Assembly (NCBI RefSeq): GCF_002101785.1
Contig: NZ_LQPJ01000089.1
Span: 1-33,950, forward strand
Origin: Mycobacterium palustre
Lineage (GTDB): Bacteria; Actinomycetota; Actinomycetes; Mycobacteriales; Mycobacteriaceae
DNA length: 33,950 bases
Direction: 5' to 3'
Below, one piece after another: positions 1 through 33,950 of this stretch. The translations under genes and the position numbers were made by a program. Positions within the stretch are counted from its first letter, which is position 1. Every line of letters begins with the position of its first letter. The notes under the pieces are model-generated. The model worked only from the letters and a program-made list of their open reading frames with translations, ran no database searches and was not told the DNA's origin.

Positions 1-60
1 CACGCCATGTTGCGCACCCGACAGCCCTACAACCCGGCCGGCAGCACCAACGCGGCTTGA
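1..60 (+). CDS. C-terminal tail of a gene cut by the window edge
   Basis: Frame 1 is open from the first base and stops at a TGA at 58-60, giving 19 residues that end ...QPYNPAGSTNAA. The pattern HAMLRTRQPY faintly recalls the C-terminus of IS110-type transposases, but 19 residues cannot prove this. A perfect 6-bp hairpin (GGCTCG-ATG-CGAGCC, 105-119) lies 45 bases downstream and could help end the transcript, although it has no T-tract. Confidence 0.4.
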   Translation, partial: HAMLRTRQPYNPAGSTNAA

Positions 61-283
61 CAAACGCATTAGGGAGCTTCCATTGCCTCAGATCCAAAGG
101 GGTCGGCTCGATGCGAGCCCGCCGCTATCCCGTACCCGCCGGCGCGGCCGATAACCGCGTCGAAGCGTTTCGGTTGCCCGACGCGCGCGGGCACCCCAAC
201 CCTATTCGCCTACAGTGGACCACGATTCGACGAACCTCAAGCCGCAGGGCGACCGGAGTGGTGCACGGAAAGGCAACACCGAC

Positions 284-1150
284 ATGACCGACGAGCTGAC
301 GCCGCATTTCGCCGACGTGCAGGCGCACTACGACCTGTCCGACGACTTCTTCCGGCTGTTCCTCGACCGCACCCAGATGTACACCTGCGCCTACTGGCTC
401 GGCGGCGACGACATGACCCTGGAGCAAGCGCAGATCGCCAAGATCGACCTCTCGCTGAGCAAGCTGGGCTTGCAGCCGGGCATGACCCTGCTGGACCTTG
501 GCTGCGGATGGGGAGCGGCCATGATGCGGGCCATCGAGAAATACGACGTCAACGTCGTCGGCATCACGCTGTCCAAGAACCAGGTCGCCCACGTCGAGAA
601 GCTGTTCGCGGCGTCGGACAGCCCGCGTTCCAAACGGGTGTTGCTCGAGGGGTGGGAGCGGTTTCACGAGCCGGTGGACCGGATCGTGGCGATCGGCCCG
701 TTCGAACACGTCGGCTACGACCGCTACGACGCCTTCTTCGAACGCACCTACGAGCTGTTGCCGCCCGGTGGCACGATGCTGTTGCACACGATCACCGTCC
801 TGTCGGAGAAGGAGATCATCGCCTCCGGCCTGCCGCTCACCCCGGCGATCGTCGAGTTCAGCGACTTCATGAAGACCGAGATTTTTCCCGGCGGCTTCCT
901 GCCGACCATCGACATGGTCAAGCAGTTTTCGGCCAAGGCCGGCTTCAAGCTGAAGCGTCGCCAATCGCTGCAGCGGCATTACGCGAAGACCCTCGACGTA
1001 TGGGCCGCCAACCTGGAGTCGCGCAAAGAAGAGGCCATCGCGATTCAGTCCGAAGAGGTCTACGAGCGGTACATGAAGTACCTCACCGGGTGCGCCAACC
1101 TCTTCCGCAAGGGCTACACCGACCTCAACCAATTCACCCTGCGCAAGTAG
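284..1150 (+). CDS. Mycolic acid cyclopropane synthase / methyltransferase (CmaA1-like)
   Basis: This is an SAM-dependent methyltransferase of the CmaA/MmaA/PcaA family, which modifies unsaturated meromycolate chains on acyl carrier protein in the cytosol for cell-envelope mycolates. The 288 residues match the usual family length (about 287). The N-terminus has the family HFADVQAHYDLSDDFF stretch, and the SAM-binding motif DLGCGWG is at 71-77. Residues equivalent to the bicarbonate/active-site set of CmaA1 are present: Cys35, Glu141, His168, Tyr233 and Cys270. The C-terminal YERYMKYLTGC is also typical. I chose ATG 284 because it matches the family N-terminus and has AAAGG about 11 bases upstream; an in-frame start at 215 would add 23 atypical residues. 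It is closest by eye to CmaA1, but assignment as cyclopropane synthase rather than another mycolate methyltransferase is inference. Confidence 0.88.
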   Translation: MTDELTPHFADVQAHYDLSDDFFRLFLDRTQMYTCAYWLGGDDMTLEQAQIAKIDLSLSKLGLQPGMTLLDLGCGWGAAMMRAIEKYDVNVVGITLSKNQVAHVEKLFAASDSPRSKRVLLEGWERFHEPVDRIVAIGPFEHVGYDRYDAFFERTYELLPPGGTMLLHTITVLSEKEIIASGLPLTPAIVEFSDFMKTEIFPGGFLPTIDMVKQFSAKAGFKLKRRQSLQRHYAKTLDVWAANLESRKEEAIAIQSEEVYERYMKYLTGCANLFRKGYTDLNQFTLRK

Positions 1151-1281
1151 CGACGGCTCGCCGCGCGTCGCCGTCGCGCCGATAAAGCCGCTACCAGCCG
1201 CAGGTGAACATTTGCGATTTCCGCACGCCGGATGCCGGTTCGGCGGTGCGCACCCGGCGCGCCGATGGAAGTATCGCAGGG

Positions 1282-2781
1282 GTGGCCACCAAGAAACCGC
1301 AAACGATCGCCTACCCGGCGCCGGACTCACGCCCGCGCCGCCACGACTCCGACCCGCTCGACCCGCACGTCATCGTCCTGTTCGGGGCGACGGGAGACCT
1401 CGCCAAACGCAAGCTGCTTCCCGGGCTGGCCTACTTGGACCAGTCCGAGCTCGCCCCCGACATCCAGATCGTCGCGACGTCGCTGGAGGACTTCAGCGAC
1501 GATGAGTTCCGCAACCTCGCCAAGAATGCGATCGATTCCTTCGGCATGCACAAGCTCACCGACGAGCAGTGGGCAAACTTCACGAAAATCCTCCGATACG
1601 TGCCGCAGGGCGCCGGGCCCGAAGCGCTCGCCGAGGCGGTCGCCGAAGCCGAGAACAACCTGGGACCCGACGTGCGGAGGCTGCATTACCTGTCGGTGCC
1701 GCCCAAGGCGGCGCGCGACGTCATCAATACGCTGCGCGACGCCAAGCTCGTCGAGCGTTCGCGGGTGGTGATGGAAAAGCCGTTCGGCACCGACCTGGCA
1801 AGCGCGGTGTCGCTCAACGACTTCCTGCACGAGACGTTCGACGAATCCCAGATCTTTCGCATCGACCACTTCTTGGGCAAGGAGGCGGCGCAAAACATCC
1901 TGGCGTTCCGCTTCGCCAACGGCCTGTTCGAGCCGATCTGGAACCGCAACTTCATCGACCACATCCAGATCGACATTCCCGAAACCCTGGGCCTGGACCA
2001 GCGGGCGAACTTCTACGAAAGCACCGGCGCCTACAAGGACATGGTGGTGACGCACCTCTTCCAGGTGATGGCCTTCGTGGTGATGGAGCCGCCGACCGCG
2101 CTCGAGCCGCGCGCGATCAGCGAGGAAAAGAACAAGGTGTTTCGCTCGATGCTGCCGGTGAAGCCGTCGGATGTGGTGCGCGGCCAGTACAACGGTTACC
2201 GCGACGAGGACGGGGTCGCAAGGGATTCCGACACCGAGACGTTCATCGCCCTCAAGGTCGGCATCGACAATTGGCGATGGGCCGGCGTGCCGATCTACCT
2301 CCGCACGGGCAAGAAGATGGCCGAGGGGATCCGCATCATCTCGATCGCGTTCAAAGAGGCGCCCCGCACCATGTTTCCGCCCGGCTCGGGGGTGGGCACC
2401 CAAGGCCCCGACCACCTCACCTTCGATCTCGCCGACAACTCGAAGGTGTCGCTGTCCTTCTACGGCAAGCGCCCGGGCCCCGGCATGAAGCTCGACAAGC
2501 TGTCCATGCAGTTCTCCTCCCAGGAGATCGACACCGTCGCCGATGTGCTGGAGGCTTACGAACGGCTCATCCTCGACGCGATGCGCGGCGACCACACGCT
2601 GTTCAACACCGCCGAGGGCATCGAATCCCTGTGGGAGCGTTCGCAGGAACTGCTCGACGATCCGCCGCCGGCCAAGATGTACCAGCCCGGCACGTGGGGC
2701 CCCAACGCCATCCACCAGTTGATTGCGCCGAACGCGTGGCGGCTGCCGTTCGAGCGCGAGTGGCGACAAGCCAGGGGCTGA
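1282..2781 (+). CDS. zwf: Glucose-6-phosphate 1-dehydrogenase
   Basis: It oxidises glucose 6-phosphate to 6-phosphogluconolactone with NADP+ (or a related cofactor), the entry step of the oxidative pentose phosphate pathway in the cytosol. The nucleotide-binding motif GATGDLAKRKL is at about 35-45, EKPFG at 165-169, and the active-site signature RIDHFLGKE at about 193-201. The 499 residues are normal for the family. I chose GTG 1282 (protein begins MATKKPQT) because it has GGAAG about 10 bases upstream; the frame is open back to 1204, but that extension looks like non-coding sequence. No tkt, tal, opcA or pgl gene is next to it, so it is a stand-alone zwf rather than the pentose-phosphate cluster copy. 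It starts 131 bases after the methyltransferase and may have its own promoter. Confidence 0.92.
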   Translation: MATKKPQTIAYPAPDSRPRRHDSDPLDPHVIVLFGATGDLAKRKLLPGLAYLDQSELAPDIQIVATSLEDFSDDEFRNLAKNAIDSFGMHKLTDEQWANFTKILRYVPQGAGPEALAEAVAEAENNLGPDVRRLHYLSVPPKAARDVINTLRDAKLVERSRVVMEKPFGTDLASAVSLNDFLHETFDESQIFRIDHFLGKEAAQNILAFRFANGLFEPIWNRNFIDHIQIDIPETLGLDQRANFYESTGAYKDMVVTHLFQVMAFVVMEPPTALEPRAISEEKNKVFRSMLPVKPSDVVRGQYNGYRDEDGVARDSDTETFIALKVGIDNWRWAGVPIYLRTGKKMAEGIRIISIAFKEAPRTMFPPGSGVGTQGPDHLTFDLADNSKVSLSFYGKRPGPGMKLDKLSMQFSSQEIDTVADVLEAYERLILDAMRGDHTLFNTAEGIESLWERSQELLDDPPPAKMYQPGTWGPNAIHQLIAPNAWRLPFEREWRQARG

Positions 2782-2835
2782 TCGCATCGTCACTCCCGCG
2801 CGACACCGGGAACCATCACGACTGGAAACGCAACC

Positions 2836-5800
2836 GTGGGTTCCCGTCCTCGGCGAGCCGTATCGCGGCGGACGCCTATCGTGGCCGGAGTGGCCGAACC
2901 GTCCTCGCTGTCTGCGGCGCAACTGCGCGAGCGCCTCGACGGTCTGACCATCCGCGACGCCGCGCGGCTGGGCCGGCGCCTGAGGAACCTGCGCGGCGCC
3001 AAACCCGACGGGTTGCGGCGGCTCGCGGACCAGATCGCGGCGGGCGAAGCGCTCGTTGCCGCCCGGCGAGCCGCCCGCCCGGCGATCACCTACCCCGACC
3101 TGCCGGTCAGCGAGCGGCGCCAGGACATCGCCGACGCGATACGGGACCACCAGGTGGTCGTCGTCGCCGGTGAAACCGGCTCGGGCAAGACGACGCAGCT
3201 GCCCAAGATCTGCCTGGAACTGGGACGCGGCATCCGCGGCACCATCGGCCACACCCAGCCTCGCCGGCTTGCCGCCCGCACCGTGGCGCAGCGCATCGCC
3301 GACGAGCTGGGCAGCCCACTGGGCGACGCGGTCGGTTACGCCGTCCGGTTCACCGACCAGGTCAGCGACCGCACCCTGGTCAAGCTGATGACCGACGGCA
3401 TCCTGCTCGCCGAGATCCAGCGCGACCGCCGCCTGCTGCGCTACGACACGCTCATCCTCGACGAGGCCCACGAGCGCAGCCTCAACATTGACTTCCTGCT
3501 CGGCTACCTGCGTGAACTGCTGCCGCGCCGCCGGGACCTGAAGGTGATCGTCACATCGGCGACGATCGAGCCGCAACGCTTCGCCGACCACTTCGGTGGC
3601 GCGCCGATCGTCGAGGTGTCGGGGCGGACGTACCCGGTGGAGATCCGGTACCGGCCGCTGGAGGTTCCCGTCGCGTCGGGCGCTGCGGCGGATCCCGGCG
3701 ATCCCGACGACCCCGACCACGAAATCGTGCGCACCGAGATCCGCGACGAGATCGAGGCGATCGTCGATGCGATCGCCGAGCTCGAGGCCGAACCGCCCGG
3801 CGACGTGCTGGTGTTTTTGTCCGGCGAACGCGAGATCCGCGACACCGCCGAGGCCCTGAGCGATCTCGAGCACACCGAGGTGCTTCCGCTGTACGCCCGG
3901 CTGCCGACCGCCGAGCAGCAGAAGGTGTTCTTGCCCCATACCGGTCGGCGCGTGGTGCTGGCGACCAACGTCGCCGAGACGTCGCTCACCGTGCCCGGGA
4001 TCCGCTACGTCGTCGACCCCGGCAACGCCCGGATCTCGCGCTACAGCCGCCGCCTGAAGGTGCAGCGGTTGCCGATCGAACCGATCTCGCAGGCCTCGGC
4101 CGCGCAGCGCGCCGGCCGCTCCGGGCGGGTGGCTCCCGGCATATGCATCCGCCTCTACTCCGAGGACGACTTCGCGGCCCGCCCCCGCTACACCGATCCC
4201 GAGATTTTGCGGACCAACCTCGCCGCGGTGATTTTGCAGATGGCCGCCCTGCAGCTCGGCGAGGTCGAGAACTTCCCGTTCCTCGACCCGCCGGACCGGC
4301 GCAGCGTCCGCGACGGCGTGCAACTCCTGCAGGAGCTCGGCGCCTTCGACGGCGACGGCGCGATCACCGACCTCGGCCGTCGGCTGGCGCGACTGCCCGT
4401 CGACCCGCGGCTGGGCCGGATGATCCTGGCGGCCGAGTCCGAGGGCTGCGTGCGCGAGGTGCTGGTGCTGGCCGCCGCGCTGACGATCCCCGACCCGAGG
4501 GAGCGGCCCACCGACCGCGAGGAGGCCGCGCGCCAGAAGCACGCCCGCTTCGCCGACGAGGGCTCGGACTTCCTGTCATACCTTAACCTTTGGACCTACC
4601 TGCGTGAGCAGCGAAAGTCGTTGTCGGGCAGCGCCTTCCGGCGTATGTGCCGCAACGAATTCCTGCACTATCTGAGGGTTCGCGAGTGGCAGGACCTGGT
4701 CGGCCAGCTGCGCAGCATCGCCCGGGACTTGGGCATCGTCGAGCCCTCCGACGAGCAGGTGCCGGCCGATGCGGCCCGCGTGCACGCCGCTTTGTTGGCC
4801 GGGTTGCTGTCCCACGTGGGGCTGCGCCGGGAGGAGGCGCGCGAGTACCTGGGCGCGCGCAACTCGCGGTTCGTCCTGGCGCCCGGTTCGGCGCTCGCCA
4901 AGCGGCCGCCGCGCTGGGTGGTGGTCGCCGAGCTGGTTGAGACCAGCCGCCTGTACGGGCGGACCGCCGCGCGCATCCAACCGGAGGCGGTCGAGCGGGT
5001 CGCCGGCGATTTGGTGCAGCGCAGCTACAGCGAACCGCATTGGGACGCCAGGCGGGGCGAGGTGATGGCCTACGAGCGGGTGACGCTGTACGGCCTGCCC
5101 CTGGTCGCGCGCCGCCGCGTCGGCTACGCCGGCGTCGAGCCGCAGGTGGCGCGCGAATTGTTCATCCGGCACGCGCTGGTGGAGGGCGACTGGCAGACGC
5201 GGCACCGCTTTTTTCGCGACAACGCGCGGCTGCGGGCCGAGCTCGAGGAGCTCGAGGAGCGGGCGCGCCGCCGCGACCTGCTCGTCGGTGACGACGACGT
5301 GTACGCGCTCTACGACGCGCGCATCCCCGCCGACGTCGTCTCCGCCCGGCACTTCGACGCGTGGTGGAAGAGGCAGCGGCACAAGACACCTGACCTGCTG
5401 ACGTTCACCCGCGAGGACCTGCTGCGCACCGAGGACGCCGCCGATGCCGATCGGCCGGACGTTTGGCGGGCGGGCGATGTCGCGCTGCCGTTGACCTACC
5501 GGTTCGAGCCCGGCGCGGCCGACGACGGCGTCACGGTGCACGTGCCGATCGACGTACTCGCGCGCCTGGGCGGCGACGAGTTCGCGTGGCAGGTGCCGGC
5601 GCTGCGCGAGGAGCTGGTCACCGCGCTGATCCGGTCGCTGCCAAAAGAGCTGCGCCGCAACTTCGTTCCCGCGCCAGACACCGCCCGCGCGGTGCTGGCC
5701 GGCATCGACCCGGCGGGGCAGCCGCTGCTGACGGCGCTGCAGCGCGAATTGCGCCGGCGCACCGGGGTTTTGGTGCCCATCGACGCCTTCGACCTGGGCA

Positions 5801-6816
5801 AGCTCCCGCCGCACCTGCGCGTGACGTTCGCCGTCGAGTCGGCCGACGGCACCGAGGTGGCCCGCGGCAAGGACCTGCGGGCGCTGCAGCGGGGGCTGGC
5901 CATGCCGGCCCGGCGCGCCGTCGCGCGGGTTGTCGCCGGCGAGCTGGAACGGACCGGACTGCGCGGCTGGCCCGAGGACCTCGACGAGCTGCCGCGGGTG
6001 GTCGAGCGCACCGTCGACGGACGCGCCGTGCGGGGGTTCCCCGGGTTCGTCGACGCGGGCGCCGCCGTCGAGCTGCGCGCGTTCGCGACATCTGAGGAGC
6101 GGGACCGCGCGATGCGACCCGGCACACGGCGCCTGCTGCGGCTCAGCGTGGCCTCACCGGTCAAAGCGGTTGAGCGGCAACTCGATCCACGGACCCGGCT
6201 GGTGCTCGGCGCCAATCGGGACGGATCGCTGGCGGCGTTGCTCGACGACTGCGCCGATGCCGCGGTGGACGCGTTGCTTCCGGCGCCGGTGTGGACGCGC
6301 GACGAGTTCGCCGCGCTGCGCGATCGGGTGGGGGAGGGCCTGCGTTCGACGACGGTGGACATCGTCGCCCGAGTCGCGGACGTGTTGGCCGCCGCCCAGG
6401 ACGTACGGCTCGCGTTGCCCTCGCAGGCGCCGCCCGCCCAGGCCGAGGCCGTCGCCGACATCCGCGCCCAGCTGGACCGGCTCTTGCCGCGCGGGTTCGT
6501 CACCGCGACGGGCCGCGCGCGCCTCGCCGACCTCACCCGCTACCTGACCGCGATCCGCCGGCGCCTCGACCGGCTGCCCTACGCCGTCGAGGCGGACCGG
6601 GAACGGATGGGGCGGGTGCACGCCGTGCAGGACGCCTATGACGAACTGGCGCGGGCGCTGGGTCCCGCGCGGTCGGGGGCCGCCGACGTCGTCGACATCG
6701 CCCGCCAGATCGAGGAGCTTCGGGTCAGCCTGTGGGCCCAGCAGCTCGGCACGCCGCGGCCGGTCAGCGAGGAGCGGATCTACCGCGCGATCGACGCCGT
6801 GTTGGAAGGTTCGTGA
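2836..6816 (+). CDS. hrpA: ATP-dependent RNA helicase HrpA (DEAH box)
   Basis: This is a very large (1326 aa) superfamily 2 DEAH-box RNA helicase. HrpA proteins act on RNA in the cytosol, and the E. coli member is implicated in mRNA processing and stalled-ribosome handling. Walker A GETGSGKT is at 112-119, DEAH at 209-212, the SAT motif follows in STIEP context, and motif VI QRAGRSGR is at 424-431. Helicase-associated (HA2) and OB-fold regions follow, then a long C-terminal extension characteristic of bacterial HrpA (DUF3418-type). The GTG at 2836 has GGAAA seven bases upstream; GTG 2881 or 2890 are alternatives that would trim 15-18 residues. It lies 54 bases after zwf on the same strand, so co-transcription is possible but no functional link is evident. 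Confidence 0.92.
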   Translation: MGSRPRRAVSRRTPIVAGVAEPSSLSAAQLRERLDGLTIRDAARLGRRLRNLRGAKPDGLRRLADQIAAGEALVAARRAARPAITYPDLPVSERRQDIADAIRDHQVVVVAGETGSGKTTQLPKICLELGRGIRGTIGHTQPRRLAARTVAQRIADELGSPLGDAVGYAVRFTDQVSDRTLVKLMTDGILLAEIQRDRRLLRYDTLILDEAHERSLNIDFLLGYLRELLPRRRDLKVIVTSATIEPQRFADHFGGAPIVEVSGRTYPVEIRYRPLEVPVASGAAADPGDPDDPDHEIVRTEIRDEIEAIVDAIAELEAEPPGDVLVFLSGEREIRDTAEALSDLEHTEVLPLYARLPTAEQQKVFLPHTGRRVVLATNVAETSLTVPGIRYVVDPGNARISRYSRRLKVQRLPIEPISQASAAQRAGRSGRVAPGICIRLYSEDDFAARPRYTDPEILRTNLAAVILQMAALQLGEVENFPFLDPPDRRSVRDGVQLLQELGAFDGDGAITDLGRRLARLPVDPRLGRMILAAESEGCVREVLVLAAALTIPDPRERPTDREEAARQKHARFADEGSDFLSYLNLWTYLREQRKSLSGSAFRRMCRNEFLHYLRVREWQDLVGQLRSIARDLGIVEPSDEQVPADAARVHAALLAGLLSHVGLRREEAREYLGARNSRFVLAPGSALAKRPPRWVVVAELVETSRLYGRTAARIQPEAVERVAGDLVQRSYSEPHWDARRGEVMAYERVTLYGLPLVARRRVGYAGVEPQVARELFIRHALVEGDWQTRHRFFRDNARLRAELEELEERARRRDLLVGDDDVYALYDARIPADVVSARHFDAWWKRQRHKTPDLLTFTREDLLRTEDAADADRPDVWRAGDVALPLTYRFEPGAADDGVTVHVPIDVLARLGGDEFAWQVPALREELVTALIRSLPKELRRNFVPAPDTARAVLAGIDPAGQPLLTALQRELRRRTGVLVPIDAFDLGKLPPHLRVTFAVESADGTEVARGKDLRALQRGLAMPARRAVARVVAGELERTGLRGWPEDLDELPRVVERTVDGRAVRGFPGFVDAGAAVELRAFATSEERDRAMRPGTRRLLRLSVASPVKAVERQLDPRTRLVLGANRDGSLAALLDDCADAAVDALLPAPVWTRDEFAALRDRVGEGLRSTTVDIVARVADVLAAAQDVRLALPSQAPPAQAEAVADIRAQLDRLLPRGFVTATGRARLADLTRYLTAIRRRLDRLPYAVEADRERMGRVHAVQDAYDELARALGPARSGAADVVDIARQIEELRVSLWAQQLGTPRPVSEERIYRAIDAVLEGS

Positions 6817-6831
6817 CGGCCAGCCGCTACG

Positions 6832-6862
6832 CGAAAGTCGAGTAGTGCATTACGCATGTGCT
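6832..6862 (+). promoter_or_regulatory. Palindromic upstream element, copy 1
   Basis: The core GTAGTGCATTAC-GCATG lies 147 bases upstream of the ATG at 7009, in the same orientation as that gene. It matches copy 3 (12022-12052, minus) at about 25 of 31 positions, including an upstream CGAAAnTCG block, and shares GTAGTnnAYTACGCRTG with copy 2. The core is an imperfect 12-bp palindrome. Repetition before three separate transcription units suggests an operator or activator site; the regulator is unknown. A perfect 8-bp hairpin (GGACGCGC/GCGCGTCC, 6920-6938) lies between this site and the gene. Confidence 0.55.
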
Positions 6863-7008
6863 GGGTGTGGGGCGTGCGCGACGATGACGGCACCGGTGAC
6901 GGTACCGGCGCTGAGAGCGGGACGCGCGCGGCGCGTCCGCAACCAGCGGAATGAAAGCCCCTGGGGCACAATACTGCTCGACCCAGCTCTGCGTTAGGAG
7001 GTAGAGCC

Positions 7009-7722
7009 ATGACATCGCACGCACCACGGATCAGCGCGGCGGGGGAGCGGAAGCGATCGCGCAGGCCGGATCCGGCCGGAGCCGGCAATCGCCAAGCCGA
7101 CGACGACGGCTCGTCGATGTCGGTCGCCAAGATGGGGTTGATCGGCACGCTCGGCGCCGCGGCTGTCGGCGCGGTCACCTCCATCGTCATCGCGGTCATG
7201 CACGACGGTTCTGTCCCCAACGCTTCGGCAGGGGGCACCCCCGCACCGACGACCATCACCTCACCGAAGCCGATCCGGCCGTCCCCGCGCGGCTCGTTCG
7301 ACCAAGTGGCGATCAACGATTCGGGCACCGCGGTGACCGTCGCGGGCTCAGCCGCGAAGGACATCGACAGCGTGGTGGTCCTGGTGGGGCCGCGTCAGTC
7401 GGGTGGCCAGTATTGGGCCAACAGCACCAACGTGGTCAACGGGCGGTGGCAGCTGGTCGTCGCGACGGATCCCCACGTTCCGGTGCCCTACCAGATAAAG
7501 GCCTTTTACCGGGAGCGCGAGGCGGGGGCTTCCTACAGGCCGAACCAAGACGGCGCGGTGATCCGGGACGTCTCGCGCTTCAGCATGCCGCAATCCGGCC
7601 CGACGCCGACGCCGACACCGGCGCCTCCCGAGCCGTTGTTGAGCTGCGCGGAACAACACGGGGACAGCTGCTTCGATGGCCCCGGCTGGGGACCGCCGTC
7701 GGTCTACCAATCCGATCACTGA
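7009..7722 (+). CDS. Membrane-anchored protein of unknown function
   Basis: The protein has 237 aa. A charged N-terminal segment of about 40 residues is followed by one hydrophobic helix (about 42-64, MGLIGTLGAAAVGAVTSIVIAV), and the rest is predicted to lie outside the membrane. The outer part begins with a Ser/Pro/Thr-rich stretch, continues with a compact region (VAINDSGTAVTVAGSAAK and onward), then a Thr-Pro linker (TPTPTPAPP), and ends with a tail holding two cysteines that could form a disulfide. No enzyme motif is recognised. The start is well supported by AGGAGG at 6997-7002. It converges on the patatin-like gene with a 20-base gap. Its promoter region carries copy 1 of the shared palindrome, linking it to the two small minus-strand units at 11-12 kb. 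Confidence 0.75.
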   Translation: MTSHAPRISAAGERKRSRRPDPAGAGNRQADDDGSSMSVAKMGLIGTLGAAAVGAVTSIVIAVMHDGSVPNASAGGTPAPTTITSPKPIRPSPRGSFDQVAINDSGTAVTVAGSAAKDIDSVVVLVGPRQSGGQYWANSTNVVNGRWQLVVATDPHVPVPYQIKAFYREREAGASYRPNQDGAVIRDVSRFSMPQSGPTPTPTPAPPEPLLSCAEQHGDSCFDGPGWGPPSVYQSDH

Positions 7723-7742
7723 CCGGGTGGACCGAATGAGGG

Positions 7743-10700
7743 TCAGCGCCCGGTGTGGGGCTGGCCCTCATCGGCATCCTGGTGCCGCCGCGCATCGACT
7801 GACGTCCCGTTCGCCAAGCATTCGACGGCCTCTCTGGCGATCACCCGGCCCAGCTCGGTGTAGGCGGCGAACTGCCCCTCGTTGAACCACTGATCCGACG
7901 TAGGATCGTGCGGGAAGATTTCGTTGGCCGCCGCATAAGTCAGGAGCCAATACGGACAGGCCTGCGACACTACGGCTTTCACGAAGATCAGCCGCCCCGT
8001 CCTCTGCCGCAGACCCGCCGCGGCCGGATACGTGATGGTGCCCTCGACGACCGCACCTCGGGTGATGCGGTCGTTGAGGCCCGCCAGCGCGTTGTCCTCG
8101 GAAAAGCGTGTTCCGGAGCCCGGCGCGATGGCCTCGACGGAGTACGCGCCGGTCTGGTTCAGCGTGACGTCCACGCCCAGTTCATATTTGGCCAGCCGGA
8201 GCGCGTCGGTGAGACCAAGGGGCAGCGGGGGCGGATCGCCGCCGCCGTCGATGACGAAGATCAGTTGGCACCGCCGCCGCAGCGCCTCCACCAGGCCCGA
8301 GTTGTCGTAGTGGCCGCCGTCGGTGACCTGCACCAGGCGCGCGTTCTTGTTGTTGATCCCCAGGATCTCTCGATACAGGTACCCCGCGCCCCGCACGCTC
8401 GGCAGGGACGCAGGCCATACCCGGGGCAGGTCGTCGGCGCCCGCCGGGTCGGCGCCGGAGCTGCGCCGCTCTTCGAATTCCTCGAGTTGACGGACGAAGT
8501 TCGGGTTGGGTAGCCACGTGCCCAGGCGGGCACCCGAAATCGCGAGCAGCTTCTCGATGCCCTTGTCTTGGCGTCCCATTGCCGAAGCGAACGCCGCGCC
8601 GCTCACGGCGACCGCGGCCTGCACCGTCAGATCCCGGCGGATGCGGGCCGGCGACGCCGCGAACAGTTCCCTGGTGCGAAACCAGCCGAGCTCCGGTCCG
8701 CCGATGTAGTCCGCGCTCATCACGTACGACACGGCGTTGAGGCCGGGGGCGGGCTTGTCGGGGCCGGTGATGGTGGCCGAACACGCGAATACGAATTGCG
8801 GCCCGCGGCCCGTCCGGCCGTAGAGGTGCAGCCAGGTCGGTTCGCTGGCGGGGTACGGCTCCGCTGCGTTCGGCTGCCCCGTGTCGGGCGTTCGCCGCAC
8901 CGCGAAGGTGCGGGCCAGGCGGCGCCGATAAAACGGGTGCAGGCTAAGGGACGTGACGTCGGCGAAGCCCAAGAACAGCGTGGTGAACGCCAAACCGCCT
9001 AGCCACCACCAGTGCCAGGACAGCAGCACCGCGCGGTGTGGGCCCCACCCGTCTTTGGTGTCGTAGTCGAAGACACCGGCCGCGAAGCTGCCAAGCAAAG
9101 CGAGCCATACCAACAGCAGCACCGCCAGGGTGGCCAGGGTCAGCAGCAGCGCGATAACTTCCGGTGGCAGAACGCGTTTCAGAAACGACACGGACCGGTT
9201 TGCGCCGACCCGTTCGGCCAGCTTGTCTTTGTCGCGCCAGACCATCGCGGTCAGCGCGGCCAGGTAGTTAAGTCCCACGACGCCCGACACCGCGGCGAAG
9301 GCGCTTCCGGGACCCGACGGCGTGTGGTCACCCGCCCACCGGCAGAGCCGCATCAACCCCGGAATCGCGATCGTGACCGCGAAGACCACTAACGCGAACC
9401 CGGCGCTGGCGCGGGCCCATCCCGAGATTTGGGCCCGCCAGTCTTCGCTCATCGGGCCGGCCCATTTCCACTCGATGGCCAGCGCAATCAGGGTCAACAG
9501 CACGGCCCACACCGCGAAAAACCCCACCGCCCAATACGCGGCCGGCTGGGCGAACAGGGAGAGGAAATAGTCCTGGTGCTGCTTCGTCTCGGCGGCGGGT
9601 TGCCCCGGCGGCACGGGAGGAAACGCGGCGATCGGGATGCGGGCCAGTAGCCACCCTATCGCCGCACCCGCGAGAACCGGGACGCTGAAGATAGTCGCCA
9701 GCGATGCGACCAAGTTCTTGAGCACTTGCCCGAGGGCACGGACCAGTCCGAGCGGCGAGTCCGCGATGTAGCTCGATCCGCGGCGAACGTGGTCAAACTC
9801 CTCCGAACCCTCCTCGAACCGCTCAGACAGGGCCGCTACGTTGTCCAGAATCTGGTCTGGCGGTAAGGGTTTCGGCTTTCCGTCGCGGTCGAGCCGCCGT
9901 CCTTGCACCCCGAGGAGCCGCGCCCCCGCGGCATAGCCACCGCCGGACACCGAGATGACGTAGTCGAAGCCCTCCAGCAGCGTCCCGCCCGCGCCGCGCC
10001 GCCACGTCGCGCCGGCGTCGCAGGCGCGCAGCGGCGACGAAAACACCTGCATGGCCCCCATCGCCACGCACGCCGAGCGCACACCGCCCCCGGAAAGACA
10101 AAGCGCCCGAAGCGGTTCGGTTCGACCCTTCAGTGCCGCGGTGACTCCGGGCACGTTGTAGGCGTTGAGCCAGCTCTGTTGGTCTTCCATCAGTTTCGCA
10201 ACCGACCCGCCGGATTCCTTGACCGCCTCGTCGGTGGGTTTGGGATCCGGTAACTCCTTGCGCGCCAGCACCCCCTCCCACCACGGGCGACGCCACACCC
10301 GGCCGATCGCGGCCGTTGCGCCACGGACAACGATCCAAGCGGAGCCGATCAACCCGACCGCGGCGACGGCTAGCGTGCACATCTTGACGATCGCCGCGGC
10401 CGCGGTTGCGGTGCGTAACCGGTCGGTATCCCACGCCGGCCTCAGGGTCGACCACAACAAGACGTCCTGGGCCACACTGGCCAACACGGCGACGACGACC
10501 GCGGCGCCGATGAAACGGGCCATCAGGCAATCCAATTCAGAGTTCGCGCGGGCCCGGCAGATCAGCGCGCATCCCGCGAGGACCGCTCCATACCCCGCGA
10601 TCAACCAAAGGTCGCTGTGCAGCGCCGCGGGCAATCTCGATGGGATGTCGGCGACCCCGGGTCCGCGATCCCCGAACGTGTAACGGGTCAGTCCCGGCGT

Positions 10701-10826
10701 GAACGCACCGGGCGGGCCGAGGAAAGCCAGGACCGCACCGGTGGCGATCATCCCCGACGCGATCGCGGGAATCCATCGCGACAGACGTCTGTACAAACTC
10801 GCCTCCGAGGCTCGACGGTCACTCAC
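7743..10826 (-). CDS. Patatin-like phospholipase domain protein with many membrane helices
   Basis: This 1027-aa protein has about four N-terminal transmembrane segments (roughly 18-170), then the start of a patatin domain, then further hydrophobic segments (about 365-630), then the rest of the patatin fold. The oxyanion-type loop LCLSGGGVRS is at about 243-252. The nucleophile elbow is VISVSGGG at about 290-297, with Ser294 likely catalytic; the usual first Gly of GxSxG is Ser. The Asp partner is probably in VTDGGHYDNSGL near the C-terminus, followed by VIDGGGD. The family hydrolyses acyl esters, often phospholipids; its substrate here is unknown. The membrane segments inserted between the two halves of the hydrolase are unusual. 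GTG 10826 has GGAG eight bases upstream, while the TTG six bases earlier has poor spacing. No neighbour shares its operon. Confidence 0.8.
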   Translation of the reverse strand: MSDRRASEASLYRRLSRWIPAIASGMIATGAVLAFLGPPGAFTPGLTRYTFGDRGPGVADIPSRLPAALHSDLWLIAGYGAVLAGCALICRARANSELDCLMARFIGAAVVVAVLASVAQDVLLWSTLRPAWDTDRLRTATAAAAIVKMCTLAVAAVGLIGSAWIVVRGATAAIGRVWRRPWWEGVLARKELPDPKPTDEAVKESGGSVAKLMEDQQSWLNAYNVPGVTAALKGRTEPLRALCLSGGGVRSACVAMGAMQVFSSPLRACDAGATWRRGAGGTLLEGFDYVISVSGGGYAAGARLLGVQGRRLDRDGKPKPLPPDQILDNVAALSERFEEGSEEFDHVRRGSSYIADSPLGLVRALGQVLKNLVASLATIFSVPVLAGAAIGWLLARIPIAAFPPVPPGQPAAETKQHQDYFLSLFAQPAAYWAVGFFAVWAVLLTLIALAIEWKWAGPMSEDWRAQISGWARASAGFALVVFAVTIAIPGLMRLCRWAGDHTPSGPGSAFAAVSGVVGLNYLAALTAMVWRDKDKLAERVGANRSVSFLKRVLPPEVIALLLTLATLAVLLLVWLALLGSFAAGVFDYDTKDGWGPHRAVLLSWHWWWLGGLAFTTLFLGFADVTSLSLHPFYRRRLARTFAVRRTPDTGQPNAAEPYPASEPTWLHLYGRTGRGPQFVFACSATITGPDKPAPGLNAVSYVMSADYIGGPELGWFRTRELFAASPARIRRDLTVQAAVAVSGAAFASAMGRQDKGIEKLLAISGARLGTWLPNPNFVRQLEEFEERRSSGADPAGADDLPRVWPASLPSVRGAGYLYREILGINNKNARLVQVTDGGHYDNSGLVEALRRRCQLIFVIDGGGDPPPLPLGLTDALRLAKYELGVDVTLNQTGAYSVEAIAPGSGTRFSEDNALAGLNDRITRGAVVEGTITYPAAAGLRQRTGRLIFVKAVVSQACPYWLLTYAAANEIFPHDPTSDQWFNEGQFAAYTELGRVIAREAVECLANGTSVDARRHQDADEGQPHTGR

Positions 10827-10932
10827 CGGCAAACTCCGCTCTGGAAACAGCGTGACACGTTTTGCTGGATCAGACCCCGTTACGGAGGTTGTGTCGTGCG
10901 ACCGGCTGGGGGCGGGCCGGCGGATGCGCGGG

Positions 10933-11049
10933 TCAGTCCTCGCGGTGGCGTTGGTAGTCCCAGCGCTCCAACCACGTGGTCAGGCTGTGGATTCCGATGC
11001 TGAGAAGGATCAGGACCACGCCTTCGATGAGCATGATCAATTCGTTCAC
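10933..11049 (-). CDS. 38-aa single-helix membrane peptide, coupled to the upstream gene
   Basis: The peptide begins [12 protein letters not shown] and consists of one hydrophobic helix (about residues 3-22) followed by an amphipathic, charged tail ending [12 protein letters not shown]. The GTG start (11049-11047) overlaps the TGA stop of the upstream 107-aa gene as GTGA, and GGAAC sits just before it, so translation is probably coupled. It is too short for most gene callers. I have a recollection, not checked, that short mycobacterial membrane peptides with a TxxLERWD tail recur. Function is unknown; it may be an accessory subunit or regulator of a membrane protein. Confidence 0.6.
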
Positions 11050-11369
11050 AGTCGTTCCATTTCGCGCGCCATCGCCGCGCGTTCGATGTAGCTGGGGCGC
11101 AGGCGCGGGTAGTGGCGCGGGGGCTCGCGCCGCCCGGCGGACCACAGCGACACCCGTTGCCGGAGCAGGGCGATCCAGCCGCGGCGGGCCGCGGCGCCGT
11201 GCGCTGCGGAGCCGCCGGCGGTTGCAAACATCACCTGCTGCTCGGTGATGAGGACGGGCTCCGCAGATACCTCTCTCCCCACAGAGGGTGTCTGCGGGGA
11301 AGCGTGATCGACGGGTACGGGTTCAATGGCACCGCGGTCAGACGCCGCCGCCGTTGGGCCAGTTAACAT
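11046..11369 (-). CDS. Conserved small protein of unknown function (107 aa)
   Basis: The N-terminal 35 residues look disordered. A middle segment [18 protein letters not shown] looks conserved, then an Arg/Trp-rich stretch ([15 protein letters not shown]), and the C-terminus [16 protein letters not shown] is helical. There is no signal peptide or clear transmembrane helix. The ATG has a good GGGAGATGAA ribosome site. It is the first gene of a two-gene unit with the 38-aa membrane peptide, and copy 2 of the shared palindrome lies 51 bases upstream, with a TAACGT -10-like box between. Function is not known; the paired architecture suggests a soluble regulator with a membrane partner, which is only inference. 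Confidence 0.7.
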
Positions 11370-11420
11370 TTCATCTCCCTGAGGGTGGTGTCGGGCAAAA
11401 CGTTAGAAGGGCCGGTTCCC

Positions 11421-11442
11421 GGCGTCACGCGTAGTCGACTAC
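11421..11442 (-). promoter_or_regulatory. Palindromic upstream element, copy 2
   Basis: Read on the minus strand the site is GTAGTCGACTAC followed by GCGTGACGCC. The first 12 bases are a perfect palindrome. It points toward the 107-aa gene (start 11369). A TAACGT -10-like hexamer about 26 bases downstream of the palindrome would place the palindrome near -49 to -38, where an activator would bind. This copy lacks the CGAAAnTCG block that copies 1 and 3 share. Confidence 0.55.
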
Positions 11443-11482
11443 CTGTTGTGCGGCCGAGCACCCCGCATGGCCGAACCGGCGG

Positions 11483-11947
11483 TCAACAATGGGCCTGATT
11501 GATCCGCGCTCCCGCGGCGGACTCGAACCACACGGTCGGGAAGGTGAAGTCTTCGTCCCAGGTCGTCCATTCGTCCTGCCACGTCATCGGCGGACCGACC
11601 AGCTTGGGGCCGGTCCACAGCACGACGCCGTGCACGTCGAGCAAGGAGATTCCGCCGTGGAAGACCCACCGGTCCGCGTCGTCGCTGGACTTGACGTGTG
11701 CGAAAAAGTTGGCCGTCCCGTCGGCCCGGATCGTCAGCATCTCGTCCCGCAGGGCGCAGTCGCCGACTCGCGTGACGCCCGACCAGACCCACCACTTCCT
11801 CGCCACGTCGTAGGGGCTCGGGACCGGGCGCTCGCGCACGTCGCTGAGCAAATCCACCGGCGGCGCGCTCTTGCATGCGGGCTGTTTTTTGTCCAGCGTC
11901 GGCTCGGCGTAGGGCGCATCGCCGTCAAAGGTCGTCTCAGGGGTCAT
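11483..11947 (-). CDS. Conserved protein of unknown function (154 aa)
   Basis: The protein starts MTPETTFDGDAPY at ATG 11947, with AGGAG seven bases upstream. The same frame stays open much further upstream, but that part is antisense to the M42 peptidase and is not coding. It is rich in Trp (WWVWSGV, DRWVFHG, WTGPKLVG, WQDEWTTWDEDF) and has two cysteines. There is no signal peptide. The composition suggests a compact beta-rich domain; no family is identified with confidence. Copy 3 of the shared palindrome lies 74 bases upstream in the same orientation. The gap to the 107-aa gene (113 bases) carries copy 2, so the two are probably separately controlled members of one regulon. Confidence 0.72.
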   Translation of the reverse strand: MTPETTFDGDAPYAEPTLDKKQPACKSAPPVDLLSDVRERPVPSPYDVARKWWVWSGVTRVGDCALRDEMLTIRADGTANFFAHVKSSDDADRWVFHGGISLLDVHGVVLWTGPKLVGPPMTWQDEWTTWDEDFTFPTVWFESAAGARINQAHC

Positions 11948-12021
11948 CTTCGTGCTCCTAAGTCGTTCGTATCGGCGGCACCGGCGGCCGGCCACTGTCA
12001 CCTTCGCCGGTGGTGACCGCG

Positions 12022-12052
12022 GGCGCATGCGTAGTGGACTACGCGAATTTCG
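12022..12052 (-). promoter_or_regulatory. Palindromic upstream element, copy 3
   Basis: On the minus strand it reads CGAAATTCGC then GTAGTCCACTAC then GCATGCGCC. The 12-bp core is a palindrome with one central mismatch. It lies 74 bases upstream of the 154-aa gene and about 75 bases upstream of the divergent M42 peptidase (GTG 12126), so it could affect either. Similarity to copy 1 extends over about 31 bases, far beyond chance for two intergenic sites. Confidence 0.55.
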
Positions 12053-12125
12053 GCAGACCGCCCAGCTCGCAGGCGCCGACGACCCGGTAGGTTGAACGCG
12101 AATCGAACGCTCGAAGGGAGAGATC

Positions 12126-13361
12126 GTGCGCCGAACCGCGGGCATGGCCGAGGCCGACCGCGCATGGATGATCGACACGCTGCTCGCGCTGCTGCAGACC
12201 CCGAGCCCGTCGGGACGCACGGATGCGGTGATGCAGCTGATCGGCGACATCCTCGACGAGTTCGGCGTGCCGTTCTCGCTCACCCGCCGCGGGGCGCTGA
12301 CCGCCGAACTGCCCGGCGAGTCGGCCACCACCGACCGGGCGCTGGTGGTCCACGCCGACACCATCGGCTGCATGGTTCGCAGCCTCAAGGACAACGGCCG
12401 CCTCGAGCTGGTTCCCATTGGCACCTTCTCGGCACGCTTCGCAACCGGTGCGCGGGTGCGAATCTTTTCCGACGACCCCGACGAGTTCATCACCGGCACG
12501 GTGCTGCCGCTGAAGTCCAGCGGCCACGCCTTCGGCGACGCGATCGACACCCAACCCACCGACTGGGACCATGTCGAGGTCCGCGTCGACCGCCAGGTGT
12601 CCTCGCGCGAGGATCTGCTTCGCCTCGGCCTCAATATCGGTGACTTCGTGGCGCTCATCGCCAGCCCCGAGCTCACCGCCGACGGCTACGTCGTGTCGCG
12701 CCACCTCGACGGCAAGGCGGGGGTCGCCGTCGCACTGACGCTGGCCAAGAACTTCGCCGAGAACAAGGCGGTGCTGCCGCATCGCACGATGCTCATGGTC
12801 ACCATCACCGAGGAGGTCGGCCACGGCGCCAGCCACGGCCTGCCCGCCGACGTCGCCGAACTGATTTCGGTGGACAACGCGGTGTGCGCGCCGGGCCAGC
12901 ACTCCATCGAGGACGGCGTCACCATCCCGATGGCCGACCTGCACGGCGCCTTCGACTACCACCTGACCCGAAAGCTGTGCCGGCTCGCCGAAGAGCGCGG
13001 GATCAAATGCGCGCGGGATGTGTTCCGCTACTACCGCTCCGACGCGGCCGCGGCGATCGAGGCGGGGGCGGGCACCCGGGCCGCGCTGGTCGGCTTCGGC
13101 CTCGACGGCAGCCACGGTTGGGAGCGCACCCACATCGATTCGCTCGAGGCGACGTACTGCCTGCTGCACGCGTGGCTGCAGACGCCGCTGACGTTCGCGA
13201 AATGGGACGCCAAGCCCTCGGGCAGCCTGCGCGACTTTCCGTCGTCGAAGCAGCCCGCGCCGACCGAGCAGTGGGTGCCGCTGTCCCGTGGCGACCACGC
13301 CGAACCCGGCGAGGCGTCGCCCGGCTCGCCCTGGCCGCCGTCGGGCGGGCCCCAAGCCTGA
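12126..13361 (+). CDS. M42-family metallopeptidase (NAGGN osmoprotectant-type)
   Basis: This is a dinuclear-metal aminopeptidase-like enzyme of family M42, 411 aa. Candidate metal ligands and catalytic residues are visible in order: H77-A-D79, D195 in SRHLDGK, E229-E230 in TEEVGHGAS, D250 in SVDNAV, and H336 in WERTH. The sequence resembles the subgroup annotated in databases with the N-acetylglutaminylglutamine amide (NAGGN) osmoprotectant system, but the partner NAGGN genes are not in this window, so that role is doubtful here. GTG 12126 is chosen because AAGGGAGAG stands just before it. The last 40 residues are Pro/Gly/Ser-rich and probably disordered. It is followed after two bases by the CoA ester lyase gene, so the two are surely co-transcribed. 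Confidence 0.85.
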   Translation: MRRTAGMAEADRAWMIDTLLALLQTPSPSGRTDAVMQLIGDILDEFGVPFSLTRRGALTAELPGESATTDRALVVHADTIGCMVRSLKDNGRLELVPIGTFSARFATGARVRIFSDDPDEFITGTVLPLKSSGHAFGDAIDTQPTDWDHVEVRVDRQVSSREDLLRLGLNIGDFVALIASPELTADGYVVSRHLDGKAGVAVALTLAKNFAENKAVLPHRTMLMVTITEEVGHGASHGLPADVAELISVDNAVCAPGQHSIEDGVTIPMADLHGAFDYHLTRKLCRLAEERGIKCARDVFRYYRSDAAAAIEAGAGTRAALVGFGLDGSHGWERTHIDSLEATYCLLHAWLQTPLTFAKWDAKPSGSLRDFPSSKQPAPTEQWVPLSRGDHAEPGEASPGSPWPPSGGPQA

Positions 13362-13363
13362 GC

Positions 13364-14245
13364 ATGACCCCGACGCTCCGCCCGCGGCGGTCCGCCCTCT
13401 ACCTGCCCGGCAACAATGCGCGGGCGCTGGAGAAGGGCAGGACGCTACCGGCTGACGTGTTGATTTTCGACCTCGAAGACGCCGTGGGCCCCGACGCCAA
13501 GGTCGACGCCCGGGCTCGGGTGTGCGAGGCGGTCTCGTCGGGCGGCTACCGACCACGCGAGATCGTGGTGCGCATCAACGGCGTTGACACACAGTGGCAC
13601 GACGACGATCTCGCCGCGGCGGCCCGATCGGGCGCGGACGGGGTGCTCGTGCCGAAGGTGGACCGAGGCGAGCAGGTGCGCGCACTCGTCGCGGCGCTCG
13701 AATCATTGGACGCGCCAACGTCTTTGCTGCTGTGGGTGATGATCGAAACGCCGCGCGCCTTCCTGAGGGTCGAGGAGATCGCCTCGGCCAGCGACCGGTT
13801 GGCCGCCCTGGTGATCGGCACCAACGACCTCGTCAACGAGCTGCACGCGCTGCACGTGCCCGGTCGCGCGACCGTGGTGCCGGCGTTGTCGCTGGCGGTG
13901 CTCGGGGCCCGGGCGGCCGGGAAGGCCGTCCTGGACGGCGTGTTCAACAACATCGCCGACGCCGACGGGTTCCGCGCCGAGGCCCGCCAGGGCCGGGAGA
14001 TGGGTTTCGACGGCAAGACGTTGATTCACCCCTCCCAAATCGACTCGGCCAACGAGGTTTTCGGCCCGTCGCAGCAGGAACTCGCCGACGCCCGCAAGAT
14101 AGTTTCGGCATACGAGCAGGCCCAGGCCGAGAAAAAGAGCGTCATCACCGTCGACGGTCGGATGATCGAGGCCCTGCATGTGCGCGACGCCCAGCGGGTC
14201 CTCGCCCTGGCCGAACGCATCTCCGAAATGGGTTCCGAGCGTTAG
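13364..14245 (+). CDS. CoA ester lyase, CitE/HpcH-HpaI aldolase family
   Basis: The 293-aa TIM-barrel protein is of the citrate lyase beta-like family (malyl-CoA, citramalyl-CoA or related lyases). It cleaves or forms C-C bonds in 3-hydroxyacyl-CoA esters with a divalent metal. Visible signatures are RSALYLPGNN near the N-terminus, DLEDAV at about 36-41 (acidic metal/substrate region), VVRING at about 68-73, the metal-binding Glu in MIETPRA, and GFDGKTLIHPSQ near 220-230. The ATG lies two bases after the M42 peptidase stop, indicating one transcript and probable translational coupling. The substrate cannot be read from sequence. In related actinobacteria such CitE-like proteins act in acyl-CoA or C5-dicarboxylate breakdown. 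Confidence 0.85.
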   Translation: MTPTLRPRRSALYLPGNNARALEKGRTLPADVLIFDLEDAVGPDAKVDARARVCEAVSSGGYRPREIVVRINGVDTQWHDDDLAAAARSGADGVLVPKVDRGEQVRALVAALESLDAPTSLLLWVMIETPRAFLRVEEIASASDRLAALVIGTNDLVNELHALHVPGRATVVPALSLAVLGARAAGKAVLDGVFNNIADADGFRAEARQGREMGFDGKTLIHPSQIDSANEVFGPSQQELADARKIVSAYEQAQAEKKSVITVDGRMIEALHVRDAQRVLALAERISEMGSER

Positions 14246-14288
14246 ACCCCACGCATTTCGCCGCGCCGCAAGCGACCGTCGTGCGTCC

Positions 14289-14987
14289 TCACCCGGTCCC
14301 GGGTCCGTAGGCGGCGGCGATGTCGGGGGAGTCGAGCCACCCCGAGTATGTGGGCCGCGACGGCCAGCCTTCGGGCGAATCGAGCCATTCCTCCTGGCGG
14401 CCCCACGGCAGAATGTCGATCAGGCCGAAGGTGTGGCTGAGCTGCTCGGTGCCTCGGCCGTTGGTGTGCCAGGTGCGGTAGACGGTGTCGCCGTCGCGCA
14501 GGAAGACGTTCACCCCGAAGCCGCCGCCGGGTGGTGCGTCCATGTCGGCGCCGAACGGGCTTTCCGACGACGAGTACCACGCCATGCGGTTGCCGACCTT
14601 GTCTTTGTAGGCCAGGGCCTCCTCGATCGGTCCGTTGGTGACGATGACGAAGCGGGCGTCGTAGTTGTCGAGGAACTCCAGGCGGGTGAACTGCGACGTG
14701 AAGCCGGTGCATCCGCCGCATTGCCACTCCGCGCCGTCCGACCACATGTGGTGGTAGACGATGAGCTGCGAACGCCCGTCGAACACATCCGCCAGCCGCA
14801 CGGGGCCGTCGGGGCCGGTCAGGGTGTAGTCGGGCAACTCGACCATCGGCAGGCGGCGCCGCTGGGCTGCGATGGCGTCCAGTTCCCGGGTGGCGGCCTT
14901 CTCGCGCTTGCGCAGTTCGTCGAGCGCGGCGCGCCAGGTGCTGTGGTCGACGACTGGCGGCAGGGCTTTCTGGTGCTCCGGTGACAT
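14289..14987 (-). CDS. DUF899 family thioredoxin-like protein
   Basis: The 232-aa protein begins MSPEHQKALPPVVDHSTWRA. Features of the DUF899 (AhpC/thioredoxin-like) family are TLTGPDGPVRLADVFDGR, YHHMWS and a CGGC motif (WQCGGCTGF) at the place of a redox-active CxxC. The C-terminal part ends with a Trp-rich segment (PTYSGWLDSPDIAAAYG). A redox or dithiol hydrolase-like function is likely from fold, but no member reaction is firmly known to me. ATG 14987 has AAAGGGTGG before it; upstream in-frame ATG 15053 is less likely. It converges on the CoA lyase gene with a 43-base gap. Confidence 0.8.
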   Translation of the reverse strand: MSPEHQKALPPVVDHSTWRAALDELRKREKAATRELDAIAAQRRRLPMVELPDYTLTGPDGPVRLADVFDGRSQLIVYHHMWSDGAEWQCGGCTGFTSQFTRLEFLDNYDARFVIVTNGPIEEALAYKDKVGNRMAWYSSSESPFGADMDAPPGGGFGVNVFLRDGDTVYRTWHTNGRGTEQLSHTFGLIDILPWGRQEEWLDSPEGWPSRPTYSGWLDSPDIAAAYGPGTG

Positions 14988-15078
14988 GAAATCCACCCTT
15001 TCGGTCGATTGGCCTGGTTTCAGGGGTTGACCCGCGCGGCGCCCGAAACTCATCGCCCGACAAGTGGCGCAGTCCGGC

Positions 15079-15408
15079 TCAGTCCTGGGCTCGCATCCAT
15101 CCGACGGCCGGGCTGATCCGTTCGGCGGGAGCGCCGGCGTCGTGGCAAACCTGCGTCACGAGGTCGGCGGAGTCGGCGGCGAAGACGCCGAACGCGTAGT
15201 CGTCATCCGGCACGGCGATCGCCGTCAGCAGCCGGACCCGCTTGCCACCCGTCGACATCGACGCCGCCCGATCGTTGAGGCGGTCGACGGTCTCACCGAT
15301 CGAGCGCGCCAGCGTCTGCGGCCCGTACCACTCGACGAGAAACCGCTTGACGTCCGCCTCACCGCCCGACATCGTCAAGACGCTATAGGCGCCGGCGCCG
15401 GCGAGCAT
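15079..15408 (-). CDS. Small DUF4242-like protein, in operon with the LAL regulator
   Basis: This is a 109-aa protein. The segment VKRFLVEWYGPQTLARSI followed by VRLLTAIAVPDDDYAFGVFAADSADLV and DAGAPAERISPAV has the layout of small ferredoxin-like DUF4242 (nickel-responsive/SCO4226-like) proteins; this is by-eye similarity, not proven. It begins 11 bases after the stop of the LuxR-type regulator with GGTGA as a ribosome site, so it is read on the same transcript. MSGGEADVKRF at 15372 is an alternative start. A ligand-sensing or binding role tied to the regulator is inference. Confidence 0.65.
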   Translation of the reverse strand: MLAGAGAYSVLTMSGGEADVKRFLVEWYGPQTLARSIGETVDRLNDRAASMSTGGKRVRLLTAIAVPDDDYAFGVFAADSADLVTQVCHDAGAPAERISPAVGWMRAQD

Positions 15409-15419
15409 CAGGGATTCAC

Positions 15420-18179
15420 CTACTCATTGCCGCGCGGTTCCCGGGCCCGAAGCGCTTGGTAGAGCTTCGTGCGCGACCGAATGTTGAGCTTGCGGTAGAT
15501 GCGGCTGAGGTTGACCTCGACCGTTTTGGGGCTGACGAACAACGCGGCCGCGACGTCACGGTTGGTCATTCCCGAGGCCGCCAGTTCGGCGACGCGTTCC
15601 TCGGTCGCGGTCAGCGCCTCGGCGTGACCCCTGCCCAACCCGCCGCGGGCCAGTTCGGCCCTGGTCCGCTCCGCCCATAAGGCGGTGCCCAGTCGCAGGA
15701 ACGTTTGCTGTGCTTCTTGCAGGGCTGCGCCGGCGGCGTCGCGGCGGCGGTGGCGGCGCTGCAGTTGACCGAGCAAGAGCTGGGTTCGGGCCCGTTCGAA
15801 CGGCATCGGTAGGCGGTTGTGCTCGGCCATAGCCAACTCCGCGGTCGCCAGGGCCCCGGTCACATCGCCGCGCCCGGCCTGCAGCATGGCCCGACCGCGC
15901 ATGCCCACTGCCAACATCCACGCGCGGTCAAGCCGGCGACCATTGCGCTCGAGGGCGCCGATCAGCGGTTCGGCGGCGTCCCAGCGGCCAAGAGCGGTCA
16001 TCGCCTCGATGGCGTCGGGGAGATAGGGCGCGACGAAGATTTCGGTTCCCTCCGACGCGTCGTCGAAGGCCCGCAACAGCGGCTCGACCGTGCCTAGCGC
16101 CGCGCCGCAGTTACCCAGGGATACATCGAGAAAGCACAGCACGGTGGTCGGCCACACCGTCACCAAGCCGGGGGAGTCACACCGCTCAGCGACCACCAGG
16201 GCCTGCTCGGCGTCGCGCCGGGCGTCGCCCTCATGACCTGTGTAGGCCGCGACGGCGGCCCGCAGCATGAGCGCCACCGCGACGGGTAGGTCCCGACCCA
16301 GCTGCAGCGCCCGCTCCATCGCATCGCCGGCGATCGACGCGGCCTGGGCGAAGTCACCCCGCCAGATCTCGTTGAGACCACTGTGGAAGGCGAACATCAT
16401 CAGTTCGCTTTCCTCACCGCGCTCGATGTAGCGGTCCCTGAGGGCCTGCAATTCGGCCCGCGCCTGTTCGAGGCGGCCGGTGCCGGCCAGCAATATCGCG
16501 CCCTGCACCCGCGGGCGCAGCAGCGCCGAGACCTGGGCATCGGAATCCTCCAGATCGAGCGCGCGCCGCATCCCGGATTCGTCGACGCCGGCGCCCAGCA
16601 GGAAGCGCACCATGACGCGCATGCTCAGCGCCTGACTGAGCAGGCCGGATCGCCCGTGCGCCGCCGCGCTGGTGACGGCGTCGTTCACGCTTTTCGCGGC
16701 ACGATCGCGTTGGCCGACGTTGAGCAGCGCGAACGACAGCGGCACCAGAATTAAAGCGCGCAGCTCGAGGTCGTCCCCCACATCGCCGAGCGCGCGGTCG
16801 AGCAGGTCGACCGCCTCGCGCGAGCTGCCATCGAGCAAGCTCCAGAGGCCTAGCAGGCGCAATGCCGCCGCCCTCGACCTTCCGGGCGCGGATCGTTGCG
16901 CGGTTTGCTCGAGCACGGACCGGGCGTGGTCGGCGTCTCCCGCGCTGAAGTGGTAGGCCGCCGAAAGGATTCGGCGCTCCGGGCAGTCGCCACCGAGACC
17001 GATCGCCAGCTCCAAAAGCTCGGCGGCGGCTGCCGGTGCCCCCCGGCCTCGCGCGATCTCCGCCGCGGTATCGAGGGCTTCTATCGTCCGGGGCTCGCCG
17101 GTCGCGTCGGCCAGGGCCAGGTGGCGGGCGCGCAACTCGGGTTCGGCGACGAGTTCGGCTAGCCGCCGGTGCATGTCGCGGCGACGCCCGGGCGTGGCCC
17201 CGCTGTAGACGCCGTGCGCCAGAATCGGGTGGGTGAACCGCAGATGGCTGCCATCGATGGCCACCACCGCCTGGATCTCGGCCCGGGCGAGCGCGCGCAC
17301 CACCTCGTCCGGCGTCGCGCCCGTCGCTTGCGCGACCACCGGCACCGTGGGATCCGGCAGGCTGGCCATGGCCAGCAGCACGTCCTCGGCGCCGACCCGG
17401 CTGACCCGCGAATGGACCAGATCATTGAGGCTGCTCGGCAGCGCCAACGCGGAAGTGCGGCCTTCGACGCCGAGTTCGCGGCCCAATTCCAGGGCGAAAA
17501 AGGGGTTACCGCCGGAGATTTCGTGAATGCGCAGCAGCGCCGGCCGGGCAACCGGCCTGCCCAACCGCATCGACAGGACGTGATGCAATTCCCCAACGGT
17601 CAACGGCTGCAAACGGATTCGGTACAAACCGTCCGGGCTGGGCAGCTGCAACCGCGACGCCGCCTCGCTGATCCGCGTCGTGCACACCAGGGCCGCACCG
17701 GGCGGAAGCCGTCGCGCCGCGAACGACACCGCGTTCGCGCTCGAGGTATCGATCCATTGCAGGTCGTCGATCGCCATCACGACGGGACCGTCGCTGGCGA
17801 GCCGACCGATTACCGCCGCAAAGCCGGCCCCCACCGCCCTGGGGTCGATGTCGCGCGCGTCGACGCGCCGGCGCAACAGCGCGCCGTCCAAGGCCTGCTG
17901 CTGCGGCGCGGGAAGGTCCGCCCAAACGGAGTCGTCGATTTCGCCGAGCAGATCGGCCAACGCCGCATACGCCAGCACCGACTCGGCCGCCGCGGCGCGA
18001 GAGCTCAAGGTGCGGTACCCGCGGGCACGGGCCCGGTCGACCGCGTCCAGCCAAAGCGTCGTCTTACCGATGCCCGCCTCGCCTTCGATGACGAGCGCGG
18101 ACGACTGACGCGGCACAGAATTCAGAAATTCGGTGACGGCCTGTTCTTCAGTTCGCCGGCCGACGAACTGCTCCGCCAT
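15420..18179 (-). CDS. LuxR-family transcriptional regulator, LAL type with AAA ATPase domain
   Basis: This large 919-aa ATP-binding regulator belongs to the LuxR (MalT-like) group. Walker A GEAGIGKT is at 33-40, Walker B VVMAIDDLQWID at about 137-148, and a sensor-like RFTHPILAHGVYSG segment near 320. A long helical-repeat region (about 350-830, Ala/Leu/Arg-rich) follows, and a GerE/LuxR helix-turn-helix sits at about 855-919 (LTATEERVAELAASGMTNRD, then SPKTVEVNLSRIYRKL). Such proteins activate transcription on binding an inducer and ATP. Unlike several M. tuberculosis LALs it has no adenylate cyclase domain. The target genes are not evident. The three palindromes at 6.8-12 kb are possible but unproven targets. 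The 208-base upstream gap holds its promoter, but I recognise no clear -35/-10. Confidence 0.9.
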   Translation of the reverse strand: MAEQFVGRRTEEQAVTEFLNSVPRQSSALVIEGEAGIGKTTLWLDAVDRARARGYRTLSSRAAAAESVLAYAALADLLGEIDDSVWADLPAPQQQALDGALLRRRVDARDIDPRAVGAGFAAVIGRLASDGPVVMAIDDLQWIDTSSANAVSFAARRLPPGAALVCTTRISEAASRLQLPSPDGLYRIRLQPLTVGELHHVLSMRLGRPVARPALLRIHEISGGNPFFALELGRELGVEGRTSALALPSSLNDLVHSRVSRVGAEDVLLAMASLPDPTVPVVAQATGATPDEVVRALARAEIQAVVAIDGSHLRFTHPILAHGVYSGATPGRRRDMHRRLAELVAEPELRARHLALADATGEPRTIEALDTAAEIARGRGAPAAAAELLELAIGLGGDCPERRILSAAYHFSAGDADHARSVLEQTAQRSAPGRSRAAALRLLGLWSLLDGSSREAVDLLDRALGDVGDDLELRALILVPLSFALLNVGQRDRAAKSVNDAVTSAAAHGRSGLLSQALSMRVMVRFLLGAGVDESGMRRALDLEDSDAQVSALLRPRVQGAILLAGTGRLEQARAELQALRDRYIERGEESELMMFAFHSGLNEIWRGDFAQAASIAGDAMERALQLGRDLPVAVALMLRAAVAAYTGHEGDARRDAEQALVVAERCDSPGLVTVWPTTVLCFLDVSLGNCGAALGTVEPLLRAFDDASEGTEIFVAPYLPDAIEAMTALGRWDAAEPLIGALERNGRRLDRAWMLAVGMRGRAMLQAGRGDVTGALATAELAMAEHNRLPMPFERARTQLLLGQLQRRHRRRDAAGAALQEAQQTFLRLGTALWAERTRAELARGGLGRGHAEALTATEERVAELAASGMTNRDVAAALFVSPKTVEVNLSRIYRKLNIRSRTKLYQALRAREPRGNE

Positions 18180-18387
18180 TGTCAGTTCCCCGTGCCGTAG
18201 CCGTCAGTGGCACCGATCGGCACGAGGTTGAGGCGCGACAATCCGGCGCTGCCCACTCCCGCGGTCCATACTTTCGGAACCCTTCTGCTCCCCCCACATT
18301 GCGGGCCGCCCGTACCCGTGCTGGATCCAAGGTACGTCCTGGCGGCAACATTGTCGCGCGAACGGACAGCGCGGATTCGGCTCTTTG

Positions 18388-19554
18388 CTAGGTGGTGGCC
18401 GGCGCCAGGGGGTCGTTGCTGCGCACCCCCCGGTAGTAACCCCACCCCACGACGACCGGCAGCAGCACCCTGTGGAAGGCCCATGCGGGGAAGCGGAAGA
18501 CGGCGCCGTTCGGCGTGTAGACGTCGAGCCCGGTGGGCTCCACGCCCAGCACGGAACCCCATCGCCATTTGGGAGCGCGGTACTGACGCGGCGGTCGCCC
18601 GGCAAACACGGCGCGGACGTTGCGGGCGACCAGAGCGTCGGCCCTGTTTCGCGCCGAGCTGCGAAGCGGGTCGGTGGCCGCGACGTCGCCCAGTGCGAAA
18701 ACCTCCGGGCGTCCGGTGATTGACAGGCTCGGTGTCACGCGCACGAAGCCGTCCGCGTCGAGCACCTCGCGGGGCAACCAGCCGGTATTGGGCCGCACCC
18801 GTCCCACCGTCCACAGCACCGCGTCGGCCGGTGCGGCCGGTTGCCCGGTGCACCACTGCACTGGGCCGCTGGTGATCTCGTCGCAGAAAAAGCCGTCGGG
18901 TATCAGGGCGCGGTGGCCGGGGTGCAGTCCGACGCCCAGGTCGCGAAGCCGGTGCGCGACTCGCTCCCATGTTCGCGGGTGATGGTGAACGAGCGCCCTA
19001 TCCCCGGGGAAATACAAGTCGACGCGTTTGGCCGGCCAGCCGATGGCGAGTTGCGCCGCGCTGCTCACCGCCGCGGCGCCCCCGCCGACGACGATGATCG
19101 ACCCGGCGGCGGCCAGGCGGTCATGCATCGCGCGGAGTCCGGCGCCGATCTCCTCTTCGGACTGCAGGATTGGCTGTCGCCAGAACCCGTTCGTGACGCC
19201 GGTCGCGATCACCAACGCGTCGTATCGCTCGGTGACTTCCGAGCCGTCGGCGCGGCGCGCAAAGACCGTGCGTTCGGTCAAGTCCACGCCCGTGAGCGTG
19301 GCATGAACCGTGCGTACCGGGTCCAGACCCCGGAACCGGTCGAAGGGCATCCAATTGGTGCGGGCCCACTCATCGGGACGGCGGAGCCGCCAGCCCAACT
19401 CCTGGCCGCTGAGCAGCCCCGGTTTGGCCGAAATCCCGACGACGTCGGCGTGGCGGGCCAGTCGAATCGCCGCCAGGACGCCGGTGTCGCCGAGCCCGGC
19501 GACCACGACGCGCTTGCGGCGCGTGCCGCCGGCCGAACCGGGAAAGGCGCTCAT
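18388..19554 (-). CDS. FAD-dependent pyridine nucleotide-disulfide/NDH-2-like oxidoreductase
   Basis: The 388-aa flavoprotein has two Rossmann folds. The FAD site RVVVAGLGDTGVLAA is near 15-29, the NAD(P)H site IIVVGGGAAAVSSAAQLA lies mid-protein, and the second FAD motif VFALGDVAA is near 300. It resembles AIF/NDH-2-type single-component reductases that pass electrons from NAD(P)H to quinones or other acceptors. A hydrophobic C-terminal stretch (FHRVLLPVVVGWGYYRG) could touch the membrane. ATG 19554 overlaps the stop of the upstream SnoaL remnant as ATGA. Its first residues MSAFPGS belong by sequence to the SnoaL domain, so the gene seems to have captured its start from the broken neighbour. 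The frame remains open to 19596. Being last in the TetR operon, it is probably co-regulated with the DHDPR-like dehydrogenase. Confidence 0.8.
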   Translation of the reverse strand: MSAFPGSAGGTRRKRVVVAGLGDTGVLAAIRLARHADVVGISAKPGLLSGQELGWRLRRPDEWARTNWMPFDRFRGLDPVRTVHATLTGVDLTERTVFARRADGSEVTERYDALVIATGVTNGFWRQPILQSEEEIGAGLRAMHDRLAAAGSIIVVGGGAAAVSSAAQLAIGWPAKRVDLYFPGDRALVHHHPRTWERVAHRLRDLGVGLHPGHRALIPDGFFCDEITSGPVQWCTGQPAAPADAVLWTVGRVRPNTGWLPREVLDADGFVRVTPSLSITGRPEVFALGDVAATDPLRSSARNRADALVARNVRAVFAGRPPRQYRAPKWRWGSVLGVEPTGLDVYTPNGAVFRFPAWAFHRVLLPVVVGWGYYRGVRSNDPLAPATT

Positions 19555-19742
19555 CGTCGACGCGATCCAGCCGCGGATCTGTTCTCGGCCATGCATTTCG
19601 GCGACGCATGCTCGAGGTACACCGCGTCTTCGGTGAAGAGGTCGGCGTAGCGCGCCCAGTCGCCGCTGTCACCGATTTCGACGACGGCTTGGCTGTAGTC
19701 GCGGAACGCGGCCTCGATTTCCGCGCGCGACCACCGACCCAT
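19551..19742 (-). pseudogene. Truncated and frameshifted SnoaL/NTF2-like gene
   Basis: The frame starts MGRWSRAEIEAAFRDYSQ at ATG 19742 (GAGG five bases upstream) and continues GDWARYADLFTEDAVYLEHA, the typical first 45 residues of SnoaL-like proteins. It then loses homology (SPKCMAENRS...) and stops at 19551. In the next frame the expected continuation MHGREQIRGWIASTMSAFPG appears (19596 to about 19537). Adding one base near 19602-19606 would restore EHAFAEMHGREQ. The remaining domain (about 90 residues) is absent; the FAD oxidoreductase begins instead. So there is a 1-base deletion plus a deletion/fusion. It may still matter as a leader for translational coupling to the next gene. Confidence 0.7.
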
Positions 19743-19756
19743 CTGCCTCACTCCAA

Positions 19757-20431
19757 TCAACGGGGATCGCCTTTTGCCCGCCCGCGGCCGGGGCCCGGGC
19801 GCCAGGTGGGATTCGTCACGCCGCGCAGCGCTTCGGACACCAGCTCCTGAAGCGGCCGTCGATCGCTTGTGCAGGTGCGGACCCACTGCTGGAACCCGAA
19901 ATCGGCTGCCGCCAAGACCAAGTGGACGAGCAGCGCAGGTCGGCTGTCACGTTCGGGGTCGGTGCGCATGCGTGCGGCGGTGAGTTTGACCATCCGGCTC
20001 TTGTCCTCGGGGGCGATGAGGGTGAGCTTCTCCAGGAGCGTCGGGGCGGTGAGGATGGCGGCGCGCCACTGTTCGGAATCGCGCTCTTGGAAGGCGCCCG
20101 TGCGCGCTTCGATGGCCCGCGCGAGCGCGACGTCGGGCGGTTCGTCGCCGGGACGCTGCTCGAGCAGGGTCGCGATCGCTTCGCCGCCGCGCCGCACCTG
20201 CTCGAGCAGCAGATCTTCTTTGCTGGTGGTGTAGCGGAAGAACGTGCTCGGCGAAACCCCTGCGGCCGCGGCGATCTGCTCGGTGGTGACGTTGTCGAAG
20301 CCGCGATCGGCAAAAAGTCGGTACGCCGCCAACCGGATGTCCGCGTGGACCTGCGCGCGCTGCCGGTCACGCAGCGACAGCTGGCCGGTGGGCTTGTCGG
20401 GCAAGGGATTTGCGTGGATGTGGTCGGCCAA
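19757..20431 (-). CDS. TetR-family transcriptional regulator
   Basis: This 224-aa regulator has an N-terminal DNA-binding domain: RLAAYRLFADRGFDNVTTEQ, then IAAAAGVSPSTFFRYTTSKE, the classic TetR helix-turn-helix (about 32-75). A divergent ligand-binding C-terminal domain follows. The tail is Arg/Gly/Pro-rich. It starts six bases after the stop of the DHDPR-like gene, so it is in the same operon. A palindrome in the operon promoter (21590-21600) is the natural candidate for its autoregulatory operator. The ligand is unknown. Confidence 0.9.
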   Translation of the reverse strand: MADHIHANPLPDKPTGQLSLRDRQRAQVHADIRLAAYRLFADRGFDNVTTEQIAAAAGVSPSTFFRYTTSKEDLLLEQVRRGGEAIATLLEQRPGDEPPDVALARAIEARTGAFQERDSEQWRAAILTAPTLLEKLTLIAPEDKSRMVKLTAARMRTDPERDSRPALLVHLVLAAADFGFQQWVRTCTSDRRPLQELVSEALRGVTNPTWRPGPGRGRAKGDPR

Positions 20432-20437
20432 ATCGTC

Positions 20438-21526
20438 TTACCGCGCGCTCCGGCCGAGCCGGGGATCGGGCCGGCCGGCGATCATCGGCAGGTCGAGATA
20501 GGTCTTGATGCCGGGCTCGGCGGCGCACACGAACGGTATCGCGTGCACGCAGTGATTGGCGGTCGCGACCACACCGGGGTTTTTCTTCAGACCCTCGGCG
20601 ATGGAATCCGGTTGCAGCCCTTTGACAATCAGCTCGACGTCCGGGTCGCCGGTGACCTGGATTTCGAAGCGTTCGCCCCGCTCGCCAAAGCTCCAATCGG
20701 GTTCGAGGTTGTCCTCGCCCATCAGCCAGTTCACCGCCGCCGTGATGACCGGCTGCCCGTCGACAACCGCTTGCCACCGGAAGCGCCGCGCCGCAACCAT
20801 GCCGGGCTCTATCTTGAGGTAACCGGCGTCGATGGGGGCGGTCGCGACCGCGACCTCCTGTGTCGATGCGAACGTCGGATCCCGGAAGCCCAGATAGTCG
20901 GCCACCATCCATACGGAGGATTTGAAGCCTCCCTCCAGGAGGCTGGCCATCGGGCCCTGCGCGGCCTCTTGGGGTGTCTTCCCGAAGCCCATGATGTGGT
21001 GCACCACGTCGGGCGCGTTGTAGGTGCGGATGTCGGAGAATTCCTCGGCGCGCACATGGGTGATCGCGGTGGACAGCGCCGAGATCATCAGCGGGAACCG
21101 TTCGGTGATCCCCCCGGGATGGATGCCCGAGCCGTGCAACGTGACCCCGCCGTCCCGGCACGCCTGCTCGAGGGCCTTCACCCGCGGGTCGGTGCGGTCC
21201 GGATACACCCAACCGACCGGTGTGACGACGTTCTTGCCCGACCGCAAGATGGCTTTGACCTCGTCGTCGTTGGGAATCAGCGGCGAATACACCACGCAGT
21301 CGGCCTCGACCGCTAACACGTCGTCCATGTTGGAGCTCGCGGTGACTCCCAGCGCCTCGCGACCCAGGATCTCTCCCACGTCGCGGCCATTCTTTTCGGC
21401 GCTGTGCACCCAGCAGCCGGCGAGTTCCAGCTCGGGATGATTGAGCACAGCTTCCACGGCCGCCCGGCCGACGCCTCCGGTCGCCCACTGGATGACTTTG
21501 AACGGCTTGGTGTTTGGTGATCCCAT
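20438..21526 (-). CDS. NAD(P)-binding dehydrogenase, dihydrodipicolinate reductase-like
   Basis: The 362-aa protein begins MGSPNTKPFKVIQWATGGVG. The Rossmann motif TGGVGRAAVEAV is at about 16-27, and the body follows the mycobacterial family labelled dihydrodipicolinate reductase-like, whose members are too long and divergent to be the lysine-pathway DapB. CVVYSPLIPNDDEV, GKNVVTPVGWVYP and LHGSGIHPGG are recognisable family blocks. ATG 21526 has GGGAAGG about six bases upstream. It is the first gene of the operon with TetR, the SnoaL remnant and the FAD oxidoreductase. Co-occurrence with SnoaL-like and TetR genes suggests lipid or steroid-like catabolism, but the substrate is unknown. Confidence 0.85.
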   Translation of the reverse strand: MGSPNTKPFKVIQWATGGVGRAAVEAVLNHPELELAGCWVHSAEKNGRDVGEILGREALGVTASSNMDDVLAVEADCVVYSPLIPNDDEVKAILRSGKNVVTPVGWVYPDRTDPRVKALEQACRDGGVTLHGSGIHPGGITERFPLMISALSTAITHVRAEEFSDIRTYNAPDVVHHIMGFGKTPQEAAQGPMASLLEGGFKSSVWMVADYLGFRDPTFASTQEVAVATAPIDAGYLKIEPGMVAARRFRWQAVVDGQPVITAAVNWLMGEDNLEPDWSFGERGERFEIQVTGDPDVELIVKGLQPDSIAEGLKKNPGVVATANHCVHAIPFVCAAEPGIKTYLDLPMIAGRPDPRLGRSAR

Positions 21527-21589
21527 GTGCGCCTTCCCGTTTGCGCCGCGCCGCGCCTGCGCGCCGCGAAGGCGCGAATGCAGCCGCCG

Positions 21590-21639
21590 GTAGCGGCTAC
21601 ATTTTCAGGAGGCTATTGCTCCTTGGGAGTCACTGTCAA
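21590..21639 (-). promoter_or_regulatory. Promoter with overlapping palindromic operator for the DHDPR-TetR operon
   Basis: On the minus strand TTGACA (21639-21634) is followed after 18 bases by TAGCCT (21615-21610), a good mycobacterial -35/-10 pair. A palindrome GTAGC-C-GCTAC (21600-21590) begins nine bases after the -10, covering the expected start of transcription. This placement fits repression by the TetR protein of the same operon, leaving an untranslated leader of about 75 bases. Confidence 0.5.
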
Positions 21640-21759
21640 GGCCGGCTCGCGCCGCGCTTCGGCTTCGCCAGTCGAGGCCCGGCAAAAGCGAGCGGGACGG
21701 TATTGACCGCCATGCCCGGGCTCGCTTCGATGAAGGACTACGCGCTAGGGGAGGCCTGC

Positions 21760-22146
21760 ATGAAAGAGTTCATCCGCCACCTGACGATCGTCGTCATGCT
21801 CGCGTTCGGGTCAATGGCCGCGGTGACGGTCGTGACTCCCGCGGTCAGCCGGGCCTGCGCGGACGGCGAGTGGTGGGACGCCAAGGCCAATCTATGCCGG
21901 CCCGCCGGGGCACCGATACCGCTGGCGTGCGACCCCGGCCAGTGGTGGGACCCGACGGCCGACACCTGCCGGCCGCTCGGCGTCGGGCCCCAGCCCTTGG
22001 CGTGCGACGCCGGCCAGTGGTGGGACCCGACAGCAAACGTCTGCCGGCCGCTGGGCGTCGGACCGCAGCCGCTGGCATGTGACAACGGCTGGTGGTGGGA
22101 CCCGACCGCCAACGCATGCCGACCGCCGCTGATACCTGCTGGCTAG
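21760..22146 (+). CDS. Secreted small protein with four WWD/Cys repeats
   Basis: The 128-aa protein has a signal peptide (about residues 1-32, MKEFIRHLTIVVMLAFG then ...TPAVSRA) and a mature part made almost only of four repeats. Each repeat is CxxGxWWDxxAnxCRP, and the inner two are separated by the same GVGPQPLA linker; the inner repeat unit is 25 residues (75 bases). Each repeat has two cysteines, so four small disulfide loops presenting Trp pairs are likely. ATG 21760 has GGGGAGG six bases upstream; in-frame starts further upstream lack this. No known enzyme motif. Trp-rich exposed repeats suggest binding to carbohydrate or a wall component, which is inference. Confidence 0.75.
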   Translation: MKEFIRHLTIVVMLAFGSMAAVTVVTPAVSRACADGEWWDAKANLCRPAGAPIPLACDPGQWWDPTADTCRPLGVGPQPLACDAGQWWDPTANVCRPLGVGPQPLACDNGWWWDPTANACRPPLIPAG

Positions 22147-22169
22147 TAAGGGTTTGAGGCGCGCCGCCG

Positions 22170-22199
22170 TTGTGAAGCACGTCATACCTGCGCTAAATT
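22170..22199 (+). promoter_or_regulatory. Probable promoter of the 68-aa membrane protein
   Basis: TTGTGA (22170-22175) and TAAATT (22194-22199) are separated by 18 bases, and transcription would begin about 25 bases before the ATG at 22232. Confidence 0.4.
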
Positions 22200-22231
22200 G
22201 CGTCGTAGATCACAACGGGAGGTGTTCACCG

Positions 22232-22438
22232 ATGGGTGGTCCGACCAAGCCGATAATCGTGGCGCCGGCGTGGAACCGAGCGATCACCTCGAACCGCGTC
22301 GTCCTCGCCGCCCTCATGATCTCGATCTTTGTCGGCGCGATTGTGGGCATCGTCGTGACGCTGTCCATGGGGCAGACGACGGCCGCGCTCGTCATTGCGC
22401 TGGTCGCCGGCGGGTTTTTCTCGGCCGCCCTCTGCTGA
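22232..22438 (+). CDS. Small membrane protein with two helices (68 aa)
   Basis: After a short polar N-terminus (MGGPTKPIIVAPAWNRAITS) there are two hydrophobic helices, about 24-45 (VVLAALMISIFVGAIVGIVV) and 49-67, ending in Cys. A strong GGGAGGTG ribosome site precedes ATG 22232; the longer frame from 22154 is not needed. Function unknown. It sits between the WWD-repeat gene and a DUF167 gene on the same strand, but it has its own promoter-like sequence. Confidence 0.6.
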   Translation: MGGPTKPIIVAPAWNRAITSNRVVLAALMISIFVGAIVGIVVTLSMGQTTAALVIALVAGGFFSAALC

Positions 22439-22504
22439 CGCACCATACGTCCGGGCTCTGACGTCGCCGGCGCTGGGACAGTTCGGACCGGTAACCTGCG
22501 CGGC

Positions 22505-22735
22505 ATGAGCGACTCCGTCGTCGTCAGGGTCAAGCCAGGCAGCCGCAAAGGACCGCTGATCGAAGTCGGTCTGGACGGTGAGCTGACGGTCTACGTGCGC
22601 GAGCCGGCGGTTGACGGCAAGGCCAACGAGGCGGTCACCCGCCTACTCGCGAAGCACTTTCAATTACCAAAAAGTCGGGTCGAATTGGTGTCCGGAGTGA
22701 CCTCGCGGCGCAAGGTGTTCCGCTTAAGACCTTGA
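22505..22735 (+). CDS. DUF167/YggU family protein
   Basis: The 76-aa protein matches the small YggU/DUF167 family in size and motifs: VRVKPGSRKGP at the N-terminus, LTVYVREPAVDGKANEAV in the centre, and SRVELVSGVTSRRKVFRL at the end. The family fold is known but its biochemical role is not established. A stem-loop follows directly. Confidence 0.88.
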   Translation: MSDSVVVRVKPGSRKGPLIEVGLDGELTVYVREPAVDGKANEAVTRLLAKHFQLPKSRVELVSGVTSRRKVFRLRP

Positions 22736-22739
22736 GCAC

Positions 22740-22770
22740 GGGCCGCTCGTCGAAGCGTGGCCCTTAAAAG
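22740..22770 (+). terminator. Stem-loop terminator after the DUF167 gene
   Basis: GGGCC (22740-22744) pairs with GGCCC (22759-22763), with an inner GCT/AGC pairing, followed by TTAAAA. It lies five bases after the stop codon. Confidence 0.5.
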
Positions 22771-22773
22771 CGG

Positions 22774-22821
22774 TCTAGAAAACCCAATGGGCTGGCGCGA
22801 AGCGATCGCACCAGCCCATTG
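22774..22821 (-). terminator. Strong hairpin terminator of cspA
   Basis: CAATGGGCTGG (22785-22795) and CCAGCCCATTG (22811-22821) are perfect 11-bp arms, extended by GCG/CGC inside. On the minus strand the hairpin is followed by GGGTTTTCT, a short T-run. It begins 17 bases after the cspA stop. Confidence 0.7.
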
Positions 22822-22837
22822 TCACGTATGTGGGTTC

Positions 22838-23041
22838 TCAGACGGCCGTGACCCCCACTGCCTGGGGCCCTTTCGCTCCTTGCGCGACGTCGAACTGGAC
22901 GCGCTGGTTCTCCTCGAGCGAGCGGTAACCGCTGCCCTGGATCTCGGAGTAGTGGACGAAGAGGTCCTTCGCACCGTCGTCGGGGGTGATGAAGCCGAAG
23001 CCCTTCTCACCGTTGAACCATTTCACAGTTCCCTGTGCCAT
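22838..23041 (-). CDS. cspA: Cold-shock protein CspA family
   Basis: The 67-aa single cold-shock domain begins [18 protein letters not shown]. It has RNP1 (KGFGFI, about 13-18) and RNP2 (LFVHYS, about 27-32). It binds single-stranded RNA/DNA and acts as an RNA chaperone in the cytosol. GAGAGAAG precedes the ATG. It has its own extended -10-like promoter and a strong terminator. The RhlE-like RNA helicase lies just upstream on the same strand, a pairing that fits RNA remodelling at low temperature. Confidence 0.95.
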
Positions 23042-23095
23042 TTACTTACTTCTCTCATTCAAATGCGGGATGTACCAATAAACATCCACACAGCT

Positions 23096-23101
23096 AAACT
23101 A
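23096..23101 (-). promoter_or_regulatory. Extended -10 box of the cspA promoter
   Basis: On the minus strand TGC-TAGTTT is an extended -10 whose start site would give a leader of about 47 bases. A GC palindrome CGCCCCGGGGGCG lies just upstream, next to the helicase stop, and may end that transcript. Confidence 0.35.
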
Positions 23102-23139
23102 GCACGCCCCCGGGGCGATTGCCGAAAACTTCTGTCGCG

Positions 23140-24426
23140 TCAAGACAATCGCTCCTGCGGGCGGGCCGAGCGGCGGCCCCGTCTGCGGTTGGCGGAGCCT
23201 GCCCGACGTGGAAGCGACGGGCGTAGCGGAACCGCCTTCTTCGGTGCGGGAGCCCGATACGGCGCGATGTCGCCGGCCACCGCGTGCACCGCGGCCGAAT
23301 CGACCGTGACTTCCTGCGGGGTGACGCGGATGCCTGCGCGGCGCATCAGCGCGTGTGTGTCCCTGCGCTGCTCGGGCAAGACTACGGTGACGACGTCGCC
23401 CGCATTTCCGGCCCGTGCCGTTCGTCCGGACCGGTGCAGATAGGCCTTGTGCTCAGCCGGCGGATCGATGTGCACCACCAATTCGATCCCGTCGACGTGC
23501 ACGCCGCGCGCGGCGATGTCGGTGGCCACCAAGACCCGGGCCTCGCCCGTGCTGAAGGCGGCGAGATTGCGGTCGCGTACCGGTTGAGAAAGGTTGCCGT
23601 GCAAGTCAACTGCGGGAATACCCGAGTCGGTGAGCTGCTTGGCGAGCTTGCGCGCCTGATGTTTGGTGCGCATGAACAGGATTCGGCGGCCGGTCCCGGA
23701 AGCGAGGCGGTGTACCAACTCCTTTTTGGCCAGCGCGCCGGACACGTGGAACACGTGATGCGTCATCTCCGGCACCGGGGAGTGGGAGCCGTCCACAGAG
23801 TGCAGCACCGCGTCGCGCAGGAACCGATTGACGAGCTTGTCGACGCCATGGTCGAGGGTCGCCGAAAACAGCAGCCGCTGGCCGCCGCTCGGTGTTGCCG
23901 CCAGGATGCGGGTGACGACGGGAAGGAAGCCGAGGTCGGCCATGTGATCGGCCTCGTCGATCACCGTGATGTCGATCGAGTCCAGGCTGATGACGCGTTG
24001 GTTCATCAAGTCTTCGAGCCGCCCGGGGCAGGCGACGACGATGTCGACGCCGGACTTCAGGGCGGCCACCTGCCTGCCCTGTGGCACGCCGCCGAAAATC
24101 GTGGTCACGCGCAGATTGCCGGCGGCGGCCAACGGTTCCAGCGTGGCGGTGATCTGACTGGCCAGCTCCCGGGTGGGCGCCAGGACCAGCCCCGACGGCC
24201 GGCCCGGGCGACGTGGTCGTCCGGCCAGCCTGCTGACCATGGGGATCGAGAACGCGAGCGTTTTGCCGCTGCCTGTCTTGCCGCGGCCGAGGACGTCCCG
24301 GCCGGCGAGCGTGTCGGGCAGGGTTTCGATTTGGATGGGGAACGGATGGGTGATCCCGCTCGTGGCCAGCACGTCGATGAGCGATTCGCGCACGCCGAGA
24401 TCGGCAAATGTCTTGCCAGTAGTCAA
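23140..24426 (-). CDS. DEAD-box RNA helicase, RhlE-like
   Basis: This is a 428-aa ATP-dependent RNA helicase. It shows the Q-motif (TFADLGV ... HPFPIQ), Walker A GKTGSGKT (Lys replaces the usual Ala of AxTGSGKT), PTRELA, DEAD in VIDEADHM, SAT, and motif VI HRSGRTARAG. The C-terminal 50 residues are basic (RRGRRSARPQ), typical for RNA tethering. I chose the TTG at 24426 (MTTGKTFADLGV) because GAAAG lies about seven bases upstream and the N-terminus then matches the family; GTG 24471 in the same frame would add 15 residues of doubtful origin. It is followed by cspA about 100 bases on. Confidence 0.88.
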   Translation of the reverse strand: MTTGKTFADLGVRESLIDVLATSGITHPFPIQIETLPDTLAGRDVLGRGKTGSGKTLAFSIPMVSRLAGRPRRPGRPSGLVLAPTRELASQITATLEPLAAAGNLRVTTIFGGVPQGRQVAALKSGVDIVVACPGRLEDLMNQRVISLDSIDITVIDEADHMADLGFLPVVTRILAATPSGGQRLLFSATLDHGVDKLVNRFLRDAVLHSVDGSHSPVPEMTHHVFHVSGALAKKELVHRLASGTGRRILFMRTKHQARKLAKQLTDSGIPAVDLHGNLSQPVRDRNLAAFSTGEARVLVATDIAARGVHVDGIELVVHIDPPAEHKAYLHRSGRTARAGNAGDVVTVVLPEQRRDTHALMRRAGIRVTPQEVTVDSAAVHAVAGDIAPYRAPAPKKAVPLRPSLPRRAGSANRRRGRRSARPQERLS

Positions 24427-24842
24427 TTGATGTCTTTCAGCATCGAGTTGTGCCTGATCGGGGCGAAACACGTACGGTCGATCAGCACAAGGTGGCGAGA
24501 TTGCCGGTGGGCAAAATCGATCGCCGCGATACGAACTGCGCCGGGTTCAGTACGTCAACCACAGGTCGGGGCGGACGCCGGAAGGATGAAGAAGCGTTTC
24601 ACGACGTGCTGGCCATCGAAGCGACAGCCAACGTTACAGCCAGCATAGCAGCCCGACGAGCCGGCACGTTGCTCGGCCTCCGACGGGGCGCCCGCGGCGC
24701 GCCATGTACAGTCGAGGGTGCACCGCGTTCTAGCGGTCAACATCAATCGTCAACGCATTGCGAAAGAGATCCGTGCGCGATTTCGATCGTCGTCCGCCCG
24801 TCGTCAATGCGTGTCGGCGAACTCTTCCGTCGTAAGGACAGT
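24427..24842. other. Divergent intergenic region without a gene
   Basis: These 416 bases separate the RhlE-like helicase (-) and the 47-aa gene (+). A TATGCT -10-like hexamer lies on the minus strand near 24650, which would give the helicase mRNA a leader of over 200 bases, as seen for some cold-induced RNAs. No convincing coding sequence or RNA fold was seen. Confidence 0.4.
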
Positions 24843-24986
24843 ATGGACAACTCGAATCTCTTCTCCCACCCCGAAATACCGGAACACGTTGCCTCGGAAG
24901 AGGTTTCGCAGAAGCCGGTCGAATACCCGAAGTTCTCGGACCGGCCCGATGGCGGCGCGGCCGCCGCGGCGAAGCGGCAGCCGTAA
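24843..24986 (+). CDS. Small acidic-to-neutral hydrophilic protein (47 aa)
   Basis: The peptide begins MDNSNLFSHPEIPEHVASEE and ends AAAAAKRQP. AAGGACA stands five to six bases before the ATG, a good ribosome site. No membrane helix or cysteine; probably disordered. The stop lies four bases from the convergent FKBP gene end. The well-formed N-terminus and ribosome site support it as real, but no function can be proposed. Confidence 0.5.
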   Translation: MDNSNLFSHPEIPEHVASEEVSQKPVEYPKFSDRPDGGAAAAAKRQP

Positions 24987-24990
24987 CGGC

Positions 24991-25545
24991 TCAGCCGGCG
25001 CTCAGGATTTTGATCGCGAAGACGAGCGTGTCGCCCGGGCGGATGCCAGCGCTGGGCTGACCGTCGGGGTAGCCGTCGGCGGACGTCATCGCCACGGCGA
25101 CCGTGGAGCCCACGTTTTGGCCGGCGATGGCCTTCTGGAAGCCCGGCACGACCCCGCCAAGCGGGAAGTCGACGGGGGCGCCGCGTTGGTAGCTACTGTC
25201 GAACCCCGACCCGTCGCGCCCGTTGACGCCCATGTAGCAGACGGATACCCGCGCCGTTCCCGGGACCACCGGGCCGTTTCCGGAGCGCAGCGTGTGCACC
25301 TGGGTCTGAGCCACGCTGAACGGCGCCACCACGTTCACGCCCGGAGCCGTCGTGTCCGTCGGCCCCGTCACGGCGACGCTGCCGGTGGTGCCGGCCAGCG
25401 ACCAGTCAGGCGCCCCGCCGGTCGGTGGTGGTGCGCTCGGGCAGGAGCCGGCCGCGGTTGCGTCGCCCGATGCGGCGAGCGTCAGGACGGTTGCCGCGAT
25501 GGTCGCCGCGAGCGCGACGGGGGAGTACAGCCAGGAAGATTTCAC
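24991..25545 (-). CDS. Secreted FKBP-type peptidyl-prolyl cis-trans isomerase
   Basis: This enzyme catalyses rotation about peptidyl-prolyl bonds, probably assisting folding outside the membrane. The N-terminus MKSSWLYSPVALAATIAATV is a signal peptide, and the Cys after ATAAGS (AGSCP) is close to a lipobox, so it may be a lipoprotein. The FKBP domain covers the C-terminal half: VSVCYMGVNGRDGSGFDSSY, then VDFPLGGVVPGFQKAI, and the end DTLVFAIKIL. The exact start is unsure: GTG 25545 or 25554 give a good signal peptide, but neither has a clear ribosome site, and the frame is open to 25641. Confidence 0.8.
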   Translation of the reverse strand: MKSSWLYSPVALAATIAATVLTLAASGDATAAGSCPSAPPPTGGAPDWSLAGTTGSVAVTGPTDTTAPGVNVVAPFSVAQTQVHTLRSGNGPVVPGTARVSVCYMGVNGRDGSGFDSSYQRGAPVDFPLGGVVPGFQKAIAGQNVGSTVAVAMTSADGYPDGQPSAGIRPGDTLVFAIKILSAG

Positions 25546-25663
25546 GGCCGTCACGCTACAGCCAGCGGTCCGGAACGGTCCCGGTAGCCCGCCCTGAGTC
25601 GGCGCAGGCAATGCCATATTGTGGCAGAAACGTTGGGGCACAAGCGATCAGCGCAATCGTGCG

Positions 25664-26839
25664 CTAGCTGGTGACGCCGGCCAGTTCGTGCGCCACCGCA
25701 TCGAACGCGCGCAGGGTGTCCAACATGTGCGGCTCGTGGGAGTGCGGTTGAGCCGATAACTTGGCCGCGACCATTTCGGCGGCCCGGTTGACGTAGATCA
25801 TCTGGCCGCACATGCCCAGGCACAACACGACGTTGTCGCCCGGGCGCGGGAACCACATTTGGTTGCGATACATCCCGCCGGGCATTTCGGTGTCGTCGGG
25901 GCTGGCGGCGAACGCCTGACGCGAATCGGGGCCTCCGGCAAGGGTGTCGGCGATCCACGCCGCCGGCACCACTTGCCGGCCGGTCAAGGAGGCGCCGTCG
26001 CACAAGAACAGCGACCCGAACCGGATCAGGTCGGTGAGGCAGGCGTTGATGCCGCCGTCGAAGAATCCCGTGCCCGCCGGATCGACGCCGATGGTGGCGT
26101 CGTTCCGGGCGCCGATGCGGCTCCACAGCAGTTCCGACATCAGCTGTGGCATTCGCTGGGCGCCGGCGACTTCGCAAATCCAGCCGAGGACGTCGGTCTC
26201 AGACGAGCGGTATTGGAACGGGCCGCCGTGCTCCGACTTTTGTCGCAAGGTCAGAAGGAAGTCGCGCAGCGTGGCGGGGGCGTCCGGACCGCTCCGGGGC
26301 GCCCATCCCATCGCCTGGTCGAGGAGATGAATTTCGGCGGCGGGGTCGTCGTAGTCCTCGGAGAAAGCGATTCCGGACCTCATGTCCAGCAGGTGGCGCA
26401 CCGTCGCGCCGGCATAGCCGGACTTCGCAAGGGCGGGAACGTAATTCGTGACCGGTGCCGCTAGGTCGATCGCGCCGGCACCGTGCAAGACGCCGACGAC
26501 GGCGGCCACCATCGACTTGCTCACCGAGAACAGCAGGTGACGGGTGTGGGCCGTCATGCCGTCGCGGTAGTCCTCGGCGACCATCGACCCGCGGTGGGCG
26601 ACGGCCCACCCGTCGGTGGCGGTGGCGGCCATCACCGCGCCGACGGTGGTCACCGTCCCGCTGGTGTTGGCCACCGGGATCTCGGCCAGGGGAGCGGGGG
26701 CCGCGGGCAGTTCCGCGGTGGGCCCGGTTCCGCGCGCGATCCGCGCGGTCGGCACGAAGTCCTCGACGTGCTGGAAGGACCAGCGCGCATGCGGCGGAGA
26801 CAGCCAGTTGTCCAGTGAAATGCCGTCCGGGACGCTCAC
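25664..26839 (-). CDS. Serine hydrolase, beta-lactamase/EstB family
   Basis: This 391-aa penicillin-binding-protein-like hydrolase has the nucleophile motif SVSK at 105-108 (Ser105 and Lys108) and the Tyr motif YRS at 210-212. There is no signal peptide, so it is probably cytosolic, an esterase or amide hydrolase rather than a secreted beta-lactamase. The GTG start overlaps the stop of the ATP-grasp gene as GTGA, so it is translationally coupled to the broken ligase gene. If translation of the ligase ends early at the internal TGA, expression of this gene may be reduced. Confidence 0.85.
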   Translation of the reverse strand: MSVPDGISLDNWLSPPHARWSFQHVEDFVPTARIARGTGPTAELPAAPAPLAEIPVANTSGTVTTVGAVMAATATDGWAVAHRGSMVAEDYRDGMTAHTRHLLFSVSKSMVAAVVGVLHGAGAIDLAAPVTNYVPALAKSGYAGATVRHLLDMRSGIAFSEDYDDPAAEIHLLDQAMGWAPRSGPDAPATLRDFLLTLRQKSEHGGPFQYRSSETDVLGWICEVAGAQRMPQLMSELLWSRIGARNDATIGVDPAGTGFFDGGINACLTDLIRFGSLFLCDGASLTGRQVVPAAWIADTLAGGPDSRQAFAASPDDTEMPGGMYRNQMWFPRPGDNVVLCLGMCGQMIYVNRAAEMVAAKLSAQPHSHEPHMLDTLRAFDAVAHELAGVTS

Positions 26840-28308
26840 GCGCGTGCGACGAGCCGCGAGACGATGGGCGCGGCGGGCGTCAGGGGCGTCGAGGTGAACT
26901 TCGCCTTCATGCCCTTGACCCAGCGTTGGCAGCGCTCGCTGAGCTTATAGTCGTCCGTCTGCAGGTGTGAGCGGGTGACCAGCACGCCGAGTTGGGCGCC
27001 CTCGGAACGCAAGTCGCCAGGCGCCGCGACCCGCATGTAGAAGGCCTCGGACCCGTCGAGCAGCGTGGCCCAGTCGTTGGCGGTCCGCGAAAAGGAGACC
27101 CGACCGTCATCGTCGATGCGCCAAACCCCGGTGCGTGGCGTCGCGGTGAAGATCTCGATATCGGGCGAGGTCTCGGTGAGTATCACCTGGCCCCAGACCT
27201 CGTCCTCGCCATAGCCCCGCTCCCACCGCGAGTTGATCTCGTCGATGTCGAGCTCGTAGTCCACGTCCATGTACTCGAGCAGGTGGAAAAGAAACAGCGG
27301 GATGTCGGCGTAGGCCTCGGTGGTCAGGTTCGTCATCGGGCTGGCGCCACTCAGGCGCGGATTCACCTCGCCGAGGTAGAGCTCGTCGGAGTCGAGGTCG
27401 TGCAGCAGGTCCACCTCGAAGTAGCCGAGGTAACCCTCGCGGCGCATGACGTCGCCCAGCTTTGTCACCATTTCCCGCGCGGCATGCGTCTGGGCGGGCG
27501 GCAGCACCTCGTGTCAGATGTCGTTGCCACACCAGCTGCCGCGGCTCGGCGTCAGCTCGGAATAGCCCACGAGGCTCGTCATCGCGGGTCCGACCACGGT
27601 GCCGTGGCGGGTCACGGCGCCCTCGAGGCACACCTCGACGTTGCGGATCCGCTTCATAACCTTGAGGTCCTGCCCGACCAGGTTGCCGGCATGCTCGTCC
27701 CAATCGCGCTGGCCGTGCACAAAGAACGTCCCGCTGCCGGCGTTGCCGTACGCGATCGAGATGACGAGGTCATCTCCCAAGCCGGCGCCCTCGGCAAGGG
27801 CCAGCAATTCGTCGTAGGAGCCGGCCCGCCCGATCGTGTTGGGCACACTGGGCACTCCCGCCTCGTCGGCCAGGCGCGTCATGACGATCTTCGAGCCCAG
27901 GCGCTGGCGCAGCTCGATCGGCGGATGCATGACCTCGAGACCCGCCGACCGCGCCAGCGCCTGGATTTCCTCGTTCATCATCACAAAGCAGCACTTGCCG
28001 CCGGGACCTTTGCCCGCGATGAACTCGAGCGTCTCGGCATCGGATAGCAGGTGGCTGCACACCTCGTCCATCGAGTCGAAATCACGGCGATCGCGCCGGC
28101 GGGGCACGAATACCCGCGAGTGCGTGCCCTCGAAAGAGTCAAAGTAGGTCAGGTAGAAGAAGTTTCGTATCCAGCGGTCGACGCCGAGCAGGTTGAACGG
28201 GGTCGGCGAGATAAAGAACAGCGGCACCTTGTTGGTGTGGAAGAACGCGCGCACGTCCGACAGGCCGCGCAACGTGCGGCGCGGCATGGGCTCGCCTTGC
28301 GCGTTCAT
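26836..28308 (-). pseudogene. ATP-grasp ligase (biotin carboxylase-like), split by an in-frame TGA
   Basis: A single frame encodes an ATP-grasp protein of about 490 residues, interrupted by one TGA at 27516-27514. Before it the sequence runs ...RGSWCGNDI, and after it HEVLPPAQTHAAREM, in the same frame with no loss. The first part carries the nucleotide-binding core (SKIVMTRLADEAGVPSVPNT, LVISIAYGNAGSGTFF). The ATP/Mg-binding motif YLGEVNPRLSG lies after the stop, so the truncated first product would be inactive. CGA->TGA or TGG->TGA are simple explanations. The codon context is TGA-C, known as the leakiest stop context, so some readthrough is possible; restart at GTG 27507 is another possibility. 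Start ATG 28308 or 28287 (AAGGCGAG before the latter). Substrate unknown; coupled to the serine hydrolase. Confidence 0.75.
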
Positions 28309-28407
28309 GCCCTCGGCCCTGTCGCCAGCGCCCGGAACCGGCGCACGGACGGCGGCGGGTACGGGGCGGTGGGCGGCGCGGCGCTGATGAAAAGACTTAG
28401 CTCCATT

Positions 28408-28570
28408 GCACAATTGTGCGCCCCGCCGATCGGCGGGGAAAGTCGACGTGCGCCCGAGCCGACGCGCGCTAGCTGAAATCGGCGTTTCCGATTTGGCGGT
28501 TCGGCACGCCTGCAAAGATCGGTTATTGCGGCGTGACGTGGCCCGGGCCGGAGGGGGGTGCGGCCCGGGC
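28408..28570. repeat. Cluster of four perfect inverted repeats in a 418-base gene-free region
   Basis: Between the ATP-grasp gene (-) and the CBM2 gene (+) no gene is seen, but four perfect palindromes or hairpins crowd together: GCACAATTGTGC (28408-28419), CCCCGCCGATCGGCGGGG (28421-28438), AAATCGG-5-CCGATTT (28476-28494), and GCCCGGGCCG-10-CGGCCCGGGC (28541-28570). None has a T-run. Terminators are not expected between divergent genes, so they may be operators or parts of a structured RNA. Confidence 0.6.
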
Positions 28571-28726
28571 TTCGCCGATCGACGACGAAACCGCGCCACG
28601 AGTGCGCGCCATCCGTAGCGCACCCGTGGCCAACATTGCGCGTCGGTTTCAGTTGGGCAAAGGTACTGCAGCGTAGCCGTGCCGCGAGGCGCCGAGACCG
28701 CCTTGTCGGCTTTAGAGTTGGCTGCT

Positions 28727-29155
28727 ATGGCCGGACTGAGCAATTGCGGGAAGCGCTGGCGCGCAGCACTTCACGTAACCGTGTCGGCATTGCTGGTTGC
28801 CATCCTCGGGCTCGCCGTCACCCCGGCGGCGCATGCGGCGGCGGCCGCGGCGACGTTGTCGGTGGAACATACGTGGCAGACCGGTTTCATCGCCCGCTTC
28901 ACCGTCACCAACTCGAGCGCGGCGCCGCTCGCCGACTGGAGGATCGACTTCGACATGCCGGCGGGACAATCGGTCTCGCACACCTGGAACAGCAACATCA
29001 CCCAATCCGGCACGCACTTTGTTCTGACCCCCGCGAACTGGAATCGCGTTATCGCACCCGGGGGTTCGGCCACCGGTGGTATGAGGGGAGTGTTGACCGG
29101 TACCTACTCGCCACCGGTGAATTGCGTGCTGAACGGGCAATATTTATGCACCTAG
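28727..29155 (+). CDS. Secreted carbohydrate-binding (CBM2-like) protein, Rv1987-like
   Basis: The 142-aa protein has a signal peptide (about 1-38, with LHVTVSALLVAILGLAVTP then AHA) followed by one family 2 carbohydrate-binding module and nothing else. Module features are WQTGFIARFTVTNSSAAPLA, DWRIDFDMPAG, HTWNSNITQSG, and PANWNRVIAPGGSATGG, with the Cys pair near the end (NCVLNGQYLC). Family CBM2 modules bind cellulose or chitin via surface Trp. Length and sequence recall M. tuberculosis Rv1987, annotated as a possible chitinase although it lacks a catalytic domain. ATG 28727 is preferred from this similarity; the ribosome site is weak. Role probably binding of an external glycan. Confidence 0.8.
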   Translation: MAGLSNCGKRWRAALHVTVSALLVAILGLAVTPAAHAAAAAATLSVEHTWQTGFIARFTVTNSSAAPLADWRIDFDMPAGQSVSHTWNSNITQSGTHFVLTPANWNRVIAPGGSATGGMRGVLTGTYSPPVNCVLNGQYLCT

Positions 29156-29188
29156 GCGGCGACCGCGCGCTGGGCTCGGCTCCGCTTC

Positions 29189-29590
29189 TCAATTCGGCGG
29201 CACTGTAACGCATCGGGCAAGTGCTAAAGCCTTCGTCGATTTCGTCGTGCATCTGACGGTGCACCCTCGCCACGCTTCGGCCGTCCTCGGCAGGGCTCAG
29301 TCGAATTCTCTTGCGATCTTGATGAACCGGATGGCGCTCGACAAGGCTGGCGTCGACCAGTCGCTGCAGGTGTTGCAAACCGCGCCCTTGGGTTGGGCGG
29401 ATTGCGATCGAGTCCGACGATATTCGTTGATCCGTCGCGATCTGGCCGAGCAGGTGCGCGGCCAGCGTCGGGACCCTGCGGGCCGCGTGCTCGCTGGGCC
29501 CGGTCAGTGTTGCGCCAAGTGATCCCGTTCTTCGTCATCGTCGGTGTCGAACTTGCCCGACAGTGCGACGAGGTAGGTTGCTAATCGCAC
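29189..29590 (-). pseudogene. Frameshifted MarR-family regulator
   Basis: On the minus strand GTG 29590 (GAGGG before it) opens a frame reading MRLATYLVALSGKFDTDDDE up to DHLAQH, which stops near 29506. The next frame continues at once with LTGPSEHAARRVPTLAAHLL, then LQHLQRLVDASLVERHPVHQ and DRKRIRLSPAEDGRSV, the winged-helix end of a MarR protein (dimer-helix segment VARVHRQMHDEIDEGF). Near 29225 the frame probably shifts again, with a plausible end at 29189. Total about 132 codons, normal for the family. At least one 1-base shift breaks it. It lies divergent to the oxidoreductase at 29699, which it may once have controlled. Confidence 0.6.
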
Positions 29591-29698
29591 CGACGGCCCT
29601 CGGCCCTGGTTCTCATGGAAGCTACCTCACCCCACCGTGCTGCCGTTCAATAAGGTTTTCGTAGAAATCGTGTGACTCGAACTGAAATCGGGAGAATC

Positions 29699-30676
29699 GT
29701 GAAAGCTGCCGTCGTCAACACCCTCGGACCGGCGCCGGTCTATGCGGACTTCGTTGAGCCACAGCCGGAGGATGGAGCGGTGGTTGCCGCGGTCGAAGCC
29801 GCAGCCTTGAAGAACATCGATCGCGCCTTGGTCTCGGGCCGCCACTACAGCAGCTCTACACTCCCGCTCCCCATGGTGGCTGGCGTGGATGGAGTGGCCC
29901 GGCTGGACGATGGCCGCCTGGTCTACGCCGCAGCGGTGGCGCCGTTCGGCATGATGGCCGAACGCGCGTTGATCGACCCGAACCGGGTGGTCGAGCTACC
30001 CGAAGGCTTTGATCCGGTGACCGCGGCGGCGGTGCCCAACCCCGGTATATCAGCGTTTTATTCGCTGCAAGAAGTAGGACATATCCGGGCGGGCAGCCGG
30101 GTGCTGATCCTCGGGGCCACCGGCGTGGCGGGCTCGATGGCGGTCATGCTTGCGAAGTCGTATTTCGGCGCTGGGCGAGTCGTCGCGGCTGGCCGCAATA
30201 CCGAGCGGCTGGACTGGCTGCGCACAGTCGGCGCCGACGAAGTGATCGAACTGGGCATTGATGACGTGACCGAGCGCGTCGCCGCCGAACATGATGCCCA
30301 GCCGTTCGATATCGTCATCGACTTCCTGTGGGGCGAGCCGACGGAACAAGTGCTGGCCGCGCTGGCCAACGAGGATTTGCAGGCCAGCTTCCACTTGACC
30401 CGATTCGTCCAGGTGGGAGAGTCGGCCGGCCCGAGCATCAACCTGCCGGCCGGAACCATGCGCAGCGCGGGAATCGAACTGTGCGGATTGGGTCCCGCGA
30501 GCATCCCCGCGGACGCGCAGGCGCGCATCACAACCGAAGCGCTGCCAAGGCTCTTCGCCATGGCGGCCGACGGGCGACTGCCTATAGACACGCGGGTGTA
30601 CCCGCTAAGCGATGTCGAAAGCCTGTGGACGGCTCGTGAACCGTCGGGAACCCGGGTGATTCTGGTGCCCCAGTGA
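29699..30676 (+). CDS. Medium-chain oxidoreductase (zinc-independent, quinone reductase-like)
   Basis: The 325-aa protein is of the medium-chain dehydrogenase/reductase superfamily. An N-terminal GroES-like domain is followed by a Rossmann domain with LILGATGVAGSMAVMLAKSY (about 139-158), and AAGRNTERLDWLRTVGADEV follows. Catalytic-zinc ligands are not seen, pointing to an NADP-dependent quinone or enone reductase-like activity. GTG 29699 has GGGAGA close upstream and starts with the family-like MKAAVVNTLGP; ATG-like start at 29672 is less likely. The broken MarR gene lies divergently 108 bases away. Confidence 0.82.
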   Translation: MKAAVVNTLGPAPVYADFVEPQPEDGAVVAAVEAAALKNIDRALVSGRHYSSSTLPLPMVAGVDGVARLDDGRLVYAAAVAPFGMMAERALIDPNRVVELPEGFDPVTAAAVPNPGISAFYSLQEVGHIRAGSRVLILGATGVAGSMAVMLAKSYFGAGRVVAAGRNTERLDWLRTVGADEVIELGIDDVTERVAAEHDAQPFDIVIDFLWGEPTEQVLAALANEDLQASFHLTRFVQVGESAGPSINLPAGTMRSAGIELCGLGPASIPADAQARITTEALPRLFAMAADGRLPIDTRVYPLSDVESLWTAREPSGTRVILVPQ

Positions 30677-30970
30677 TCTTCCAGACGGTGATGATTCATG
30701 AGATGGGTCGTCTCGGTTGACGCCTAGCTGGGCCATGGCGTGGCACGCTTGCGAGATGGCTTGGCTGTCTTCGTACGCGCATAGCTCGCAACTCCACATG
30801 ACGAAGCACGGACTCTGCGAGTAAACCCCATGGCAGATCCGGTTTCCGCGCCGTTGCAAACCAGAACGCGTTGACGAACCGGTAGTCGCTGCAGGTCCGT
30901 CTCAGCCACACCGCGTTGTGGGCACGGAGCCACGAAAGGGCGACTCACAAGTATTGAGAGGACTCATCTC
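30677..30970. other. Gap with possible decayed coding traces
   Basis: No supported gene. On the minus strand one frame reads MWSCELCAYEDSQAISQACH and another MWLRRTCSDYRFVNAFWF; both look protein-like but are short, lack ribosome sites, and may be remnants of one decayed gene. Confidence 0.3.
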
Positions 30971-31624
30971 ATGCGGATTCCCTCTATCCTGCGGCAAGGC
31001 CAGTCGAGAACCGTGCACATTGGGATCGCCGCTGTGGTCGGCGCGTCCGCCGGCATCGTGGTCGGGACTACGGCGGGATGGCAGTATGCCCCTGCGGCGG
31101 GATGGATCGCGACCGCGGCCGTGTACCTGATTTGGACTTGGACCAGTATAGGAAACATGACCGCTGCCGCGATCGAAGCCGTTGTGCAGCAGCGGCGTCC
31201 ATCGCGCGGCCCCGCCGATACCATCATCGTGATAGCCAGTGTCGCCAGCCTCGGCGGCGTTGCGTACTTGCTCATCGCCGGGACCGCCAAAGGGCCCGAC
31301 GCCTCGATCGCCGCAGTGGTCGGGTTTTTGAGCGTGATCGCTTCCTGGTTGGTGGTGCACGCGGTCTATACCCTGCGGTACGCGATCTTGTACTACACCT
31401 ACCCCGTGGGGGGAATCGACTTCAATGAGGATGAAAAGCCGACCTTTGCCGACTTCGCCCACCTCGCATTCACCGTCGCCGTGACCTACGGGGTAACTGA
31501 CACCGTGGTGAAGAGCCGCCCGATCAGGAAGTCGGTGTTACAGCACGGGATGGTGTCGTACCTATTCGGCACCGTCATCTTGGCAATCACTGTCCAAGTG
31601 ATCACCACACTGAGCGGTATGTAG
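30971..31624 (+). CDS. DUF1345 integral membrane protein
   Basis: The 217-aa protein has five or six hydrophobic helices. The diagnostic DUF1345 region is present: DFNEDEKPTFADFAHLAFTV, then TYGVTDTVVKSRPIRKSVLQHGMVSYLFGTV. The family is widespread in bacteria without a settled function. GAGAGGA lies about eight bases before the ATG. It seems monocistronic; a weak GC stem (31634-31660) after the stop could act as terminator. Confidence 0.85.
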   Translation: MRIPSILRQGQSRTVHIGIAAVVGASAGIVVGTTAGWQYAPAAGWIATAAVYLIWTWTSIGNMTAAAIEAVVQQRRPSRGPADTIIVIASVASLGGVAYLLIAGTAKGPDASIAAVVGFLSVIASWLVVHAVYTLRYAILYYTYPVGGIDFNEDEKPTFADFAHLAFTVAVTYGVTDTVVKSRPIRKSVLQHGMVSYLFGTVILAITVQVITTLSGM

Positions 31625-31986
31625 ACCTAATCGGCGGGCGACGGCTGGCGAAAGGCCGCCCTTAGACCAGAATCCGACGATGTGCTGTCGATGCTGCCGT
31701 CGACAGCGTGGCTGACCCGCGGCTGCGGTTCATCCCGTTGCGGGGTATTGGCTCGGCGCGGTGTGTGCGTCGTCCTCCGCGGTAAGGCGTCCCGTAGAGG
31801 TCGCGTCCGAAAGTTGGTGTAAAAGCACCGGCTGGTTCGCGGCTTCGTCGTCAGCATACGGGCTGAGGAACTTAGGTGACAGCCCGCGTGCGGTTGGGGC
31901 TGAGGTGTCGGGGGATAATGTTTGCCATTCACCGCTCCAGTTGCTTTGGCAGCCACCGGGACCGACGCTGCAAAGCCTGAGATTGT
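31625..31986. other. Gene-free accessory stretch
   Basis: These 362 bases hold no convincing gene. Open frames on both strands are Ser/Pro/Arg-rich and lack ribosome sites. A GC-rich imperfect stem follows the DUF1345 stop. Confidence 0.4.
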
Positions 31987-32115
31987 TCAGCTGTAGCGGG
32001 TTTGGGCGGCTTTGGTGAGTGCGTTAAACGCGGCGTCGAGGCGGTCTTGGCGGCGCCGGTTGGGTTCGTGGTTGGATTCGGCGGCCACGAATCCGATCAG
32101 CGCTGCTTGGGGTGT
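31987..32115 (-). pseudogene. C-terminal fragment of an unidentified protein
   Basis: The minus strand reads TPQAALIGFVAAESNHEPNR then RRQDRLDAAFNALTKAAQTRYS and a TGA at 31989-31987. Codon usage and the helical, charged sequence look real, but upstream the frame passes into the DUF6933 fragment on the other strand, so only a tail remains. I do not recognise the family; a mobile-element protein is possible. Confidence 0.4.
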
Positions 32116-32315
32116 CTGAGCCGGCCATCGGCGAAGCCTGCGCGCGGGACTGGTATGCCCAGCTGGTCTGGATCGACCGACGCAAATGCCTGCTGGTGAC
32201 CCACGCCGGCACCTTGTTCTCGGTGTTCATGCCGAATGTCACCGCCGCCGGGCTACGCCCGATCGGCCCGCCCGTCGTGGCGGCGATCCAGGCCGCGCTG
32301 GCCGCTCCAACGTGA
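32112..32315 (+). pseudogene. Fragment of a DUF6933-type protein
   Basis: The frame reads MSEPAIGEACARDWYAQLVW, then CLLVTHAGTLFSVFMPN and RPIGPPVVAAIQAAL. This layout (DWYAxLxxxxRRxxLLxxxxTLxxVxxP) recalls DUF6933 proteins, which normally have a further N-terminal strand and C-terminal tail. The sequence begins abruptly at the end of the minus-strand fragment and stops at a junction with transposase sequence, so it is probably truncated at both ends. Confidence 0.5.
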
Positions 32316-32515
32316 CCGGCCCGGTGGTGGTTTTGACCGTCACCGACCGATACCCGTTGCGTGAGCCCTCGTTAGCGTCCGCGTCCGGACAGGCCGAGGC
32401 GCGTTGGTAGCGGTCGCGACCGAGGAACTCGGTGACCTCGGCCTCCAGAGCCGCCTGCATCAACAGCTGGGCGCCCAGGCGGGCGACTTCGTCAAGGATC
32501 TCCGGGGGGCAGCTC
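32312..32515 (-). mobile_element. IS256-family transposase N-terminal fragment
   Basis: The minus strand encodes PPEILDEVARLGAQLLMQAA, then LEAEVTEFLGRDRYQRA and GSRNGYRSVTVKTTTGPVTLERP, matching the start of mutator/IS256-type transposases. Homology ends at about 32312, exactly where the DUF6933 fragment ends. The DDE catalytic domain is absent, so it is a dead remnant. No terminal inverted repeats were found. Confidence 0.7.
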
Positions 32516-32585
32516 CCCAGGCCCCGTAGGCGACTTGGCTACGTAGGGAGAGGTGATTCCGGCCGGTGACCGAGGGCGCGAACCA

Positions 32586-32705
32586 ATGCAGGAATTTCTG
32601 AGTGGAACGGAAACCCCCGAATACGTACGGCATCCGCTCGCGGCGAATTTCGCGGTCGTCGACGCAGAAGCCTGGCACCGCTGGATCATTACGGGCGACG
32701 GCTAG
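32586..32705 (+). CDS. Possible 39-aa peptide
   Basis: The frame starts MQEFLSGTETPEYVRHPLAA and ends AWHRWIITGDG, with GAGGG about ten bases upstream. The sequence looks protein-like, perhaps the end of a once longer gene. It overlaps the stop of the convergent LysR gene by a few bases. Low certainty. Confidence 0.3.
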   Translation: MQEFLSGTETPEYVRHPLAANFAVVDAEAWHRWIITGDG

Positions 32706-33652
32706 ACAGGCGGGGCCAGCCAGGTGTCGAGCGCGGATCGCAGTGTTGTGGTGAAGTCGACCTGTGAGCCGGCCGCGACAAGGGCTTGGGCCGCGATGGA
32801 ATTCGGTTCGCGGTCTAAGACGATGAGGCCGACGGCCGGGCCCGGGGTTTCTTGCACCATGGGCCGTGCGCTGAGACCGTGGGGAACCCCGAACCCGTAC
32901 AGCCATGTGTGTGACGCAATTGTGGCCATATTCGGATTACTCAGGTGCGCGTAGAGGGCGCCGACAGTGTCGGCTTCAACTACCGGGTGCAGCCGCGCGC
33001 CGTCGGCGGCCATGTGCGCGTCGATGATGCGACGGTTGCGCATCGCAGATGTCAGCGCGCACAACGGCAGCTCGGCTGCCTGCGCCCACTTCACCTGCTT
33101 CTGACTCATCAGGGGGTGGGCGCAAGGAGCCAAAAGCACGTAGCATTCTCGGTACAGTTCGATGCGTCTGCACCCGGGCGGGGTTTCGTCGTCGAGGTAG
33201 GTCAGACCGGCATCGATCTCGAAATCAGCTAACCGCCTGGCGATCTCACGAGACGACATCGCCTCGACGCGGATGGTGGCATCAGGGTTGTCCCTGAGGA
33301 ACCGCCCAGTCAGCAAAGGGCTCGCGGGGATCGCCGTCGGTATCGCGCCGACGCGGGCCGTCGCGGTCAGGCGTCCGCGCATCCGCTCCACATCGGCCAA
33401 CAGCTCGTCGCGCTCGGCAAGAATGCGGTGCGCCCAGGTAACGACCCGGTTGCCTTCGTCGGTGAATCCCTCAAACCGGCGGCCTCGCAAGACGATCACG
33501 ACACCGAGTTCTTGTTCGAGGCGCCTGATCGCCACCGACAGCGTCGGTTGGCTGACGTTGCAGGCCTTGGCGGCGCGGCCAAAGTGACGCTCATGCGCGA
33601 GCGACACCAGGTATTCGAACTGCTGCATGAGCAGTTCACTGTGTACGACCAT
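32702..33652 (-). CDS. LysR-family transcriptional regulator (OxyS/CbbR-like)
   Basis: The 316-aa regulator has an N-terminal winged helix-turn-helix (about 8-70: FEYLVSLAHERHFGRAAKAC, then VSQPTLSVAIRRLEQELGV, then LRGRRFEGFTDEGNRVV) and a substrate-binding domain (RVGAIPTAIPASPLL onward). The RHFGRAAKACNVSQPTLS wording is like the mycobacterial OxyS/CbbR-like subgroup. ATG 33652 has AGAGGGG about eight bases upstream; MQQFEYL at 33628 is an alternative. A T-N11-A palindrome lies 17 bases upstream, and a likely target gene begins divergently at 33941. Confidence 0.88.
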   Translation of the reverse strand: MVVHSELLMQQFEYLVSLAHERHFGRAAKACNVSQPTLSVAIRRLEQELGVVIVLRGRRFEGFTDEGNRVVTWAHRILAERDELLADVERMRGRLTATARVGAIPTAIPASPLLTGRFLRDNPDATIRVEAMSSREIARRLADFEIDAGLTYLDDETPPGCRRIELYRECYVLLAPCAHPLMSQKQVKWAQAAELPLCALTSAMRNRRIIDAHMAADGARLHPVVEADTVGALYAHLSNPNMATIASHTWLYGFGVPHGLSARPMVQETPGPAVGLIVLDREPNSIAAQALVAAGSQVDFTTTLRSALDTWLAPPV

Positions 33653-33668
33653 GTCTCGGGCCCCTCTA

Positions 33669-33683
33669 ATAGATACGAACTAT
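33669..33683. promoter_or_regulatory. LysR-type T-N11-A operator
   Basis: ATAG-7-CTAT (inside TAATAGATACGAACTATCAC) is an inverted repeat that fits the LysR consensus T-N11-A. It sits 17 bases before the LysR start, overlapping its leader, which would allow autorepression together with activation of the divergent gene. Confidence 0.55.
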
Positions 33684-33940
33684 CACAGCATGTCAGATCC
33701 CAAACAGCGTTCCCTTGTCGCCTTTCCCGCGGATGGAATAACGTCGATTCGTCGGCAAGGAACTCGGTCTGCAGCCTGATCAGATGCGGACAGTGACCTC
33801 GGAGGACGTGTTGGCCATGCCGGGCAGGTAACCGGACCGGCAACAGCCGGTCGGTCCTGAACCCGTGATCTTCGGGAGCGTCCCGGGGAGTGGTGTAAGT
33901 GATGGCGGCGTGTCGGTCCCTGACGTAAGAGGGCCATCGC

Positions 33941-33950
33941 GTGAGTCTCT
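33941..33950 (+). CDS. Probable first codons of the divergent LysR target gene (cut by window)
   Basis: GTG-AGT-CTC at 33941 is preceded by AAGAGGG at 33927-33933, good ribosome spacing. In the 257 bases between the LysR operator and this start, a perfect ACCGGC-AACA-GCCGGT hairpin (about 33835-33850) and a short frame MRTVTSEDVLAMPGR with stop (33784-33831) might form a leader. The gene itself is out of view; a formate dehydrogenase subunit would be one guess from LysR context. Confidence 0.3.

Follow-up and report, generated by a model that had tools for sequence, protein, structure and literature searches.

Three short, similar palindromic sites lie between genes in a 33,950-base stretch of Mycobacterium palustre DNA (assembly GCF_002101785.1, contig NZ_LQPJ01000089.1, positions 1-33,950, forward strand; here termed the window). 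An initial annotation had interpreted them as the mark of a small regulon under a shared DNA-binding regulator. The questions raised by this locus are how far the sites extend beyond the window, what kind of element they form and which protein might act on them. The reading that we favour, with some confidence but well short of certainty, is that all three sites represent a mycobacteria-wide promoter element, likely the site of a dimeric activator over the -35 region, and that this activator would be a ~870-aa STAND/LuxR (LAL) protein also acting on its own operon.

The three sites and their downstream genes

The sites shared a common 17-mer, as originally described, with exact matches at 6842-6858 (+), 11426-11442 (-) and 12026-12042 (-). 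All three were intergenic and oriented toward the genes assigned to them, encoding the 237-aa protein, the 107-aa/38-aa pair and the 154-aa protein, and copies 1 and 3 were identical at 25 of 31 bases (hand count). The absence of a fourth copy from the window was also borne out: a scan allowing up to three mismatches added only two matches, which were copies 2 and 3 read in reverse, while the shuffled window gave a mean of 1.12 matches at this threshold. The features are as follows.

6834..6858, + strand: copy 1 of the element (exact 17-mer match 6842-6858; PSSM total 39.0), with left block AAAGTCGA at 6834-6841, palindrome GTAGTGCATTAC at 6842-6853 and right flank GCATG at 6854-6858
6880..6885, + strand: copy 1 -10-like box GACGAT (conserved offset 38-43; PSSM -10 part 1.9); transcription start predicted near 6892
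7009..7722, + strand: ORF of the 237-aa membrane-anchored protein, first gene after copy 1
7743..10832, - strand: 1029-aa membrane protein with patatin-like motifs (Pfam patatin E only 0.38)
10933..11049, - strand: 38-aa single-span membrane protein, coupled to the 107-aa gene; commonest family near the element
11046..11369, - strand: 107-aa protein of the MAREMxRL family, after copy 2 (by alignment; family in 71 named loci)
11399..11404, - strand: copy 2 -10-like box AACGTT (PSSM -10 part 10.5); transcription start predicted near 11392
11426..11450, - strand: copy 2 of the element (exact match 11426-11442; PSSM 47.0), with left block at 11443-11450, palindrome GTAGTCGACTAC at 11442-11431 and right flank GCGTG
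11483..11947, - strand: 154-aa DUF6294 protein (PF19811, E 2.8e-15), first gene after copy 3
11999..12004, - strand: copy 3 -10-like box AAGGTG (PSSM -10 part 4.0); transcription start predicted near 11992
12026..12050, - strand: copy 3 of the element (exact match 12026-12042; PSSM 43.5), with left block at 12043-12050, palindrome GTAGTCCACTAC at 12042-12031 and right flank GCATG

The -10 part of copy 2 ranked at about the 95th percentile among the sites as a whole; the box of copy 1 was weak and low scoring despite its conserved offset.

All of the downstream genes had been described as being of unknown function. The 237-aa protein had no Pfam or NCBIfam match, and among motif-selected sites six homologues with 28-41% identity were found behind exact sites in other genomes. 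The description did not hold for the 154-aa protein, a member of DUF6294, and requires qualification for the 107-aa/38-aa pair, which is followed by the patatin-like 1029-aa gene, probably the last gene of the copy 2 operon. A gene order resembling that of this operon was observed in three other loci (L211, L212 and L213).

Distribution and architecture of the element

Exact matches to GTAGTNNAYTACGCRTG numbered three in the whole 6,037,522-base (6.04-Mb) genome, all inside the window. Loose forms were not enriched in this genome, with 10 matches at up to two mismatches versus 28 for the reversed pattern and, for the 12-bp palindrome alone with at most one mismatch, 104 matches versus 184 for its reversed pattern. 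The genome probably contains at least two further sites outside the window. Across the genus, the exact 17-mer was present in 111 of 297 Mycobacterium genomes, at no fewer than 149 places among the matches listed (one overlapping reading being left out) versus 28 control matches (hand count, same table), and the proposal of a small regulon was thus replaced by that of a genus-wide one. A modest excess was detected in other genera of the family (34 matches versus 15 in the control; hand count), and two loci outside the genus (L221 and L222) exhibited the complete element layout. The motif was not scattered at random over mostly coding positions, as 137 of 138 sites were intergenic with a crude gene caller.

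The element was also retained upstream of orthologues. The DUF6294 gene was found in only 5 of 297 genomes and was preceded by the element in all five; the 107-aa family had the element upstream in 56 of its 71 named loci and a short SARP-like gene in 30 of 30 fetched loci (from 39 listed matches in 37 genomes). Three copies within 5.2 kb of one genome might suggest a repeat that is mobile or has been duplicated, or a chance occurrence. This origin is very unlikely given the spread in the genus and the reduced site set described below, and we accord it almost no weight: the element is kept before orthologues in many species, and the flanks of the 48 sites in that set are unlike outside the element and precede non-homologous genes.

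An alignment of 137 exact sites on the 17-mer, from which short-flank sites and duplicates with identical context had been left out beforehand, revealed two shared features that had not been selected for, namely the block AAnWCRR on the upstream side and, 21 bp beyond the 17-mer, a -10-like box at +38 to +43 counted from the first base of the palindrome. Column frequencies to the left were 0.77 for A at -6, 0.94 for A/T at -4, 0.74 for C at -3 and 1.00 for a purine at -2; to the right they were 0.85 for A/T at 38, 0.78 for T at 42 and 0.67 for T at 43. In 121 of 134 sites the -10 part of the PSSM score was above the 95th percentile of wrong offsets. Both features persisted in a reduced set of 48 sites with non-homologous first genes and flanks less than 60% identical (one flank-similar site was dropped), with 1.05, 1.32, 1.00, 0.86, 1.21 and 0.68 bits at columns -6, -4, -2, 38, 42 and 43, as compared to at most 0.255 bits in 93 background columns. 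The box is loose: TANNNT was present at offsets 37, 38 and 39 in 6, 9 and 1 of the 48 sites (and once each at two other offsets), and a full WANNTK match at offsets 37-39 was present in 15. The core is a 12-bp palindrome with a right flank that varies among loci (GCRTG, TGATG or TCACG). The element is, then, a 24-26-bp asymmetric promoter element whose spacing to a -10-like box hardly varies.

Where a -35 box would lie, the columns gave RTG followed by C/T/A and C/G; there was no TTGAC, and the consensus -35 is hence weak or absent. A palindrome overlapping or abutting the -35 region at a fixed distance from the -10 box is the layout of a class-II activator promoter, the start being predicted. 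This layout, together with the intergenic location, the retention before orthologues and the -10 spacing kept in 48 non-homologous sites, supports the earlier suggestion of a shared DNA-binding regulator, and we infer from sequence that a protein binds at the element. A dimeric activator would occupy the palindrome, whose centre is predicted to lie near -44.5; transcription would start ~50 bp past the first base of the palindrome, a placement based on a purine at 50 that carries 0.21 bits in the 48-site set and is not above background. The -10 box may be used by the housekeeping sigma factor, and the weak -35 (RTG) would make the promoter dependent on its activator.

The near-rigid spacing and the lack of a TTGAC-like -35 would also be consistent with a promoter of an alternative sigma factor in which the 17-mer is an unusually long -35 element. 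We consider this improbable, as the core is palindromic with a variable right flank, the -10 box still resembles TANNNT, the housekeeping form, and no sigma factor gene was recognized by eye in the 60 largest neighbour clusters. That the element is a repressor operator is similarly improbable; promoter palindromes are often operators and this one overlaps the -35 region, but repression would not call for constant spacing to the -10 box across non-homologous genes, and promoters without a good -35 are those expected if transcription is activator dependent. The operator of BlaI, which has GTAG/CTAC-like arms, was considered on account of the palindrome arms and rejected, the near-fixed -10 spacing being unexplained by a repressor.

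Candidate activators

The best candidate for the activator of these promoters is predicted to be a family of ~870-aa STAND/LuxR proteins, class A of the LALs. The LAL protein of locus L212 matched Pfam GerE, AAA_16 and AAA_22 above cut-off, and so combines the ATPase and HTH regions required. The HTH contained SVRTVEGH in 13 of 13 class-A sequences compared (a set that included two duplicates and had mostly been selected by an HTH signature); the class-A profile with which site regions were searched left out the duplicates L226 and L227. The LuxR-type HTH would read the palindrome, at the site GTAGTNNACTAC, and the LAL would activate its own operon. An intact class-A LAL of 872 aa (C85) is encoded in the M. 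palustre genome.

For one class-A LAL orthologue group, the element was detected upstream in the right direction (PSSM score of at least 12) in 17 of 20 regions, or 16 of 19 without the previously known G077, as compared to no site scoring 5 or more in 20 control regions of 390 kb (780,000 strand positions). The 20 regions were picked from 150 listed rows for high similarity and contig room, and some of the tested loci overlap exact sites from the training set of the PSSM. Nine of these 20 genomes lacked the exact 17-mer, and all nine had a PSSM site upstream of the LAL; three regions (L374, L381 and L382) had no right-direction site. With flanks of 1.5 kb, a site was present in only 2 of 26 orthologue loci (L343-L368). 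In the longer LAL regions, the element sits further up the operon than a 1.5-kb flank.

LAL groups beyond the tested one were also seen beside sites, and listed LAL genes and exact sites at most 7 kb apart formed 9 pairs versus 0.28 expected. In three relatives the LAL gene was located within a homologue of the cluster of the window, in the order element, DUF6294, haem peroxidase, LAL, element, 107-aa and/or 38-aa gene and patatin-like homologue (G116, G227 and G131; the haem peroxidase is named by Pfam in G116 only). Class-A LAL pieces were present in 7 of 130 3-kb loci (L011-L140). Among 13 regions of 20 kb, four (L215, L216, L217 and L223) had been chosen partly because a LAL was seen; of the remaining nine, a non-random set of loci with two sites or with genes of the window, five contained a class-A LAL (L212, L213, L220, L221 and L222).

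Adjacency to a LAL is not a general rule: when 20 site regions were drawn in the order of the list, no class-A LAL was encountered within 9.75 kb in any of them (0 of 20 in controls). The family was detected in 281 of 297 genomes, yet the exact 17-mer in only 111. M. palustre seems to lack the LAL group whose upstream regions were tested, because its best LAL shares no more than 35% identity with the query sequence. The 919-aa LAL encoded within the window itself (15420-18179, - strand) was set aside as the regulator, as it belongs to class B (HTH SPKTVE) and did not exceed 21 bits in comparisons with members of class A.

The LAL gene might instead be one of the targets and not encode the regulator. 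There is perhaps one chance in a few that another protein, for example the short SARP-like protein where present or a further factor, acts at the element as its class-II activator, with the LAL genes only among the targets. The absence of a LAL from all 20 unselected site regions agrees with this, as do the element upstream of the SARP-like gene in every fetched locus (three of these genes being in the PSSM training set), the exact site in 32 of 37 SARP-bearing genomes versus 79 of 260 others (hand count) and single other regulators beside some sites, such as a LysR-like gene in L211 (by eye) and a MarR gene in L220. The SARP-like protein could not serve all sites, because at E≤1e-10 neither M. 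palustre nor most other genomes (260 of 297 lack it) encode it; known SARPs, moreover, read direct repeats, unlike the palindrome here, and the SARP-like and LAL genes were the only regulators recognized by eye in the 60 largest neighbour clusters. The SARP-like gene was rejected as sole regulator, being absent from M. palustre and found in 37 of 297 genomes at the same threshold.

Related systems and possible role

Returning to a class-A LAL as the activator, its HTH is related by sequence to that of DevR/DosR (matches to PDB 1zlj and 3c3w), a NarL/FixJ response regulator rather than a STAND protein. The DevR/DosR box is likewise palindromic and near -35 but has another consensus. The best curated family for the tested LAL was NCBIfam NF050132 (LuxR family regulator AbsR2; 228.4 bits, E 1.8e-67), of which it is not a member because the score is far under the 850-bit cut-off; no relevant paper was among those listed for the name AbsR2. 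According to PMC5760070, mycobacterial IniR is a signal-transduction ATPase whose middle part is MalT-like and whose DNA-binding domain is LuxR-like, a direct activator reported there to induce iniBAC only. Class-A LALs resemble this description in their ATPase, middle region and C-terminal LuxR-type HTH, but the IniR model (NF038181) was not among the best 25 of 28 NCBIfam families, and no iniB-like gene was recognized behind the element. The class-B LAL of the window matched NF038181 in the HTH only (33.5 bits; cut-off 750).

The PAS-LuxR (PimM-type) operators of Streptomyces, given as CTVGGGAWWTCCCBAG in PMC9774167, are similar in having a palindrome with a two-base WW centre, a reported location in the -35 region and LuxR-type readers; they differ in half-site and sensor domain and are reported there to be mostly pathway specific, unlike the genus-wide, asymmetric 24-26-bp element found here before unrelated genes. 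Mycobacterial BlaI acts negatively according to PMC12565901, in whose text passages no operator motif string was found, and the fixed -10 spacing argues against identity of its operator with the element.

As far as could be found, including with the exact site strings, for which matching papers were judged by title and opening of the abstract, the element is undescribed in the open literature, subscription papers lying mostly outside this coverage. It would supply a cis-code, open to testing, for dozens of mycobacterial genes, of which many have no known function or signal, and points to a large STAND/LuxR family for which no description of targets was found; if the favoured reading is true, the circuit is likewise one of which no description was found. 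Lipases, haem peroxidase, P450-like enzymes and proteases are well represented in the gene set behind the element, which also includes the 38-aa membrane protein. The lipases, haem peroxidase and P450-like enzymes suggest, as a guess, that the inducing signal is lipid derived or comes from the envelope. Tentatively, and with considerable doubt, the system might be a mycobacterial stress or antagonism response in which a self-amplifying STAND/LuxR switch drives membrane lipases (patatin-like, Tle1-like and class-3), a haem-peroxidase/catalase-like oxylipin-type pair, P450-like enzymes and proteases around the 38-aa protein, the switch gene having been lost from the cluster of the window and its sites having come under a paralogue. 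In the favoured reading, the recurrent 38-aa protein and the 107-aa family would be tied to one circuit; the 38-aa family formed the largest neighbour cluster, in 58 of 186 loci near the element.

The element in the window and across the genus

The initial annotation reported three copies of a palindromic element, a 17-mer whose core proved to be a 12-bp palindrome. Their positions were correct, each copy being GTAGTNNAYTACGCRTG with 0 mismatches, and a hand count reproduced the identity of 25 of 31 bases between copies 1 and 3.

6842-6858, plus strand: copy 1, before the gene of a 237-aa membrane-anchored protein
11426-11442, minus strand: copy 2, before a 107-aa/38-aa gene pair and a 1029-aa patatin-like gene
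12026-12042, minus strand: copy 3, before a 154-aa DUF6294 gene

These were the only exact matches to GTAGTNNAYTACGCRTG in the 6.04-Mb genome of this strain. No excess of looser forms was detected there, either with up to 2 mismatches (10 versus 28 for a reversed-pattern control) or for the bare palindrome with up to 1 mismatch (104 versus 184 for the same type of control). Two further places in this genome fitted the element when scored with a matrix built from the aligned exact sites (PSSM). One, on contig C52 (C52:52769, plus strand, score 26.3), was directly 5′ of a P450-like gene belonging to the same family as P450-like genes in other genomes. The other (C43:72437, plus strand, 10.8) preceded the gene of a DUF4185-like protein, a kind also present behind an exact site in locus L118; a weaker divergent site (8.0) beside it stood before a gene read from its sequence as a putative papain-type protease.

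Across the genus, 111 of 297 genomes contained the exact 17-mer, with at least 149 exact-match places versus 28 control matches (hand count) among the matches listed. This spread argued against a small local regulon. A family scan, performed with the ACTAC form only, detected a match in 36 of 301 genomes, spread over 10 of 31 genera, the own genus included; outside this genus there were 34 matches versus 15 for the control, indicating that some of those matches were due to chance.

Site anatomy and predicted promoter layout

A set of 138 sites was assembled from the window, 30 fetched places and 100 fetched regions. A crude codon-usage caller placed 137 of these between genes; the first gene was co-oriented with the element in 122 of the 138, at a median of 55 bp from the predicted start. 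Counting from the first G of the palindrome, two features absent from the search pattern were conserved in 137 aligned sites, namely, an upstream block, AAnWCRR, at −7 to −1 and a −10-like box, WAnnTK, at 38 to 43. Position 50 was A or G in 0.73 of the 137 sites and was taken as the start, which puts the palindrome centre at −44.5 and makes its right end overlap the −35 position, reading RTG instead of TTGAC. For 121 of 134 sites, the −10 part of the PSSM scored above the 95th percentile of scores at wrong offsets.

As many of the aligned sites were orthologous, the set was thinned to 48 by keeping a single site for each family of downstream genes and dropping one flank-similar site. The upstream block and the −10-like box persisted. 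The purine at 50 was no better than background in this set (0.21 bits versus a background maximum of 0.255) and a full WANNTK match at offsets 37 to 39 was found in only 15 of the 48 sites; hence, placing the start at 50 is guesswork and the box is only loosely defined. Within the window, copy 2 had a good box by PSSM score, that of copy 3 was moderate and that of copy 1 poor.

Genes behind the element and conservation before orthologues

The families behind exact sites, each named from one tested member, included the 107-aa family (31), P450-like proteins (12; the one fragment tested falls just below the Pfam cut-off), S58 peptidases (9), Tle1-like phospholipases (4), DUF6294 (4), SARP-like proteins (3) and many singletons. 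A single-span membrane protein of 38 to 42 aa with an LERWDYxRHxED-like ending was encoded in 58 of 186 loci, 30 of which had been fetched for a SARP-like gene, and its gene was mostly 3′ of the 107-aa or SARP-like gene. In L106 and L181-L210, a short SARP-like regulator without a Pfam match above the cut-off replaced the 107-aa gene and was followed by the 38-aa gene in most fetched loci. LysM-like-looking proteins, forming one cluster and named by eye, occurred near or behind the element in L105, L158, L163 and L180.

Upstream conservation, a check named in the initial annotation, was observed for the 107-aa, DUF6294 and SARP-like families. Members of the 107-aa family, marked in the alignment by two conserved peptides (one being MAREMxRL), were located independently of the motif by a protein search in named genomes, yielding 71 loci titled Mycobacterium, Mycolicibacterium or Mycobacteriaceae only. 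A site scoring >15 was present upstream in 56 of the 71, with an intact palindrome in 42, and 15 had no such site; some loci overlap the PSSM training sites, so these scores are not wholly independent. In control stretches from these loci, 5 of 142 were above 10 (maximum, 22.1), some probably through reverse reading of the palindrome. The DUF6294 gene occurred in 5 of 297 genomes, with the element immediately upstream in 5 of 5. A 190-aa SARP-like gene was present in 37 of 297 genomes; in all 30 loci fetched, the element was no more than about 90 bp away from the match, scoring 8.6 to 45.5, with GCRTG, TGATG and TCACG as right-flank variants. In six other genomes, an exact site preceded a gene for a homologue of the 237-aa protein (six homologues in all), these loci being motif selected.

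A candidate regulator

Two kinds of large STAND/LuxR regulator (LAL; AAA/STAND plus LuxR HTH) were encoded close to sites: class A, the candidate activator (about 844-882 aa, HTH SVRTVEGH), and class B (HTH SPKTVE). Comparisons between the two classes gave scores of 21 bits or less. The window contains one LAL gene of class B:

15420-18179, minus strand: LuxR/STAND gene for a 919-aa class-B LAL, with almost no relation to class A other than a shared domain plan

In genomes G116, G227 and G131, the order was element, DUF6294, haem peroxidase (PF03098, tested in G116), class-A LAL, element, 107-aa and/or 38-aa gene and, last, a homologue of the patatin-like gene of the window; this cluster also occurs in the window and in G240, but lacks the peroxidase and LAL there. 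The own genome carries an intact class-A LAL of 872 aa on contig C85, separated from a divergent flavoprotein-like gene by a degenerate palindrome (PSSM 2.6), and LALs of this kind in L215-L217 end 11 to 36 bp before an element. A third class-A match in this genome (G000:C7:37111-39171) was broken by a stop codon.

Twenty LAL orthologues were chosen from the 150 matches listed as being highly similar and having enough contig sequence around them, and 6.5 kb upstream was inspected. A site scoring ≥12 in the correct direction was found for 17 of 20, or 16 of 19 without G077, where the site was already known; the background was 0 sites of ≥5 in 780,000 strand positions. The exact 17-mer was absent from nine of the 20 genomes, and every one of these nine had a site of ≥12. 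Among the LAL genes listed, 9 LAL-site pairs within 7 kb were observed versus 0.28 expected, several sharing an orthologue group and, hence, not representing nine independent cases. Counting against this candidate, no class-A LAL was present within 9.75 kb in 20 unselected site regions, the same as in 20 controls, and when flanks of 1.5 kb were examined at 26 LAL loci, only 2 had a site. Class-A LALs were also detected in 281 of 297 genomes (three candidates per genome scored), outnumbering genomes with the exact 17-mer.

Most likely, a LuxR-type dimer would bind the palindrome, a DNA-reading step that we infer, and the bound dimer would most likely contact RNA polymerase, raising transcription from promoters whose −35 is weak; the operon of the regulator itself would most likely be among those activated. 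Palindromes with a two-base centre in the −35 region are described for LuxR-type regulators in PMC9774167, and PMC5760070 describes IniR as a STAND/LuxR-like mycobacterial activator. No description of the element or its regulon was found among the open-access papers listed. The gene set would be a transcription-factor regulon, a known kind of system with unusual content.

In the LAL upstream regions, a second, divergent site often preceded a 38-aa gene, a 107-aa-like gene or a subtilase. Many of those in L375-L388 contained a divergent arrangement with an element on either side, one side encoding the 38-aa protein (in some with the 107-aa-like protein), a subtilase and a lipase-like protein and the opposite side a haem-peroxidase-like protein, a catalase-like protein and the class-A LAL. 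With domains tested in L375, L212 and L222 only, this arrangement looks like a predicted oxylipin-type module.
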